64,000 nt of DNA from Maribacter aquimaris. Lineage in GTDB: Bacteria; Bacteroidota; Bacteroidia; Flavobacteriales; Flavobacteriaceae. The position numbers were made by a program, and so were the translations under genes. Below are positions 1 to 64,000 of this stretch, piece by piece. The stretch spans positions 1 through 64,000 of the forward strand of contig NZ_JABTCF010000013.1 of the NCBI RefSeq assembly GCF_014596745.1. Reading direction: 5' to 3'. The notes beneath the pieces were generated by a model. The model ran no database searches, was not told the DNA's origin, and worked only from the letters and a program-made list of their open reading frames with translations. Numbering within the stretch: position 1 is the stretch's first letter; the number at the start of each line of letters is the position of its first letter.

Positions 1-127
1 AACCTTCTTCTTTGCCAAGGGCTAGGCAAACCTCTCGTATTCCCCCTTATCCCAAACCCCGGATCAGTCAACACGTCATATAGCGCTAGCCTATCGGCGC
101 GCCATATGCTTAGTTATTAGCCTTTCG
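1..127. other. Left-edge non-coding segment
   Basis: No reading frame can be supported here. The stretch lies downstream of the minus-strand DUF262 gene and holds only short self-complementary words (for example TAGCGCTA and GGCGCGCC). It may be the end of an element cut by the window edge. I see no terminator with a clear T-run. Confidence 0.3.
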
Positions 128-1909
128 TTATTCTTTTTCCGCTATTACACTTTCTCTCGTATCTATAACTTCAAATTTAATTCCGTTCAGTTTTGATTTC
201 AACTGCTCGATTATCAAATCAATTCTTTGCTCTATAAATAAGTCCAAAGCGTTTTCAGGCATTTCGGGTAAACTTGACCATTCCAATATTTGTTCAGGAA
301 TTAAATGTGATTTAATAGCCGTTGGAAAGTCAGGGTTTTTGTCATAGTCGCAGATATAATCTAAAGGATTTTTATTGCTAATTTCTAAATTCGTTATTTG
401 GGTCAAATACGCAATATTCATTAGAGAATTATTGTCAATAGTATTAGAACCTGGATTTTTCGCAATGTAGTCTGTTGGAAAAATGTGGTGTAAATTTGGT
501 TTATCAGTTGAGAAAAAGAAGTTTTCCGCAATTACATTTCTATCTGTAAATTTCCAATCTTTCGGTTGGTTAGTAGATAAAAGTGCAAGTATTGCTCTTG
601 AAGAAACACCTTTTGAACTATATGAAGCTTTTCTCAAAGTGTCTCGGTCAATTAAAAAGCGTTCAAATTGATATTCTTCTTTATTTTTCTCTTTGTTAAG
701 AAAAGTAATATGATTTTTAATATCCGTTGTATTGCTCAATAAGTCGTCTCTATGTAAACTATTAAACCAAAAGTATTTCTTTAGAAAATCGTAATCTGGA
801 TTGCTGTTTTGATAGAAGTAATTTGATATTGTAAGATAGAAATATCTGTATGGTATTAACTGTGGACCTTTTAAGTTTAATGTGTTCTCGAAAAAGTCGA
901 ATGTCTTTAAAATGGCTTTTTTTGAATCTGTCCAAATTGTTTCTATCTGTTCTGTTTTTATGTCGTTTAAGTATCGAGGCGTAATATTTACAATTCCTGA
1001 ATTTTCGATATTTTCTCTAATTAGAATTGATAGAATTTGCAGATAGTCAAAGTCACTTAATTGCAGAAATCTACTGTTGTTAATTTCTCGAAATCCGTCT
1101 ATTAAATCTCTTAAATAGAATCCGCTGTCCGAATCCGATTTAGGTCTAAATGTTTTTGCTACAACTATATCAAAAATGTCTAACGGTTTTCCTGCTTGAT
1201 TTATACGCTCAAATATTTGACAAACTTCTGAAACTTGAATACCTTTTAATTCAATGAATGAAAGTCTGTAATTGTCAAGAACTTGTTTTATGCGACCAAG
1301 TTCCTCAATATATTGGTGGTCAAAATTTAGGTCGATTTCTGGGTGTTTGATAACCGTTTTTTGAATGTCGTTGTACTTTTCTTTAATGTCAATAAGCTTT
1401 AAAATCAGTCCTTCGTCAAACTTTTTTTTCTTGCCAATATTCCTTTTAAAAGTCCCGTTTTTGTCGTCTATTTCGTCCCAATAGAGAAATCGTTTTTTGT
1501 AGCTTTCGTCATCTGTGTCGTCTGAACTTTCAACTGTAATATCCACAAAAAGTGCTGGGTCAAAATCTTCTCTTCCCTCAATCTTTCCGCCATAAAGTGA
1601 AGTCAGAAGGGAAGTCGTTCTTTGTTGTCCGTCTAATAAATATTGATATTCGGTTCGGTTGAAATTATCATTAACGATTTTATGTCCGCCAATTTCTCTG
1701 TGATTTTGAAGCTTTAAATCAGTTTTCCAAACGAGAATACTGCCTAACGGATAGAATTTATAAATACTGTCCCAAAGTTTTTTTACATTTTCCTTTTCCC
1801 AAACTACGTCTCGTTGGAATGTCGGAATTTGATAATCTTGATTTTTCAGTTCGTCAAGATATGTTGTTATTCCTTTGTCTGTTGGTTTGATTCTATCTGT
1901 AAAGTTCAT
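128..1909 (-). CDS. DUF262 / DUF1524 (GmrSD-like) protein
   Basis: A 593-residue protein with the two halves of GmrSD-type proteins. The N-terminal DUF262 (ParB/Srx-like nucleotidase) part shows IPTFQRDVVW at residues 28-37 and the hallmark DGQQRTTSL at about 93-101. A helical middle carries FERINQAGKPL. The C-terminal DUF1524/HNH-type part has the catalytic-looking HHIFP at about 474-478. In known members the DUF262 part hydrolyses a nucleotide and the HNH part cuts DNA; GmrSD and BrxU restrict phages with modified DNA, so a type IV restriction or phage-defence role is an inference. The gene is visibly more AT-rich than ssb and the genes beyond it, which fits transfer. No modification or partner gene is visible beside it. 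The ATG start sits just downstream of a 22-bp palindrome. Confidence 0.85.
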   Translation of the reverse strand: MNFTDRIKPTDKGITTYLDELKNQDYQIPTFQRDVVWEKENVKKLWDSIYKFYPLGSILVWKTDLKLQNHREIGGHKIVNDNFNRTEYQYLLDGQQRTTSLLTSLYGGKIEGREDFDPALFVDITVESSDDTDDESYKKRFLYWDEIDDKNGTFKRNIGKKKKFDEGLILKLIDIKEKYNDIQKTVIKHPEIDLNFDHQYIEELGRIKQVLDNYRLSFIELKGIQVSEVCQIFERINQAGKPLDIFDIVVAKTFRPKSDSDSGFYLRDLIDGFREINNSRFLQLSDFDYLQILSILIRENIENSGIVNITPRYLNDIKTEQIETIWTDSKKAILKTFDFFENTLNLKGPQLIPYRYFYLTISNYFYQNSNPDYDFLKKYFWFNSLHRDDLLSNTTDIKNHITFLNKEKNKEEYQFERFLIDRDTLRKASYSSKGVSSRAILALLSTNQPKDWKFTDRNVIAENFFFSTDKPNLHHIFPTDYIAKNPGSNTIDNNSLMNIAYLTQITNLEISNKNPLDYICDYDKNPDFPTAIKSHLIPEQILEWSSLPEMPENALDLFIEQRIDLIIEQLKSKLNGIKFEVIDTRESVIAEKE

Positions 1910-1943
1910 TCAGTTTCTCGGTTTTTTTTTAATGAAGGCTAAC

Positions 1944-1996
1944 GTAGGAATATAGATCATATGATCTATATATCCTTAATTCACTAAAATTCCTAC
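1944..1996. promoter_or_regulatory. Nested inverted repeats upstream of the DUF262 gene
   Basis: A perfect 22-bp palindrome occupies 1950-1971 (core ATAGATCATATGATCTAT). It lies inside a wider inverted repeat, GTAGGAAT at 1944-1951 and ATTCCTAC at 1989-1996. It starts about 35 bp upstream of the DUF262 start codon, which is the usual place for an operator. No cognate regulator is visible in the window. Confidence 0.5.
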
Positions 1997-2040
1997 AAAA
2001 AACTAGAAAAACCAAGTAATTCAATGGAAAAGAGCGATTT

Positions 2041-2086
2041 AAGTAAATACAAACGACTACAAACGTTTACAAACGAAAGTAAATAC
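2041..2086. repeat. Phased TACAAACG direct repeats
   Basis: Three copies of TACAAACG begin at 2048, 2058 and 2068, exactly 10 bp apart. They are bracketed by two copies of AAGTAAATAC at 2041-2050 and 2077-2086. The block lies about 100 bp upstream of ssb, between it and the divergent DUF262 gene. Spacing of one helical turn suggests a cooperative protein-binding site or a recombinase or attachment site; the function is unknown. Confidence 0.5.
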
Positions 2087-2184
2087 TTCATAACCGAATA
2101 ACTGGTTGAGGCGGTCTTAGGTTTGCAGTGTCGGGTCAAGGAGGCTCGATAGTATTAACTGTTTAACACGTAAAATCAGATATT

Positions 2185-2517
2185 ATGAACGCACTTAGAA
2201 ACAAAGTACAGTTGATTGGAAACCTAGGGAATGATCCCGAAATCGTAAACTTGGATGGGGGTAGCAAATTGGCGAAATTCTCCATCGCTACCAATGAGAC
2301 CTACAAAAATGCAAAAGGGGAGAAGGTCACCGATACCCAATGGCACCATGTGGTCGCCTGGGGGAAGACGGCCGAAATCGTCGAAAATTATTTGACCAAA
2401 GGCAACGAGGTGGCCGTGGAAGGCAAATTGACCCATCGCTCCTATGAGACCAAAGAGGGCGAAAAACGATATGTCACCGAAATACGCTGTAACGAATTGC
2501 TCATGCTGGGCAAATAA
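2185..2517 (+). CDS. ssb: Single-stranded DNA-binding protein (short form)
   Basis: A 110-residue OB-fold SSB. It opens with the family pattern NKVQLIGNLGNDPEI and continues with KFSIATNETY, WHHVVAWGKTAEI and VEGKLTHRSYE. It binds single-stranded DNA in replication, repair or recombination. The protein stops right after the OB fold (ELLMLGK) and lacks the Gly/Pro-rich linker and the acidic DDDIPF-like tip that recruits partners in canonical SSBs. It is therefore probably a second, accessory SSB, and the main one may lie elsewhere. A strong terminator follows 15 bp after the stop. Its GC content is clearly higher than that of the DUF262 gene upstream. Confidence 0.93.
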   Translation: MNALRNKVQLIGNLGNDPEIVNLDGGSKLAKFSIATNETYKNAKGEKVTDTQWHHVVAWGKTAEIVENYLTKGNEVAVEGKLTHRSYETKEGEKRYVTEIRCNELLMLGK

Positions 2518-2532
2518 ACAACCGATAAAAAG

Positions 2533-2562
2533 AAAAGCCCCGCTATGATGCGGGGCTTTTTT
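2533..2562 (+). terminator. Rho-independent terminator after ssb
   Basis: An 11-bp perfect stem (AAAAGCCCCGC pairing with GCGGGGCTTTT) around a 6-nt loop, followed by a T-run. Because an A-run precedes it, it can also stop the convergent minus-strand gene that ends at 2588. Confidence 0.9.
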
Positions 2563-2587
2563 ATAGGTTCTTTTAAGATTAGACGTA

Positions 2588-2770
2588 CTAGGCTACTTTC
2601 TGCATAAGATCAAAACACGGACACTTTTTGCAGCGTTTCGATTCCTTCTTTTTGTACTTATCGCAACACTTGGGTTTTAAGTCAACGGAAGAATTTACCA
2701 AAGCGGATTTCTTCTGTTTCTTCTTGAGTTTTTTCAACTCCTTTTTTTTCGCCTTTTTCTTTTTGCCCAT
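2588..2770 (-). CDS. Small Lys-rich, Cys-rich protein
   Basis: A 60-residue protein in two parts. Residues 1-22 are almost all Lys with a few Glu and Leu (KKKKAKKKELKKLKKK). The C-terminal half carries six Cys (KPKCCDKYKKK, then KRCKKCPCFDLM) arranged like a small zinc- or metal-binding knuckle. No signal peptide. Similar short Lys/Cys proteins are annotated as hypothetical in Flavobacteriaceae. A nucleic-acid-binding protein with a metal knuckle is a guess from composition. The ATG start and the shared terminator toward ssb support a real gene. Confidence 0.65.
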   Translation of the reverse strand: MGKKKKAKKKELKKLKKKQKKSALVNSSVDLKPKCCDKYKKKESKRCKKCPCFDLMQKVA

Positions 2771-2840
2771 GTATATGCGATAGCAGACAAAACAAATGTA
2801 CTATTTTAATTAAATCTAAATAAGGTTTATGTGTTAAATC

Positions 2841-3359
2841 TTATTGTGGCATGGCGTTGGCCGCACTATTGGCCGTAATCTGCTGTACATCCCTATCAAA
2901 AAGATAAAGTCCGCCCTTATCATTACCGATAAGGTTTATTTTATCTAAAATAGTCCTCGCCAAGGCTTCTTCCTCGATTTGCTCGGCCACATACCACTGT
3001 AAAAAGTTATGGGTGGCATAATCCTTTTCTTCAAGGGTTATGTGCACCAGGTCATTAATGCTCTTCGATACGAATATCTCATGTTCCAATAATTCAACGA
3101 ACATCTTTTGAAACGTGCCGAAATCCAATTTTGGTGCTTTTAGGGCAGATACCTTGGCATGTCCCCCACGTTCGTTCACGAATTTCACCAATTTGAGCAT
3201 ATGCTGGCGTTCCTCGTCCGATTGGGCGTACATAAAGGAGGCAATACCTTCCAACCCTTTCGTTTCGGCCCAAGAGGCCATTGATAAATATACCTGTGAG
3301 GATTCCGCCTCGATCTGTATTTGTTTATTGAGTGCTTTATCTAATTTTTCCGATAACAT
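2841..3359 (-). CDS. ftnA: Ferritin
   Basis: A 172-residue non-haem ferritin that stores iron in a 24-subunit cytoplasmic shell. The four-helix ferroxidase pattern is present: IEAESSQVYLSMA (Glu near 17), DEERQHMLKLV (Glu/His near 50-53), LLEHEIFV (Glu near 94) and the YVAEQIEEE segment (Gln/Glu near 127). Length is normal for bacterial FtnA, and there is no haem-ligand Met pattern of bacterioferritin. It stands alone with its own leader. I see no clear Fur-type palindrome upstream. Confidence 0.95.
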   Translation of the reverse strand: MLSEKLDKALNKQIQIEAESSQVYLSMASWAETKGLEGIASFMYAQSDEERQHMLKLVKFVNERGGHAKVSALKAPKLDFGTFQKMFVELLEHEIFVSKSINDLVHITLEEKDYATHNFLQWYVAEQIEEEALARTILDKINLIGNDKGGLYLFDRDVQQITANSAANAMPQ

Positions 3360-3435
3360 AATTTACTTTTTTATATGCATATAAAGTTACGTTTTTTAAA
3401 GGGAAACACGGTACGACTTTAGGCTTTCTATAGGA

Positions 3436-4275
3436 TTAAAACCGCGCGATGACCCCTATCTGTCCCGGGGCAAAAGTCAGGTTCCAACTTACAAGTTTGT
3501 TTTGGTCGTTATATTTTTCAGCGTATTTCGAGTCCAAATAACGATCAATGGCCTCAACGGTGAATACACTCATGGCCACACTAAAGGCCACATCGCTCAA
3601 CCAATGCTGTCCGTCCCATACCCGGGAAATCCCCGGAACCAGCCCTACGGTATAAATCCCCGCTTTGACCCAAGGGTTCTTAAATTGCTTGCCGATGACA
3701 TAGGCATTGGTAAAGGCCATCATCGCATGGCCAGAGGGAAAAGAGTGGTAGTTCCTACTCGCATTGAAGGGATCAAAGGTGTCTTTGGATTGTCCGCTTA
3801 TGGGGCGGGCCCTACCGGCCAATGATTTCATGATCTGTTGTAACAACCCGGTGGCCGATGCCGAGGAGATAAGCAGCACCCCGGTTCTCCGCAATTTCTC
3901 GTTTTTGGTGAAAAGACCGGTAAAATATACACCTGCGGTTACCGAATAGTTGTTTTCAGGGTTGCCAATGAATTCCCCATAATCACGAATAAAGCTCGGA
4001 ACATTATCCTTGCCATCCCTAAAAAATTTGGAGGTTTGGTCGTCAAAAAGGTATAAAAATCCCGTGCCCCCGGCCACGGCCCCCATGGTCTGCCATTGTT
4101 GGCCTTTCCAATGTAAGGGTCTGGTATACGCATACCCAATGCTTGTAAACATGGTGCCGGCATCATAGGTGAACATCTGCCAGGTCGTCTTGGGTGCTTT
4201 TATAATGGGATCTTGACCCCACGAAATGGTCATCACAAGGGTTAGGATCAAGGGTAGTATAGACTTCATTGACAT
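3436..4275 (-). CDS. PAP2-family membrane-associated phosphatase
   Basis: A 279-residue protein with an N-terminal signal or anchor (MKSILPLILTLVMTISWGQ). It carries the full PAP2 signature in order: KSLAGRARP (motif 1), PSGHAMMAF (motif 2, catalytic His) and SRVWDGQHWLSDV (motif 3, nucleophilic His and Asp). The family removes phosphate from lipid phosphates such as phosphatidic acid or undecaprenyl pyrophosphate; the substrate here is not known. Two in-frame ATGs, at 4275 and 4269, are both possible starts. It runs in the same direction as tex upstream, with a 47-bp gap and no clear terminator, so it could be co-transcribed. Confidence 0.9.
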   Translation of the reverse strand: MSMKSILPLILTLVMTISWGQDPIIKAPKTTWQMFTYDAGTMFTSIGYAYTRPLHWKGQQWQTMGAVAGGTGFLYLFDDQTSKFFRDGKDNVPSFIRDYGEFIGNPENNYSVTAGVYFTGLFTKNEKLRRTGVLLISSASATGLLQQIMKSLAGRARPISGQSKDTFDPFNASRNYHSFPSGHAMMAFTNAYVIGKQFKNPWVKAGIYTVGLVPGISRVWDGQHWLSDVAFSVAMSVFTVEAIDRYLDSKYAEKYNDQNKLVSWNLTFAPGQIGVIARF

Positions 4276-4322
4276 GGATTACAGGGGGTTTTTAAATACA
4301 TGGCTGTTTTGTTTAACCCGAA

Positions 4323-6455
4323 TTATTGGTGTAAGGCCAATTGAATTCTTTTTCGGGGCACATCGACCTCGAGCACTTTAACAATAATCTGTTGGTGCAA
4401 GCTTACATGGGCGTTGACATCCTTTACAAAGGTATCGGATAAATTGGAAATATGGATCAGTCCACTTTCCTTGATCCCAATATCCACAAAACAACCGAAG
4501 TTGGTAATGTTGTTCACGATGCCCGGTAGTAGTTGTCCGGTTTCCAGGTCAGTGATCGACCTAATGTTTTGGTCAAACGTGAATACCTTGGCTTTTTCAC
4601 GGGTGTCCAATCCGGGTTTTTCCAATTCCTTAACGATGTCCTTTAAGGTGAAAAGCCCAATATTTTCAGTACAATACGCATTCAGGTCAATGCTTTGTAA
4701 TAGTGGTTTGTTTCCGATGAGGTCCGATACCTTTTTGCCGAGGTCCTTCGCCATTTTTTCAACGATACCATAGCTTTCGGGGTGTACGGCGGAATCATCC
4801 AAAGGGTTTTTGGCCTGTTTGATACGCATAAAAGCCGCTCCCTGTTCAAAGGCCTTGCCCCCCAAACGGGGAACTTTTTTAATGGCGGTCCTGCTTTCAT
4901 AGGCACCATGTTCATTGCGATAGGCAACGATGTTCTCTGCCAGTTTGGGGCCAATACCCGAAACGTAGCTCAAAAGGGGTACACTTGCCGTATTGATGTT
5001 GACCCCGACCGAATTCACACAGCTCTCGACTACGGTGTCCAACGAGGTTTTTAGTTTGTTCTGGTCCACATCGTGTTGGTATTGCCCTACACCAATCGAT
5101 TTTGGGTCGATCTTGACCAATTCGGCCAAGGGATCGGCCAATCTTCGCCCGATGGAAATCGCTCCCCGAACGGTGACGTCATAATTGGGGAATTCATCAC
5201 GGGCGATTTTCGAGGCCGAATAGATCGAGGCTCCCGCTTCACTCACCACAAAGACCTCAATGGGATTTCTGAATTGGATGCGTTTTATCAGCTGTTCCGT
5301 TTCCCGGGATGCCGTACCGTTACCTATGGCAATGGCCTCAATTTTATAGGCTTCGGCCAGGGAACTTATTTTTTTAATCGCCCCTTTACTGTCGTTTTTG
5401 GGGGCATGGGGATAAATGGTCTCATTGTGCTCCAAATCGCCCTGAGCGCTCAGGCAAACCAGTTTACAGCCGGTTCTAAAGCCCGGGTCAAGGGCCAAAA
5501 TTCGTTTTTCACCCAAGGGAGAGCCCAACAACAACTGTTTTAGGTTGTTTGAAAAGACCTGAATGGCCGATTCATCGGCTTTTTCTTTTGCCTTTTTTAG
5601 GGTTTCGTTGGATAAGGAAGGGAACAATAAACGTTTATAGGCATCCTCAATGGCCAGTTTTATCTGTGTGCTACACGCATTGTTGCTTTTAAGGATACGC
5701 TCTTCGATTTTTTGAAGCGCCCTTTCGTTATCGATTTCGATTTTAACACGGATAAAGCCTTCATTTTCCGCCCTGAGAATGGCCAGAAGACGATGTGACG
5801 GACAGCGGCCCAAAGATTCGCTCCAATCAAAATAATCCCGGAACTTCTGGGCTTTTTCCTCCTCTTTTTTGGTGGAGATGACCTTGGTGGTGATTTGGGC
5901 GAATTTCTCCAACTGGTACCGTATCTGATTCCGGATGTCGGCACGTTCATTGATCCATTCCGCGATAATATGGCGGGCACCTTCTAGGGCCTTATCTTCG
6001 TTTTCTACGGTGTCACTCAGGTATTTCGAGGCTTCGAATTCAATCTCGTCCCCGAAGTTTCGGGACTGTGCCATGATGATCTTGGCCAAAGGCTCCAATC
6101 CGTTTTTACGGGCCGTCTCGGCCTTGGTCTTTTTCGACTTTTTAAAGGGCAGGTAAATGTCCTCAAGCGTTGTCAAATCGCCGGAATTCCCTATTTTTTG
6201 GCGGAGCTCGGCAGTCAGTACCTCCTGTTCCTCCAAAGCTTTGATAATGGTGGCCTTGCGTTTTTCGAGTGCCTCGAATTGGGCCTTGAACGTGACTATA
6301 GCCCCAATCTGGACTTCATCCAGATTTCCGGTACGTTCTTTTCGATAGCGCGAGATAAAAGGTACCGTGCAATCTTGCTCTAGGAGTTCAACGGTATTCT
6401 TGACTCCTTTTTCGGGGAGTTGGGTATGCTTTAGGATGTAGGGGATGAGTTGCAT
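4323..6455 (-). CDS. tex: Tex family RNA-binding transcription accessory protein
   Basis: A 710-residue Tex/YhgF protein. It has the N-terminal helical region (TQLPEKGVKNTVELLEQ), a YqgF/RNase H-like core (ILALDPGFRTGCK), a helix-hairpin-helix segment (LSYVSGIGPKLAENIVAYR) and a C-terminal S1 RNA-binding domain (GIVNNITNFGCFVDIGIKESG). Tex binds nucleic acid and affects transcription. The frame is open further upstream to 6551, but that part translates the palindrome and leader repeats. I place the start at the ATG at 6455, where family homology begins. The first 17 codons and the leader of this gene are copied several times in the upstream array, so its promoter region has been rebuilt by repeats. 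Confidence 0.95.
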   Translation of the reverse strand: MQLIPYILKHTQLPEKGVKNTVELLEQDCTVPFISRYRKERTGNLDEVQIGAIVTFKAQFEALEKRKATIIKALEEQEVLTAELRQKIGNSGDLTTLEDIYLPFKKSKKTKAETARKNGLEPLAKIIMAQSRNFGDEIEFEASKYLSDTVENEDKALEGARHIIAEWINERADIRNQIRYQLEKFAQITTKVISTKKEEEKAQKFRDYFDWSESLGRCPSHRLLAILRAENEGFIRVKIEIDNERALQKIEERILKSNNACSTQIKLAIEDAYKRLLFPSLSNETLKKAKEKADESAIQVFSNNLKQLLLGSPLGEKRILALDPGFRTGCKLVCLSAQGDLEHNETIYPHAPKNDSKGAIKKISSLAEAYKIEAIAIGNGTASRETEQLIKRIQFRNPIEVFVVSEAGASIYSASKIARDEFPNYDVTVRGAISIGRRLADPLAELVKIDPKSIGVGQYQHDVDQNKLKTSLDTVVESCVNSVGVNINTASVPLLSYVSGIGPKLAENIVAYRNEHGAYESRTAIKKVPRLGGKAFEQGAAFMRIKQAKNPLDDSAVHPESYGIVEKMAKDLGKKVSDLIGNKPLLQSIDLNAYCTENIGLFTLKDIVKELEKPGLDTREKAKVFTFDQNIRSITDLETGQLLPGIVNNITNFGCFVDIGIKESGLIHISNLSDTFVKDVNAHVSLHQQIIVKVLEVDVPRKRIQLALHQ

Positions 6456-6514
6456 GGGGTACTGTATTTTGGGTTGTTTTATGTGTTCGTTTAAGGTCTG
6501 ATTTATTAAGGTTT

Positions 6515-6538
6515 GTCCGGTCGAGCGCAGTCGAGACC
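6515..6538 (-). repeat. Array palindrome nearest tex
   Basis: One 24-bp copy of the imperfect palindrome, oriented opposite to the copies that precede GIY-YIG starts. It lies 60 bp upstream of the tex start codon, between the T' leader copy and the real tex leader, so it must be transcribed into or close to the tex mRNA 5' end. Confidence 0.8.
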
Positions 6539-6557
6539 TTAATCCGTGCATGGGGTA

Positions 6558-6956
6558 CTATTTATGAGTTGTTTTATGTGTTCGTTTAAAGTCTGATGTA
6601 TAAGGTTTGTCCGGTCGAGCGCTGTCGAGACCTTCATCGGTATCAGTCGGTTTAAAATCGGAATGGGTGGCGTTTCGGCATTGGGCCAAAATCTGTAAAA
6701 GGTCGTATTCGCCATTAGCCAAGGCAAGCTTCTTTGTACCACTCCACTTTTTTATTTTCTTTTCAAAAGAAATGGCTTGCACCACATCATTGAATTCTTG
6801 ATGGAAAATCAACTCGACAGGTCTTCTCCTATAGGTAAAGCAAGTTTTATTAAGGCCTTTTTGGTGTTCATCAAACCTTCGTGCGATATCATTGGTGATT
6901 CCGGTATATGTCAATCCGTCCGAACATAATAGTATATAAACATAGTAAAAATTCAT
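6558..6956 (-). CDS. GIY-YIG nuclease family protein (intact copy)
   Basis: A 132-residue stand-alone GIY-YIG protein of the UPF0213/YhbQ type. The motif region reads YVYILLCSDGLTYTGIT, followed by the conserved Arg (NDIARRFDEHQKG) and, downstream, the Glu-containing SFEKKIKKW segment that completes the active site. It is the only copy in the array that keeps the second half of the domain. The start is placed at the ATG at 6956; the frame is open further up through the palindrome. Palindromes flank it in opposite orientation (6979-7002 upstream; 6609-6632, which its last codons run through). Five truncated copies of its first 34 codons lie upstream. A role in moving or maintaining the palindromes is inferred from the layout only. 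Confidence 0.85.
   Translation of the reverse strand: MNFYYVYILLCSDGLTYTGITNDIARRFDEHQKGLNKTCFTYRRRPVELIFHQEFNDVVQAISFEKKIKKWSGTKKLALANGEYDLLQILAQCRNATHSDFKPTDTDEGLDSARPDKPYTSDFKRTHKTTHK
6609..6632 (-). repeat. Array palindrome inside the GIY-YIG 3' end
   Basis: A variant copy with a central GCGCTG instead of GCGCAG. It forms the last codons of the GIY-YIG gene and is in opposite orientation to the copy upstream of that gene. Confidence 0.75.
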
Positions 6957-6978
6957 TAAGGTTTTCTGCTTTAAACTA

Positions 6979-7002
6979 GGTCTCGACTGCGCTCGACCGG
7001 AC
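6979..7002 (+). repeat. Array palindrome upstream of the GIY-YIG gene
   Basis: An intact 24-bp copy (core TCGACTGCGCTCGA on the plus strand) that ends 22 bp before the GIY-YIG start codon. Together with the inverted copy at 6609-6632 it brackets the intact nuclease gene. Confidence 0.8.
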
Positions 7003-7171
7003 ATTGGGTTTTTAATTCAATCATTTCCAGTACCGCCCCCACTTGGAAAAGTCCAACCGTATTCCGTACTCCTTTTTGGTGTTCGTTGAATCTTCTTGCG
7101 ATATCATTGGTGATTCCGGTATATGTCAATCCGTCCGAACACATTAATATATAAACATAGTAAAATTTCAT
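7003..7171 (-). pseudogene. Truncated GIY-YIG copy G5
   Basis: Starts at the ATG at 7171 and keeps codons 1-34 (through NEHQKG). It then switches at AAAAAGG to tail X, whose frame stays open through the next palindrome (VRNTVGLFQVGAVLEM, then CPVERSRDLV). The GIY and YIG-like residues and the Arg are kept, but the catalytic Glu half is gone, so it cannot be an active nuclease. Confidence 0.8.
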
Positions 7172-7217
7172 TGAAGTTTACAGCTTTAAACTAGGTCTCG
7201 ACTGCGCTCGACCGGAC

Positions 7218-7386
7218 ATTGGGTTTTTAATTCAATCATTTCCAGTACCGGCCCCGCTTGGAAAAGTCCAACCGTATTCCGTACTCCTTTTTGGTGTTCA
7301 TCGAATCTTCTTGCGATATCATTGGTGATTCCGGTATATGTCAATTCATCCGAACATAATAGTATATAAACATAGTAAAAATTCAT
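7218..7386 (-). pseudogene. Truncated GIY-YIG copy G4
   Basis: ATG at 7386. It has the same structure as G5, with the variant SDELTYTGIT, and is joined to tail X (GVRNTVGLFQAGPVLEM). It is bracketed by palindromes at 7194 and 7409 in the same orientation. Confidence 0.8.
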
Positions 7387-7432
7387 TAAGGTTTTCTGCT
7401 TTAAACTAGGTCTCGACTGCGCTCGACCGGAC

Positions 7433-7609
7433 ATTGGGTTTTAAAATCAATCATTTCCAGTACCGGCCCCGCTTGGAAAAGTCCAACCGTATTCCGTACT
7501 CCTTTTTCGGGGAGTTGGGTATGCTTTAGGATGTAGGGGATGAGTTGCATGGGGTACTGTATTTTGGGTTGTTTTAGGTTTTCGGCTAATGTCTTGTTTA
7601 TTAAGGATT
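7433..7609 (-). pseudogene. Truncated tex copy T2 with leader
   Basis: A copy of the tex leader and the first 17 tex codons (ATG at 7550; MQLIPYILKHTQLPEKG), then tail X in frame. Palindromes lie on both sides, at 7409 and 7610. It is separated from its T' leader copy (7634-7704) by the palindrome at 7610-7633, exactly as in the real tex upstream region. Confidence 0.8.
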
Positions 7610-7633
7610 GTCCGGTCGAGCGCAGTCGAGACC

Positions 7634-7704
7634 TTAATCCGTGCATGGGGTACTATTTTTGAGTTGTTTTATGTATTCGTTTAAGGTCGGGTTTATTAAG
7701 GTTT
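7634..7704 (-). repeat. tex leader copy T' (second)
   Basis: A leader-only copy that ends in the tex start ATGCA followed by CGG. It lies between collapsed site 7705-7712 and the palindrome at 7610. It matches the segment at 6539-6608 in front of the real tex. Confidence 0.7.
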
Positions 7705-7712
7705 GTCCGGAC
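7705..7712. repeat. Collapsed palindrome junction
   Basis: GTCCGGAC is what remains if two head-to-head palindromes recombine at CCGG and lose everything between. The same junction occurs at 8201-8208 with the same flanks, tail X on one side and T' on the other. Confidence 0.65.
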
Positions 7713-7881
7713 ATTGGGTTTTTAATTCAATCATTTCCAGTACCGGCCCCGCTTGGAAAAGTCCAACCGTATTCCGTACTCCTTTTTGGTGTTCATCGAA
7801 CCTTCTTGCGATATCATTGGTGATTCCGGTATATGTCAATCCGTCCGAACATAGTAGTATATAAACATAGTAAAATTTCAT
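7713..7881 (-). pseudogene. Truncated GIY-YIG copy G3
   Basis: ATG at 7881. It keeps 34 codons through DEHQKG and is joined to tail X, ending at the collapsed junction GTCCGGAC. The palindrome upstream is at 7904-7927. Confidence 0.8.
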
Positions 7882-7927
7882 TGAAGTTTACAGCTTTAAA
7901 CTAGGTCTCGACTGCGCTCGACCGGAC

Positions 7928-8105
7928 ATTGGGTTTTTAATTCAATCATTTCCAGTACCGGCCCCACTTGGAAAAGTCCAACCGTATTCCGTACTCCTTT
8001 TTCGGGGAGCTGGGTATGTTTTATGATGTAGGGGATGCTTTGCATGGGCTACTGTATTTTTGAGTTGTTTTAGGTGTTCGTTTAAGGTCTGATTTATTAA
8101 GGATT
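7928..8105 (-). pseudogene. Truncated tex copy T1 with leader (frameshifted)
   Basis: The tex leader and about 17 codons (ATG at 8045) joined to tail X. It has diverged more than T2, and the frame open through the leader is shifted relative to tex. Palindromes lie on both sides, at 7904 and 8106. Confidence 0.75.
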
Positions 8106-8129
8106 GTCCGGTCGAGCGCAGTCGAGACC

Positions 8130-8200
8130 TTAATCCGTGCATGGGGTACTATTTTTGAGTTGTTTTATGTATTCGTTTAAGGTCGGGTTTATTAAGGTTT
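8130..8200 (-). repeat. tex leader copy T' (first)
   Basis: A leader-only copy ending in ATGCACGG, between collapsed junction 8201-8208 and the palindrome at 8106-8129. It is nearly identical to 7634-7704. Confidence 0.7.
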
Positions 8201-8208
8201 GTCCGGAC

Positions 8209-8377
8209 ATTGGGTTTTAAAATCAATCATTCCCAGTACCGCCCCCACTTGGAAAAGTCCAACCGTATTCCGTACTCCTTTTTGGTATTCATCGAACCTT
8301 CTTGCGATATCATTGGTGATACCGGTATATGTCAATCCGTCCGAACACATTAGTATATAAACATAGTAAAATTTCAT
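8209..8377 (-). pseudogene. Truncated GIY-YIG copy G2
   Basis: ATG at 8377. It keeps 34 codons (DEYQKG variant) joined to tail X and ends at the collapsed junction. The palindrome upstream is at 8400-8423. Confidence 0.8.
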
Positions 8378-8423
8378 TGAAGTTTACAGCTTTAAACTAG
8401 GTCTCGACTGCGCTCGACCGGAC

Positions 8424-8592
8424 ATTGGGTTTTAAAATCAATCATTTCCAGTACCGCCCCCACTTGGAAAAGTCCAACCGTATTCCGTACACCTTTTTGG
8501 TGTTCGTTGAATCTTCTTGCGATATCATTGGTGATTCCGGTATATGTCAATCCGTCCGAACATAGTAGTATATAAACATAGTAAAAATTCAT
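8424..8592 (-). pseudogene. Truncated GIY-YIG copy G1
   Basis: ATG at 8592. It keeps 34 codons (NEHQKG) and then tail X. Its upstream palindrome (8615-8638) is the outer boundary of the array; unique sequence begins within about 20 bp of it, 80 bp before the metG stop. Confidence 0.8.
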
Positions 8593-8716
8593 TAAGGTTC
8601 TCCGCTTTAAACTAGGTCTCGACTGCGCTCGACCGGACATTATAGGGTGCGTATTCAATCGAAGACCCTTCGCCTATCCCAAAAACACAACCAATAATCG
8701 TACCCTGCTGAAGGGT

Positions 8717-10798
8717 TTAATTTATTGTTAATCCATTCCCGACATTATCCTCGTCAGGATTTACAAAGACCAATTTACCATCAGCATTCTCGGTCATAAG
8801 TATCATCCCTTCACTTTCAACACCGCGTAATGCCCTTGGGGCTAGGTTAATCAGAACAGTCACTTTTTTACCTACGATTTCCTCAGGCGTAAAACTTTCC
8901 GCAATACCCGAAACGATGGTTCGCGTATCTAGGCCGGTATCTACCTTAAGTACCAATAATTTCTTGGCCTTGGCCATTTTTTCGGCTTCGACTATAGTGC
9001 CTACGCGCATGTCGAGTTTTGAGAAATCATCGAAAGTAATCGTGTCCTTTTGTGGCATAAGTGCTTTGTTTTCGTTTTCGTTCGCTTTTTTGGTGGCTTC
9101 CAACTTATCCAATTGGGCCTGAATTTCGCTGTCCTCCACTTTTCTAAAGAGCAGTTCGGCCTTATTGATTTTATGTTGGGGTGCGAGTAGGGTTTCCTGG
9201 GTTGCGACATTCGCCCATAAGGCCTCGTCTGCGCTTGACCCGAGCGCAAGTATTTGTTTTAATTTTCCGGAAGTAAAGGGCAAAAAGGGTTCGCTCAATA
9301 CGGCCAATCCTGTTGCAATCTGTAGGGCGACGAACATAATGGTCTTTACCCGTTCCCCATCTTGTTTGATGACTTTCCAAGGCTCTTCATCGGCCAGGTA
9401 TTTGTTGCCCAAGCGCGCTAGGTTCATCAGTTCCTGACCGGCTTCCCTAAAACGGTAGCGTTCAATGGAACTCGTAATGATCCCAGGGTATTTTCGTAAC
9501 TGTTCCAAGGTTTCCTTGTCCACTTGGGAAAACTCGGAAGGACTAGGAACGACGCCTTCGTAATATTTATTCGTCAAGACCACGACCCGGTTTATAAAGT
9601 TCCCCAGTATGGCAACCAGTTCGTTATTGTTACGGGCCTGAAAATCCTTCCAGGTAAAGTCATTGTCCTTGGTTTCGGGTGCGTTGGCCGTTAGGGTGTA
9701 CCGCAATGCATCCTGCATATCTGGAAAATCCACTAAATACTCATGCAACCATACCGCCCAGTTTTTTGAGGTGGAAAGTTTGTTGCCTTCCAAATTCAGG
9801 AACTCGTTGGCCGGTACATTGTCCGGAAGAATATATTCGCCGTGGGCCTTTAAGATACTAGGGAAGATAATGCAGTGGAAAACAATGTTATCCTTACCTA
9901 TAAAATGTAGTAATTTGGTGTCCTTATCCTTCCAATAGGGTTCCCAATCCTTGCCCTCGCGTGCAGCCCATTCCTTGGTCGATGAAATATAGCCGATAGG
10001 GGCATCGAACCAAACATACAACACTTTGCCCTCGCCACCTTCCACCGGTACGGGAATACCCCAATCGAGATCGCGGGTAACCGCCCTGGGTTTTAATCCG
10101 TCATCGATCCAACTTTTGCATTGGCCATAGACGTTGGGTTTCCAATCTTTCTTATGGCCTTCGAGAATCCATTTCTTAAGGAAATCCTCATAGCGATCCA
10201 AGGGTAAAAACCAATGTTTGGTTTCTTTGGTGGTTGGCACCGTACCTGTAATGGTCGATTTCGGATTAATAAGGTCCGTCGCATTCAGGGTAGAGCCACA
10301 ATTCTCACATTGGTCGCCATAGGCTTCCTCATGGCCACATTTTGGGCATGTGCCGACTACAAAACGATCGGCCAAGAATTGTTTGGCTTCCTCATCGTAC
10401 AATTGTGCCGTGGTTTCCTCAATAAAATCGCCTTGCTCGTATAGCTTTACAAAAAAGTCGGAAGCCGTTTTATGGTGGATTTCACGTGAAGTCCTGGAGT
10501 AATTGTCAAAAGTAATACCGAACTCCTCAAACGATTTACGTATGATACCGTCATACTTATCAATGACCTCCTTGGGGGTAATACCTTCCTTTTTGGCTTT
10601 CATTGAAATGGCCACCCCGTGTTCATCACTTCCACAAACAAAGGCTACGTCCTTACCTTGTAGTCGCTGGTATCTGGCATAGATATCGGCAGGTACGTAT
10701 ACACCCGCCAAGTGCCCAATATGTATGGGACCATTGGTATAGGGTAATGCTGCTGTAATGGTATATCTGGCTGGGGATTTTGCGTTATCTGTCATCAA
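8717..10798 (-). CDS. metG: Methionyl-tRNA synthetase
   Basis: A 693-residue class I synthetase that charges tRNA-Met. The HIGH region is [14 protein letters not shown] (about 18-31). The zinc knuckle is [18 protein letters not shown]. The KMSKS loop is the variant [10 protein letters not shown]. The C-terminal 110 residues form an EMAPII-like tRNA-binding domain ([27 protein letters not shown]). The length is that of the long, dimeric MetG type. It starts at the ATG at 10798. The gene is downstream of the DUF1800/DUF1501 pair but is separated from it by a terminator, so it has its own transcript. The GIY-YIG array begins 80 bp after its stop. Confidence 0.97.
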
Positions 10799-10913
10799 CT
10801 TTCGAAATTAAACGACAAAAATACAGATTTTGATGGGAGATTTACCTATTCCTACGGATTTGTGTTGGATTACCCGAGCAATAACAATGGTGTTTTTTGG
10901 GTCTAAATCGATT

Positions 10914-10954
10914 AAAAAAAGAAAGGGCCCTTTTCATATAGAAATAGGGCCCTT
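10914..10954 (-). terminator. Terminator after the DUF1501 gene
   Basis: On the minus strand, AAGGGCCCT pairs with AGGGCCCTT around a loop of about 14 nt and is followed by CTTTTTTT. It lies 19 bp after the DUF1501 stop codon. Confidence 0.85.
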
Positions 10955-10972
10955 AAGGGTAGTGGGGTTTGT

Positions 10973-12688
10973 TTAAGCAACCATTACCGATTTACTCATT
11001 TTCTGATTCTGTACATTAATGCGATAAATATATTTACCGGTAGATAAATGACTTGGCATTCGCTCCCTAATATTTATCTCTGTAGAACCTTCAAACATCA
11101 TCTCGTTGAAGACGGTCCCCACATTTTGTCCAAGAATATTGTACAATTGAATATCTACGTGGGCACTAAAGGGCATTTCCAAGTAAATATGTGGTGTACT
11201 ATCCGTAGGATAAAAAGGTTTGTGTACAATAGCATCCAACAATTGGGGATCAAAGGGTGTCTCTGGGGTAGGTCCCGTTGTTGGTAAAGTAGGTTCCCCA
11301 TCACTGTAAACAATATCCGGGAAATCAGTACCACTACAGTTGAATCCGAGATTTACAGGTGCATAGGGGTGGTTTAATAAATGTTGTTCTACCAAAGGAA
11401 TATCAACACACAGCCATTCCGCCAGTACCGTGGCATAGAGATCCCTAAAGTCCATCGTAAACTCAAGGTTACCGCGCCCATCGGGATTGTCCAAGGTAGG
11501 ATGTTCCCCTACAAAGGCACTGCCGTTTAAGCCTGAGCCAAAGAAAAGTGTTGGAGCGGCCTTACCGTGATCGGTACCATTGGAACCGTTTTCGAAAATA
11601 CGTCTCCCGAATTCGGAAAAAGTCATGCTCAAAACCTTCTCATCCTGTTGGGTAAAGGCAATATCATCGTAAAAATTATCCACGGCAACCGATAAATTGG
11701 TCATAAGGCGTTCATGGGTCAAGGGCTGGTTTCCGTGGGTATCAAAACCTCCCATGGAGATCATATATACCTTGGTACCCAAATTTCCTTTGATCAATCG
11801 TGCCAAAATGGCCAATTGCCTAGCAAAACTATTGTCTTGGTATTCCACTTGGTTTTGACCACGCATATAGGCCTCATGGATTATTCCTGCATATTCATTG
11901 GTGACATTCGATACACCCCTGAGAAACTTGATTTGATCGGAATACATACAATCATCAAAAAGGGCTTCGTCTACGGAATATTGTAGGCCTGTTTCGGCGA
12001 TTTGCTGTAATTGGTCAACATTATTGGTCACAAAGGCATAGTTGGTTTCCTCACCTTCAAAAACAAGACTACCATAGTTTCCGACTTGTATGGCAGCAGG
12101 ACCATCGGTAGGTCTGCTTCCAGGAAAATCGGATAGATAATCGGGGAATAAATGTTCAAAATGCCTGCCCATCCAACCCGTGTCCTCCCCTGAGAACCCG
12201 GTGGTATTGATATCGGTGCTTCCAAAGATGTCAGTTCCCGTAAAGTGGGAAAGGCTTTGATTTTGATACCCGACACCATGTACCGCTTTAAATTGGCCAT
12301 CGCCCCACATGGGCTCCAGCGATTTCATATAGGAAGGCACCCCGAATTCATCGGTTAGTTTTAACACCTTACTTTCAGGAATATAAATATTGGGCCTTGC
12401 ATTGGCATAGGAATCGTATTGTTCCATGGGGATAACCGTACTTAAACCATCATTACCACCATTCAAACGGATAAGGATAAGGATGTTATCGGTTTCAGCC
12501 GCGGCTATGGCAGAGGTCAATGGGGATGGGGCAGAGGCCGTTAACATCTGTGATCCCAAGAGCATTGATCCAGAGCCTGCTATGCCTAGCGCCTGTAAAA
12601 AGGAACGTCTGCTCCATGCCTTATGTTCGTGATCATGGCCCTCATGTTCTAAGCCTTTAAATGGAGTTTTATCGTGAGTATCGCACAT
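10973..12688 (-). CDS. DUF1501 protein with Tat-like signal and T9SS sorting domain
   Basis: A 571-residue exported protein. A His-rich N-terminus leads to a twin-arginine motif (SRRSFLQALGIAG, Arg at about 27-28) and a hydrophobic stretch. The DUF1501 (sulfatase/alkaline-phosphatase-like fold) core has NGGNDGLS, MGGFDTHGNQ and SEFGRR. The last about 80 residues look like a T9SS type A sorting domain (IQLYNILGQNVGTVF, then LSTGKYIYRINVQNQ). It follows the DUF1800 gene by 10 bp. These two families occur as a pair in Bacteroidota and Planctomycetes; their biochemical role is unknown. The export route combining Tat and T9SS signals is an inference. Confidence 0.88.
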   Translation of the reverse strand: MCDTHDKTPFKGLEHEGHDHEHKAWSRRSFLQALGIAGSGSMLLGSQMLTASAPSPLTSAIAAAETDNILILIRLNGGNDGLSTVIPMEQYDSYANARPNIYIPESKVLKLTDEFGVPSYMKSLEPMWGDGQFKAVHGVGYQNQSLSHFTGTDIFGSTDINTTGFSGEDTGWMGRHFEHLFPDYLSDFPGSRPTDGPAAIQVGNYGSLVFEGEETNYAFVTNNVDQLQQIAETGLQYSVDEALFDDCMYSDQIKFLRGVSNVTNEYAGIIHEAYMRGQNQVEYQDNSFARQLAILARLIKGNLGTKVYMISMGGFDTHGNQPLTHERLMTNLSVAVDNFYDDIAFTQQDEKVLSMTFSEFGRRIFENGSNGTDHGKAAPTLFFGSGLNGSAFVGEHPTLDNPDGRGNLEFTMDFRDLYATVLAEWLCVDIPLVEQHLLNHPYAPVNLGFNCSGTDFPDIVYSDGEPTLPTTGPTPETPFDPQLLDAIVHKPFYPTDSTPHIYLEMPFSAHVDIQLYNILGQNVGTVFNEMMFEGSTEINIRERMPSHLSTGKYIYRINVQNQKMSKSVMVA

Positions 12689-12698
12689 AATCGTAGGT

Positions 12699-14207
12699 TT
12701 ATTTTAGTTGAAATTCGGGTTGTCTCGAAAGATGACGTAAAAGCAAGTGTACCTGTGATGGAACGGATGCCGATATATTCAAAATCCATTGTGATGTTCC
12801 ACCATCCACGAAATCGGGACTGTAGTACGACATAGGAACTTCAGAAATGGTAAATGCCGATACGGCATTGTCGAATTGTTCCGTGGTATACATGCCTTTG
12901 GGGGCAATCTTGTTGACGATAGCGGTCACTACGATTTCGGGGTTACTGGTACCGCTATCCGCAGTTCCAACGGCGTTGGTTGCAAATGCTCGGAATTGTT
13001 CAGGGTCGTTTTGGTAGAGACCATCAATAATGGTTTCCATGGTAAGCCAACGACCGATCATGAAATTGGTGTTGATCCACGTTCTATTGCGCTGCCAACC
13101 TTCAACCTCAACAGGATTGAACAATGTTTGTCCCAGTAGGTCACTGTAATTGATCATACTGGCCAAAGTGGTGTCGGAATAGTTAAAGCTGGTTTCGTTC
13201 AGAAAGTTCAAATAAACATCGAACGGACTTTTTATGATGACCCCAATAGCCTCATCATCAAAGAAATGTTCACTTTTAAAGAGTTGGGATAAAACCGGTG
13301 CAATGTCATAATCGTTGGCCATGAAAGTGGCTGCCATGCCGTCGATAATAACCTGGGCATTGTTCGAGGCATCCCTGGAATCCGGGTGCACGAAAAACTC
13401 ATAAAGCTTTCGGCATATAAAATCGGACAATTGGGCACCGCGTTGTTCAAAGAGGATATCAATGACATCGTCATACCCCCAGTTACCGGTTTGACCAAAA
13501 ATGGTCTTGTTGTCCGTATTGAATTTGGTAGGATCGAAGGTTACGGGTTCGCAGCCTATCTCACCCCGTTCTACATAACCTGAAAGGGCCTTGGCCGTTT
13601 CCACAATGTCCTCCTCGGTATAGCCATTGCCATCACCTAGGGTAAAAAGTTCATACAGCTCCCTCGCATAGTTCTCATTCGGGTTGTTACCATTGTTATA
13701 TACACCATCCAAATAATAGAGCATGGCGCTGGTTATACCGATCTCACTGACAAAAGTCTTGAAATTCGCGATGGAATTGCGTTGCAGGCAATTGATATAA
13801 TCATAAAGGAAGGAACTACAGTTGTATATAGAGAGTTGGGTTACAAAATGGTTGCTCCAAAAGAAACTCAATCGGTCCCTTAGGTTGTTATTGAGCATGG
13901 CATTCGTGTAGGTCAAACTCCATTCGTCTATCTGGGCCCTGCGTAGTTGCCCGGCGGCATCATCATCTGCGGGATAGTTGCTATTGTTCCAATCTGCCCA
14001 ACTCGGTGCTGGGGTCGGCGCCATATTTATGGCTTGGTTAATAAGATTGTCTACCAAAGCGCCAGCCGATTGTCCAACGACTTGATCAATAGTTTCGACA
14101 GAGGCACTAAACCCCAATCTCCGGTACAAATGTGCTGCTTTGGATTTATCCAAAGGCGCAGTGTACGGCGCTAATGTAGAGGTGTTACAATTAACGAAGT
14201 ATTCCAT
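12699..14207 (-). CDS. DUF1800 domain protein
   Basis: A 502-residue protein with the DUF1800 pattern: AAHLYRRLGFSAS near the start, LRDRLSFFWSNHFVT, YLDGVYNNGNNPNENYARELYELFTLGDGNGYTEED in pieces, and HPDSRDASNNAQVI. NPNENYARELMELFTLG-like motifs define the family. I see no signal peptide at this N-terminus. It is first in a two-gene operon with the DUF1501 gene. The function is unknown; the pair is often thought to act at the cell surface. A start at the ATG at 14207 fits the family N-terminus. Confidence 0.88.
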   Translation of the reverse strand: MEYFVNCNTSTLAPYTAPLDKSKAAHLYRRLGFSASVETIDQVVGQSAGALVDNLINQAINMAPTPAPSWADWNNSNYPADDDAAGQLRRAQIDEWSLTYTNAMLNNNLRDRLSFFWSNHFVTQLSIYNCSSFLYDYINCLQRNSIANFKTFVSEIGITSAMLYYLDGVYNNGNNPNENYARELYELFTLGDGNGYTEEDIVETAKALSGYVERGEIGCEPVTFDPTKFNTDNKTIFGQTGNWGYDDVIDILFEQRGAQLSDFICRKLYEFFVHPDSRDASNNAQVIIDGMAATFMANDYDIAPVLSQLFKSEHFFDDEAIGVIIKSPFDVYLNFLNETSFNYSDTTLASMINYSDLLGQTLFNPVEVEGWQRNRTWINTNFMIGRWLTMETIIDGLYQNDPEQFRAFATNAVGTADSGTSNPEIVVTAIVNKIAPKGMYTTEQFDNAVSAFTISEVPMSYYSPDFVDGGTSQWILNISASVPSQVHLLLRHLSRQPEFQLK

Positions 14208-14268
14208 AGTAATTTTAGGCTTTAAGAACGTTCATGTGCGTAGGGGGCAAATTCTTAACGTCTAAACG

Positions 14269-14293
14269 AATTGGATATTATGTAAATCCAATT
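14269..14293. promoter_or_regulatory. Inverted repeat between divergent genes
   Basis: Perfect 8-bp arms AATTGGAT and ATCCAATT with a 9-bp spacer. It lies between the divergent DUF1800 and YraN-like genes, about 60 bp from the former, and is a candidate operator. Confidence 0.35.
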
Positions 14294-14400
14294 ATTTTCG
14301 TTGTTATGCCTTTCAAATAACGGTGATACGATCTAAAAATACGACGAAAGTCATATATTTTCGATGAAATGCATTTATTTTGATAAAAAAGAAGGAAAAT

Positions 14401-14760
14401 ATGGGTAAACATAACGAATTTGGTAAGGAAGGAGAGCGAATTGCAGTCGATTTTTTGATGCAAAAAGGCTATGTGATAAAGCATAGGAATTATAGGTATT
14501 TAAAAGCTGAGATCGATATCATTGCACAGAAGGGTTCGATTTTGGCCATTGTTGAGGTGCGTTCCCGAAGTACTGATTTTGTTGAGAATATTGCAGAGAC
14601 CATCACCAAGCGGAAAATAGACTTATTGGTAATGGGGGCAGACCACTATGTAACGGAACAGGATTTGGACGTTGAGGTGCGCTTTGATGTCATTACGATT
14701 CTAAAGAACAATAAGGTCTTTGAAATCGATCATATGGAAAGTGCTTTTTACCATTTCTAA
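14401..14760 (+). CDS. YraN/UPF0102 family endonuclease-fold protein
   Basis: A 119-residue protein of the UPF0102 (YraN) family with a PD-(D/E)XK-like fold: GKEGERIAVDFLMQKGY, RNYRYLKAEIDIIAQ and AIVEVRSRS (the D...EVR active-site pattern). The family probably acts in DNA repair or recombination; the reaction is not firmly known. I chose the ATG at 14401 (MGKHNEFGKEGE), preceded by AAGGAAAAT, over the upstream start at 14380 because family homology begins there. Confidence 0.9.
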   Translation: MGKHNEFGKEGERIAVDFLMQKGYVIKHRNYRYLKAEIDIIAQKGSILAIVEVRSRSTDFVENIAETITKRKIDLLVMGADHYVTEQDLDVEVRFDVITILKNNKVFEIDHMESAFYHF

Positions 14761-14776
14761 ATTTAATATCCCACAA

Positions 14777-14808
14777 TTTGTTTTATTTGTAACATTATGT
14801 TATATTTG
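14777..14808 (+). promoter_or_regulatory. Bacteroidota-type promoter
   Basis: TTTG (14777-14780), a 20-bp spacer and TATATTTG (14801-14808). This fits the -33 TTG and -7 TAnnTTTG consensus of Flavobacteria. It lies 17 bp upstream of the following gene's start codon. Confidence 0.7.
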
Positions 14809-14825
14809 TAGACATTTTAAGCATT

Positions 14826-15485
14826 ATGAAAACAATATCGTCCGTAGTAGAAGAGTATATTAAGAAGAAACCTTTTCTTCAAAGTGCTTTGGCGCAAGGG
14901 ATTATCAACCTAACATCGCTGTCTAGAATCGTAAAGCCGGAAATTGAGGAGCAATTGGGTAAAGATATTCGTAATGGTGCCATTGTCATGGCCTTAAAAC
15001 GATTGTCTGATGACCTGGAATTTAGGGCTACCCATAAAATCATCAAGGTTTTAAAGAATATCGGTGAAATAACGGTACGGTCCTCTTTGACCGATTATAC
15101 CTTTTTGGCATCGGAGACCATCCTTACCCAGCAGGCAAAACTCCTTTCGGAAATTCATTCCAACCAGGATGTGTTCTATACGTCATCGAGGGGTGTCAAC
15201 GAAATCAATATTGTCATTAGCAATATAATGGACAGTACCGTTGAAACTCTTTTTAAGGCGGAACGATGCACCCAGAAGGCGAATAACCTGTCCTCCATAA
15301 CGGTAAAACTTCCCGCTGAGAATGTCTCGGTACCGGGAATCTATTATTTCATTTTCCAACGGTTGGCTTGGGAGGGTATTGTACTCTATGAAGTTATATC
15401 AACGACCAATGAGTTCACCATTATCGTAAATGATGACCAAGTGGATATAGCCTTTAAGACCATTAAGGACCTTAAAATGTTATAA
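14826..15485 (+). CDS. Conserved hypothetical protein with C-terminal ACT-like region
   Basis: A 219-residue cytoplasmic protein without signal peptide. The N-terminal third looks helical and HTH-like (EYIKKKPFLQSALAQGIINLTSLSRIV, then LGKDIRNGAIVMALKRL). The last about 60 residues resemble an ACT domain (VPGIYYFIFQRLAWEGIVLYEVISTTNEF in pieces; VNDDQVDIAFKTIKDL). This suggests a small-molecule-responsive regulator. Similar proteins in Flavobacteria are sometimes labelled aspartate kinase from the ACT part alone, but no kinase domain is present. It has its own promoter at 14777-14808. Confidence 0.75.
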   Translation: MKTISSVVEEYIKKKPFLQSALAQGIINLTSLSRIVKPEIEEQLGKDIRNGAIVMALKRLSDDLEFRATHKIIKVLKNIGEITVRSSLTDYTFLASETILTQQAKLLSEIHSNQDVFYTSSRGVNEINIVISNIMDSTVETLFKAERCTQKANNLSSITVKLPAENVSVPGIYYFIFQRLAWEGIVLYEVISTTNEFTIIVNDDQVDIAFKTIKDLKML

Positions 15486-15488
15486 GGG

Positions 15489-16811
15489 TCATTCCTTTTC
15501 CAAAAATTCAACAACTTCCTTATCGTTATCGGGTTTTGCGATAATTCGTTTGTCCTTGTCCAATATAAAATAGGTGGGTGTTTTTTGGATATTATAGGTT
15601 CTGGCATAGGCACTTTCCCATTTGCCCAACGCTATGGCATGTTCAAAAAGGGATAGATCCGCCGTTACCTTTTTCCAATTTACATCGTCGTTTTCAAGTC
15701 CGACCGCCACAACCTTGACCGTATTGAAGTCTTCCAGTTTTTTATGCAAAGCCGGAAGTTCATGTAAACAGTGGCTACAGGTGCTGCTCCAAAAGACGAG
15801 CACATAGTTTTCGGCCCCTTTCAAGTGACTTAATGATTGGGATACGCCGTCTTTCTTCCATTGGATGTCAGGAGCCAATGCACCTATCCGTAATCGATTG
15901 TGCACTTCCACTTCGTCGATTATGGTTTTGTTTTTTGCTGTCGATGCAAGTCCTTTTAAATAGGTTTTGTAGATATAGTCAGCGGTTATATTGGAGGTAG
16001 TTGCGGAAGCTTGCGTCCATAAACTGTAAAAAAGATGCAATTTATACGGATCATCGACCGATTTCAATTTTTCATTGATGGTGTCCACGTTATGGTTCAT
16101 GGCCTTCTGTTTTTCAATATCGGTCATGGGCTTTAGGGGCAATGCCGTAAAAACGTAATTGATCATTTTGTCTGTCAAAAATCCCGAAGCCTGTAAAATG
16201 GGGTTGTCAAAATCCAAGGCATCGAAATAATGGGTCTTCTTGTTGTTCACATAGACTTCAACCGATTCCGCATTTGTGGGAATATAAGGTTTATTGCTTT
16301 TGATGAAATGATAGGCCATAGTGCCCTCCGTCTTTTTTTCATAGGTATCCTGAGTGCTTTGAAGCTGTTTTGTCAGGGCCTTGAATTCTTTTTCATTGGT
16401 GCTTGAACTTGTATAGTAATTCGTGATCTGTTGTTCCAAGTCGTTGATTTCCTTAAAATAGGTATTGAAGAGTATATTTTCTTTCGACGTAAAGAACGAG
16501 ACCCCGTTTTTGGAATCAAAGGCAAAGGTGATATCTTCCTTTCCGTTATAGATGACATCAAAATAGAATTGTTCTTGGGGAACGGCGTAGACCAGTCTAT
16601 AGGTTCCCGGTAAGGCATTAGCGGGAATCTTTAGATTGAATACCCCATTCTTGACGGCGGTATCGGCGATATAGCTTTGTGTGCCTGGTTTTAGGCGATA
16701 GGCGATCAACCACTTGTAATCCTTGGCGGGTGAAAATGTGCCGGAAATGGTATGTTGGGCATGTAGTGGTATGCCGATGATCAGGGCAAGTAGAACAACT
16801 AGTTTTTTCAT
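15489..16811 (-). CDS. TlpA-family thiol:disulfide oxidoreductase, exported
   Basis: A 440-residue envelope protein. A signal peptide (MKKLVVLLALIIGIPLHAQ) precedes a beta-rich N-terminal region of the DUF4369 kind found in Bacteroidota thioredoxins. After a helical middle, a C-terminal thioredoxin domain carries FWSSTCSHCLHELPALH (CSHC active site, about 345) and the cis-Pro segment QKTPTYFILDKD. It likely reduces or oxidises periplasmic disulfides. It is convergent with the ACT-like gene, with only 3 bp between the stops. Confidence 0.9.
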   Translation of the reverse strand: MKKLVVLLALIIGIPLHAQHTISGTFSPAKDYKWLIAYRLKPGTQSYIADTAVKNGVFNLKIPANALPGTYRLVYAVPQEQFYFDVIYNGKEDITFAFDSKNGVSFFTSKENILFNTYFKEINDLEQQITNYYTSSSTNEKEFKALTKQLQSTQDTYEKKTEGTMAYHFIKSNKPYIPTNAESVEVYVNNKKTHYFDALDFDNPILQASGFLTDKMINYVFTALPLKPMTDIEKQKAMNHNVDTINEKLKSVDDPYKLHLFYSLWTQASATTSNITADYIYKTYLKGLASTAKNKTIIDEVEVHNRLRIGALAPDIQWKKDGVSQSLSHLKGAENYVLVFWSSTCSHCLHELPALHKKLEDFNTVKVVAVGLENDDVNWKKVTADLSLFEHAIALGKWESAYARTYNIQKTPTYFILDKDKRIIAKPDNDKEVVEFLEKE

Positions 16812-16880
16812 AGATCAAGTAAAATCAAAAATCGGTCCAAATTACAAATTAGATGCTGGACCAATAACGGTTAGCAGGTA

Positions 16881-18797
16881 TTAATTCTTGATAATCGGTT
16901 CTTTCAGGCGTACCAAGGGAGGTTGGCAACATTCCGTATTCCCGATCTCTATCTTGGAGGAGCCATATATTTTAATGGTCGATTTAATAAAATCCGCTTC
17001 GTCGGCCTTGTAAATATTGTCCACATATTTCTGTGGGTTACGGTCAATGTACGGGAACCAGGTGCTGTGTATCTGGATCATGATGCGATGTCCTTTTTTA
17101 AAGGTATGCAATACATCCTGTAAACGAAAACCAACATCGGTGGGTTGGTTGGGGACAAAAGGCTCGGGTTTGTCGAATCCGTTTCTGAACCTTCCCCTGA
17201 AAACCTCTGACCGTACGAGTTGTTGGTAGCCTCCCATGACGATATTTTCCGGATTATGCTCGTAATTGGGATGGTCATTAGGGTAAACATCAATGAGTTT
17301 CACGATAAAGTCGGCATCCGTACCGGTCATGGATACCTTGAGCTTGGAAAATAGCTCCCCGGCCAGTTGCATATCCTCCGATAGTGTTTCAGATTCAAAG
17401 GTTAGTACATCCGGTCTGCGGGATGCTTGCCTTTGGTCGTCGGACATGAATCGTCTGGGGGTGAAGGTCAGCCCCTCAATTTGTGAGGTGTAGGGTACGG
17501 GTTTGTTGGGGTCGCTGGTGTACTCAAAGGAAGCGTTTCCATCCGTGGGTTCATTGATCGATAATTTTCCGTTTTCACCAAAATAGAGGGTTATGGGCTC
17601 TATGTCCTTGGGAGGCCATGCATCAAAGGTTTCCCATTTTTTAGAACCGGTGTCATACATGTAGGCTTCGGGAAGTGGGTCTGTTTCTTCGTCCTTTAAA
17701 TAGTGTGCAAAGAATTTTCGTTCGATCTCCTTTTGGTAAAATGTTGAGATACTATCCCCAAAATAAATGTGGTTATGTATGGTCTTTCCGTTTTCCCTGG
17801 CCCAACCGCCATGTGCCCACGGACCCATGACGATGGTGTTTTTGGCTTTGGGGCTCGTCGCTTCAATGGTCTTGTATATGTTCAACGGGCCATAAAGATC
17901 TTCGGCATCGAACCAGCCACCAACGGTCATTACGGCAGGTTTTACGTTTTTTAAATGCGGGAGAATGTTTCTTTTTTGCCAGAACCCATCATAATTGGGG
18001 TGCTCAACGACTTGTTTCCAAAAGAAATTGTCGTAATGGTACTTTTCGGTAATATGCTTAAGCGGACCCATTCGCAAATGAAAGTCGTAGCCATCTGCAG
18101 GAGGGTTATTATAAAACCTTTGTATCTTATCGATATACCAGGAGTCCCGGGTAAGGGTGTCCTTTTGATACCCAAAAACGGCATATGCCGCAGTATAGCT
18201 TTGTAGAAAAGCTCCCTGATGATGAAAGTCATCAAAGAAAAAGTCTGCAATGGGAGCCTGAGGTGAGGAGGCCTTAAGGGCCGGATGTGCGTCGGCCAAT
18301 GCCGCTGCGGCATAATGACCCGGATATGAAATACCGTATATGCCTACCTTACCGTTGTTTCCTTTAATATTTTTGATCATCCAGTCAATGGTATCCCAAG
18401 TATCAGAACTTTCGTCGATTTCGTCTTTGTTCTTTCTGTTGTTCCCTGGAATTATGGGTCGCATATTATCAAAGGTGCCGTCGGACATATACCTGCCCCG
18501 GACATCCTGGAAAACGAGGATATAACCGTCTTTTACCAAGTATTTCGAAGGATAACCGTTTGCTCGGTAATCCGTGAATTTAGAGGCGTTGTAACAGGTA
18601 CGGTTTAATAATATGGGTGCCTTTTTCGAAAGGTCTTTCGGGGTATACACCACCGTAAAAAGTTCTGCACCATCACGCATGGGAATACGGTATTCCTTAA
18701 GGTCGTAGTGTTGACGTAAATAATGTGAATCACTTTCCTGTGCGTAGAAAACACTTGTAAAAAGGACAATAATAAAGGCGTAAAGGTATTTTGACAT
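16881..18797 (-). CDS. CocE/NonD family hydrolase (alpha-amino acid ester hydrolase-like)
   Basis: A 638-residue exported alpha/beta hydrolase. The signal peptide is MSKYLYAFIIVLFTSVFYA. The nucleophile elbow is GIYGISYPGHYAAAAL (Ser). The C-terminal jelly-roll ends with the His region GHRIMIQIHSTWFPYIDRN. Both are typical of the glutaryl-7-ACA acylase/AEH/cocaine esterase group, which acts on esters or amides of amino acids. An X-Pro dipeptidyl-peptidase-like C-terminal domain follows the catalytic core. The natural substrate is probably a peptide-like ester or amide in the periplasm (inference). Confidence 0.9.
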   Translation of the reverse strand: MSKYLYAFIIVLFTSVFYAQESDSHYLRQHYDLKEYRIPMRDGAELFTVVYTPKDLSKKAPILLNRTCYNASKFTDYRANGYPSKYLVKDGYILVFQDVRGRYMSDGTFDNMRPIIPGNNRKNKDEIDESSDTWDTIDWMIKNIKGNNGKVGIYGISYPGHYAAAALADAHPALKASSPQAPIADFFFDDFHHQGAFLQSYTAAYAVFGYQKDTLTRDSWYIDKIQRFYNNPPADGYDFHLRMGPLKHITEKYHYDNFFWKQVVEHPNYDGFWQKRNILPHLKNVKPAVMTVGGWFDAEDLYGPLNIYKTIEATSPKAKNTIVMGPWAHGGWARENGKTIHNHIYFGDSISTFYQKEIERKFFAHYLKDEETDPLPEAYMYDTGSKKWETFDAWPPKDIEPITLYFGENGKLSINEPTDGNASFEYTSDPNKPVPYTSQIEGLTFTPRRFMSDDQRQASRRPDVLTFESETLSEDMQLAGELFSKLKVSMTGTDADFIVKLIDVYPNDHPNYEHNPENIVMGGYQQLVRSEVFRGRFRNGFDKPEPFVPNQPTDVGFRLQDVLHTFKKGHRIMIQIHSTWFPYIDRNPQKYVDNIYKADEADFIKSTIKIYGSSKIEIGNTECCQPPLVRLKEPIIKN

Positions 18798-18967
18798 GGC
18801 TTAATGGTTAATCGGCCCGTAAGATAATAATTTTAGGTCATTGGGGTGTTGCTGGATCTTGGATTTTGCTCTATGTATTTTCCAAAGAATCATCTTTTAA
18901 TCGCTGCTTTCGTTTCAATATAAAATAAAAAAAGGGCCATTGGCAGGAGATTGGTTTTTGGTCGTAT

Positions 18968-19306
18968 TTATTTGCGCTCAATACCGATGAAGGAATAAAT
19001 ATCCAAGAGTAGATCCGATTCTTTTTGATGTACAAATCCATCGGAGATCGCTATTTCATCCAAAATGCTGACCAATTCCAGTTTTTTGTCTTCCGACATG
19101 TCCCGTAATATCAATTTTGCCTGTTCTTGGGCGATATTTCGCGCCTGAAGGATAAAATTGCTGTCAAATTCAATGCGGGGCATCATTTCACCCAAGGCGT
19201 CCAATTCGCCTTTATGAACGGTGCCATCAGCTAATATGACAGAATCCATCGCATGTACAATGGCTAATTTTTCAGCTATAGTGAAACTTGTGCTTGAATT
19301 GTTCAT
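18968..19306 (-). CDS. TerB-like protein (short)
   Basis: A 112-residue all-helical cytoplasmic protein resembling the TerB/tellurite-resistance fold. Acidic repeats AMDSVILADGTVHKGELDAL and ILDEIAISDGFVHQKESDLLL are the two similar halves, each with a D-G-x-V-x-x-x-E pattern that could bind metal. The role is unknown. It lies 69 bp downstream of mfd on the same strand. A second TerB-like gene sits at the far end of the repair block. Confidence 0.75.
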   Translation of the reverse strand: MNNSSTSFTIAEKLAIVHAMDSVILADGTVHKGELDALGEMMPRIEFDSNFILQARNIAQEQAKLILRDMSEDKKLELVSILDEIAISDGFVHQKESDLLLDIYSFIGIERK

Positions 19307-19375
19307 AGTGTAGATATCTGTTAATGGTAGTGTTTAATATACGTAATTATGGTGTAAAGGAAATCGTAGGCTACC

Positions 19376-22300
19376 CTAGTTGGGGGTAACTGCTGTTGTT
19401 TTCTGATTATCGAAAGGGGACAAAGCCTTCAGTGCTTTTTCCAAAGAGGTGATTTTATCAAATGTCAATAACAACCGAAGTCCGTTCCGGGTTTCTTTTT
19501 CCTTCATTTTACACAGGCGCGCGTTGGCCTGTACAAATTGGAGTACTTGGGAAAATTGGGCACTTTGGTAAAAAGCCGATTGTTGGTCGCTGATAAAATA
19601 ACCGATCAATCTGCCTTTCTTCATCACCACCTTTTCAAGACCTATTCCGTTGGCAATCCATTTTATACGGACTGAGTTCAGTAGGTCGACAACCTGCGTG
19701 GGCAATTCACCGAAACGATCGATCAGTTCGGACTCAAACTTCTGCAAGGCCTCTTCTTCCTTGATCGAATTAAGTTCGGTATAGAGATTCAATCGTTCTG
19801 TAATGTTATTGATATAATCATCGGGGAAAAGTAATTCAAAATCAGAATCGAGCTGGGTATCCTTAACATAAACCTTTTCATGGTGGCCCTCAACCTCCTC
19901 ATATAATTCCTTGAACTCATTTTCCTTGAGTTCTTCTATGGCTTCTGCCAGTATTTTTTGATAGGCGTCAAAACCGATTTCATTGATAAAGCCACTCTGT
20001 TCCCCTCCCAAAATATCACCGGCACCACGAATTTCCAAATCTTTCATCGCAATGTTGAAACCACTTCCCAATTCGGTAAATTGCTCGAGCGCCTGTATTC
20101 TTTTACGGGCTTCGGAGGTCATGACATCATATGGTGGGGTAATAAAATAGCAGAACGCCTTTTTGTTGCTACGGCCTACTCGACCCCGCATTTGGTGCAA
20201 GTCGCTAAGTCCGAAATTATTGGCATTATTGATGAATATGGTATTGGCGTTTGTGACATCCAATCCACTTTCAACAATCGTTGTGGAAACAAGTACATCG
20301 AATTCCCCATTCATAAAGGCGAGCATCAATGCTTCCAGTTTTTTACCCTCCATTTGACCGTGACCAATACCTATTTTGGCATCGGGCACCAAGCGTTGGA
20401 TCATACCGGCTACCTCTTTGATGTTCTCAATACGGTTGTGGATGAAAAACACCTGTCCGCCACGTTGTATTTCATAGGTGATGGCATCGCGGATGGTTTC
20501 TTCCCCAAAACGTATAACATGGCTTTCGATAGGGTATCGGTTGGGTGGTGGGGTGTTGATGACCGAAAGGTCCCGTGCCGCCATTAAGCTGAACTGAAGC
20601 GTACGTGGAATGGGGGTTGCGGTCAACGTAAGCACGTCAACATTCTCTTTGATCGATTTAAGTTTGTCTTTTACGGAAACCCCGAATTTTTGCTCCTCGT
20701 CAACGATCAAAAGGCCAAGGTCTTTGAATTTCACGTTTTTGTTTACCAGTTGATGGGTGCCGATAATGATATCGACTTGTCCGCTTTCCAGCTTTTCAAG
20801 GGTATCCCTTTTTTCTTTGGTCGTTCTAAACCGGTTGAGATAGTCAACGGTCACCGGCATTTCCTTTAAGCGTTCCGTAAAGGTCCTGTGGTGTTGAAAG
20901 GCCAGAATGGTCGTAGGGACCAAAACGGCGACTTGTTTGCCATTGTCCACAGCTTTGAATGCAGCACGTATGGCCACTTCGGTCTTTCCAAATCCAACAT
21001 CCCCACAAATAAGGCGATCCATGGGTCGTTCACTCTCCATGTCCTTTTTAATATCCTCGGTGGCCTTACTTTGGTCCGGGGTGTCCTCATAGATAAAGGA
21101 AGCTTCCAATTCCAATTGCATATAGCTATCAGGGTCATACTGGAATCCTTTTTGCAATCTTCGCTTGGCATACACCTTGATCAGGTCGAAGGCAATTTTC
21201 TTGACCCGTGATTTGGTTTTTTGTTTTAGTTTTTTCCAGGCGGCAGAACCCAATTTGTAAATCTTCGGGACAGCGCCGTCCTTACCATTGAATTTCGATA
21301 TTTTGTGAAGCGAATGGATACTGACATAGAGTATGTCGCGATCCCCGTACATGAGTTTGATCGCTTCCTGCTTTTTGCCTTCAACATCTATTTTTTGGAG
21401 TCCCCCGAACTTGCCGATACCATGATCGATATGGGTTACATAATCACCAATATCCAATTTGTTGAGATCCTTAAGGGTGATGGCCTGTTTCTTGGTATAT
21501 CCGTTTTTCAGTTGAAACTTATGGTAACGTTCAAATATCTGATGATCGGTATAGCAGACCAATTTCAGGTCATCATCGATAAACCCCTGGAATATAGGGA
21601 AAACCACTGTGGTATATTGAATGTCGTGGTCTACCTCGGCAAAAATATCATGAAAGCGTTTGGCCTGCTGCTGCGAAGCGCAGAAGATATAGTTCGTATA
21701 TCCGTTTTGGCTATTTTGATTGAGGTTGTCAATCAATAAATCGAATTTCTTATTAAAGGCGGGTTGTGGCTTTGTCTTGAAAACGAGTTCTTCGACCTGG
21801 GTGGACTTGGATGATAAGGTAGTTCCGCCCATTTCCACCAAACCGTAATCCTTCAACTGTGTTTTCAGCAGTTTTGAATTTACGAACAGTTCCTCGGGTT
21901 GGGCATGTTTTATTTCCTTGGATAATTTGGCAAATGACTCCTGTGCTTTTAGGAAAAATGAATCCAATCGATCGAAGAGTAATTCAAGGTTTTTCGTAAA
22001 GACGATGGTCTTGGGTGAAATATATTTTAAGAAACTCTCCCGGGTCTCATCCAAAAACTTGTTTTCTACATTCGGGATAATCGAGATCTTGTTTACCTTC
22101 TCCGTTGATAATTGCGTTTCCACATCGAAGGTTCGGATACTATCTACCTCATCCCCGAAAAATTCGATGCGGTAAGGCTGATCATGGGAAAAGGAAAATA
22201 CATCGACTATGCCCCCCCTAACCGAGAATTCCCCAGGTTCGGTCACAAAATCCACACGTTTGAACTGGTATTCGAAAAGCACCTCATTAAGAAAGTCCAA

Positions 22301-22777
22301 AGACAGGGAATCATTGATTTTGATCTTCAGTGTATTCTTGTCCAACTCTTTTCGGGTGACCACTTTTTCAAAAAGGGCATCGGGGTACGTAACGATGACC
22401 GCCGGTTTCTTTCTTGAGTTTATACGATTCAGGACCTCGGCCCTAAGGAGTATATTGGCATTGTCGGTCTCTTCTATCTGATACGGCCTGCGATAACTAC
22501 CGGGGTAGAACAATACATCTTTCTCCCCGATCAACAGTTCCAGGTCATTGAGGTAATAAGCCGCCTCCTCCTTGTCGTTGAATACCAATAAAAAAGGTTT
22601 GTCAGCGTTTTTGAAAACATCCGAAACAACGAATGAAAGGGAAGAACCTGTTAGGCCTTTCAACGAAATCCCATCATTTTGATGGGTACCCTGGATTTGG
22701 GAATCGGCAATAGCCTCCTGCAGTTTCCGGGTTTTCGGAGACTGTGCGAACAGTTGTTGGATTGTGGATTGGGTCAA
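19376..22777 (-). CDS. mfd: Transcription-repair coupling factor
   Basis: A 1133-residue Mfd that removes stalled RNA polymerase and recruits UvrA. It has the UvrB-like N-terminal part (GEFSVRGGIVDVFSF) and the RNA-polymerase interaction domain (LDIGDYVTHIDHGIGKFGG). Helicase motifs are CGDVGFGKTEVAIRAA (Walker A), VDEEQKFGV (motif II) and TATPIPRTLQFSL (motif III). The QMRGRVGRSNKKAFCYF stretch is motif VI. The C-terminal D7 domain follows. The frame begins with TTG at 22777; a stop lies two codons further up and no ATG fits, so a TTG start is likely. A good promoter and a structured leader lie upstream. Confidence 0.96.
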   Translation of the reverse strand: MTQSTIQQLFAQSPKTRKLQEAIADSQIQGTHQNDGISLKGLTGSSLSFVVSDVFKNADKPFLLVFNDKEEAAYYLNDLELLIGEKDVLFYPGSYRRPYQIEETDNANILLRAEVLNRINSRKKPAVIVTYPDALFEKVVTRKELDKNTLKIKINDSLSLDFLNEVLFEYQFKRVDFVTEPGEFSVRGGIVDVFSFSHDQPYRIEFFGDEVDSIRTFDVETQLSTEKVNKISIIPNVENKFLDETRESFLKYISPKTIVFTKNLELLFDRLDSFFLKAQESFAKLSKEIKHAQPEELFVNSKLLKTQLKDYGLVEMGGTTLSSKSTQVEELVFKTKPQPAFNKKFDLLIDNLNQNSQNGYTNYIFCASQQQAKRFHDIFAEVDHDIQYTTVVFPIFQGFIDDDLKLVCYTDHQIFERYHKFQLKNGYTKKQAITLKDLNKLDIGDYVTHIDHGIGKFGGLQKIDVEGKKQEAIKLMYGDRDILYVSIHSLHKISKFNGKDGAVPKIYKLGSAAWKKLKQKTKSRVKKIAFDLIKVYAKRRLQKGFQYDPDSYMQLELEASFIYEDTPDQSKATEDIKKDMESERPMDRLICGDVGFGKTEVAIRAAFKAVDNGKQVAVLVPTTILAFQHHRTFTERLKEMPVTVDYLNRFRTTKEKRDTLEKLESGQVDIIIGTHQLVNKNVKFKDLGLLIVDEEQKFGVSVKDKLKSIKENVDVLTLTATPIPRTLQFSLMAARDLSVINTPPPNRYPIESHVIRFGEETIRDAITYEIQRGGQVFFIHNRIENIKEVAGMIQRLVPDAKIGIGHGQMEGKKLEALMLAFMNGEFDVLVSTTIVESGLDVTNANTIFINNANNFGLSDLHQMRGRVGRSNKKAFCYFITPPYDVMTSEARKRIQALEQFTELGSGFNIAMKDLEIRGAGDILGGEQSGFINEIGFDAYQKILAEAIEELKENEFKELYEEVEGHHEKVYVKDTQLDSDFELLFPDDYINNITERLNLYTELNSIKEEEALQKFESELIDRFGELPTQVVDLLNSVRIKWIANGIGLEKVVMKKGRLIGYFISDQQSAFYQSAQFSQVLQFVQANARLCKMKEKETRNGLRLLLTFDKITSLEKALKALSPFDNQKTTAVTPN

Positions 22778-22800
22778 CCGTTATATTTTTTAGTGCACCC

Positions 22801-22856
22801 CTGTTTTAACAACAAATAAGCTAAGTGATGTTGAAACAGTTGGTTAAACTAACCAA
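22801..22856 (-). promoter_or_regulatory. Structured mfd leader
   Basis: Two adjacent hairpins in the mfd 5' leader. TTGGTT/AACCAA has a 5-nt loop (22840-22856). CTGTTTTAAC pairs with GTTGAAACAG (22801-22810 with 22830-22839, 9 of 10 positions). They lie between the promoter and the TTG start. Confidence 0.35.
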
Positions 22857-22890
22857 GAACGTATCCAGGCTGGTTTGTTTTTTACAAGTG

Positions 22891-22921
22891 CAAATATAGG
22901 TTGAAGCCCTTGGTTGCCCAA
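22891..22921 (-). promoter_or_regulatory. mfd promoter
   Basis: On the minus strand, TTG, a 20-bp spacer and TATATTTG match the Flavobacteria consensus. It lies about 114 bp upstream of the mfd start codon. Confidence 0.7.
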
Positions 22922-22929
22922 GGGAAGGG

Positions 22930-23562
22930 TTATATTTTTATAACCATGCCTTCGGCCAAGGCATAGACTTCGTCCTCTTTTTTTCGTTTTAGGGTATATG
23001 ATCCCGTGAATTTTCCAAAAGCGGGAAGGATCATTTGATCCTGGGTTTTAAAAAAACAGGGGAGCCGTAACGATTGTTTGCCACTTCCTTGGATCTTAAC
23101 GGCTGGGTGTATATGTCCGCAAAAATTGAAATAGCCTTGACGAGGCTCGGGGTGGTGCGTCAGTAGACACTTGTCCAAAATAAGTTCATCATGGATCTCA
23201 ATACCCAATGCTTCATATTTTAAGGGGGAAATCACATCATGGTTACCGTTGATCAGGATTACTTCTGTGGCGATTTGTGCAATCCAGGCTTCAAAATAGA
23301 TCCATTCAGTGTTCAAGTGGGCATGGAATAAATCCCCAAGGAAAATTATTTTTTCAGGATTAAAATATGCGATTACTTCATCCAATAACTCAAAATTGGC
23401 ACCAATGGCTTTAAGAGGGACCGCTGCCCCAAATTTTCTGAAGTGGCTAACCTTGCCCAAATGTACGTCACTGATCAACAGGGTGGCTTTCCCTTTCCAA
23501 AACACGGCACCGGATGCGTGTAAGATGAATTCGTGGTCGTATATCCGAATGTTTTGTGTCAC
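22930..23562 (-). CDS. pdeM: Ligase-associated DNA damage response endonuclease
   Basis: A 210-residue calcineurin-like metallophosphoesterase of the PdeM type. The metal ligands are all visible: ISDVHLGK (D, H), FLGDLFHA (D), INGNHD (N, H), THHPEP (H) and CGHIHP (H, H). It starts with GTG at 23562, 3 bp after the helicase stop, which suggests translational coupling. In most bacteria PdeM is encoded with the helicase, an ATP-dependent DNA ligase and a LigD-linked exonuclease; only the helicase is its neighbour here. Confidence 0.92.
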   Translation of the reverse strand: MTQNIRIYDHEFILHASGAVFWKGKATLLISDVHLGKVSHFRKFGAAVPLKAIGANFELLDEVIAYFNPEKIIFLGDLFHAHLNTEWIYFEAWIAQIATEVILINGNHDVISPLKYEALGIEIHDELILDKCLLTHHPEPRQGYFNFCGHIHPAVKIQGSGKQSLRLPCFFKTQDQMILPAFGKFTGSYTLKRKKEDEVYALAEGMVIKI

Positions 23563-23565
23563 GCC

Positions 23566-26031
23566 CTATTTTTTTAAAAGTTTTGCCGTCATTCGCTTGA
23601 TGCGGTCGGCTAATTTTTCACTCGATAATTTTTCCCGTAACCTGTCGGTAATCAAAGGAAAGGAAAATGGGGTGGGTTGCCGGCATTGTTTACAAACGAT
23701 TTTTTGTTTTTGGATTCGTTCCAAAGCCATGCGTAGACGACCTTCCTCCAATTGGTGCTCAAAGGTTTCGGTAAATGCTTGTTGATAAAGCAGATTGTCG
23801 GCCTCATAATCCTTGAACACATCAAAAAACAATTGTGAACTACTCTGTAAATGCTTCATTTTAATCCCTTTTTCGGGATAACCGGTGAATACCAACCCGC
23901 TAATGACCGCAATATCCCGAAATTTGCGTTTGGCCATTTCCGTTGCATTGAGACTTTTCTGAAGATCATCGAAGACATAGGCTGTCGTAAATAGGTTGTT
24001 GTCCAGGATTTCCTGAATGTCCAGTTTTTGGTCGGAGAGCAGCTCAAAACCGTAATCATTGAAGGCCAAAGAGAATGTAATTGGGGATAATAAACTGATT
24101 CGGTAACTGAGTAAGCTACCCATGGCCTCGTGTACGGCACGTCCTTCGAACGGATAAAAGATATGGTGGTGACCATCATTGGTTTCAAAGGTTTCTATTA
24201 AAAATTCATTGGGTTTGGGAACGATACTCTCCTCGCGTTGTTTGTCGAAGATGGTTTTTAAGGATTTGATTTCTATCGATTGTTGTGATTCCGGAAGTGC
24301 GGCCGAATACAGTTCATTTCTCAATAATTCGGACATTTGCGTTGAAAAGGACATTCTTCCACCCATCCAAGCGGGCACTTTTGTCGATTTTTTACTTGAA
24401 TTCCGTACATGCACCTGCATTTGTTTGATTCGGATGAATTCCAGATTTCTTCCAGCAAAGGTAAATACATCACCTGTTTTTAATTTTGAAATAAAATACT
24501 CCTCAATCGTCCCAATATACCCCCCTTTTTGATAGCGCACCGTTAAATTGGCATCGCCGACAATGGTGCCGATCTGAAAACGATGTCGCATGGCAATTCC
24601 CCTGTGGTTTACTTTAAACCGGCCGTCTTCCTCGACTTCCACCTTTTTGAATTCATCATAGGTCTGCAAACTTTGACTCCCCATGACCAAAAAATTCAAT
24701 AGCCATTGCCATTGTTCCATGGTAATAGCCTGATAACAAAAGGTGTTTTTGATTTCCTTATGGATAATCGAGGGATAAAAACCATCAGAAACCGCCAAGG
24801 TGGTCAGGTATTGGACCAATACGTCAAAACTATTGAGATAGGGTATTCGGTCCTCAACTTCTTTTTTCTTAACCGCCTGTTGCAATGCGGAAGCCTCAAC
24901 GAGTTCCAGGGCATGTGTGGGTAAAAAATAAATGACACTTTCCTTACCGGGCCTATGGCCACTGCGGCCTGCACGTTGTATAAAACGGGCAATTCCTTTG
25001 GTGCCCCCTATTTGGACTACAGTTTCAACAGGTGCAAAGTCAACCCCTAGGTCCAGACTCGATGTACAGACCACGGCCTTTAAACTTTCATTGCGAATCG
25101 CCTGTTCGACCCATTGTCGCGTTTCTTTATTTATGCTGCCATGGTGCATGGCTATCTCCCCTGCATATTCGGGATGCTTTTCAAGGATTTTTTGAAACCA
25201 AATTTCGCATTGACTTCGGGTATTGGTGAATAATAGGGTGGTTTTACTATTATTTAAGATCGGTATGACCTTTTCCAACAAATGCAGCCCCAAATGCCCA
25301 CGCCATGGGAAGGTTTCCATTTTTTTAGGAATGATACTCTTAACGGTAATTTTTTTAGCGGTGTTGGCCTTGATCATCACAGAATTGTCCAAGGCCGGTG
25401 AAGCAGGCCCCAATAATACCTGCCGTGCTTCGTCTAAATTGCCAATGGTCGCTGAAATGCCCCAAATACGTACCTTTTTGCAGACGGATTTCAATCTGGA
25501 TAGCCCCAATTCGGTTTGTACACCTCTTTTGGTGCCCAATAGTTCATGCCATTCATCAACCACAATGGCGGAGCAATTTTTGAAGGTTTTTGCATAACCT
25601 TTTGTCGCCAACAACAATTGCAGGCTTTCGGGAGTGGTAATCAGCAAATCGGGCATATTCCTTTTCTGTTTGACCCTTTCACTGGTACTGGTGTCCCCTG
25701 AACGGATCCCAACGCTGAGACCGGTACCCAGATCGTTGGCCACACGTTCTGCGGATTGTTTAATTTCGTGGGACAATGCCCTTAAAGGGGTTATCCATAT
25801 CGCCTTAAGGCCTTTCTTATGGGTGGTTTTGTAATCAGGGTGGTTCTTAATGTAGTCCAAGATGATAGGAAACCAAAGGGCATAGGTCTTACCACTACCC
25901 GTTGGGGCGTTCAGGAGTCCGTTTTTTCCTTGAAGAAAGGTCTTCCATGTTTGCCTTTGAAAGGCAAATGGTTTCCAGTTTTGTTGGTCAAACCAGTCCT
26001 CCGCAATCTTGTAAAGTTGGTCTGTTGTCAT
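23566..26031 (-). CDS. Ligase-associated DNA damage response DEXH helicase (Lhr-like)
   Basis: An 821-residue superfamily 2 helicase. It shows LLNAPTGSGKTYALWFP (Walker A, near 37), TPLRALSHEI (Ia), VVDEWHEL (motif II, DEWH), WGISATIGN (III), SLDLGVDFAPVETVVQIGG (V) and FIQRAGRSGHRPG (VI). A winged-helix and a C-terminal Lhr-type region follow; a CKQCRQPTPF zinc-like knuckle lies near the end. It is coupled to pdeM. The upstream neighbour is a divergent TerB-like gene, so the ligase and exonuclease of the usual four-gene set are not here. Confidence 0.93.
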   Translation of the reverse strand: MTTDQLYKIAEDWFDQQNWKPFAFQRQTWKTFLQGKNGLLNAPTGSGKTYALWFPIILDYIKNHPDYKTTHKKGLKAIWITPLRALSHEIKQSAERVANDLGTGLSVGIRSGDTSTSERVKQKRNMPDLLITTPESLQLLLATKGYAKTFKNCSAIVVDEWHELLGTKRGVQTELGLSRLKSVCKKVRIWGISATIGNLDEARQVLLGPASPALDNSVMIKANTAKKITVKSIIPKKMETFPWRGHLGLHLLEKVIPILNNSKTTLLFTNTRSQCEIWFQKILEKHPEYAGEIAMHHGSINKETRQWVEQAIRNESLKAVVCTSSLDLGVDFAPVETVVQIGGTKGIARFIQRAGRSGHRPGKESVIYFLPTHALELVEASALQQAVKKKEVEDRIPYLNSFDVLVQYLTTLAVSDGFYPSIIHKEIKNTFCYQAITMEQWQWLLNFLVMGSQSLQTYDEFKKVEVEEDGRFKVNHRGIAMRHRFQIGTIVGDANLTVRYQKGGYIGTIEEYFISKLKTGDVFTFAGRNLEFIRIKQMQVHVRNSSKKSTKVPAWMGGRMSFSTQMSELLRNELYSAALPESQQSIEIKSLKTIFDKQREESIVPKPNEFLIETFETNDGHHHIFYPFEGRAVHEAMGSLLSYRISLLSPITFSLAFNDYGFELLSDQKLDIQEILDNNLFTTAYVFDDLQKSLNATEMAKRKFRDIAVISGLVFTGYPEKGIKMKHLQSSSQLFFDVFKDYEADNLLYQQAFTETFEHQLEEGRLRMALERIQKQKIVCKQCRQPTPFSFPLITDRLREKLSSEKLADRIKRMTAKLLKK

Positions 26032-26108
26032 AGATCGATCTAACTTTCAAAGCTGAAAGTACAAGATAAAATAATCATAGGTAGGTTTACATATCACTTT
26101 TAAAAAAT

Positions 26109-26116
26109 TATATTTG
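26109..26116 (+). promoter_or_regulatory. -7 element of the TerB-like gene
   Basis: TATATTTG, 22 bp upstream of the ATG at 26138, fits TAnnTTTG. No convincing -33 TTG is seen. A short inverted repeat, ACTTTC/GAAAGT (26043-26060), lies between this element and the divergent helicase start. Confidence 0.45.
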
Positions 26117-26137
26117 TTGAAATTAAATGAAGTAAAC

Positions 26138-26560
26138 ATGCCTATTTTAGATTTATACGACCACAGTGGGAAACGGAGAAATTTGGCTCATTTTGCCGCA
26201 ATAGCTTCCTTGGCGGCTGTTGATGGGGACGTGAATTCCCATGAAATGAAACTTTTGGAAAGATTCGCGAATAAGCTGGATATTTCTGAGGCCGATTTTA
26301 GGGAGGTGATGAAAACCCCGACTAAATATGCGATTGATCCCCAAAATAGTTCTAAGGAAAGGTTGGAACGCCTATTCGATCTTTTCAAGATTATCTTCGC
26401 CGACAATGAAGTCGACGATGATGAAATGGTTTTGTTGAAAAAATATGCCATAGGTTTGGGTTATCCGAGTGATAAAGCGGATAAGATCATTGGAAAATCA
26501 ATTGCGATTTTTTCCGGACGAATAGACTTTGACGACTATTTGTACATGATAAATAAATAG
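26138..26560 (+). CDS. TerB-like protein
   Basis: A 140-residue all-helical protein with the TerB pattern: AAIASLAAVDGDVNSHEMKLLERFA in pieces near the start and FKIIFADNEVDDDEMVLLKKYA near residue 90. Both have the D-x-x-V-x-x-x-E acidic signature. No signal peptide. I chose the ATG at 26138 (MPILDLYD), 22 bp after the -7 box, over an upstream start at 26114 that overlaps the promoter. It is divergent from the helicase, and its function is unknown. Confidence 0.8.
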   Translation: MPILDLYDHSGKRRNLAHFAAIASLAAVDGDVNSHEMKLLERFANKLDISEADFREVMKTPTKYAIDPQNSSKERLERLFDLFKIIFADNEVDDDEMVLLKKYAIGLGYPSDKADKIIGKSIAIFSGRIDFDDYLYMINK

Positions 26561-26594
26561 GCAGGGATCATTATCGTCCTAGGAGTCCTAGGGC

Positions 26595-27605
26595 TTATTT
26601 ATACTTATCGAGGAATTCCTGTAGTTTATCCACCATATTTTTGCTTCCAACAAAGAAGGGGACACGCTGATGTAGCTCCGTAGGCACGATATCCAGTATT
26701 CTTGTTCGACCGCCAATAGCCTTGCCATTTGCCTGTTCGGCAATAAAGGCCATGGGGTTGCACTCGTACAACAGGCGTAATTTACCACTTTCCGAAACAC
26801 TGCTCTTTGGGTACATGTAAATACCGCCCTTAATCATATTTCTGTGGAAATCAGAGACAAGAGATCCTATATATCTTGAGGTATAGGGTCGGTCCTCTTT
26901 CTCTTCCTGACAGTATTTTATATAATCTTTTACCCCTTGTAAAAAATGAACATAGTTACCTTCATTCACCGAGTATATTTTTCCGTTTTCAGGGAATCTC
27001 ATATCCGGATGTGAAAGGTAAAAAGTGCCAAGGGCCGGATTAAGGGTAAAGCCGTTCACGCCATCCCCGGTAGTGTAGACCAACATGGTGGAAGTCCCAT
27101 AGACAATATATCCTGCCGCGACCTGTTTATTGCCCGGTTGCAGGAAATCCTCCAGTTGCACGGGTGTGCCTGCAGGGGTAACCCTTCTATAGATGGAAAA
27201 GATCGTCCCAACAGAGACATTTACATCGATATTGGAAGATCCATCCAAGGGATCGATCAATACCACATATTTGTTCTGATGCTTTTCGTCATTACTGTTA
27301 ATGCTGATAAAATCATCTTCCTCTTCAGAGGCGATACCGCAAACAATCTCACGGTTTTTCAAGGTTTGAATGAATATGTCATTGGCAAGTACATCTAGCT
27401 TCTGCTGGTCTTCCCCTTGTATATTGGTGTCCCCTGCAGCACCGAGAATATCGATCAATCCCGCCTTGTTCACTTCATGGTTTACAACTTTGGCCGCTAG
27501 GCGAATGGCGTTGATAAGCCTTGATAATTCCCCAGAGGAATATTGAAAGGACGATTGGTTTTCGATGATGAACTCTCCAAGTGTTTTGTGTTTGTTGCCT
27601 AGCAT
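26595..27605 (-). CDS. fbp: Fructose-1,6-bisphosphatase, class I
   Basis: A 336-residue class I FBPase that hydrolyses fructose-1,6-bisphosphate in gluconeogenesis. The metal-binding signature is SEEEDDF (about 95) and [20 protein letters not shown]. Substrate-site segments [11 protein letters not shown]-like and [12 protein letters not shown] are present. Length and start ([13 protein letters not shown]) are normal. It is transcribed alone, divergent from the GNAT/lysC operon. A PEP synthase elsewhere in the window fits a gluconeogenic capacity. Confidence 0.96.
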
Positions 27606-27713
27606 GGTTTTGTGTGTTTTGAATACAAATATCGGGTAATTTGTGAAACTACAACGTTTTCGGAATAAATTGATTGTTTAAATTTATAACTTCGTGTTTT
27701 ATTTGTAACAATT

Positions 27714-28193
27714 ATGATATTTACTATTCGAGACGCCGTGAAGGCCGATATGCCCCAAGTGCTTGATCTTATTAAAGAACTCGCCAGTTTTGAAAAGGAG
27801 GACAATGCCGTAGAGGTCACTATAGAGGATTTGGAGCGCGATGGTTTTGGGGAAAATGTCCTATTCCACTGCTTTGTAGCTGAATCCAGTTCTAAAGTGG
27901 TAGGTATGGCCTTGGTTTATCATCGGTATTCCACATGGAAAGGGCCCATAATCCATTTGGAGGATTTGATTGTGGCGGAAACAATGCGCGGTAGTGGTTT
28001 GGGCTCGGCACTTCTGGATGCCGTAGTTACTTATGGGGCTAAGCTTGGTGTAAAACGTATCAATTGGGAGGTGTTGGATTGGAATGAGCCTGCTATTGCA
28101 TTCTATGAAAAGAATGGGGCAAGGGTCATGCGCGATTGGGACGTAGTGCAATTGGACGAAAAAGGAATACAGAATTATTTAAATAAGATATGA
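27714..28193 (+). CDS. GNAT family N-acetyltransferase
   Basis: A 159-residue GNAT of the diamine/thialysine acetyltransferase-like group. It begins IRDAVKADMPQVLDLIKELASFE. The acetyl-CoA loop is VAETMRGSGLGSALLDAVV (R/Q-x-x-G-x-G/A), followed by INWEVLDWNEPAIAFYEKNGA. The substrate is probably a small amine (inference). Its TGA overlaps the lysC ATG (ATGA), so the two are translationally coupled. Confidence 0.88.
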   Translation: MIFTIRDAVKADMPQVLDLIKELASFEKEDNAVEVTIEDLERDGFGENVLFHCFVAESSSKVVGMALVYHRYSTWKGPIIHLEDLIVAETMRGSGLGSALLDAVVTYGAKLGVKRINWEVLDWNEPAIAFYEKNGARVMRDWDVVQLDEKGIQNYLNKI

Positions 28194-29440
28194 GAATTTT
28201 CAAATTTGGAGGGGCATCGGTTAAGGATGCTGCCGGAGTACAGAACCTTGTGAAGGTTTTGAAGGAAGTAGGTCACGAAAATACATTGTTGGTGGTTTCT
28301 GCCATGGGCAAGAGTACCAATGCCATGGAAAAGGTGGTAAATTTCTATTTTGAGGATAAGAATGTCCTTAATTCGGCGGTTCAAGAGGTTGTGGAGTATC
28401 ACAATGCCATTATGTTGGATCTGTTCAATTCGGATAAACACCCGATTTTTGATAGGGTAAAAGTGCTTTTTGATGAGGTTCGGGGCTTCTTGGCCTGGAA
28501 TAAATCACCCAATTATAATTTTGTCTATGATCAGGTCGTGGGTTATGGCGAATTGGTGTCGACCACGATTTTAAGTGCTTACCTGAACGATGAGGGTATA
28601 AAAAATTCGTGGTTGGATGTACGCGATTTTATTAAGACCGATAACAATTATCGGGATGCTATGGTCAATTGGGAAATCACCCAAGAGCGGATTTCAAAGG
28701 GTGTCGATAAGGATAGGTTCTATATTACCCAGGGTTTTTTAGGGAGTGATGACAACAACTTTACCACTACATTGGGGCGTGAGGGCTCGGATTATACCGC
28801 CGCTATTTTTGCGTATTGTCTCAATGCCAATTCGGTTACCATATGGAAGGATGTCCCCGGTGTGTTGAATGCGGATCCCCGTTATTTCGAAGAGGCCCAA
28901 CTACTGAATCAGATTTCATATCGCGAAGCGATAGAATTGGCGTTTTACGGAGCCTCGGTCATCCATCCCAAAACGTTGCAACCTTTACAACGCAAAGAGA
29001 TTCCGTTGTTGGTGAAATCCTTTATAAATCCCAAGGGGGCAGGCACCAAGGTGGGTAAGGGAACAACCCTAGAGCCACAGGTTCCGTGTTATATCATGAA
29101 GAAGGACCAAGTATTGATGCGACTTTCTTCCTTGGATTTTTCGTTCATCGTAGAGGACAACATCAGCGATCTTTTCAAGATGTTTTATGACCATAAGATC
29201 AAGGTAGGCCTTATCCAGAATTCCGCTATTAGTTTTTCTGTATGTGTAGACAATCGATTTGGCAGGTTGCAAGAATTACTGAACTTGCTTAAAAGTAGGT
29301 TTAAGGTGGTGTGCTACGAAGGCGTTTCACTCTACACCATTAGGCATTTCAATACAAATGCCATAGAAACCTTACAGAAGGGTAAGGAAATCCTGCTGGA
29401 GCAAAGGGCGAATGAGACCGTACAATTGGTAGTGAAATAA
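28190..29440 (+). CDS. lysC: Aspartate kinase (monofunctional)
   Basis: A 416-residue aspartokinase that phosphorylates aspartate at the head of the Lys/Thr/Met pathway. It starts MRIFKFGGASVKD (KFGG motif). The catalytic part includes TTLGREGSDYTAAIFA and VWKDVPG-like IWKDVPGVLNADPRYF. The C-terminus has ACT-like segments (SFSVCVDNRFGRLQELLNLL). There is no homoserine dehydrogenase fusion. It overlaps the GNAT gene by 4 bp. Confidence 0.93.
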   Translation: MRIFKFGGASVKDAAGVQNLVKVLKEVGHENTLLVVSAMGKSTNAMEKVVNFYFEDKNVLNSAVQEVVEYHNAIMLDLFNSDKHPIFDRVKVLFDEVRGFLAWNKSPNYNFVYDQVVGYGELVSTTILSAYLNDEGIKNSWLDVRDFIKTDNNYRDAMVNWEITQERISKGVDKDRFYITQGFLGSDDNNFTTTLGREGSDYTAAIFAYCLNANSVTIWKDVPGVLNADPRYFEEAQLLNQISYREAIELAFYGASVIHPKTLQPLQRKEIPLLVKSFINPKGAGTKVGKGTTLEPQVPCYIMKKDQVLMRLSSLDFSFIVEDNISDLFKMFYDHKIKVGLIQNSAISFSVCVDNRFGRLQELLNLLKSRFKVVCYEGVSLYTIRHFNTNAIETLQKGKEILLEQRANETVQLVVK

Positions 29441-29514
29441 CTGTCGTAAAAATGTATTCTGGACTGTTAAAATGGTACTTCCAATAGGGATTTTACTATA
29501 TTTATGCTTTCTAA

Positions 29515-31344
29515 ATGAAAAAGAGCATGGGTTTAGTTACCGCTAAGGAAGTAGCCAAAGCAATCAATCTTGATAAATATGGTTTTTTGGGTACTTTTAT
29601 GGGGTGGGTCCTAATGAAGATTACCCGGATTTCCGAAATAAACGACTTCTACACTAAGCATGAACATCTCGAGGGCATGGAGTTTCTGGATGCCATACTC
29701 CGCCATTACCAGATAGATTTTGAAGTGCCCGAAGAGGATTTCAAACGGTTGCCGAAAGAAGGGGCCTACATTACCATATCCAATCATCCCTTAGGGGGTA
29801 TTGATGGGGTGTTGCTATTGAAATTACTGGTTAGCAATAGGTCCGATTTTAAGATTATCGCCAATTTCCTATTGAATAGGATCGAGCCGATATCCCCTTA
29901 TATCCTACCTGTCAATCCTTTTGAGAACCATAAGGATGTACAAAGTAGTATTGCGGGTTTCAAAAGTGCGATGGCACACTTGGGGGATGGGCATCCCTTA
30001 GGTATTTTCCCTGCGGGGGAAGTGTCTACCTATAAGGATGATAAGCTGATCGTTGATAAGCCCTGGGAGGAGTCTGCCCTCAAATTGATCCGAAGGGCGA
30101 ACGTTCCCGTGGTCCCCATATATTTTCATGCCAGGAACAGTAAGTTCTTCTATAGATTGTCTAAAATCAGTGATGTTTTTAGAACCGCTAAATTACCCTC
30201 GGAAATATATTCCCAAAGAAATAGGCCCATTAAGGTTAGGATAGGACAACCGATATCGGTAGCGATGCAAAATGAGCAAAAGACCTTGGAGGAATTTACC
30301 GAGTTGCTTCGTAAGAAGACCTACCTGCTATCCAATGCCTATGAAAAGGAGCGTTTGATCGATCAGTTGCCCACCTCCTTGAAACTTCCTAAAATGCCAA
30401 AAAAAATAGCTTCTGCCGTTAGGACGGAAGTTATTCAAGGTGAAATTGAAAAGCTTCGGGAAAAGGACTGCAGAATGTTGCAAAGTAAGAACTATGAGGT
30501 CTTCTTGGCGACGGCCAATGATATGCCATTTATCCTGAAGGAAATAGGCCGACAGCGTGAGGTAACCTTTAGGGCCATAGGGGAGGGAACCAACAATTCC
30601 ATAGATTTGGATAAGTTTGATGAATATTACCATCATTTGTTCCTATGGGATGACGAGGATAAGGAAATCGTCGGTGCATACCGAATGGGAATGGGTTCTG
30701 AAATCTTTGAAAAACATGGGATCGACGGTTTTTATTTGCAGGACCTTTTTCGGTTTGAGCCTGAACTGCATGGGATGATGCGGCAGTCCATAGAGATGGG
30801 CAGGGCCTATATCATTAAGAAATACCAACAAAAACCAATGCCCTTGTTTCTTTTGTGGAAGGGTATTGTACATACGACCTTAAGGCATCCAGAACATAAA
30901 TACCTGATTGGTGGGGTCAGTATCAGTAATCAGTTCTCCAATTTTTCGAAATCCTTGATGATCGAGTTTATGAAAAGTAATTATTGGGATCCGTATGTGG
31001 CCCAGTATATAAGCCCGAAAAAGGAGTTCAAGGTAAAACTGAAGGATGCGGACAAGGACTTTATTTTTGATGAGACCAAGGCGGACCTTAATAAATTCGA
31101 TCGTATGATCAATGAGGTGGAACCCGGAAATCTTAGGCTTCCGGTCTTGATCAAGAAATATATCAAACAGAATGCCAAGGTGGTGGCCTTTAATGTTGAT
31201 CCACTTTTTAATAATTCGGTAGATGGATTGATGTATATACGTATTGCCGATTTACCGGAAAGCACGGTTAAGCCCGTAATGGAAGAGTTTCAGGCCGAGC
31301 TCGAAAGGAAGTTTGCAGAGAACCTACAGAACAATGGGGATTAG
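29515..31344 (+). CDS. olsF: Bifunctional ornithine-lipid acyltransferase (OlsF-like)
   Basis: A 609-residue fusion. The N-terminal half is a PlsC-like O-acyltransferase with NHPLGGID (about 90-97) and FPAGEVSTY. The C-terminal half, from about 310, is a GNAT-fold N-acyltransferase of the OlsB/hemolysin type (EIGRQREVTFRAIGEGT, then FYLQDLFRFEPEL). In Flavobacterium and Serratia, OlsF makes ornithine lipids in one protein by N- then O-acylation. By homology it acts at the inner face of the inner membrane. Whether ornithine or glycine is the acceptor here cannot be read from the sequence. It ends convergent with, and overlapping by 4 bp, the arsC gene. Confidence 0.87.
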   Translation: MKKSMGLVTAKEVAKAINLDKYGFLGTFMGWVLMKITRISEINDFYTKHEHLEGMEFLDAILRHYQIDFEVPEEDFKRLPKEGAYITISNHPLGGIDGVLLLKLLVSNRSDFKIIANFLLNRIEPISPYILPVNPFENHKDVQSSIAGFKSAMAHLGDGHPLGIFPAGEVSTYKDDKLIVDKPWEESALKLIRRANVPVVPIYFHARNSKFFYRLSKISDVFRTAKLPSEIYSQRNRPIKVRIGQPISVAMQNEQKTLEEFTELLRKKTYLLSNAYEKERLIDQLPTSLKLPKMPKKIASAVRTEVIQGEIEKLREKDCRMLQSKNYEVFLATANDMPFILKEIGRQREVTFRAIGEGTNNSIDLDKFDEYYHHLFLWDDEDKEIVGAYRMGMGSEIFEKHGIDGFYLQDLFRFEPELHGMMRQSIEMGRAYIIKKYQQKPMPLFLLWKGIVHTTLRHPEHKYLIGGVSISNQFSNFSKSLMIEFMKSNYWDPYVAQYISPKKEFKVKLKDADKDFIFDETKADLNKFDRMINEVEPGNLRLPVLIKKYIKQNAKVVAFNVDPLFNNSVDGLMYIRIADLPESTVKPVMEEFQAELERKFAENLQNNGD

Positions 31345-31760
31345 TGTAATTCCCTAAGAATGAATTTTTGGCAAAATTCCTTTATTTCATCCCTGACCTT
31401 CAAAAAGATTTTATGTTTTTCCTCTGCGGAGCCTTCCGCTTTGGAAGGGTCTAGAAAATTATGATGCAAACGTTTTGCGTTTTTGGACGGAATGTATGGG
31501 CAGTTTTCATTGGCATGGTTGCAGACCGTTATGATAAAGTCGAAATTGATATCGAGGTATTCAGTAACGTGGTTCGAGGTGTGTCCTGAAATATCGATGC
31601 CATCTTCGGCCATAATGGCCACGGCCCTTTCGTTTAGGCCGTGGATTTCTATCCCAGCACTATAAATATTGGCCAAGCCATCTTGTAGTTTTTCCAAATA
31701 ACCGTGTGCCATTTGGCTTCTACAGGAATTACCCGTGCACATTACCAAGATGTTCTTCAT
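31341..31760 (-). CDS. arsC: Arsenate reductase, LMW-phosphatase type
   Basis: A 139-residue thioredoxin-linked arsenate reductase. It has the phosphatase loop C8-x5-R14 (VMCTGNSCRSQMA), the DP-type general acid region (FLDPSKAEG) and a CNHANENCPYIP segment with the redox cysteines. It reduces As(V) to As(III). It is last in a DUF6428, GNAT, arsC run. No arsenite exporter is seen in the window. Confidence 0.92.
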   Translation of the reverse strand: MKNILVMCTGNSCRSQMAHGYLEKLQDGLANIYSAGIEIHGLNERAVAIMAEDGIDISGHTSNHVTEYLDINFDFIITVCNHANENCPYIPSKNAKRLHHNFLDPSKAEGSAEEKHKIFLKVRDEIKEFCQKFILRELH

Positions 31761-31836
31761 CTGTATTCTCTTTTAATCGGTTTGCCCTACATGGGTGATT
31801 GGTCCAAGCAGGTTAATTGTACAGGAAAGATAAGGA

Positions 31837-32391
31837 TTAAGTGCCAACGATTTTACTCCTCCGTTCAAAGAGTAGATCGTCTTTCCAAATACCTTCCAAT
31901 TGACCGATCTTTTTCCGTATGCCGATATATCGAAAACCAGCTTTCCTGTGCAGGGCAATACTTCCTTGGTTCTCAGGGAATATACCAGACTGTAAGGTCC
32001 AGGAACCTTCATTTTCACTGCTGGCTATGAGGGAATGCATGGGTAAGGTACCCAATACCTTACCCGTATAGGCCGTACCAACATAGATACTTACCTCGGC
32101 CACGCCCCCATACACACATAGGCTTGATGCCGAGGATAGCGCTGCCCATCCCAATATGCTATCGTTTTCCACGGCAACCCATCTACAGGACGGGAGATGT
32201 GCTTTGTCCCAAGTTTGGAAAGCGGGTATGCTTTTTTCAAAGGTGGCATAACCGGTGGCTATTCCCTCAGCGTAAATTTTAGCCACTGAATCCCAATCAG
32301 CTGGATGCATTTCACATAGGTACGCCGAGGTAGGATTAACAGCATCCCGTTCCAGGGGTGCAACACGCAACTTCCTGTTCGATTTTTTCAA
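31837..32391 (-). CDS. GNAT N-acetyltransferase, PAT/ArsN-like
   Basis: A 184-residue GNAT related to phosphinothricin acetyltransferase and ArsN: MHPADWDSVAKIYAEGI, ATGYATFEKSIPAFQTWDKAHL in pieces, VAEVSIYVGTAYTGKVLG and FPENQGSIALHRKAGF. In ars operons ArsN-type enzymes can acetylate arsinothricin; that role is inferred from context. The longest start (32391) overlaps DUF6428 by 56 bp. An ATG at 32310 gives 157 residues, is where homology begins and leaves a 25-bp gap after DUF6428, so it may be the true start. Confidence 0.82.
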   Translation of the reverse strand: MKKSNRKLRVAPLERDAVNPTSAYLCEMHPADWDSVAKIYAEGIATGYATFEKSIPAFQTWDKAHLPSCRWVAVENDSILGWAALSSASSLCVYGGVAEVSIYVGTAYTGKVLGTLPMHSLIASSENEGSWTLQSGIFPENQGSIALHRKAGFRYIGIRKKIGQLEGIWKDDLLFERRSKIVGT

Positions 32392-32824
32392 CGGGTTGCC
32401 CGCAGGTGGCCTTTGCTTTACAATCCGTTCGTTCCACGCCCAATCGCAACACTAGCTTCCCGGCGGTAATGGAATGTCCATTTACAAAAAGCTGCGCCGT
32501 ATGAAAGGAAGGGTTGCTGTATTCAAATTTGATTTCCACCTCCTTTTCCATGGGTTTTATACGGTCAACCTTGTCCAGTATTGCCAGTGCCTTATCGGTG
32601 GTCATATAGTCCCTTTTGCCTTTCTCCTTAGGACTTTCCCAGAGTTGTACAATGGTTTCTTTCCAATAATCGGTGTTTGCACCACAGTCGATGGCATCGA
32701 TGATGATATTCTTTACCTCTGTAATGTGGTAATTGGCACCGACAAGATAGCCTTCTTTGTATTCGAAAAGAAGACTTTTGCTTGGGTTGGACCTGAGTAA
32801 TTCCAAGAATTCATTTGTTTTCAT
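32336..32824 (-). CDS. DUF6428 family protein of the ars cluster
   Basis: A 162-residue cytoplasmic protein of a family found in Bacteroidota ars operons, normally between arsR and arsC. Residues 1-120 form a compact alpha/beta domain. The C-terminal 40 residues are rich in Cys (CKAKATCGQP, then ACCTPGTGCC: seven in all), which suggests metalloid binding or carriage to ArsC (inference). It is first in the three-gene run. An ArsR gene would be expected just upstream but is absent. Confidence 0.75.
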   Translation of the reverse strand: MKTNEFLELLRSNPSKSLLFEYKEGYLVGANYHITEVKNIIIDAIDCGANTDYWKETIVQLWESPKEKGKRDYMTTDKALAILDKVDRIKPMEKEVEIKFEYSNPSFHTAQLFVNGHSITAGKLVLRLGVERTDCKAKATCGQPVEKIEQEVACCTPGTGCC

Positions 32825-32847
32825 AGTTCCTCTATATTATATTTGTA

Positions 32848-32865
32848 TATCGCAATATAACGATA
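32848..32865 (-). promoter_or_regulatory. Candidate ArsR-type operator
   Basis: TATCG and CGATA, 5-bp perfect arms separated by 8 bp, lie about 25 bp upstream of the DUF6428 start. AT-rich dyads of this size are typical of ArsR-family operators. The regulator would have to act in trans. Confidence 0.4.
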
Positions 32866-32880
32866 ATTAAATATATAAAT

Positions 32881-32910
32881 AAAGCCGAATGTTGATTTTC
32901 GGCTTTTTAT
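32881..32910 (-). terminator. Terminator of the TM2 gene
   Basis: AAAGCCGAA pairs with TTCGGCTTT, with runs of T on both strands. It lies 5 bp after the minus-strand stop of the TM2 gene and can work in both directions. Confidence 0.8.
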
Positions 32911-32914
32911 TATT

Positions 32915-33382
32915 TTAGAACCAAGGCTTTTTGCCTACCTGATAGGTGTTGTAAAACTCCTCATCCGATTTGGTCAAGTATATGATTCCTTCTATTAATC
33001 CAATGACACTTGGGATCCAAACGAATAACAAACCTACACCCACACAAGAGAGTACATAAGCAGCTATGGTAACACCCAAAAGGATAAAACCTTCTTTTTG
33101 GTATCCGAGAAGAAATTTATGAACCCCCAAGGAGCCCAAGATTATCGCTAGGATGCCAACAAGGATTTTTTTGTTTTCCCCGCCTGCACCACTAAAGGCC
33201 TCTTTGGCGCTATCGGTAAATTCTTTAGCGGTCTCTTTGGCATCTTCGGTAAAATCACTGGCTTTTTCCTTTGCATCTTCTGCAAATTCCTTGGTCGCGT
33301 CTTTAGCGTCCTCTATTTTTTCGCTGGCTTTATCCCCTAGGTCTTTAGCTTTGTCGCCTAGGTCTTTACTCTCTTCTGACAT
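32915..33382 (-). CDS. TM2-domain protein with amphipathic repeat N-terminus
   Basis: A 155-residue membrane protein. Residues 1-70 are an 11-residue-like amphipathic repeat of Lys/Glu/Asp/Ala (SKDLGDKAKDLGDKASEKIE, KEFAEDAKEKASDFTEDAKE), resembling apolipophorin or LEA-type helices. From about 73 there are two or three hydrophobic segments with the TM2 pattern (LGSLGVHKFLLGYQKEGFI). The gene has its own terminator. The repeat part may lie on membranes or protect against desiccation or osmotic stress (inference). Confidence 0.85.
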   Translation of the reverse strand: MSEESKDLGDKAKDLGDKASEKIEDAKDATKEFAEDAKEKASDFTEDAKETAKEFTDSAKEAFSGAGGENKKILVGILAIILGSLGVHKFLLGYQKEGFILLGVTIAAYVLSCVGVGLLFVWIPSVIGLIEGIIYLTKSDEEFYNTYQVGKKPWF

Positions 33383-33526
33383 AATGATTATTATTGGTGG
33401 TTAATACTAGGGTTAAATGTAATAAAAAAACTTAAACAGAAAGGGAAAGGTGCCAAACATTATGGGGACATAAAACTTTAAAGGCCAAATAATTGTCGAT
33501 TTTCACGTTGGTTTGTGTGTTTGTTT

Positions 33527-33913
33527 TTATAAAAATGCCTTGTCAATGGGTTCCCAAAGCTCCAATTTATTGCCTTCGGGATCTAATATCCACCCAAATT
33601 TCCCGTATTCATATTCTTCAATTTCGCCAACTACGGTTACACCCTCCTTTTTTAATACTTCCAACAGTTCCACGAGGTTACTTACCCTGAAATTCATCAT
33701 AAACTGTTTTTTGCTGGGTTCAAAGTAGGGGGTATCCTCTTTCATTGGGCTCCATTGTGTAGAACAATCATTGCCTTCCTGGTCCTTCCACCAGAAAGTA
33801 CATCCGTATGGGTCGGTGTTCAGTCCCAAATGGTTTTTATACCACTCTTTTATTTTATCGGGGTCTTTGGTCTTAAAGAAAAAACCACCGAGACCAGTAA
33901 CTCTATTTTTCAT
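33527..33913 (-). CDS. VOC family protein (glyoxalase/bleomycin-resistance fold)
   Basis: A 128-residue VOC-fold protein: GLGGFFFKTKDPDKIKEWYKNHLG in pieces at the N-terminus and FGWILDPEGNKLELWEP near the C-terminus, where the metal-ligand Glu usually lies. It ends a tight run of five genes. The substrate is unknown. The start follows the DUF1801 stop by 3 bp. Confidence 0.85.
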   Translation of the reverse strand: MKNRVTGLGGFFFKTKDPDKIKEWYKNHLGLNTDPYGCTFWWKDQEGNDCSTQWSPMKEDTPYFEPSKKQFMMNFRVSNLVELLEVLKKEGVTVVGEIEEYEYGKFGWILDPEGNKLELWEPIDKAFL

Positions 33914-33916
33914 GGA

Positions 33917-34375
33917 TCACGTTTTTTTTATGTTTTTTGTATAGCGGATAATCCAGTCGTCTACGCTCATTTTTGTACAGAGTTCGCCGATAAGTCCGTA
34001 GGGAATGGTTTCCATATTTTTGAATCGAATACAGCTTTTGCCTATATCCAACTTTGTTTTTACATATTTCGGGAATTCTTCGACAAACCAATCATATAAT
34101 TCCTTATTCGCATACATACCGGAGTGATACAAAGCGACAAAATTCTTTTGGGATGCCACGTTCATAAAAGGCAAAGGTAATGCTGTATTGCAATGGTACC
34201 CGTCGGGATAAAGGTCATGGGGGACCACATATCCCAACATGCCATAGGTCATTTGTTCCTTAAATCCCTTTGGTAGATGGTCTAGAATTGTTTTTCGGAG
34301 TTTTTGAATGACGATCTTACGGTCATCGGGCAATTCATTGATATATTCTTCGGGTGTGTTTGCCTTTGATTGCAT
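33917..34375 (-). CDS. DUF1801 domain protein
   Basis: A 152-residue cytoplasmic DUF1801 (YdhG-like) protein: ANTPEEYINELPDDRKIVIQ, LRKTILDHLPKGFKEQMTYGM in pieces, and DIGKSCIRFKNMETIP. The family's role is unknown. The ATG at 34375 is chosen; the upstream TTG at 34402 would overlap DUF4199. It is 4 bp from DUF4199 and 3 bp from the VOC gene, so co-transcribed. Confidence 0.85.
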   Translation of the reverse strand: MQSKANTPEEYINELPDDRKIVIQKLRKTILDHLPKGFKEQMTYGMLGYVVPHDLYPDGYHCNTALPLPFMNVASQKNFVALYHSGMYANKELYDWFVEEFPKYVKTKLDIGKSCIRFKNMETIPYGLIGELCTKMSVDDWIIRYTKNIKKT

Positions 34376-34379
34376 ACGG

Positions 34380-34841
34380 TCATTTTTTATGTTGAAGGAC
34401 AAGTGAGGATAGTAAACTTATAACCACACCTATTGTCAATACGGTAACAAACATAATAAATGCCATAAAACCACTACTGTATTCCGGAATCTCCCCTTCA
34501 TAACCCTCTGTGACCATAACGGCCTTATACTCCTCAAAGAAATCAGGGTTAATTACAGTGGTATAAATCAAATCAGCAAGGGCTATGCCCAATGCGGAAA
34601 TGGCCGAAATCGATATCCCGATGATCATGCCCTTGCCAAAGGAGAGTTTACCTTGGTTTTCTTTATCCCTAAAATGTTTTATCCCAAAAAAAACAAAAAT
34701 CAATGAAGCGATAATCGTTACATATCCTATAACTTCCTGGGTGGAATAAGCAACTCCCTTTCCAATATAAAGCCCTAAAAGGAAAAGTATAGTGGAAAGA
34801 ACAAATCCGTAACCACCATATTTTAAAATGACTTTTTTCAT
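34380..34841 (-). CDS. DUF4199 membrane protein
   Basis: A 153-residue protein with four predicted transmembrane segments (VLSTILFLLGLYIG, VIGYVTIIASLIFVFFGI, GMIIGISISAISALGIAL, FMAFIMFVTVLTIGVVISLL in pieces). It has the DUF4199 pattern HFRDKENQGKLSFGKGM after the second segment. It lies 97 bp after a membrane-anchored LuxR gene. The combination recurs in Flavobacteriaceae, so a joint signalling role is possible. Confidence 0.85.
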   Translation of the reverse strand: MKKVILKYGGYGFVLSTILFLLGLYIGKGVAYSTQEVIGYVTIIASLIFVFFGIKHFRDKENQGKLSFGKGMIIGISISAISALGIALADLIYTTVINPDFFEEYKAVMVTEGYEGEIPEYSSGFMAFIMFVTVLTIGVVISLLSSLVLQHKK

Positions 34842-34938
34842 AATTAGTGTTTTAGTTGATCAAAGCTACTATGGGGGAGGCTTAAATTGCTCATACTAAA
34901 GTACCAAAATGGGCAAATTTGATATTCTAGGGTAAAAT

Positions 34939-35349
34939 TCAAATGATCTTGAGCTCCTGGGCGATTTGAATGGCGTGTGTTCTTCTTTTTGCATTCAATT
35001 TAACCAGTAAATTGGATACATGTGTTTTTATAGTGCTTTCCGATACGAACAACTTATCTGCAATTTCCTTATTGGATAAGCCTAATGCGACTTCCTTCAA
35101 GACTTCGTATTCCCGAGGACTAATTTCAAGGGATTTTGTTTTTTCTAGATTCACTCCCGTTTTGGGGAATGGATCGGTATGAAGACTTTTTTTGTGTAGG
35201 TAAACCCCGACTATAAAAAACACAATAGCAACAATGGCAATAATGATTTCCGTGTCCATGCTTCCGGTCACCATCGCGTATTTACTGATTTGAAAAAGAA
35301 GCAAAAGGGCAAAAACCAATATCCCAAAAATCAGAACTGTTTTTTTCAC
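34939..35349 (-). CDS. Membrane-anchored LuxR-type transcription regulator
   Basis: A 136-residue protein with two transmembrane helices at about 4-22 and 34-51 and a C-terminal LuxR/GerE helix-turn-helix (ISPREYEVLKEVALGLSNKE, then VSESTIKTHVSNLLVKLNA). There is no receiver domain, so it is a one-component regulator fixed in the inner membrane. It starts with GTG at 35349, 10 bp after the serA-like stop. The DUF4199 gene follows. Confidence 0.87.
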   Translation of the reverse strand: MKKTVLIFGILVFALLLLFQISKYAMVTGSMDTEIIIAIVAIVFFIVGVYLHKKSLHTDPFPKTGVNLEKTKSLEISPREYEVLKEVALGLSNKEIADKLFVSESTIKTHVSNLLVKLNAKRRTHAIQIAQELKII

Positions 35350-35359
35350 AATCCTAAAG

Positions 35360-36298
35360 TTAACAAAATCTTTCTTTTATTTTATCGACGATGGTTTGTG
35401 CCAGTTTTTCTTTACTCTCAACGGTCCAGCCGGCAACGTGGGGCGTAAAGAGTACATTCTTGGCTTTTATAAGGTAATCAAAGGCTTCAGGCATGTTATG
35501 GTCATCGAACATGTTCTCGAACGATGATTTTTCGTATTCCAGGACATCCAGTCCGGCACCGAGGATGCTGCCCGATTTTAAATTCTTGACCAAATCCGCC
35601 GTGATCACACATTTGCCCCGGGCGGTATTCAATAACCAGATCGGTTTTTGAAAGCCATTGATGAATTCATCATTGATCATACCTATGGTCTCCGGTGTTT
35701 GGGGTACGTGTAAACTAAGGACATCGGTTTTTTGTTGAAGTTCCATGATACCCACCTGACGGGCGTTTTCATCACCAACACCACCAATAATGTCATAACA
35801 TATCACTTCGACGTCAAATCCCCTGAGTTTTTTGGCAAAGGCCTTTCCCATATTGCCGTAACCGATTATACCCACGGTTTTACCATCAAGTTCGAAGCCC
35901 CGGTTGTCTTCCCGGTCCCATTTTCCATTTCTTACTTCCGAGTCCGCCTTATTCAGTTTGTTCAAGAGGGAAAGAAGTAGGCCCAAGGTGTGCTCACCGA
36001 CGGCATTTCTATTGCCTTCCGGGGCCGAAGCCAAGAATATATCTTTGCTTTTGGCGTGGTCGATATCAATATTTTCCAGTCCGGCTCCCACACGTCCTAT
36101 AAACTTAAGATTGGTGGCCTTGTCAAGGAATTTGGCGTCAATACCGAACCTGCTGCGGATGATGATTCCATCATAAGTATGTATTCTCTTTTCGATCTCT
36201 TCCTTGTTTGAGGTATAATCCTCATCATTTTGGAAGCCGAGTTGGGCGAATTGCTCGATCATCAACGGGTGATTGGTGTCTAGGTGTAATATTTTCAT
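35360..36298 (-). CDS. D-2-hydroxyacid dehydrogenase (SerA-like)
   Basis: A 312-residue NAD-dependent D-2-hydroxyacid dehydrogenase. The Rossmann loop is VGIIGYGNMGKAFAKKL (about 142-158). The catalytic Arg is in LLNTARGKCV, the Glu in LDVLEYEKSS and the His in TPHVAGWTVES. It lacks the ACT domain of full-length SerA. 3-phosphoglycerate is the likely substrate, but glyoxylate or hydroxypyruvate cannot be excluded. It is first in the run ending with the VOC gene. Confidence 0.9.
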   Translation of the reverse strand: MKILHLDTNHPLMIEQFAQLGFQNDEDYTSNKEEIEKRIHTYDGIIIRSRFGIDAKFLDKATNLKFIGRVGAGLENIDIDHAKSKDIFLASAPEGNRNAVGEHTLGLLLSLLNKLNKADSEVRNGKWDREDNRGFELDGKTVGIIGYGNMGKAFAKKLRGFDVEVICYDIIGGVGDENARQVGIMELQQKTDVLSLHVPQTPETIGMINDEFINGFQKPIWLLNTARGKCVITADLVKNLKSGSILGAGLDVLEYEKSSFENMFDDHNMPEAFDYLIKAKNVLFTPHVAGWTVESKEKLAQTIVDKIKERFC

Positions 36299-36489
36299 AA
36301 AGTAAAGATATAAAGTAGTTGCGACTCCTACGAGGGGTAGGGCTCATTTTAATGGGTGACTTATCTGTATTTTTTTAAGCAAGAATCGTCATGGGGATTT
36401 AAATTCAGCATATTTTTCGTTTAAATTGATGGCTTTCATTCGTACGATGTTAGGTTCAATAGGATGTACTTCAGTAAAAGGATTTCCAA

Positions 36490-37842
36490 TCAAATACCCA
36501 AGAGTATTTTAGCAATGGAAAAATAGATTAGAATACCGAAAATATCATTACTGGTGGTAATGAACGGTCCTGTGGCAATTGCAGGGTCAATACCTCTTTT
36601 ATGCAAGAATAATGGGATAAATGTACCTATGAGTCCGGCTACGATAATGACCACGACCAATGATATGGAGATGGCCAATGAGGTTAGGAAATCACCTTTA
36701 TAGACCCAAGTGAAGATCAGTAGTACGGTCGCCAGGACAACCCCATTCAGCATGGCCAAAAGCATTTCTTTGATCAAACGGCTGCCGACACCCCCTTTTA
36801 GGTCATCATTGGCAAGTCCCTGTACGATAATGGCACTGGACTGTACACCCACGTTACCCGCCATGGCGGCAATCAGCGGTGTAAAGAAAAAAAGTATGGC
36901 ATGGCTACTGATCATATTTTCAAAGCTGCCCATAATGGCGGCAGCACCCAACCCACCTACGAGGCCTAGGAAGAGCCAAGGAAGACGGGCCCTTGTAAGG
37001 TTCCAGATACTGTCATCGGCCTCTACATCCTGTGAGATACCAGCGGCCATTTGATAATCTTTTTCTGCTTCTTCCCGGATAACATCAACAATATCATCGA
37101 TAGTGATTCGCCCAACCAGGCGGTTCATTTCATCTACCACGGGAATGGCCTCCAAATCGTATTTTGACATGATTTTGGCGACTTCCTCGGGTTTTTCATT
37201 TACACTTACCGAATCTACCTTGGGGATATAGACATCGCTGATATGGCTTTTGGTAGAGGTGGTCAATAAATCCTTTAACGACAATCTACCTTTCAATTTA
37301 TCATTGTCATCGACCACATAGATAGAGTGTACCCTGGTTACATTTTCGGCTTGGGCCCGCATTTCCTTGACACAGGTAAGTATATTCCAGCTTTCACGGA
37401 CTTTCACCAACTCCTTTGCCATGAGTCCACCCGCCGAATTCTCATCATAACGTAAAAGGTCAACAATATCCTTGGCGTGTTCCCTATCCTCAATTTCAGA
37501 AATGACCTCATGAATGATTTCCTTGGGAAGTTCCCCAACAATATCCGCCGCATCATCGGTGTCCAATTCTTCGAGCTCTCCTGCAATCTCTTTTGCCGAG
37601 AGGTTGTTCAGGATGGCTTCACGAACATCCTCGTCGAGTTCGGTAAGGACATCAGAGGTTTTGTCACTATCGAGAAGCTTGATCAGATAAGTGGCGTGCT
37701 CCTCACTGAGTTCGTTGATGATTTCGGCAATATCGGCATAATGCACCTCATTCAGAAGCGATTCCAAGCTGGAATTCTTCTGGTCATCTATCAGGGCCTC
37801 TATTTCTGATAGAAACTCGTCCGTGAGTTTAAATGGAGTCAT
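36490..37842 (-). CDS. mgtE: Magnesium transporter
   Basis: A 450-residue MgtE channel. It has the N-terminal acidic helical domain, with repeats such as [20 protein letters not shown] and [17 protein letters not shown]. Two CBS domains follow ([20 protein letters not shown] and [20 protein letters not shown]). Five transmembrane helices contain [20 protein letters not shown] and [15 protein letters not shown]. Mg2+ bound by the N and CBS domains closes the pore in studied members. The ATG at 37842 is the best start (an upstream TTG is also open); it overlaps the rsmA stop by 14 bp. Confidence 0.94.
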
Positions 37843-38698
37843 TCGCAATTTTCTTTGTCAGCCCAATAAAATCAGCCACAGCCAATTGTTCGGGACGTTG
37901 ATCAAAGATAGCATCTTCTTTGAGAATATCAGAAAGCTCAAAGCTTTTTAAGCTATTTCGAAGTGTTTTTCTACGCTGGTTAAAGGCTGTTTTTACAATC
38001 CTATAAAATAACTTTTCATCACATTCGAGATTGAAGTTTTCTTTCCTGGTAAGACGAAGAACACCCGATTGTACTTTTGGTGGCGGATCAAAAACCTCAG
38101 GTGATACGGTAAAGAGATAGGTGGCATCATAATAGGCCTGAGCCAAAACAGAAAGTATGCCATAGGTCTTATTTCCTTCCTTGGCGCAGATACGTGCCGC
38201 TACTTCTTTTTGGAACATACCTGAGAATTCAGGAATCTGATGACGCCATTCCAACATTTTAAAAACGATCTGGGTTGAAATGTTATAGGGGAAGTTTCCG
38301 GTAATGGCATAGGATTCCGTGCCAAAGAGGGATGATAGGTCATATTTAAGAAAATCGGCCTCAAGAACCTTAAAGGTGCTGTTGTTGCCTAGGATCTCGG
38401 GATGCTCCAAAGAAAAGCTCTGGTTGAGGTAGGTGACAGATTCCGAATCCAAGTCCATTGCTACCAAATCGATTTCATTCTGTAAAAGGTATTTGGTCAA
38501 CACCCCGGTGCCGGGTCCGATTTCCAGAACATTGCGGTATCCTTCAAAAGAGAGGGTGTCTGCAATCTGTTTGGCTATGGTCTCATCTTTTAGAAAATGT
38601 TGCCCCAAATATTTTTTGGCCTTTACAGGGCCGTGATCCTTGTGGAATTTCTGATTCTGGTTATAGGATTTTGAGCCCTTTTTTTTTCTTTTACCCAT
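37829..38698 (-). CDS. rsmA: 16S rRNA (A1518/A1519) dimethyltransferase
   Basis: A 289-residue KsgA/RsmA that dimethylates two adenines in helix 45 of 16S rRNA. It shows [16 protein letters not shown], the SAM loop [33 protein letters not shown] (NFPY for the usual NIPY) and a C-terminal [14 protein letters not shown] Lys-rich N-terminal extension of about 25 residues precedes the family start. It is coupled to mgtE and lies 2 bp after the DUF4286 gene. Confidence 0.95.
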
Positions 38699-38700
38699 AT

Positions 38701-39012
38701 TTAGTGTTCGCTTACAACTTCCAGTTCTGTTCGAAATGAAACAAATTTATCGGAAAACAATTTTACGGCTTCCTGGCGTAATGCGGGGGCGTGTTCGTCA
38801 TAATACGACTGTAGTGTTTTCCTGTCGATAGTTGTGAATTGTACGGCATAGGTGATACCGCCCATGTCCTCTTCCATCATTACCCTGCACATTTTGGCGG
38901 AAAGGAATTTCCCGGTAGCCAATACATCCGGAATATGGGTGTCCTTCATCCAGGTAAGCCATTGGTCATGTACTGATTCGTCAATATTCGTTGTAACGTT
39001 GTATATATACAT
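38701..39012 (-). CDS. DUF4286 family protein
   Basis: A 103-residue cytoplasmic protein of DUF4286 (dimeric alpha-beta barrel-like): [40 protein letters not shown] and a Tyr/Asp/Glu-rich C-terminal half. The function is unknown. It is tightly linked to rsmA (2 bp), a linkage seen in other Bacteroidota. Confidence 0.88.
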
Positions 39013-39140
39013 TGTCCGATCTTTTATCCTCCCAAGGGGGAAGTTTAAACTTGTTTAATAATTATTTGGAAACCCAACCGTGTGCTTTTCTATGAACATA
39101 GTAAACGTCCTTCCCACATGGAAGGATATAGGATGGGCCT

Positions 39141-40967
39141 TTAATTTATACTATCGCCCCTAAGCATCCTAAAATTCTTTCGTGCTTGGGGAAAATAATA
39201 ACTGTCTTGATAATTGTAAATGATCTTTTCGTACTGTTCTTTTGCTTTTTCGGGTTCGTTCAATACATTTCTATAAAGTTCCCCAAGGGCGAATAAAGCA
39301 TCGTCGGCTAAAATGTCGTTGGCATAGAATTCCGTTATTTTTTGGTAATTGAACTTGGCAGCTTCATAATCCTTGAGTCCCACAAGTAGTTCCCCTTGTT
39401 TAAGAAGTGCCTCATCCTCGATTTTTTCTCCCTTGTGGTTTTGAAGGATGTCGTCTAGCACGGCTATAGCCTCTTTTGTCTTTTTTTGATAGGCCAGAAG
39501 ATCGGCACGTGCATATTTTTTTAAGGCTATTTGTGTCGAATCTTCCAAGGAGTTGTCGGCAATAAGCAAGCTTAATTGCATGGCATCATTGGCTATCAGC
39601 TGTGAGGTGGAACTGCGTAGTACTTTCAATTGGGTAAGGGCCCAATCAAAATCCCCTTTGTAAAAACTGGTTTGTGCGACCTTGAATCTTGCGTTTTGAC
39701 CGAGTACGTCATTTTTGAGGCTTTTTTGTACCTGTGAGAAGTAGATAAGGGCCTCATTGAATTTTTTGTCGAAAACCAGGATATCCCCCAAAGCCAGCTT
39801 AACATAGGCTTTGCCCCGTGTATTCAAGGGTAGTTCCAGACAATTTTTAAGAATCCCAATGGCAGGCTCGGGGCTGTCTTGCCTAAAAGTCAAAAAATTG
39901 GCATAGGCAATTTGAAGTTGCAGTGTTTGGCTTTTGTACCCATGGGTAGCGATGAGGTCTTTGAATTGTTGGTCAATGCCCGTCAAGTTCTTTTTGTTTT
40001 CTTCCAATAATTGTATGTCGATCAGATTCAATTGGGCATTCAATTTTATGATCTCATCCACCGATTTTTCTGAAATGTATTCAAAGATCGATTTTGCTAT
40101 TTCCGTTTCATTGTCATTCAAGGCTAGATTCCCGAGATTCTCAAGGCGTTGAATGGTTCCCCCATCCAAACGTTTAAAAATGGCTTTTTCCTGCCTAAAG
40201 GCACTATTGTATTGCTTTTGTTGAACAAACAACCAACTTAGAAGGTCGTTCCACAACAAATCAGGGTCTTGTTGGGCGTGTTTTAGGAGGACTTTTTTTA
40301 ATTTAATGTTGTTTTCGTTTTCGGGATCGGCAGAGATAAAGTCATCGATACTTCGGAGTACATTCGATTTGGAGGTCTTGCCATTGACAAGTAAGTTCAA
40401 ATAGGAATCGTACATTTTGTCAATATTCCCTTGTTCCCCATAGATACGGGCCATTTGATAATTATAATCTAGCGTGGGGTTTAATTCCATAGCCTTTTTA
40501 TAGGCGCTTAACGTATAATCCAAAAGCGAATATTCCTGAAAACGTTGGGCTATTGCATAACCGTAGTTGGGATTCCTCTCAATATCCAAAAGGGCCTGTT
40601 GGTAGTACTCTGCAGCTTTCTCCGGGGCATTTTGCAGGGCGTGGTTGTATCCCAATTGGATCAGTAGGATGGGATGGGTATTTCCTTGCCCTATTTTTTC
40701 GAGTAGAAAATCCTCGACATCCGAATAGCGTTCCAACTGCTGGTAGCAGGCAATTAGTCCATCTGAATAATCGGTTCTTCTTGGATTTTTTTTAACTAAT
40801 TTTTCATAAAAAACCACGGCTTTCCCAAAATCACCATCATTGAAATATTGCTTTGCCAAAAAGTTATCCTGGGCGGAAGCCATTGGCGCGCAGCAAAAAA
40901 CCAAAATGATCAAGATTATTCTCAAAAGCACGTTTTTCCCAAAGATACGTAGAATGGAATAAGCCAA
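39141..40967 (-). CDS. Exported tetratricopeptide-repeat protein
   Basis: A 608-residue protein with a signal peptide (IILIILVFCCAPMASAQ) followed by TPR-like helical repeats along its whole length: FNDGDFGKAVVFYEKLVKKN, HALQNAPEKAAEYYQQALL and LFALGELYRNVLNEPEKAKE. It is probably a periplasmic scaffold. It follows serS by 24 bp, so may be co-transcribed. A hairpin without a strong T-run lies just after its stop (about 39104-39126). Confidence 0.88.
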   Translation of the reverse strand: MAYSILRIFGKNVLLRIILIILVFCCAPMASAQDNFLAKQYFNDGDFGKAVVFYEKLVKKNPRRTDYSDGLIACYQQLERYSDVEDFLLEKIGQGNTHPILLIQLGYNHALQNAPEKAAEYYQQALLDIERNPNYGYAIAQRFQEYSLLDYTLSAYKKAMELNPTLDYNYQMARIYGEQGNIDKMYDSYLNLLVNGKTSKSNVLRSIDDFISADPENENNIKLKKVLLKHAQQDPDLLWNDLLSWLFVQQKQYNSAFRQEKAIFKRLDGGTIQRLENLGNLALNDNETEIAKSIFEYISEKSVDEIIKLNAQLNLIDIQLLEENKKNLTGIDQQFKDLIATHGYKSQTLQLQIAYANFLTFRQDSPEPAIGILKNCLELPLNTRGKAYVKLALGDILVFDKKFNEALIYFSQVQKSLKNDVLGQNARFKVAQTSFYKGDFDWALTQLKVLRSSTSQLIANDAMQLSLLIADNSLEDSTQIALKKYARADLLAYQKKTKEAIAVLDDILQNHKGEKIEDEALLKQGELLVGLKDYEAAKFNYQKITEFYANDILADDALFALGELYRNVLNEPEKAKEQYEKIIYNYQDSYYFPQARKNFRMLRGDSIN

Positions 40968-40991
40968 TGTTAAGGTTTACAAAAAACCTAT

Positions 40992-42263
40992 TTAGTCGAT
41001 CATGTCGAAGCCACAATAGGGGACAAGTACATCAGGTATTTTTATACCCTCAGGGGTTTGGTAGTTCTCCAAGATTCCTGCCAAGACCCTAGGTAATGCC
41101 AATGAACTGCCATTCAAGGTGTGGGCCAACTGGGTTTTCCCATTTTCATCCTTGTATCTCAGTTTTAATCGATTGGCCTGGTAGGCTTCGAAATTGGATA
41201 CCGAACTGATTTCCAACCAACGATCCTGTGCTGTGGAGAACACTTCGAAATCATAGGTCAGGGCAGAGGTAAAGCCAAGGTCACCACCGCAAAGTCTCAA
41301 GATTCGGTATGGCAACTGTAGATCCCTTAAAATGGTCTTTACGTGTTCCACCATTCCGTCTAAAGCCTTATAAGAGGTGTTGGGGTGTTCCACACGGACA
41401 ATTTCCACCTTGTCAAATTGATGTAGGCGGTTGAGTCCACGCACATGGGCACCATAACTACCGGCTTCCCTTCTAAAACATGGGGTATAACCGGTTAGGC
41501 AAATAGGAAAATCACTTTCGTTGATAATAACATCCCTAAAGATATTGGTTACGGGTACTTCCGCTGTGGGGATCAAATAAAGGTCATCGGCCCCAACATG
41601 GTACATTTGCCCTTCTTTGTCAGGTAACTGTCCCGTGCCATAGCCAGAGGCTTCATTAACGAGCAGCGGCACCTGCATTTCGGTGTAGCCTGCCTCGGTA
41701 TTCTTATCCAGGAAATAAGCGATCAAAGCCCGTTGTAATCTCGCCCCTTTCCCTTTGTAAACGGGGAAACCGGCACCGGTTATCTTCACGCCAAGTTCAA
41801 AATCTATAATATCGTATTTTTTGGCGAGTTCCCAATGGGGTAGGGCAGAACTATCCAATGTAGGAATGTCGCCTTCGATAAAAATCTGTTCATTATCGTC
41901 CTCGGAGTTACCGGCAGGAACCAAATCGTTGGGAATGTTCGGTATTTGATATAGTAAATCCTGTAATTCCTTTGCAGCAGTGTTCAGTTCGTCACCCAGC
42001 CGTTTGGAGTCCTCTTTTAAGCCTCCCGTCTTTTCCTTTAGAACATTCGCTTCCTGCGCTTTGCCACTTTTGAAAAGCATCCCGATCTCTTTCGATAATT
42101 TATTGGATTCAGCTAAAGTGTTGTCCAATAAAGATTGGGTAGTACGTCTTTTTTCGTCTAATTGAAGTACTTTTTCCAATAATGGGGCAGCATCAATATT
42201 TCGCTTTTGTAGGGCAGCGATTATTTTATCCTTTTCTTCTCTTACGACCTGTAACTGTAGCAT
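40992..42263 (-). CDS. serS: Seryl-tRNA synthetase
   Basis: A 423-residue class II synthetase with an N-terminal coiled-coil arm (residues about 1-110). Motif 2 is TPCFRREAGSYGAHVRGLNR, with LHQFDKVEIV after it. Motif 3 is LNGSSLALPRVLAGILENYQ. The ATG at 42263 (MLQLQVVREEKDKI) matches the family start; the frame is open 7 codons further up. Confidence 0.96.
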   Translation of the reverse strand: MLQLQVVREEKDKIIAALQKRNIDAAPLLEKVLQLDEKRRTTQSLLDNTLAESNKLSKEIGMLFKSGKAQEANVLKEKTGGLKEDSKRLGDELNTAAKELQDLLYQIPNIPNDLVPAGNSEDDNEQIFIEGDIPTLDSSALPHWELAKKYDIIDFELGVKITGAGFPVYKGKGARLQRALIAYFLDKNTEAGYTEMQVPLLVNEASGYGTGQLPDKEGQMYHVGADDLYLIPTAEVPVTNIFRDVIINESDFPICLTGYTPCFRREAGSYGAHVRGLNRLHQFDKVEIVRVEHPNTSYKALDGMVEHVKTILRDLQLPYRILRLCGGDLGFTSALTYDFEVFSTAQDRWLEISSVSNFEAYQANRLKLRYKDENGKTQLAHTLNGSSLALPRVLAGILENYQTPEGIKIPDVLVPYCGFDMID

Positions 42264-42328
42264 GGAATTTTGATTAAGAGGCAAATTTAAGGTTAATTGA
42301 TCAATGTATCAATTGGGGTTTAACTATT

Positions 42329-43660
42329 TTATTCGGTCTTGACCCCAAAATTTGAAGGCAATATCCATTCGTGATGGCCAAAATGGTCCCATGTTTCATT
42401 GGCCAGATCGACTTTTGGGTCAATGAAGGCTTTATAAGGCTTTCCGTTGATACTGACTTTTGAGTTTACGGCATACACCGAAACACTATTACCCTTCTTC
42501 TTTTGTTCTTTTTTCAGGTATTGGGAGAATTGCCAAATAAAATCGGGGTAGGCAGCAATTTTCCGCAATTGTTTTTTAGATAGGTGGTCTTTCAATTTTA
42601 CCATATAGGCCGCGCCGTCATCCTTGTTTACCACCTTGAATTGTATTTTACCCGTACGGCTTCGTAACATCATACGCCAACTTAGGCGATGCCCCTCCTC
42701 GGTCCATAAGACATCATCCTTTATAAAATGGTGTCGAATGGGCAGTAGCACCTGGATTAGAAGATAGGTGCCACAACCTAGAAGTATCAACCTTTTGTTG
42801 GCCGGAGCTTCGCAATTGTTTACGGGATAGCCCTGTTTGCCTTTAAGGAAAATACGACGGATGGTTTCAGGTTCAAAAAAGAACACGGTAAAAGCCAAGG
42901 CCAGGTAAGGGAAAATCCCAATTTGGAAAATAATGGAATTAAAGAGGTGAAAGAAAATCGCTATGATGAAGGCAAACTTACGTGTTGGTTTCCATAGTAA
43001 TGCCGGTACGATCAAGGCATCGAAAACGATTCCCGATACCCCAATGATCTTATGAACCCACGAAAGTTGTAATACGGGGCCGATCAGCGGGTAGTCCTTA
43101 CGTTGTTGCATTAGGATTTCAATAATACCGAAATCGAGCCAATCGCCATAAAGTTTGGCGATTGAGGCATAGGTGTACACCAAGAAGAGTTGCGCAATGA
43201 TAATCCATTTCACGTAAGCGAACATGGTGTTGGTCCGTAGGGAAGGGTTTTGTTTGGCATCTATGGATAATCCTGAGTTTGCCGGAAAAAAACACATTAA
43301 AAAGGAAATCAGGAACAACAGATAGTAGTGGTTGTTGTAAGACGATTTTTGCATGAGATATACCCCCAGCCAAAGCAGTGTAAAGCCGATGATACTAAAT
43401 CGATATTTATAGCCCAAGGCAATACAAAGGCCAAAGGTCCCCATTACGAGAAAATAGAAATACATACCATTGCCCGGTAAGGGCTGTAACCAATCAAACC
43501 CAATAAAATTAAAAGTGAATCGGGGAAGGATCAAGGTTTCTTTTACCCAACCGGTAGCGATGGCCCCAAAACTTTCCAAAGCGATTAGAATTCCGAAGAA
43601 AACCCTGAAAATAAGTAAAGGTGCATTGTCGATTTTGCTAAAAAGTAAACGATCGAACAT
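42329..43660 (-). CDS. HTTM domain (vitamin K-dependent gamma-carboxylase-like) membrane protein
   Basis: A 443-residue protein with several transmembrane segments of the HTTM family: IFFGILIALESFGA-like start, WLQPLPGNGMYFYFLVMGTF, YTYASIAKLYGDWLDFG and AIFFHLFNSIIFQIGIFPYL. The C-terminal 150 residues are soluble and include HRLSWRMMLRSRTG. Bacterial relatives have no confirmed substrate. The ATG overlaps the ribF stop (TAATG), so it is coupled to ribF. Confidence 0.88.
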   Translation of the reverse strand: MFDRLLFSKIDNAPLLIFRVFFGILIALESFGAIATGWVKETLILPRFTFNFIGFDWLQPLPGNGMYFYFLVMGTFGLCIALGYKYRFSIIGFTLLWLGVYLMQKSSYNNHYYLLFLISFLMCFFPANSGLSIDAKQNPSLRTNTMFAYVKWIIIAQLFLVYTYASIAKLYGDWLDFGIIEILMQQRKDYPLIGPVLQLSWVHKIIGVSGIVFDALIVPALLWKPTRKFAFIIAIFFHLFNSIIFQIGIFPYLALAFTVFFFEPETIRRIFLKGKQGYPVNNCEAPANKRLILLGCGTYLLIQVLLPIRHHFIKDDVLWTEEGHRLSWRMMLRSRTGKIQFKVVNKDDGAAYMVKLKDHLSKKQLRKIAAYPDFIWQFSQYLKKEQKKKGNSVSVYAVNSKVSINGKPYKAFIDPKVDLANETWDHFGHHEWILPSNFGVKTE

Positions 43661-44586
43661 TATTTGTTGAGTATGGCAAGTGATGCCTCTTTGTCTTTTT
43701 GCAATTGGATTCTCAAGGCCGCAAGCGATTCGAATTTGTGTTCGTCCCGGATACGCGCCAAAATATCGACCTGTATTTGCCGGTCGTAGAGGTCCTGGTT
43801 AAAATCGAAAAAATGGATTTCAATGCTCTTTTCCGTACCGGATACCGTCGGGTTGAACCCAATATTCATCATACCATAGACCCATTCATTGTCGATTTTG
43901 GACTGTACTACGTATACACCGATTTTAGGTATTAATTTGTAGGATTCCTTGATGGAAAGGTTAGCCGTAGGAAAATCGAGGGTGCGCCCCAAGCCTTTGC
44001 CTCTTCTTACCTCACCCGTCAACATATAGTGGTATCCCAAATAATTATTGGCGGTTTCTATATCCCCATCTTCCAGGGCTTTACGGATTTTTGTGGAACT
44101 TACCGATACCTCGTCGACTTCCTGGGCCGGAATTTCATCAACCTCGAAATCCAAGGCATTGCCAAAAGCTATTAAATCGTTGATGTTGGCATCCCTGTTT
44201 CTTCCAAAGCGATGGTCATAACCTATGATTATCTTTTTTGCGTTTAGTGAGTTCACCAAAATGTCGCGCACAAATTCCGTGGCCGATAACCTTGAAAATT
44301 CTAAGGTAAAAGGATGTATTATTAGATAATCCAGTCCTAAATTGCCAAGAATCATCATTTTTTCATCAATGGTGTTCAGTAATTTGATATCCGTGTCCTT
44401 TTGTAATACCATTCTCGGATGGGGAAAGAAGGTAAGTACGGTCGATTTAAGATGGAGTTCCTTGGCATTGCCAATAAGTTTGTTCAGGATTTTCCTATGC
44501 CCGATATGAACCCCGTCAAAGGTCCCTATGGTTATGGCCGTAGGGTGTTTTTTATCATATTTATCGATGCTTTGGACTGTTATCAC
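43660..44586 (-). CDS. ribF: Bifunctional riboflavin kinase/FAD synthetase
   Basis: A 308-residue RibF. The N-terminal FAD synthetase shows AITIGTFDGVHIGHRKIL and IIGYDHRFGRNRD. The C-terminal flavokinase shows GRTLDFPTANLSI and MNIGFNPTVSG. It makes FMN and FAD. It starts with GTG at 44586, which gives a normal-length N-terminus. It is first in an operon with the HTTM gene. Confidence 0.95.
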   Translation of the reverse strand: MITVQSIDKYDKKHPTAITIGTFDGVHIGHRKILNKLIGNAKELHLKSTVLTFFPHPRMVLQKDTDIKLLNTIDEKMMILGNLGLDYLIIHPFTLEFSRLSATEFVRDILVNSLNAKKIIIGYDHRFGRNRDANINDLIAFGNALDFEVDEIPAQEVDEVSVSSTKIRKALEDGDIETANNYLGYHYMLTGEVRRGKGLGRTLDFPTANLSIKESYKLIPKIGVYVVQSKIDNEWVYGMMNIGFNPTVSGTEKSIEIHFFDFNQDLYDRQIQVDILARIRDEHKFESLAALRIQLQKDKEASLAILNK

Positions 44587-44609
44587 TTATAATAAAAAAT
44601 AAAAAGACT

Positions 44610-44617
44610 TATATTTG
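44610..44617 (+). promoter_or_regulatory. -7 element of the metalloprotease gene
   Basis: TATATTTG, 22 bp before the ATG at 44639, matches TAnnTTTG. The region upstream is very AT-rich and shared with the divergent ribF. Confidence 0.45.
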
Positions 44618-44638
44618 AATTTGATTAAAAACCCCTTA

Positions 44639-47600
44639 ATGGTTTCAAAATTACGTCTTGTTTTTTCAATATCCATATTATTTCTTTCCTTTTACGGATA
44701 TGCCCAACGTGATTATTGGAAGCAGGAATCTGCCCAGACGTACTTAAAGGCATCGATTTCCAACCGGTTCAATGTTAAAAAAGCGAGCGTTTTTTCCTTT
44801 GATGATACCGTTTTCAAGCGGCAATTCAAACTCGGAAAGGAAGGTAAGACCAATACCATAACCGTAGGGTTCCCCAATGAAAAGGGTGAGCTTATCGATT
44901 ACGCCATTAAGGAAACACCCGTCTTTTCCAAAGCATTGGCAGATAAATACCCGAATATAAGTTCCTACACAGGTTATAGCTTAAAAAACGATAAGGATAA
45001 GATACGGGTCAGTGTTTCGCACAAGGGCATTCAGGCCATGATCATCCATGCCGATAAAAAGGGGAACACCTATATACAAAAAACCACAGGTAATGATTAT
45101 ATCGTCTATTCCCGTGAAGGGATTTCCGATATGGATACCTCTTTTGTCTGTGAGACCAAGAGTTCGGTAATCCAATCCATGCCTTCGCTTACCGCAAAGC
45201 AGGTAGATGAACAGAAGCTTAGGAAGTTTAGGCTTGCGATATCCGCGACAGGTGAATATACCACTTTTCACGGGGGTACGGTGGCAGATGCATTGGCAGC
45301 CATAAATGCTACGGTAACCAGGGTCAACGAAGTATTCGAATCTGATTTAGGGGTTACTTTGGAGCTGGTTGCCGATACGGATAAGGTCATTTATACCGAT
45401 GGGGATACGGATCCCTATGGGAGTGACTTGAATTCGGAAGCACAGAGCACCATCACGGATAATATTGGGGCGGCTAACTTTGATATAGGCCATTTATTCC
45501 ATAAGGTCGAAAATAGTGATCAAAATGGAGGTAATGCGGGTTATATAGGGGCCGTTTGTGTAGACAATAAGAAGGCCAGTGGGTATTCTTCCAAAGAAAA
45601 TCCTGAGGGCGATACGTTTGATTTGGATTTTGTTGCCCATGAGATGGGGCATCAATTCGGGGCAAACCATACATGGTCCTTTGAATCTGAAGGTACCCAG
45701 GTACAGGCAGAACCGGGAAGTGGTACGACGATTATGGGCTACGCCGGAATTTCCGGTGTGAACAATGTCGCTATGAACGGTGATGACTATTTTCATTATT
45801 ACAGCATATTTCAAATCTCCGAGTATTTAGATAATGTGGATTGTGCGGAAACCATAAATATTACCAATACCCCTCCTGTAATCGTTCCCGTGGCGGATTA
45901 TGTCATACCGAAGTCGACCCCATTTGTGCTGACCGGTAATGCTACGGATGCAGATCTGGGTGATGTGTTGACCTATACTTGGGAGCAAATTGATGATGGT
46001 GTGGTGACCCAATCCACTTTTGGGCCCACAAATCCGAGTGGGGCCAATTTTAGGTCGCAAAAGCCATCAACGGAGCCCACCCGATATTTTCCTAAGCTTT
46101 TAAGTGTGTTATCGGGGGATTTAACAGAAACCAATCCTACCGTGGATTCGTCATGGGAGACCTTGTCCGAAGTGGAAAGGGAAATGAATTTTGCTTTGAC
46201 CGTGAGGGATAATGCCGTGGGTGGCGGTCAGGTGGTGTTTGATTTGATGAAGGTTTCCGTCGTGGATCATGCCGGTCCCTTTCGAGTGGTCTCACAAGCC
46301 ACGAGTCAAATTTATACGGCGGGTACGGTGCAGAATATTGTTTGGGATGTGGCCGGGACCAATATGGCCCCAGTGAATGTGCAGTCGGTCGATATCCTTT
46401 TGTCCATTGATGGGGGACTTACCTTTACCATACCCTTGGCAGAGGATGTACCGAATGATGGGGACCATAAAGTGGTTTTGCCAGGAACACCGACAACAAC
46501 AGCCCGTATTATGGTGAAGGCTAGGGATAATATATTCTTTGCTGTGAACAAAACGGATTTTACTATAGAAGAGGCTGAAATAGTCTTGAATTTTACGGAG
46601 TTGGAATATGAGGTTTGTCAACCCAATGACCTGATTACCACATTCAACTATGAGGCCTATTCAGGTTTTGATGAGGAGGTGACCTTTAGTGTGCCCAATC
46701 CGCCGTTGGGTCTTGATATTACCTTTTCACCAGAAACAACTAGTGTTGATGCCCTCGTTACCGTTACCTTTTCGAATACGGCAAGTGTGCCAGAGGCTTT
46801 GTATGACGTTGAGATTGAGGCGAGCTCCACCAGTGTGACAAAGAGTATTGTCTTGGATTTAAGGGTGTATGACGCCGTCTTTCCGGATGCTACACTGTTA
46901 GCGCCTGCCGATGGTGCAATCGACATTTCCGCCAAGACCTTTTTAGAATGGGAGGATGCGGCTTCCTACACTTCGTATGAGGTGCAGATCGCCACAGATG
47001 TATTGTTTACGGATATCATTGAGACCAGTACGGTTTTGGAGAATACCTATTCCCCCTTGAACCTGGATTATGAAACCGATTATTACTGGAGGGTAAAACC
47101 TATTAATAGTTGTGGTGAGGGTTCCTTTTCGGCGCCTTTCGGCTTTTCTACGATTGAGTATAACTGTACATCGGTGGTTGCCGCCGAGGATTTGGAGATT
47201 TCCTCCATAGATACCCCAACCGTAATCTCGAAAATCGCATTTTATGATGATATGGCCTTGGCAGATATCAATGTTCATGTAGAATTGGACCATACCTATT
47301 TGGCCGATTTGGTGGTTAAATTGATTTCCCCCGCCGGGACCTCCGTGGTTTTGCTATCGAATTCATGTGGGGACCTACAGAATATTGACGCCACTTTTGA
47401 CGATGATGCCCCCAACTTTATTTGTAATGGGGATCCAGCCATTAGCGGGACAATAAAACCCATAGGGTCTTTAGGGATTTTTGAAGGGGAGTCACTTTTT
47501 GGGGAGTGGACCTTGGAAATCAATGATACGGCAGCGTCGGATGGAGGCATTTTAAAGGCTTTTTCGTTGGATGTCTGTATAGAGGGGGCTTTTAGGCCTG

Positions 47601-48415
47601 ATGATGATCAGGACGGCGTTTTTGACGATGGTGACGATTTGTGTTTAGGAACGCCCATAGGTGCCGAAGTGGATGTAAACGGATGTCCCGTGTATCGATT
47701 TCCGTACAATAACTTTAGCGTTTCATTGCAAAGTGAGGCCTGTCGCGATAGTAACGACGGCGTCATCGCTATCGCTGCAATGGAAACCCTTGATTACGAA
47801 ATTAGTGTGCGTGGTAATGGCGTGGATGTGAATGATAATTTTACCGATTCCTATACTTTGGGGAATTTAATGGCGGGTACGTATAATGTGTGTATTGGTG
47901 GAACGGACGGTTTACAGGAATATGAGGAGTATTGCTTTGAGGTGGTCATTACACAACCCGATGACCTGTTTGTGAGCTCTAAAACCTCCTATGAAAACGA
48001 ATCGACGGTTTTAACCCTTCAAGGTTCTGATAACTATACTGTTGAATTGAATGGGGAGGTGGTGCAAACAAAGGCATCGGAGATAACCCTAGAATTGCAG
48101 AAAGGCAATAATTCGCTTAAGGTGTATACCGATCTACCTTGCCAGGGTGTTTATGAGGAGGCTATATTTTTGAGTGCGAAACCCGTGGTATATCCTAATC
48201 CCTTTGTGTCTTCCACTACTGTTTTTCTGGGTGCGAGTGATACGAATGTACGGGTTGCGGTATTTACGGTGGAAGGGAGATTCGTCAGGGCCGAGACATA
48301 TCGATTCAACGGATCGGAATTACCTCTGGATCTGTCAACGTTGCCATCTGGGGTATATATTGTCAAATTCTCGGGTGAGCATATAAAAGGAACATCTAAA
48401 GTCATAAAACTATGA
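44639..48415 (+). CDS. Secreted reprolysin-type metalloprotease with P domain and T9SS signal
   Basis: About 1258 residues. A signal peptide (LVFSISILFLSFYGYAQ) is followed by a propeptide, then a metallopeptidase domain with HEMGHQFGANHTW (HExxHxxxxxH, near 334). Ig/fibronectin-like modules follow (about 420-850). A proprotein-convertase P domain lies at about 860-985 (DHTYLADLVVKLISPAGTSV). A thrombospondin type 3-like repeat is next (DDDQDGVFDDGDDLCLG). The C-terminus is a T9SS type A sorting domain (VVYPNPFVSSTTVFLG, LPSGVYIVKFSG). It is an exported degradative protease. The ATG at 44639 is chosen over an upstream TTG at 44615 that overlaps the -7 box. It overlaps the lipoprotein gene by 4 bp. 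Confidence 0.93.
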   Translation: MVSKLRLVFSISILFLSFYGYAQRDYWKQESAQTYLKASISNRFNVKKASVFSFDDTVFKRQFKLGKEGKTNTITVGFPNEKGELIDYAIKETPVFSKALADKYPNISSYTGYSLKNDKDKIRVSVSHKGIQAMIIHADKKGNTYIQKTTGNDYIVYSREGISDMDTSFVCETKSSVIQSMPSLTAKQVDEQKLRKFRLAISATGEYTTFHGGTVADALAAINATVTRVNEVFESDLGVTLELVADTDKVIYTDGDTDPYGSDLNSEAQSTITDNIGAANFDIGHLFHKVENSDQNGGNAGYIGAVCVDNKKASGYSSKENPEGDTFDLDFVAHEMGHQFGANHTWSFESEGTQVQAEPGSGTTIMGYAGISGVNNVAMNGDDYFHYYSIFQISEYLDNVDCAETINITNTPPVIVPVADYVIPKSTPFVLTGNATDADLGDVLTYTWEQIDDGVVTQSTFGPTNPSGANFRSQKPSTEPTRYFPKLLSVLSGDLTETNPTVDSSWETLSEVEREMNFALTVRDNAVGGGQVVFDLMKVSVVDHAGPFRVVSQATSQIYTAGTVQNIVWDVAGTNMAPVNVQSVDILLSIDGGLTFTIPLAEDVPNDGDHKVVLPGTPTTTARIMVKARDNIFFAVNKTDFTIEEAEIVLNFTELEYEVCQPNDLITTFNYEAYSGFDEEVTFSVPNPPLGLDITFSPETTSVDALVTVTFSNTASVPEALYDVEIEASSTSVTKSIVLDLRVYDAVFPDATLLAPADGAIDISAKTFLEWEDAASYTSYEVQIATDVLFTDIIETSTVLENTYSPLNLDYETDYYWRVKPINSCGEGSFSAPFGFSTIEYNCTSVVAAEDLEISSIDTPTVISKIAFYDDMALADINVHVELDHTYLADLVVKLISPAGTSVVLLSNSCGDLQNIDATFDDDAPNFICNGDPAISGTIKPIGSLGIFEGESLFGEWTLEINDTAASDGGILKAFSLDVCIEGAFRPDDDQDGVFDDGDDLCLGTPIGAEVDVNGCPVYRFPYNNFSVSLQSEACRDSNDGVIAIAAMETLDYEISVRGNGVDVNDNFTDSYTLGNLMAGTYNVCIGGTDGLQEYEEYCFEVVITQPDDLFVSSKTSYENESTVLTLQGSDNYTVELNGEVVQTKASEITLELQKGNNSLKVYTDLPCQGVYEEAIFLSAKPVVYPNPFVSSTTVFLGASDTNVRVAVFTVEGRFVRAETYRFNGSELPLDLSTLPSGVYIVKFSGEHIKGTSKVIKL

Positions 48416-49098
48416 GGGTAGTTATACTGTTATTCTGTTTCTGTGGTGTCCTTCTGTTGGGGTGTAAAAAGAAAAGTACACCAAAATCCCCGGAGGCTTC
48501 TGTTTTGGTTTTCCCCGATAAAAACTCTGAATGCACTACTGGACGTGATTTGAATGAGACAACAAGCCAGGTTGAGTTTAAATGGATGGCATCGGAACAT
48601 ACAGAGAGTTATGAACTTCGGGTGACCAATTTAAATTCCAACATCACACAAACCACCATTACAAAGAGTACATCCGCTAAATTGCCGATTGCCAAGGGAG
48701 AGCCTTTTTCTTGGTTGGTACGGTCAAAGAACACCAATGTTACTGAAACGGCCACCAGTAGTACTTGGAATTTTTATAATGCGGGGTCCATAACGACCTA
48801 TGCCCCTTTTCCGGCCCAGTTGGTCAATCCCCAGAATGGGGCTTCACTTTTCAAGGATATTAATAATGAAATAACCTTGGAGTGGACCGCCGCCGATCTT
48901 GACGATGATATTATCGGATTTGATATTTATTTCTCTACGGAAGACCCGCCTGAGATCCTGGAAGCGTCCTTGGCATCCACCAAAAGGGAAGAAACCGTCA
49001 GTGTAGGTTCCAATATCACTTATTACTGGAAAGTGGTTACAAAGGATGCGGAAGGCAACAGTTCGGATTCCGGTGTCTTTGCCTTTAAGGTGCTTTAG
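48412..49098 (+). CDS. Lipoprotein with fibronectin type III-like domains
   Basis: A 228-residue lipoprotein with lipobox LLLGC (Cys18) and a KKK tail that suits outer-membrane sorting in Bacteroidota less clearly. Two FN3-like repeats follow: VEFKWMASEHTESYELRVTN and ITLEWTAADLDDDIIGFDIY, each ending in a W-x-V motif (FSWLVRSKNT, YYWKVVTKDA). It is translationally coupled to the metalloprotease gene (ATGA), so may assist or anchor it (inference). It ends convergent with pth. Confidence 0.85.
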   Translation: MRVVILLFCFCGVLLLGCKKKSTPKSPEASVLVFPDKNSECTTGRDLNETTSQVEFKWMASEHTESYELRVTNLNSNITQTTITKSTSAKLPIAKGEPFSWLVRSKNTNVTETATSSTWNFYNAGSITTYAPFPAQLVNPQNGASLFKDINNEITLEWTAADLDDDIIGFDIYFSTEDPPEILEASLASTKREETVSVGSNITYYWKVVTKDAEGNSSDSGVFAFKVL

Positions 49099-49724
49099 GT
49101 GTTGTTGAAGTGGTTCATCGTAATTTTAACTCCGGAAAGAACAAAGGAAATGATTAGTTGGGATGATTTTTCCAGCCGTTCAGGGAGCGCTTCCCTTTCT
49201 TTTTCGTTCCATTCCCCAAGTACATAGTCCACTTGTCTGCCCTTGCTGAATTCGGCACCTACACCAAAACGGAATCTGTTGTAGTTGACAGAGTTCAGAT
49301 AAAGTTGGATATCCTTAAGTCCGTTATGCCCTCCGTCGCTACCTTTCGTTTTTAGGCGTATCGTACCAAACTCCAAGTTAATGTCATCGGTTACCACCAA
49401 GACATTCTCCAGGGGTATTTTTTCTTTGTCCATCCAATATTTCAAAGCTTTTCCACTTCGGTTCATATAGGTCGATGGTTTTAGGCAAAGTATATTCCTG
49501 CCTTTTACCTTGAACGATCCCACGTCACCCAATTTGACGGTTTCAAAGGTAAAATCCTTCTCCTTGGCCAATTGGTCTAAAATCTTGAATCCGATGTTGT
49601 GCCTCGTTTCGGCATATTCGCTTCCGATATTGCCGAGGCCTATGATCAAGTACTTTTTCATAGGTTCTGTTTCCTCTAAAAATGATTTTTTGTTACCAAA
49701 TAGGGTCCTTAAAAACTGTATCAT
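49095..49724 (-). CDS. pth: Peptidyl-tRNA hydrolase
   Basis: A 209-residue Pth with the family start MKKYLIIGLGNIGSEYAETR and catalytic HNIGF, then KPSTYMNRSGKAL and DDINLEFGTIRLK, GGHNGLKDI. It releases peptides from dropped peptidyl-tRNA. The ATG at 49724 (MIQFLRTLFGNKK) gives a short extension of about 21 residues before the family core, common in Flavobacteria. A terminator separates it from rplY upstream. Confidence 0.94.
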   Translation of the reverse strand: MIQFLRTLFGNKKSFLEETEPMKKYLIIGLGNIGSEYAETRHNIGFKILDQLAKEKDFTFETVKLGDVGSFKVKGRNILCLKPSTYMNRSGKALKYWMDKEKIPLENVLVVTDDINLEFGTIRLKTKGSDGGHNGLKDIQLYLNSVNYNRFRFGVGAEFSKGRQVDYVLGEWNEKEREALPERLEKSSQLIISFVLSGVKITMNHFNNT

Positions 49725-49753
49725 AACAATCTGGGAATTGTTATAAAAATACA

Positions 49754-49781
49754 AAAGCATCCCGAATATTCGGGATGCTTT
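49754..49781 (-). terminator. Terminator of the prs-rplY operon
   Basis: A perfect 28-bp palindrome (half-site AAAGCATCCCGAAT), followed on the minus strand by TTGTATTTTTAT. It lies 22 bp after the rplY stop. Confidence 0.85.
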
Positions 49782-49802
49782 AGACTTAAGGGTAAACCCA
49801 AT

Positions 49803-50432
49803 TTATTCGTTGCTTTCAGCAGCTTCTGCAGCTGGGGCTTCAGCTCCTTCTTCTTCAACCTCATCCTCATCGTCAACCGTAACCGCGGTACGTGCAGTCT
49901 TAACTTGAACGACAACAGTGGTGTCGGGGTGTAAGATGGAGAATTTATCACTTTGCAATGACTCAACGGAGATGTTATCCGCGATTTTTAATTTGGATAT
50001 ATCAACATCAAAGAAATCAGGAAGATTGTCAGGCAATGCCTTAATCGTAAGTTTTCTTTTTCTAAAGAGCAAACGACCACCGTTTCTAACCCCTGGGGAG
50101 TTTCCTTGTAAACGTACAGGGATGTCCATGGTAACCTCTTTGTCTTTGAAAAGTTGATAAAAATCGATATGAATGATTCTATCGGTAACAGGGTGAAACT
50201 GTATGTCTTGCATAACAGCATCGATCTTGTCGCCATTGTCCAACTCAATCACAGCAGTGTGTGCATTTGGAGTGTAAACCAATTTTTTGAATGATAATTC
50301 ATCCGCTGAAAAATGTAATGGTTTTTCCCCTCCGTATACTACGCAAGGAACCTTTCCAGCATTACGTAAGGCTTTCGTTGCTTTCTTGCCCACGCTTTCT
50401 CTTTCTGATCCTTTAATTGTAATTGACTTCAT
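49803..50432 (-). CDS. rplY: 50S ribosomal protein bL25 (Ctc form)
   Basis: A 209-residue long-form L25 that binds 5S rRNA. It starts [20 protein letters not shown] and contains [32 protein letters not shown] and a C-terminal Glu/Ala-rich tail ([19 protein letters not shown]), typical of the CTC family. It follows prs by 36 bp and shares its transcript; a terminator lies behind it. Confidence 0.96.
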
Positions 50433-50468
50433 CGTTATATTTAAGATTAATAAAATATTCTTTTTTGT

Positions 50469-51410
50469 TTACATCAAGAACTTAGAGCTTATTGATGTGT
50501 TGTGGTGTACCCTATGCATAACATCCGCGAACAAATCGGCACAACTGATGACCTGTACCTTGTCGCTTTTTATTTCTATAGGAATTGAATCGGTGATGAT
50601 CAACTCTTTCAATTGTGATTTTTCTATTTTTTCGTAGGCATTGCCCGATAATAGTCCGTGGGTGGTAATGGCCCTTACACTAAGAGCGCCACGCTCCATC
50701 ATCAAATCTGCCGCTCTTGCCAAGGTTCCGGCCGTATCTACCATATCATCTACCAAAACCACGTTTTTACCTTTAACGTCCCCGATAAGCTCCATATGGG
50801 AAATGATATTGGCCTTGGCCCTTTGTTTGTAACAGATGACCACATCGCAATCCAAGGCTTTTGAATAGGCATAGGCCCTTTTGGAGCCTCCCATATCCGG
50901 GGAAGCAATGGTCAAATTATCGAGGTTCAGTTTTTTCAAATAAGGCAAGAAAAGGGTAGAGGCGAATAAATGGTCTACCGGTTTCTCGAAAAAGCCTTGG
51001 ATTTGATCGGCATGAAGATCCATGGTTATAATACGGGTCGCTCCTGCCGTTTCAAGCATTTTGGCAATCAATTTGGCCGCAATGGGAACCCTAGGTTTGT
51101 CTTTTCTATCTTGTCGTGCCCATCCGAAATAGGGCATTACAGCGGTAATATGTCGCGCCGAGGCACGTTTGGCGGCATCGAGCATCAACAACATTTCCAT
51201 CAGGTTATCAGAACCCGGATTGGTTGATCCGATAATGAAGATACGGGCTCCACGAACGGATTCCTCGAAAGAGGGTTGAAATTCGCCATCGCTATATTTG
51301 GAAAACTGTACCTTACCTAAATGGGTACCATAGGACTTTGCAATTTTTTCCGCAAGTTTTGTACTCTGTGTACAAGCAAAAATCTTAGGTTCAGGTCTTT
51401 GGTAAGCCAT
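50469..51410 (-). CDS. prs: Ribose-phosphate pyrophosphokinase
   Basis: A 313-residue PRPP synthase: KIFACTQSTKLAEKIAKSYG, GQARQDRK-like GWARQDRKDKPR, TMDLHADQIQGFF and the PRPP loop VVLVDDMVDTAGTLARA. It makes PRPP for nucleotide, His and Trp synthesis. The ATG at 51410 (MAYQRPEPK) is the family start. On the minus strand a TAAATTTG -7 box lies at 51463-51470, about 53 bp upstream. Confidence 0.96.
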   Translation of the reverse strand: MAYQRPEPKIFACTQSTKLAEKIAKSYGTHLGKVQFSKYSDGEFQPSFEESVRGARIFIIGSTNPGSDNLMEMLLMLDAAKRASARHITAVMPYFGWARQDRKDKPRVPIAAKLIAKMLETAGATRIITMDLHADQIQGFFEKPVDHLFASTLFLPYLKKLNLDNLTIASPDMGGSKRAYAYSKALDCDVVICYKQRAKANIISHMELIGDVKGKNVVLVDDMVDTAGTLARAADLMMERGALSVRAITTHGLLSGNAYEKIEKSQLKELIITDSIPIEIKSDKVQVISCADLFADVMHRVHHNTSISSKFLM

Positions 51411-51462
51411 GTTTAACGCGTTGTTTTTCAAATTATTAAACTCCTTTTGGTCGAAGGAGGTG

Positions 51463-51470
51463 CAAATTTA
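51463..51470 (-). promoter_or_regulatory. -7 element of prs
   Basis: TAAATTTG on the minus strand matches TAnnTTTG. The -33 region is weak. Confidence 0.5.
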
Positions 51471-51510
51471 GAAATTTATTTGGGTTGCTAAAGGATAAAT
51501 CTTGTTATTT

Positions 51511-51544
51511 TTTGTTCTTGAAAAGAAAAATTTTTATAGTTTTG
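51511..51544 (+). promoter_or_regulatory. tRNA-Leu promoter
   Basis: TTTG at 51511-51514 (or TTG at 51518-51520) and TAGTTTTG at 51537-51544. The -7 box ends 15 bp before the mature tRNA 5' end. Confidence 0.6.
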
Positions 51545-51559
51545 CAGTCCTATTAAAAT

Positions 51560-51640
51560 GCTCGAGTGGCGGAACTGGTAGACGCGCTGGATTCAAAATC
51601 CAGTTCCTTTGGAGTGCGGGTTCGATTCCCGCCTCGAGTA
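51560..51640 (+). tRNA. tRNA-Leu (anticodon CAA)
   Basis: The acceptor stem GCTCGAG pairs with CTCGAGT (one G-T pair). The D arm is GGCGGAACTGGTAGACGCG, the anticodon stem CTGGA/TCCAG with loop TTCAAAA (anticodon CAA). A short variable arm follows, then the T arm GCGGGTTCGATTCCCGC. CCA is not encoded. Its terminator and five 101-bp repeats of its own 3' end follow. Confidence 0.96.
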
Positions 51641-52149
51641 CAGAAGAAAACCTCAACACACTATTAAGGTGAAAGTTGAGGTTTTTTTGTGAAGGATAAT
51701 CTTGTTCGGGTTCCCCCGAAGTGTCGGGGCCGCCTCGAGTACAGAAGAAAACCTCAACACACTATAAAGGTGAAAGTTGAGGTTTTTTTGTGAAGGATAA
51801 TCTTGTGCGGGTTCCCCCGAAGTGTCGGGGCCGCCTCGAGTACGAAAGAAAACCTCAATACACTATTAAGGTGAAAGTTGAGGTTTTTTTGTGTAGGATA
51901 ATCTTGTGCGGGTTCCCCCGAAGTGTCGGGGCCGCCTCGAGTACAGAAGAAAACCTCAACACACTATTAAGGTGAAAGTTGAGGTTTTTTTGTGCAAGAT
52001 AATCTTGTGCGGGTTCCCCCGAAGTGTCGGGGCCGCCTCGAGTACAGAAGAAAACCTCAACACACTATTAAGGTGAAAGTTGAGGTTTTTTTGTGCAAGA
52101 TAATCTTGTTTGGGTTCCCCCGAAGTGTCGGGGCCGCCTCGAGTACAGA
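51631..52149 (+). repeat. Five 101-bp tandem repeats of the tRNA-Leu 3' end and terminator
   Basis: Units start at 51631, 51732, 51833, 51934 and 52035; a partial sixth starts at 52136. Each unit has GCCTCGAGTACAGAAG (the tRNA acceptor end), a terminator hairpin with T-run, then AATCTTGTGCGGGTTC and a CCCCGAAGTGTCGGGG hairpin that stands where the T-loop half of the tRNA would be. Units differ by only a few bases. The sequence becomes unique about 14 bp into the sixth copy. Confidence 0.92.
51647..51688 (+). terminator. tRNA-Leu terminator
   Basis: AAAACCTCAAC pairs with GTTGAGGTTTT, then a T-run. Near-identical copies follow at 101-bp steps, beginning at 51748, 51849, 51950 and 52051. Confidence 0.85.
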
Positions 52150-52329
52150 TACAACCGTAAAGATTTGTTTTTAAGTGTTTACCGTATTTTTATGGCCTTT
52201 TTGAACTATTTTTTTAGAAAAAAACCATACTGTAAACGAAAAAGAACCTTTCGGCATTGCACCTTGGGAGAATTGGAGCTTACAGTTGGCGTTGGTTTTT
52301 ATAATGTCCTAAAGAGATCATTATTAAAT

Positions 52330-52737
52330 TCACGAAATTTCCAAATTATCGATGATGTTAAGAAATTTCTCCTCCGTTATAGGTTTGACCAGATAATTTG
52401 AAACTTCCTCAATTTGTTTAGAAGCTATTAGGTCGTCTGGGTTTATCGATGAACTAAAAATATAAATGGGTATATTTTTTTTGATTTTGGTTTTCAATAA
52501 TTTGAACATATCCAAAAATTGCCATCCATCTATGATCGGCATATTCAAGTCCAGGAAAATTATGTCAGGCAGGTTGTGGGGATACCCTAGGTTTTCTTCA
52601 AAAAAGTTGATGGCCTTTTCCCCGTTAGAGTACGTCTGTATGTTTTTAGTTCTGTTTGTAGCATTTATGATCCGCTTTGATGCGAATCGATAAATATCAT
52701 CATCGTCGATAATGGCTATGGTTTCGATCATATTCAT
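52330..52737 (-). CDS. Response regulator, single receiver domain
   Basis: A 135-residue stand-alone CheY-like receiver: IAIIDDDDIYRFASKRII (acidic pocket), IIFLDLNMPIIDGWQFL (phospho-Asp near 61), IFSSS (Thr/Ser switch) and VKPI (Lys). No output domain. It lies 1 bp after the histidine kinase stop and is its likely partner. Starts at 52737 (MNM) or 52731 are both possible. Such receivers often act by protein contact. Confidence 0.92.
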   Translation of the reverse strand: MNMIETIAIIDDDDIYRFASKRIINATNRTKNIQTYSNGEKAINFFEENLGYPHNLPDIIFLDLNMPIIDGWQFLDMFKLLKTKIKKNIPIYIFSSSINPDDLIASKQIEEVSNYLVKPITEEKFLNIIDNLEIS

Positions 52738-52738
52738 T

Positions 52739-54340
52739 TTAAAATATTATTTCAAAGGTAGCTCCTTTATTTACTTCGCTTTGCACGGTGATTTCCCCAC
52801 CCATCGCCTCAACTTGTGCTTTGGTTATAAAGAGTCCAACCCCCTTTGCTTCCGGATGTTTATGAAACGTCTTGTGTAATCCAAATAGTTTATGTCCATG
52901 TAATTCCAGGTTGATGCCTAGACCATTATCGACAACCGAAAGTTCAATTTTATCGCTGAGGTTTTTGGATTTAAAGTGAATTTCCGGAGCTCTGTCTTTT
53001 GACCTATATTTTAATGCATTACTTAAAAGATTGTGCATAATGCTCTCTAGGTACATAGAGGAATACTCTATGGTTGGAGCCTCAGAAAAATCCGATGTTA
53101 CAACTGCACCGGACTCAATTATCTGACCCTGGAAGTTTTCTTTTAATTTTGAAAATATATCCTCAAAAACCAATATGGTCTTTTCCTTTTTGGAACTATG
53201 CCTTATGGTAACCACTTGCATCAGGTCTTCCAGGGTATAGGAAAGGTTATCAACTGTATTATGGAAATAATCCATCAACTGATCTTTTCCTTCAATTGAT
53301 TCTTCTTCCCTATAGAAACCCAATAGTGATTTGAGATTACCCAAAGGACCCCTAAGATTGTGTGATATGATATAGGAAAAATCCTCTAATTGCTTATTTT
53401 GGGTTGTTAGATACTTGGTCCGCTCCCTTACTTTCGACTCTAAATTAATATTGTCTTTTTTTATTTTGTGTTGGGCCGCCTTTCTTTCATTGTCGATCTT
53501 GTTGAGCAATTCTTTTGTAGACCATAGCGCGTACAGCAAGATCAAGGTAAAACAGGTAGAGAATAAGGCTATTCCGAAATCGACCGTGATTATCGCTAAT
53601 CTTGATAAGATTAGTTGGATAAAACCGAGTACTAAAATTGCAGGCAGAATTTTTCGGAATAAATTCAAGGCCATAACATTTCCGATCTGTTTTCCGGTAA
53701 ACATCCCGGTTATCCCCAATTTTGGATTGAACATGGTCGTAGAGACGGACATGATAAAAAGTGTAACCGAGGTATGTAGTGCCATTGAAGTAAAGAATGA
53801 CAACTTGTATAAGGAAGGTACATTGAATAGATACCCTATGATTGCAACAAACGAAAGAAACGAAATTAGGTGTAATCCGTATTGCGATATTTCTCTATTT
53901 CCTACCCTGTTGGATCGAATAAGAAAGAAAACCAATCCGAATAAAATGAAACAAAAGGAAGTTATAGGGGATGGTCTTCCCGGTGCCGTATCATCACGGA
54001 GTAACGCTACCTCATCATTAATAAAAAACTGATCGATCCCAAGGTCAATGATCAAGATGTCCTGTGTTAAGGAGATAAATGCAAAAACAGCTAAAAGGAT
54101 TGAAAAAAACCTTATCGTTTTATAAGATTTGTATTGAATCAAAGAAATTGTAATCCCGCCGGAAAGTATAAAGAACAAGGCGGTGTTGAACTTCATGGAA
54201 ACATAACCGGGAATAATGGTCATGAGAACTTCAATATCAAATGCCCATCCTAAGAGAACGACCAATCCAAGTAGGATTGCAATTAGTCCCACCCAAAATT
54301 GAATGGTGTAATCCTTAAGTTTGTTTACGGTTTTGATCAA
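52739..54340 (-). CDS. Membrane sensor histidine kinase
   Basis: A 533-residue kinase. The N-terminal half holds about seven or eight hydrophobic helices (FWVGLIAILLGLVVLLGWAF and others) and a non-conserved loop, a MASE-like sensor. A coiled coil (ESKVRERTKYLTTQNKQLED) leads to the H-box FSYIISHNLRGPLGNLKSL. The N-box is NLLSNALKYRS, G1 is VVDNGLGI and G2 is KGVGLFITKAQ. The signal is unknown. The first in-frame start is TTG at 54340; no ATG lies near the family start. It is coupled to the receiver gene. Confidence 0.9.
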   Translation of the reverse strand: MIKTVNKLKDYTIQFWVGLIAILLGLVVLLGWAFDIEVLMTIIPGYVSMKFNTALFFILSGGITISLIQYKSYKTIRFFSILLAVFAFISLTQDILIIDLGIDQFFINDEVALLRDDTAPGRPSPITSFCFILFGLVFFLIRSNRVGNREISQYGLHLISFLSFVAIIGYLFNVPSLYKLSFFTSMALHTSVTLFIMSVSTTMFNPKLGITGMFTGKQIGNVMALNLFRKILPAILVLGFIQLILSRLAIITVDFGIALFSTCFTLILLYALWSTKELLNKIDNERKAAQHKIKKDNINLESKVRERTKYLTTQNKQLEDFSYIISHNLRGPLGNLKSLLGFYREEESIEGKDQLMDYFHNTVDNLSYTLEDLMQVVTIRHSSKKEKTILVFEDIFSKLKENFQGQIIESGAVVTSDFSEAPTIEYSSMYLESIMHNLLSNALKYRSKDRAPEIHFKSKNLSDKIELSVVDNGLGINLELHGHKLFGLHKTFHKHPEAKGVGLFITKAQVEAMGGEITVQSEVNKGATFEIIF

Positions 54341-54569
54341 TGATGGTTATTTGGGTTGAACTATCTGGTGTTGGATTTTAAAAACATCGGATGTTTATTT
54401 CCCAGTGTTCTTTAAGTCATTTTCTTAAGAACGGTTCTGTATGGATTAAATTGTAGGAATATTCATATAATCTGTTTCTAACCAACTGCATCGGAAACAA
54501 TTATTACTATTAGGGTTGTGCCTGTTTTGAATGAAAGGGTACAATTAAACAGTTTCCATATGAAAACCA

Positions 54570-54614
54570 AAGGGGGTGTTCTTATTTTGTAGGAAAAATA
54601 GAATACTCCCCCTT
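54570..54614. other. Imperfect long hairpin
   Basis: AAGGGGG and CCCCCTT ends, with TTCTTATTTT opposite AAAATAGAAT inside, form a roughly 19-bp imperfect stem with a short loop. It has no T-run on either side, so it is not a standard terminator. Confidence 0.4.
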
Positions 54615-54946
54615 CGTAGGTGTAAAAAACGCACCAAAAAAGATAGGGAAGCCATACCCCGTTGTGTTTTAAGCTTGGAACTTTGTGGGATAATGAACTA
54701 ACCTATCGCTGCAGTTGATGCACATTGCCTTTTTCCAGTCAAGGTTATCATTTATACGATTAAACCATATCGCATTTTGGCAGAACCTCAATAAGTATGG
54801 TATTTCGTTTTACGCTTAAAAACAAAAAATACTGACCACAAGAACCTGTAGTGTCTGATACAAAGACTATTACAATTGCCCTAATTCTTATCGAAGCTGA
54901 CCTGCACGCTAAAAGTACGGATAATCGTTACCTTAAGGGGTATCTT

Positions 54947-54987
54947 AAAACCCCAACACACTGTTAATGCGGTAGTTGGGTTTTTTT
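54947..54987 (+). terminator. Orphan terminator, paralogue of the tRNA-Leu terminator
   Basis: AAAACCCCAAC pairs with GTTGGGTTTTTTT. The 5' half, AAAACCCCAACACACTGTTAA, differs from that of the tRNA-Leu terminator at only two places. No plus-strand gene precedes it within 600 bp. Confidence 0.65.
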
Positions 54988-55207
54988 GTTTGATTTTTCC
55001 CCAAGATACCTTCTTATGAAAACAATAGGACAATTGTTTCCTTAAAAGTCTGTAGCCCAAAGGTGTAGAATTTCCTTCGGGTGGGATTTTTAACTGGAAA
55101 TTCCTGAAATCCATTATCTTTAGTGAACAGGTGGATGTTTTCCGTTGGAAAAGTCAGCAACGGGACCGTAAACAAAACCGTTGGGAAGAACCATTTAAAA
55201 GTTGAAT

Positions 55208-56605
55208 ATGATTGATAAACTTGGAAAAAAACTAACGAATCTATTTTTAAAATATATACCCAACGCATTTGTTTTTGCAATACTCTTAACCTTTATAACC
55301 GCTCTAGGGGCTTTACTTTGGTTAGACACCACCCCAATGAAAATCATAACCGCATGGTATGATGGATTTTTTGATTTATTGGGGTTTGCGATGCAAATGG
55401 TCTTGATTATCATTACGGGATTCAGCATCGCATTGTCGCCTATAATCAAAAGCGGGATAGATTCCATTGCGCGACATATCAATTCCCCAAAACAGGTATA
55501 CTTTTTAGTTGTCTTGATCGGTTTATTATTAACCCTTGTAAGTTTTGGATGGGTCGTTATTACCTGTGTTTTAGCAAGGGAATTGGCACTACGGGTTAAA
55601 GGGGTTAACTATCCTTTTTTGATTGCGTGTGTTTACATTTCAGCTGGGGGCTGGGTTTCAGGATTATCAAGTTCGATCCCCCTACTTTTAAATACGGAAA
55701 ATAATTTTTTGATTACATCCGGGATATTGTCGGAAGTTATCCCAACCTCCTATACCTTGGGGTCAATCTTAAATATCACTATGATTGTTACCCTGCTTAT
55801 TGCAACACCGTTGATTTTACTTTTTCTACGACCTAGGGACGCACAGAATAAGGAAATAACCGATTTGATGACCGTTAAGGATACTTCGAATAACCAAACT
55901 ATAAAGGAAGAGGCTTTAAGTTTAAGATTGCCATTTAAATCTTATTCCGACAAGTTGAACAATAGCGTAATCCTTCAGATGATCATTGTTGTAATGGGCT
56001 TTGTCTATATCTTTTATCACTTTATGACAAAAGGATTTGATTTGAATCTTAATATCATGATTTTCATATTCCTTATTCTTGGTTTACTTCTGCATCAAAC
56101 ACCGATGCGTTATGTCATTGCGATGAAACAGGCAAGTAGTAATATTTCCGGAATATTGTTTCAGTATCCTTTTTATGCCGGTATTATGGGTATTATGTTA
56201 TATACGGGGTTGGGAGAAGAACTTGGACAACTATTGGCAGCGCAGGCGAGTGTGGATTCTTATCCTTTTTTCGCTTATTTAACTGGAGGTATCGTCAATT
56301 TCGCAATTCCATCGGCTGGAGGTGAATTTGCCGTGGTTGGCCCAAGTATGATCAATGCGGTAAAAGAAATAGGTGCAGGATTGCCTGCAGATGAAATTAC
56401 TGCAATGATTGCAAGAGCCTCCTTGTCTGTGGCGTATGGGGAAAGCTTAAGTAATATGTTACAGCCTTTTTTCTTGTTGCTTGTATTGCCAATAATGGCG
56501 AAAGGCATTAAAATACAGGCACGTGATATTATGGGCTATTTGGTTTTACCGTTTCTCATCCTTTTTGGTATTCAATCTATTTTGGTTACTTTCTGTCCGA
56601 TATAA
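55208..56605 (+). CDS. Short-chain fatty acid transporter (AtoE family)
   Basis: A 465-residue integral membrane protein of the AtoE/short-chain fatty acid transporter family, with 12 or so hydrophobic segments. Typical parts are KYIPNAFVFAILLTFITALG, GWVSGLSSSIPLLLNTENNF and NFAIPSAGGEFAVVGPSMIN. It probably takes up butyrate or acetoacetate-like acids. The ATG at 55208 is chosen; a TTG two codons earlier is also open. It stands alone. Confidence 0.9.
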   Translation: MIDKLGKKLTNLFLKYIPNAFVFAILLTFITALGALLWLDTTPMKIITAWYDGFFDLLGFAMQMVLIIITGFSIALSPIIKSGIDSIARHINSPKQVYFLVVLIGLLLTLVSFGWVVITCVLARELALRVKGVNYPFLIACVYISAGGWVSGLSSSIPLLLNTENNFLITSGILSEVIPTSYTLGSILNITMIVTLLIATPLILLFLRPRDAQNKEITDLMTVKDTSNNQTIKEEALSLRLPFKSYSDKLNNSVILQMIIVVMGFVYIFYHFMTKGFDLNLNIMIFIFLILGLLLHQTPMRYVIAMKQASSNISGILFQYPFYAGIMGIMLYTGLGEELGQLLAAQASVDSYPFFAYLTGGIVNFAIPSAGGEFAVVGPSMINAVKEIGAGLPADEITAMIARASLSVAYGESLSNMLQPFFLLLVLPIMAKGIKIQARDIMGYLVLPFLILFGIQSILVTFCPI

Positions 56606-56805
56606 AAATCCCATTGTCAAACCCCTTTTAAAAAAAATAGGCAATACCAACGAAAGCACTACAATGTATCCTATGAAAAGTACGGGTGTAGTTTTCTGAC
56701 GTCAAATAAGAATCCTTTCAAAGGGTTCTATTCCGTTACTTTCCACAAGGTAATTCGCTATAGCTATGTATTACGTTATCCCATGGGCAATTGCCAGGGA
56801 ACGGA

Positions 56806-58221
56806 TTAGAAGTTGTTCTCAACTTCAGCAGCTTCCAACATCAAATAATGCAAGTCGGTGTTTTTAATAAAAGGCTTCAATAGATCACTTCCCGGACCGA
56901 ACATCGCAAGCTCCACATAATCGCCCGAATGGTTCATACTGATCCACCCAACGGAATTGTGTTGTTTCTGAATCTGGGCCAATTCATGAAAAGGCAGCTG
57001 TTTGGGGTTGTACAATCCTTTTTCGGTATTTATGTCGTTGTAGTAACTTAAAAGCACATTGGCTTCTTCCTTTGTAATGTTGATATTGTTTGCGTATTCG
57101 ATTCTTTCCTTTAATTGGGAAATTGACGTTTCTTTTCCAAGACCATTCAAAATCCATTCATTGGTGTGTTTGTATTGTTGGATGCTGTCAAATTTTTTAT
57201 TGGCCTCTTTATCATAAATGACTCCAGGGTTTGCATTACCGTGGTCCGTTGTAATGATCACCAGTGTGTTTTCATCCTTTTCAGCAAAATCTATCGCCAC
57301 TTTCACGGCTTCGTCATGTGCCGTTTGGTCGTATATTAAACCGGCAATATCATTACCGTGGGCGGCCCAATCCACTTTACCCGCTTCTACTTGTAACACA
57401 AAACCTTCTTCATGGTTTTTCATGCGGTCAATCGCTTTTTGTGTCATTTCAGCCAACGTGGGGATTTTTTGGGCGAGTTCCTTATTGTTGTTTCTGTCCA
57501 CGGTATAAGGCAAGCCATCATTGTAAAAAACACCTAAAATGGGTTTGTCCGTAGTTGCTTTTAGCATCTCGTCCCTGCTTTTGACCACTTGATAGCCTTC
57601 AGCCTCGAATTTTTGGTACATATCTACCTTGTCCTTGCGATATTTTTCGGAAAAATAATTATTCCCCCCACCCATCATAACATCAAATTTCAGCTTTAAA
57701 TACTTTTCGGCAATGCCCGCTTGGTCATTTCTACTTTTACTGTTCACACAAAATCCGGCAGGTGTTGCGTGTGTTATGGGTACGGTGGTCACACACCCCG
57801 CCATTTTGCCGACCTTTTTGAATTTTTGCCATATCGGAAGGTATGCTTCGCCCTTGGTTCCTATATTCAACCCTCCATTGTTTATTCTAAAACCACTTCC
57901 CCAAGAAGAACTTGCGGCAGCGGAATCCGTAACAATCGAACTTGCGGAAGCCATATCCATTAAGGCCCTATTGACCCTGTTGTCCTTATACAACTGAAGC
58001 CAGTTACTTCCCCTTCCCGTTTTTCTTGAAAGGTATAAATCGGCCATGTTCAAAGTTCCGGTACTCATACCGTCACTCACCAGGATGATTATATTCTTTG
58101 CTTTTTTATTTCTGTTTATCGCATCAGGCGCTAAGGTTGTTGCCTTTAGATCGAAAGGACTCAATAAGGTGGAGCCAAGTGCAAAAAGAGATCCGTTTCT
58201 GAAAAATTTTCTTCTATTCAT
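56806..58221 (-). CDS. Alkaline phosphatase, Tat-exported
   Basis: A 471-residue phosphatase. A twin-arginine signal (NRRKFFRNGSLFALGSTLLS) precedes the metal site NIIILVSDGMSTGTL (Asp) and the nucleophile VTDSAAASSSWGSG (Ser after TD). HATPAGFCVNSKSRND, GKVDWAAHGNDIAG (D, H, H) and ITTDHGNANP (D, H) follow. It releases phosphate outside the cytoplasm. Two Zn and one Mg per site is the family rule. I see no clear Pho box. Length is normal. Confidence 0.93.
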   Translation of the reverse strand: MNRRKFFRNGSLFALGSTLLSPFDLKATTLAPDAINRNKKAKNIIILVSDGMSTGTLNMADLYLSRKTGRGSNWLQLYKDNRVNRALMDMASASSIVTDSAAASSSWGSGFRINNGGLNIGTKGEAYLPIWQKFKKVGKMAGCVTTVPITHATPAGFCVNSKSRNDQAGIAEKYLKLKFDVMMGGGNNYFSEKYRKDKVDMYQKFEAEGYQVVKSRDEMLKATTDKPILGVFYNDGLPYTVDRNNNKELAQKIPTLAEMTQKAIDRMKNHEEGFVLQVEAGKVDWAAHGNDIAGLIYDQTAHDEAVKVAIDFAEKDENTLVIITTDHGNANPGVIYDKEANKKFDSIQQYKHTNEWILNGLGKETSISQLKERIEYANNINITKEEANVLLSYYNDINTEKGLYNPKQLPFHELAQIQKQHNSVGWISMNHSGDYVELAMFGPGSDLLKPFIKNTDLHYLMLEAAEVENNF

Positions 58222-58836
58222 AAAATATTATTTTACATAAAAAAAACAGCCTTAAATACACCCCAGTTACAATGGATCCATACATTAAATCTATAAGATA
58301 AGCCACTAAATGGTTTCGCGGCCTATCAAAAATCCCATTAATTCTCTACCATCGATATGGATATAAGGAATATTCAAAACAGTTGGATTTGGAAAAGGTG
58401 GAACAACTTGGAAATCAGGAATACGGTAACAAAGGTGCTAAAAATGCATAACTCAATCAACCAGAAGGGAAGATCCTTGAAGTTTGTTTGTAGGCAATGA
58501 TATGCTTTGACCATATTACTTTGTTTAATCCAGGAAATTAAACCTATACAATAACCAAAAACACAATCAAAAATGGTTGTGATCAATCCTTAATCGGATT
58601 GATATCATAAAGGTACAAAAACGTGTTTGATCCAAGTGCAAATATCAATTATAATAGGGGGGGATTTTGGGCAGTTTATTCCCATAGTGGTACTACCTGT
58701 CTATTTTTTTTAACGTGACAGGGTTAACCATGGTAGCCCATGTATATGGTTGTTGGCCGATGTTCAAATAAACAATGGGTTCAAAGAATAAAATAAATAC
58801 CAATATGTCGTCAAATAGTTGGTGTGTTCTATTTTC
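58222..58836. other. Gene-poor stretch
   Basis: About 615 bp between the two minus-strand genes. A 70-codon minus-strand frame (58374-58586, TTG start, one hydrophobic helix) is open but has no recognisable family and weak start signals, so I do not call it. No strong terminator or promoter was found. Confidence 0.4.
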
Positions 58837-60909
58837 TTAATCCAACAATTCGGGAGTACCAAGGATGAGTTCTATTTTCTTGATAATGACGGTAATTTGA
58901 CTCATTTGGGTTTCTATATTCCTGAAATAGAGACTAATATCCCTGTTGACCCAGCTTTCGGAAATAACCCTTGCACCTAGGCTGATTCTTAAAACAGCAC
59001 TTTCGATATCATTGCCATATTTTACATTGACCGCTTGTCCTATATGGCATTTTTGGGCAGCAAGTCTAATTGTTTCCAAAGAGGAACCCTGATAATGGTC
59101 AGATAGGTCAGAATTCAACAAGGTGTAGAGTTTTTTGACTTTATCAATAGGTAATGCCTCATTGTCTTTCAGGATAAAGAAAGGGAAAATAGTACGTATA
59201 TTCCGAATTCCGAATTCCTTACTGTTATAACTATTCGTTTTTGTTTCGTCCCCATATATCGGTTCTAAAAAACTAGCGTCTTTTATGGAATCCTCAACAA
59301 AATTGCAAAACATCTCAATACCCATGTTCCTATATAGGATAGGTGTTCTGTAATATCTGTCCATTTCGACCATGGCAGCGTTCCAGCGCATATAGGAACC
59401 GTAATTATACCCGCCGGGCAGATCCTTTGAACAGAACCACGATGTTGGCCAATCGGAATGATTGTAATATTTGGTTAAACCTTCTGGAAGTTTGTTTTTT
59501 ACGGAATGGATTGATTCACCAACACTTTTGGGCAGGATCAAGGCGCCTGAATAAGGAGGGCCGGTAAAATATTTACTTCCTGTTATGGTAACAATGTAGC
59601 CTTTGTTTAGATAATTTTTAATGTCTTTGGGGTCCAGCCTAAGTTGCGAGCCATCCACGATTATTTGCATTGACAATTTATCGAGGGTGTTCAGTCGCTG
59701 AATGAGTTCGTCACTAGGGGACTGGTAACCCAATTTCGATTGATCCATAGTATGCAATACGACATGCCTACCCAGTGCATTGGTTTTGGAAATGGCATTG
59801 AAAACCTCATCGTCTAATTGTTTGGTCGATTTTAACGCACCTTTTTCATCCCTAAAAGTAATTTTGATTACATCAACATCCCTAAAACCTTCGATTTTAT
59901 CGCCTTTCTTAACCGGATGGTTCAAAGCGGTGGTATTCTCAAAATGACATCCTTTTAATGCTGCAGGTACACCACTGCCCGTTTCATCCGAAGCCACTAA
60001 GACATGGGTAATGTCATTCTGGGAAACAATTTGGGTAATGGCCGCTATCTGCAATGCGGAATCGGTGCCCGACGGTGAAAAAATGATTTCACATCCATCA
60101 TATAACTTAAATACTTTTCTAAGATTGTTTTTCAATAATTCGGAAAACTCAATAGTGGTCTTTTCAAAACCATTTTTCAGGCTATTCCTAATGAGTATAC
60201 TTCTGACTTTATCCGTTTTATCAAAAGCATAATTCGAAACGCTGGTTGCTGTAGAAGAGGCAAAAGTAAATGCTTCGGGCCTAGGAAAAGGTCGGCACCC
60301 ATATTTGTTCAACAAATCTATTTCGTCTATGTTCAAGCGAAGATCACCCCCGTCCATCAATAAATACTCAGTGGGTTTTGCCAGATTTTCAATTATGGGT
60401 TTCCAAGATTCCTTAAATTCCTTGTTCGTGTTCTTTAATCCATGAAAAGCCTGTAATGCCTCATTCTTCAATATTGATTCGGCATTGTGGACTTCTTCAC
60501 TTTTAATCAGATCGATTAAAAAATAATCAAGGGATTTTAATTTCTCCTTATCATCCTTAGGTAATAGCTTGTAGAATATCTTAGTGACCTCAATCGCAGC
60601 CATATCACATAAAACGGTATCCTGTTTTTCGCCACTCAAAGCCTTGTACCAAAGTTGCCATTCAATACCATATCTTAAATATATCAAGGCCAAAACGGGT
60701 TGTTCTAAAAACACCGAACCAATGACAATCGATTTATTGGGTACGATCTTAAAGACATTGGGCTCACTGTTAGAGGTAATGATGTTGATGTTGTTTATCT
60801 TCGGTACCGTATTGAATCTTTTTAAAACGCGAACCAGGTAATTCACATTTTCCTTTTCAAATAAACTTGTTCTTTTATATTGATTTTCAATAAGTATATT
60901 ATTTGTCAT
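58837..60909 (-). CDS. Uncharacterised PLP-dependent (fold type I) protein
   Basis: A 690-residue protein. From about 220 it has a fold type I PLP domain. FSPSGTDSALQIAAIT is the phosphate-cup region (about 280). VASDETGSGVPAA and HTMDQSKLGYQSP follow, and IIVDGSQLRLDPKDIK holds the Asp that pairs with the ring nitrogen. TITGSKYFTGPPYSGALIL holds the Schiff-base Lys. This resembles class V aminotransferases and desulfurases. Residues 1-210 form a separate, mostly helical domain (YGIEWQLWYKALSGEKQDTV) that I do not recognise. The reaction is unknown. It is divergent from a PEP synthase gene; an inverted repeat lies 19 bp upstream. It could be a lyase, aminotransferase or desulfurase. Confidence 0.7.
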   Translation of the reverse strand: MTNNILIENQYKRTSLFEKENVNYLVRVLKRFNTVPKINNINIITSNSEPNVFKIVPNKSIVIGSVFLEQPVLALIYLRYGIEWQLWYKALSGEKQDTVLCDMAAIEVTKIFYKLLPKDDKEKLKSLDYFLIDLIKSEEVHNAESILKNEALQAFHGLKNTNKEFKESWKPIIENLAKPTEYLLMDGGDLRLNIDEIDLLNKYGCRPFPRPEAFTFASSTATSVSNYAFDKTDKVRSILIRNSLKNGFEKTTIEFSELLKNNLRKVFKLYDGCEIIFSPSGTDSALQIAAITQIVSQNDITHVLVASDETGSGVPAALKGCHFENTTALNHPVKKGDKIEGFRDVDVIKITFRDEKGALKSTKQLDDEVFNAISKTNALGRHVVLHTMDQSKLGYQSPSDELIQRLNTLDKLSMQIIVDGSQLRLDPKDIKNYLNKGYIVTITGSKYFTGPPYSGALILPKSVGESIHSVKNKLPEGLTKYYNHSDWPTSWFCSKDLPGGYNYGSYMRWNAAMVEMDRYYRTPILYRNMGIEMFCNFVEDSIKDASFLEPIYGDETKTNSYNSKEFGIRNIRTIFPFFILKDNEALPIDKVKKLYTLLNSDLSDHYQGSSLETIRLAAQKCHIGQAVNVKYGNDIESAVLRISLGARVISESWVNRDISLYFRNIETQMSQITVIIKKIELILGTPELLD

Positions 60910-61607
60910 AGGTGTTTTAATTTAAAACGTTCATTAGAACGAAGTTCGCATTCGGGAATATTTTCCCAACCATCCGGATTTTGTATTTCTTCTGTTCCCA
61001 AACTTCGAAAAGAACGCCTTTATGGCTATTAAGGGGGATTCCAAGATATCAACCATTTCTATATGGATAGCATTGTTTTCAAGCATTGGATTTTTCGCCG
61101 ATAAAGGTCTTAATATATTCGGACAATTAGGTGATTTAGTGGCAAATAATACAAATTATCCATAAAAGGTTCTACCATTATTTCGTCTCCATTTGTTTTG
61201 AGCAAGTGATATCATAGTGTAATGTATGAAAATCGGGGTAAAATTGCCAATTGAAACAACCACAAAGGGAAATTCCCGGCATAACTTCCTTTTACCCAAT
61301 TTCAGCACTGCAAAAAAAAACATTTATGGGCAAGTTTGAAATAGTTTTAACGAAATCATAAGTATCCAGGCGCAATAATATAGTTGCGGGAGTATGTAAT
61401 CAGGATAATTGTGCCCCTTAGATTCGGAAGTTTCATTATGGGATTGGCTTGCTGGGATACCCAGACGATTTGTAGTAAACCAATGTACATTCATCCAAGG
61501 CGTTAAAAATTCGGTGGCATGACCTAGGTCATAATCATTGGTGGGGAATCTCCTGAACTTTGGGGTTGGAAATTTTAGTCGTGAAAGATCTTTTAAAATA
61601 TAAGGCA
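60910..61607. other. Divergent intergenic region
   Basis: About 700 bp between the PLP gene and ppsA. It holds a CGTTC/GAACG dyad at 60928-60941, near the PLP gene start, and a perfect palindrome at 61519-61532, near ppsA. A 94-codon minus frame (61324-61608) was rejected. The rest is AT-rich without recognisable features. Confidence 0.5.
61519..61532. promoter_or_regulatory. Candidate Crp/Fnr-type operator before ppsA
   Basis: ATGACCTAGGTCAT is a perfect 14-bp palindrome with TGA-N6-TCA spacing, the half-site spacing of Crp/Fnr-family boxes. It lies 75 bp upstream of the ppsA start. Confidence 0.45.
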
Positions 61608-64000
61608 ATGAAAAATTATATTCGACATTTTAATGAAATAAACATTAACGATGTTCCTATCGTAGGAGGGAAAAATGCTTCATTGGGAGAAATGTTCCAA
61701 AATTTGACATCAAAAGGGGTACAGGTTCCCGACGGTTTTGCAACCACTTCCGAGGCCTATTGGCATTTTCTGCAGGAAGTTCATATAAAGGATGAAATTT
61801 TTAGTCAATTGGAAAAATTGGATACCAAAGCATTCTCCAATTTAAAGGAAATAGGCACCTCCGTTCGGAAGGCCATTCTGGATACCGAACTTCCGGATGA
61901 TCTTAAGGATGCCATTGGGGAAGGGTACGATACCTTATCGAAAAAATACAAGGGTGATATTTCTTTGGCTGTGCGAAGCAGTGCTACGGCCGAGGATTTG
62001 CCCAACGCTAGTTTTGCAGGCCAGCAAGAGAGCTATTTAAACGTTAGGGGAAAAGAAGAACTTATTGACGCCTGCAAAAAATGTTACGCATCACTTTTTA
62101 CCGACCGAGCCATTAAATACAGGGAGGACAATGGTTTTGACCATACAAAAGTAGCTCTGTCGATCGGTATCCAAAGGATGGTACGATCCGATTTGGCGGC
62201 TTCCGGGGTGAACTTTACCCTCGATCCCGATACTGGTTTTGATCAGGTGGTAATGGTTTCCAGTATTTATGGCCTTGGTGAGAATATAGTGAAGGGCACG
62301 GTTAATCCCGATGATTATTTCGTCTTTAAGCCCAGTTTGGGAAATGGCGTTCCCCAACCCATTATTTCCAGAAATTTAGGCAGCAAGGAAAAAACCATGG
62401 TCTACGATACATCGGGTAGCGGCACGGTAAACCTTGATACCCCCTTAGGGAAACAGGAGCAATTTGTACTAACCGATGCCGAAGTGATACAACTCGCCCA
62501 ATGGTCATTGATCATTGAGGAGCACTACAAACGCCCTATGGACATCGAATGGGCCAAGGATGGTAAGACGAACGAACTATTTATCGTTCAAGCAAGACCC
62601 GAAACCGTGCAAAGTGCAAAAAAGGACAAATTAAAAATCAGTACCTATACGTTGTTGGATAAAGGAAAGGAAATTACCAGGGGTATGGCGTTGGGTAATA
62701 AAATATCCTCAGGGAAAGCTAGGATACTTCATAGTCCGGAAGAATCGGATAAACTTCAACAAGGGGAAATACTGGTTACGGAACGAACCAATCCCGATTG
62801 GGACCCCATTCTCAAAAAAGCAGCTGGAATCATTACGGATCAAGGGGGGCGTACCAGCCATGCTGCCATTGTTGCCCGTGAAGTGGGTGCTGCGGCAATA
62901 ATAGGAACGAACAATGCGACAAAACGGATTAAGGATGGACAGGAAATCACCATTTCCTGTGCTGAGGGGGATACCGGTATTGTCTATGACGGTCGTTTGA
63001 AATGGGATGAAAAGGTCGTGGATATCGCAGCCTTGGGTAAACCACATACCGAGCCGATGTTGATTCTTGCCGACCCGGACCAGGCCTTCAAATTTTCATT
63101 CTATCCTGCGGAAGGGGTTGGGTTGATGCGGTTGGAGTTTGTTATCAATAATTCCATTCAGATCCACCCTATGGCTTTGAAGCATTTTGATCAGCTAAAG
63201 GATACTGCCGTAAAGGATAAAATTCAAAAACTGACGCATCACTATCCTGATAAGTCCGATTATTTTGTACATAAACTGGCAGAGGGCATCGCCACGATTG
63301 CGGCCGCCTTTTACCCTAAGGATGTTATCGTTCGTACCAGCGATTTCAAATCGAATGAATATGCCAACCTTATAGGGGGCACGGAGTTCGAACCCAAGGA
63401 ATCAAACCCTATGCTTGGTTTTAGGGGTGCGTCGCGATACTATAGTCCCAAGTACCAGGAGGCTTTTGAATTGGAGTGCAAAGCACTGAAAATGGTTCGG
63501 GAAGATATGGGATTGGATAACGTAAAAATTATGATTCCCTTCTGCCGAACACTGAAAGAAGCTGCAAAAGTTGTAGGAGTTCTCGAAGAAAATGGTTTGA
63601 AAAGGGGCGAAAAAGGGCTTCAACTGTATATGATGACCGAAATACCCAATAATATCATCTTGGCTGAACAATTCGCCGAATTCTTTGATGGATTCTCAAT
63701 TGGCTCCAACGATCTTACACAATTGACCTTAGGTGTAGATAGGGACTCTGAATTGCTAAGCGATATCTTCGATATTAATGACCCTGGGGTCAAACAAATG
63801 ATCGCAATGGTCATTGCATCGGCCCATAAGACCCACACCAAGATAGGGCTTTGTGGACAGGCACCCAGTGACTATCCCGAATTTGCCCAATTTCTCGTGG
63901 AAAAGGGTATCAATTCGATTTCCTTTAATCCTGATGCGTTGATTTCGGGAATAGAGAACATCAATAAGGCAGAGAAAACCGAAATACATTTTGGGATGGC
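61608..64000 (+). CDS. ppsA: Phosphoenolpyruvate synthase (3' end cut by window)
   Basis: At least 797 codons; the window ends inside the last part. The N-terminal ATP-binding half shows VGGKNASLGEMF, LAVRSSATAEDLPNASFAGQ and DIEWAKDGKTNELFIVQARP. The phosphohistidine domain has GGRTSHAAIVAREVG (catalytic His). The PEP-binding part has VGLMRLEFV, TSDFKSNEYANLIGG, SIGSNDLTQLTLG and GLCGQAPSDYPEFAQFL (catalytic Cys). It makes PEP from pyruvate and ATP for gluconeogenesis. About 800 residues is the normal length, so only the last few codons should be missing. It starts at the ATG at 61608. Confidence 0.94.
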   Translation, partial: MKNYIRHFNEININDVPIVGGKNASLGEMFQNLTSKGVQVPDGFATTSEAYWHFLQEVHIKDEIFSQLEKLDTKAFSNLKEIGTSVRKAILDTELPDDLKDAIGEGYDTLSKKYKGDISLAVRSSATAEDLPNASFAGQQESYLNVRGKEELIDACKKCYASLFTDRAIKYREDNGFDHTKVALSIGIQRMVRSDLAASGVNFTLDPDTGFDQVVMVSSIYGLGENIVKGTVNPDDYFVFKPSLGNGVPQPIISRNLGSKEKTMVYDTSGSGTVNLDTPLGKQEQFVLTDAEVIQLAQWSLIIEEHYKRPMDIEWAKDGKTNELFIVQARPETVQSAKKDKLKISTYTLLDKGKEITRGMALGNKISSGKARILHSPEESDKLQQGEILVTERTNPDWDPILKKAAGIITDQGGRTSHAAIVAREVGAAAIIGTNNATKRIKDGQEITISCAEGDTGIVYDGRLKWDEKVVDIAALGKPHTEPMLILADPDQAFKFSFYPAEGVGLMRLEFVINNSIQIHPMALKHFDQLKDTAVKDKIQKLTHHYPDKSDYFVHKLAEGIATIAAAFYPKDVIVRTSDFKSNEYANLIGGTEFEPKESNPMLGFRGASRYYSPKYQEAFELECKALKMVREDMGLDNVKIMIPFCRTLKEAAKVVGVLEENGLKRGEKGLQLYMMTEIPNNIILAEQFAEFFDGFSIGSNDLTQLTLGVDRDSELLSDIFDINDPGVKQMIAMVIASAHKTHTKIGLCGQAPSDYPEFAQFLVEKGINSISFNPDALISGIENINKAEKTEIHFGM

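Follow-up and report, generated by a model that had tools for sequence, protein, structure and literature searches.

A 396-bp unit of Maribacter aquimaris, in which a stand-alone GIY-YIG nuclease gene lies between two inverted TGTC-tagged hairpins (positions 6608–7003), is on balance probably a minimal mobile element whose nuclease cuts its own hairpin class and whose copies are spread by repair. In single-stranded or cruciform DNA, the nuclease would most likely recognize hairpins of its own class by their tag and loop and nick them at that place. Homing-like break repair from other copies would then spread the unit, more often as gene-free hairpin pairs, and the same repair could multiply and shuffle copies at one locus, which would account for the tandem GIY-YIG/tex array in which the unit is found. 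The placement of the gene between inverted repeats, the gene-free copies and the matching packages in distant bacteria suggest that such enzymes help hairpin repeats spread, and we infer from the sequences that the nuclease is the cause of this spread.

The window, i.e., the whole stretch of 64,000 nucleotides that was analyzed, carries the array at 6458–8660, in which ten palindromes and three tex 5' ends accompany an intact GIY-YIG gene and its five truncated copies (Table 1). The earlier note had described this layout, and our analysis bears it out for the intact gene, which matches PF01541, for the five N-terminal copies, which were located, for the tex 5' ends (three occurrences of family D3, the first at 6385–6608 and the others at 7480–7703 and 7976–8199) and for the palindromes bracketing the intact gene in opposite orientation. 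Its ten imperfect palindromes of 24 bp hold in number, whereas the conserved unit measures 26 bp (AGGTCTCGACTGCGCTCGACCGGACA, an imperfect palindrome). The palindrome core, GGTCTCGACTGCGCTCGACC, is present in ten copies from 6519 to 8634, nine exact and one with a single mismatch, against a mean of 0.01 matches of the 20-bp core in shuffled sequence; an eleventh match in the window, at 9221, has three mismatches and lies inside metG. The palindrome copies of the array together span 6514–8639. The truncated GIY-YIG copies are chimeras, in which about 34 GIY-YIG codons are followed by tex-like sequence with the common string AAAAAGG at the junction, and the array shows regular units of 215 and 495–496 bp. 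An Rfam search of window positions 6300–8800 gave no intron or other family up to E 1. The regular units and the short string common to the chimera junctions fit tandem duplication, as would be expected if the array resulted from ordinary recombination and slippage of repeats near a GIY-YIG gene, with gene and palindromes functionally unlinked. We consider this improbable, as it is already disfavored by the gene-level control described below, and clade-specific repeat classes in many phyla and fixed-spacing pairs at dispersed sites also argue against it.

Table 1. Features of the array in the window and palindrome clusters of the same genome
Feature	Position	Strand	Basis or content
Palindrome copy adjoining tex start	6514..6539	+	core search
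Intact element (GIY-YIG gene within an inverted palindrome pair; tags outward)	6608..7003	-	396 bp
Left palindrome of intact element; 1 core mismatch	6608..6633	+	core search
Probable coding core of the GIY-YIG nuclease (query stretch of 104 aa)	6645..6956	-	PF01541
Right palindrome of intact element	6978..7003	-	core search
Truncated N-terminal GIY-YIG copy, chimeric with tex-like sequence	7043..7171	-	
Palindrome copy	7193..7218	-	core search
Truncated N-terminal GIY-YIG copy, chimeric	7243..7386	-	
Palindrome copy	7408..7433	-	core search
tex 5' end region copy	7480..7703	-	family D3, 90%
Palindrome copy	7609..7634	+	core search
Truncated N-terminal GIY-YIG copy, chimeric	7741..7881	-	
Palindrome copy	7903..7928	-	core search
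tex 5' end region copy	7976..8199	-	family D3, 70%
Palindrome copy	8105..8130	+	core search
Truncated N-terminal GIY-YIG copy, chimeric	8252..8377	-	
Palindrome copy	8399..8424	-	core search
Truncated N-terminal GIY-YIG copy, chimeric	8464..8592	-	
Palindrome copy	8614..8639	-	core search
Palindrome cluster, window array			10 copies
Palindrome cluster, contig C21	330-333k		30 copies
Palindrome cluster, contig C12	263-265k		13 copies
Palindrome cluster, contig C1	920-921k		10 copies
Palindrome cluster, contig C5	119-120k		6 copies

The GIY-YIG domain encoded by the intact gene (minus strand, 6645–6956) matches PF01541 with 65 bits (E 6.6e-18) and is the top GIY-YIG match of its own genome, in which none of four other GIY-YIG genes examined has a flanking pair scoring at least 15. 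The open frame 6558–7004 runs through both palindromes, and the nuclease more likely starts at Met 6956. By sequence match alone, the nearest solved structures are the UPF0213 proteins 1zg2 (E 1.3e-9) and 1ywl (E 2.7e-8), and with E values up to 0.01 the window protein matched no NCBIfam family. Comparison with L240, a single pair in which dS is saturated, gives dN 0.065 and dS 1.71, indicating that the window protein is under constraint. The protein shares 33% identity with a gonococcal GIY-YIG protein across 75 aa, and a gonococcal GIY-YIG gene sits among CGTCATTCCCGC repeats.

Both this constraint and the gonococcal arrangement fit a different reading, in which a site-specific nuclease has a host role, e.g., on incoming single-stranded DNA, the repeats serve as its targets, the pair around the nuclease's own gene marks or regulates that gene, and the package is not self-moving. 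The Ssn nucleases, which are said to have thousands of homologs, lend it further weight: in a 2025 Nature Communications study these site-specific GIY-YIG enzymes reportedly cut a dispersed Neisseria repeat (NTS) in single-stranded form, and they are said to act on incoming single-stranded DNA. The GIY-YIG domain of the window protein likewise stands alone in a small protein that is linked to a many-copy genomic repeat, and a described GIY-YIG family that reportedly cuts a dispersed repeat limits the novelty of the window system. We hold the host-role reading to be unlikely and still credible, since the patchy filled and empty sites in close relatives, the gene-free pairs of the same geometry and the truncated copies all look mobile.

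The window repeat carries the tag TGTC, and its 4-bp stem, the pairs of which all covary, encloses a loop of 12 nt. In a set of 53 distinct repeats fitting (T/C)GTC-5-GAGCGNAGYCGA-5, a pattern that itself fixes tag and loop, four stem positions pair in 91–92%, compared with shuffled means of 39–70% and a shuffled maximum of 79%. Pairing falls below this level when the positions are slid, and it fails at the fifth, outermost stem position (36%). At the third stem pair, GC, CG, AT and TA all occur, the letters changing jointly. DNA folding of three 30-mers against shuffles gave z values of 0.51 and 0.58 (worse on average) and –0.44 (slightly better), so that single-repeat folding hardly beats shuffles and the hairpin rests on the covariation. 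An alternative fold, in which a bulge accompanies an inner TCGA stem, was dropped because positions 9 and 22 change jointly.

The arrangement of the window element recurs at related genes. GIY-YIG relatives at E 1e-8 are present in 66 of 120 Flavobacteriaceae genomes, and an inverted pair (score at least 15) flanks 36 of 96 matches (HSPs, a few genes contributing two), compared with 0.096% of 9406 sliding blocks; this count, the gene-level control and the tag orientation count comprise loci with at least 200 bp of flank. Divided by GIY-YIG score, pairs occur at 19 of 30 matches with at least 100 bits, 7 of 36 with 60–100 bits, 8 of 25 with 45–60 bits and 2 of 5 with 30–45 bits. In named genomes from many phyla, a flanking pair is found at 41 of the best 80 loci versus 1.02% of 8613 blocks, a proportion that is no general frequency because only the best 80 matches were taken and the scan was seeded with eight proteins, five of which lie between palindromes. 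In the gene-level control, which comprised two sets, pairs flank 38/76 and 35/95 GIY-YIG genes compared with 9/507 and 3/496 other ORFs (12/1003 overall), and the twelve pair-flanked ORFs include four that are GIY-YIG too and four 23S rRNA intervening-sequence proteins (PF05635). Pairs reaching the threshold are absent from 60 of the 96 Flavobacteriaceae matches and 39 of the best 80 named-genome loci. On plasmids, where 12 of 33 records with a match were read, ten loci have a pair, including those of Aeromonas, Sinorhizobium, Azospirillum, Shinella, Novosphingobium and Sphingobium, and two Rhizobium loci have none. Tags, as found by the pattern, point outward in 46 of 84 pairs and inward in 6, with 32 unscored. 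The REPtron-like organization that the earlier note had proposed, and whose recurrence it had put forward for checking, is thus supported in many genomes.

We next consider the relationship between repeat class and nuclease clade in a tree of 182 domains, built with Flavobacteriaceae matches of at least 180 nt and proteins with at most one stop, in which classes were labeled by regular expressions applied to both sides of the gene. The 129 labeled loci, the remaining 53 of the 182 being without a class label and left out of the count, require 16 class changes, where shuffling gives 81 on average and 73 at the minimum, and the 35 loci outside Bacteroidota or unassigned require 6 versus a shuffled mean of 16.2 (minimum 13); as a gene and its flanks are linked, this agreement of class with clade is partly co-inheritance. 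Class C comprises five loci from five phyla. Whole-genome counts in 33 genomes, linked copies included, place class C copies in 5/5 genomes with a class-C nuclease versus 3/28 others, class D copies in 13/15 versus 3/18, and class E copies in 9/9 versus 12/24. With more than two copies required, a number that the flanking pair alone cannot explain, the proportions become 1/5 versus 0/28, 10/15 versus 2/18, and 8/9 versus 9/24, respectively. Class D is therefore the clearest sign of dispersal, and class C has few copies or is nearly restricted to the gene neighborhood. Genomes where a class-E nuclease was not sought often have class E as well. Taken together, many of the genomes with the nuclease, though not all of them, have dispersed copies of its class. 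In Flavobacteriaceae, the class-2 pattern, whose letters exclude the window's own class so that the linkage tests cover class 2 only, was found in 16/25 genomes whose GIY-YIG match reaches at least 100 bits versus 20/95 (p 1.1e-4); for a minimum of four copies the proportions are 9/25 versus 4/95 (p 8e-5). The reversed control pattern had no match in the class-2, C, D or E genome searches. The linkage of nuclease and palindrome variants that the earlier note had put forward for checking is thus positive, class tracking clade and copies matching class.

Gene-free copies with the geometry of the element are also found. The M. aquimaris genome (4.86 Mb, 27 contigs) contains 84 palindrome matches at up to three mismatches and none to the reversed control pattern at the same limit, and 69 of the 84 fall in five clusters. 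Outside the large clusters, 7 of 9 stretches read contain a head-to-head pair at 39–42 bp from start to start with the tags outward, some tags having decayed, and the array at 119k of C5 is built from such pairs at 48 bp. The GIY-YIG element has this same head-to-head arrangement with the gene inside. A Desulforhopalus genome with a class-D element contains at least ten head-to-head pairs at exactly 45 bp from start to start and a gene-bearing pair of 336 bp. This geometry suggests an autonomous gene-bearing unit, of which the gene-free pairs would be the non-autonomous kin.

Comparison of related loci reveals filled and empty sites. The tex query is matched in 10 of 12 genomes of the genus, its own included. 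The tex–metG gap is only about 9 bp in three congeners, contains the element in two, one of them with a frameshifted gene, and in a further one contains the element partly within an assembly gap; two others carry a palindrome with a decayed remnant (seen by eye only at L239), and one carries a palindrome-like stretch with other sequence. In Azospirillum lipoferum 4B the element separates sufB and sufC, which are direct neighbors in A. ramasamyi, A. oryzae and B510, and among 129 plasmid records matching the Azospirillum query A. lipoferum 4B alone covers at least 80% of it. Seven Sphingobium records have the element between the genes for fnrL and a response regulator. Where the element would be, two relatives carry a single symmetrical palindrome equal to the outer halves of both palindromes, which may be the footprint of a deletion across short direct repeats or the pre-insertion site; three others that were read are without the symmetrical palindrome, one of them with a different palindrome. 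The diverged flanks at tex/metG, in Azospirillum and in Sphingobium showed no target-site duplication.

The element resembles the REPtron (RAYT/TnpA-REP with GTAG REPs and REPINs) in its short gene between inverted tagged hairpins, which in the window are copies of a dispersed palindrome, and in its dispersed gene-free hairpins, often in head-to-head pairs. By comparison, the window enzyme is a GIY-YIG hydrolytic nuclease (PF01541) and that of the REPtron a Y1 HUH tyrosine transposase, and the window tag is TGTC, with related repeats TGTC or CGTC, in place of GTAG. The terminal inverted repeats and gene-free derivatives are also shared with insertion sequences and their MITEs. GIY-YIG cutting drives mobile elements in the GIY-YIG homing endonucleases (I-TevI, Seg) and Penelope-like elements; unlike these, the window element has no reverse transcriptase and no intron that the Rfam search would show, and it has terminal hairpins and dispersed gene-free copies. 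GIY-YIG enzymes hydrolyze DNA, and we know of none that joins strands.

According to Di Nocera 2013 (PMC3733652), most tagged REPs are either GTAG, tied to RAYTs, or CGTC, and CGTC REPs, which have no dedicated transposase, are characterized by the CGTC tag, a stem of 8–9 bp, a loop of 4–5 nt and a CCA-like tail. Several nuclease-side classes share with these the CGTC tag, a stem of the 8–9 bp type (e.g., CGTCATTCCCGCGCAGGCGGGAATCCAG) and head-to-head dimers, and the repeats at L232, L245, L251 and L255 look much closer to CGTC REPs than the window repeat does. The latter, with its TGTC tag, shorter stem (4 bp) and longer loop (12 nt), departs from that description and is therefore not filed under CGTC REPs. 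In the text of PMC12306157, the words transposase and RAYT are absent. The earlier note knew of no described system of this kind. This is wrong in part, as CGTC-tagged REPs are described in PMC3733652 and the Ssn family reportedly cuts a dispersed repeat. No title in our literature search, whose scope lay outside the Ssn work, joins GIY-YIG genes with REP-like palindromes.

A tyrosine transposase, RAYT or IS200-like, could instead move the repeats in trans, with the GIY-YIG gene as a passenger. Y1_Tnp genes occur in 50 of 120 genomes of the family and are weakly linked to class 2 in counts compiled by hand: at four or more copies in 9/50 versus 4/70 (p 0.04) and at two or more in 14/50 versus 8/70 (p 0.03), the difference at one or more not being significant (18/50 versus 18/70, p 0.23). 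However, the M. aquimaris genome with its 84 repeats has a single sub-cutoff Y1_Tnp match (PF01797), on another contig. Flanking pairs occur at 6 of 25 usable Y1_Tnp loci (five of 30, of odd length, left out), none being (C/T)GTC by eye, and PMC3733652 reports CGTC repeats as not found flanking RAYT genes. We give this reading little probability.

For the mobile-element explanation we count the anatomy, its recurrence, clade-matched classes, same-class copies in many genomes, fixed-spacing gene-free pairs, filled and empty sites, stem covariation and outward tags. Against it we count the pairless GIY-YIG matches, the two pairless Rhizobium loci, linkage, which by itself lets class track clade, the recount at more than two copies, the failure to see target-site duplication, weak single-repeat folding and hydrolytic GIY-YIG chemistry. 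The chance falls a shade below even that stand-alone GIY-YIG nucleases are, across bacteria, the dedicated mobilizing enzymes of (C/T)GTC REPs, i.e., a REPtron independent of HUH enzymes, with clade-matched hairpins and REPIN-like non-autonomous pairs.

REP repeats are common in bacterial genomes, and for those with the GTAG tag the partner enzyme is known. CGTC REPs are reported without one in PMC3733652, and the clade-matched pairing of enzyme and hairpin, seen in many phyla, makes the question directly testable. Such a pairing would yield many nucleases with likely recognition sites readable from their own flanks.

At the site where the Sphingobium locus L255 carries the element, its relatives L260 and L261 hold a single symmetrical palindrome that has CGTC at both ends and equals the outer halves of both repeats flanking the element. 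This palindrome may be either an excision footprint or a pre-insertion site.

The nuclease reading frame continues into the downstream palindrome in the window (6558-7004) and likewise at loci L068, L074, L095 and L096, the read-through adding tails such as GLDSARPD. GIY-YIG genes also occur as near-tandem pairs, in two copies each at loci L099 and L127, where the paired copies are identical or almost so, and at C12:239735 and C12:240113 in the M. aquimaris genome. In the same genome, an array on contig C21 (L050, C21:330540-333513) contains 30 palindrome matches, most of them in one orientation (minus strand), and each array unit bears a second type of tagged palindrome that faces the first. 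The Pfam search of this genome returned no GIY-YIG match within C21:330540-333513.

Two records of the plasmid collection, entered as plasmids, are of chromosome-like size, namely those of Aeromonas caviae (L245, 4.94 Mb) and the gonococcus (L246, 2.17 Mb); in the top-scoring flanking pair of the latter, the tags point inward.

Genes encoding 23S rRNA intervening-sequence proteins (PF05635) were conspicuous in the subset of control genes that are flanked by inverted repeats.

PF05635 genes with flanking inverted repeats
Locus	Positions
L197	4604-4984
L134	3323-3670
L143	547-918
L131	9204-9578
L168	1758-2123

The repeats flanking the PF05635 control genes are of a low-complexity type, for example TTAGAGGGTAG, and these genes are perhaps another small gene type bearing terminal repeats.
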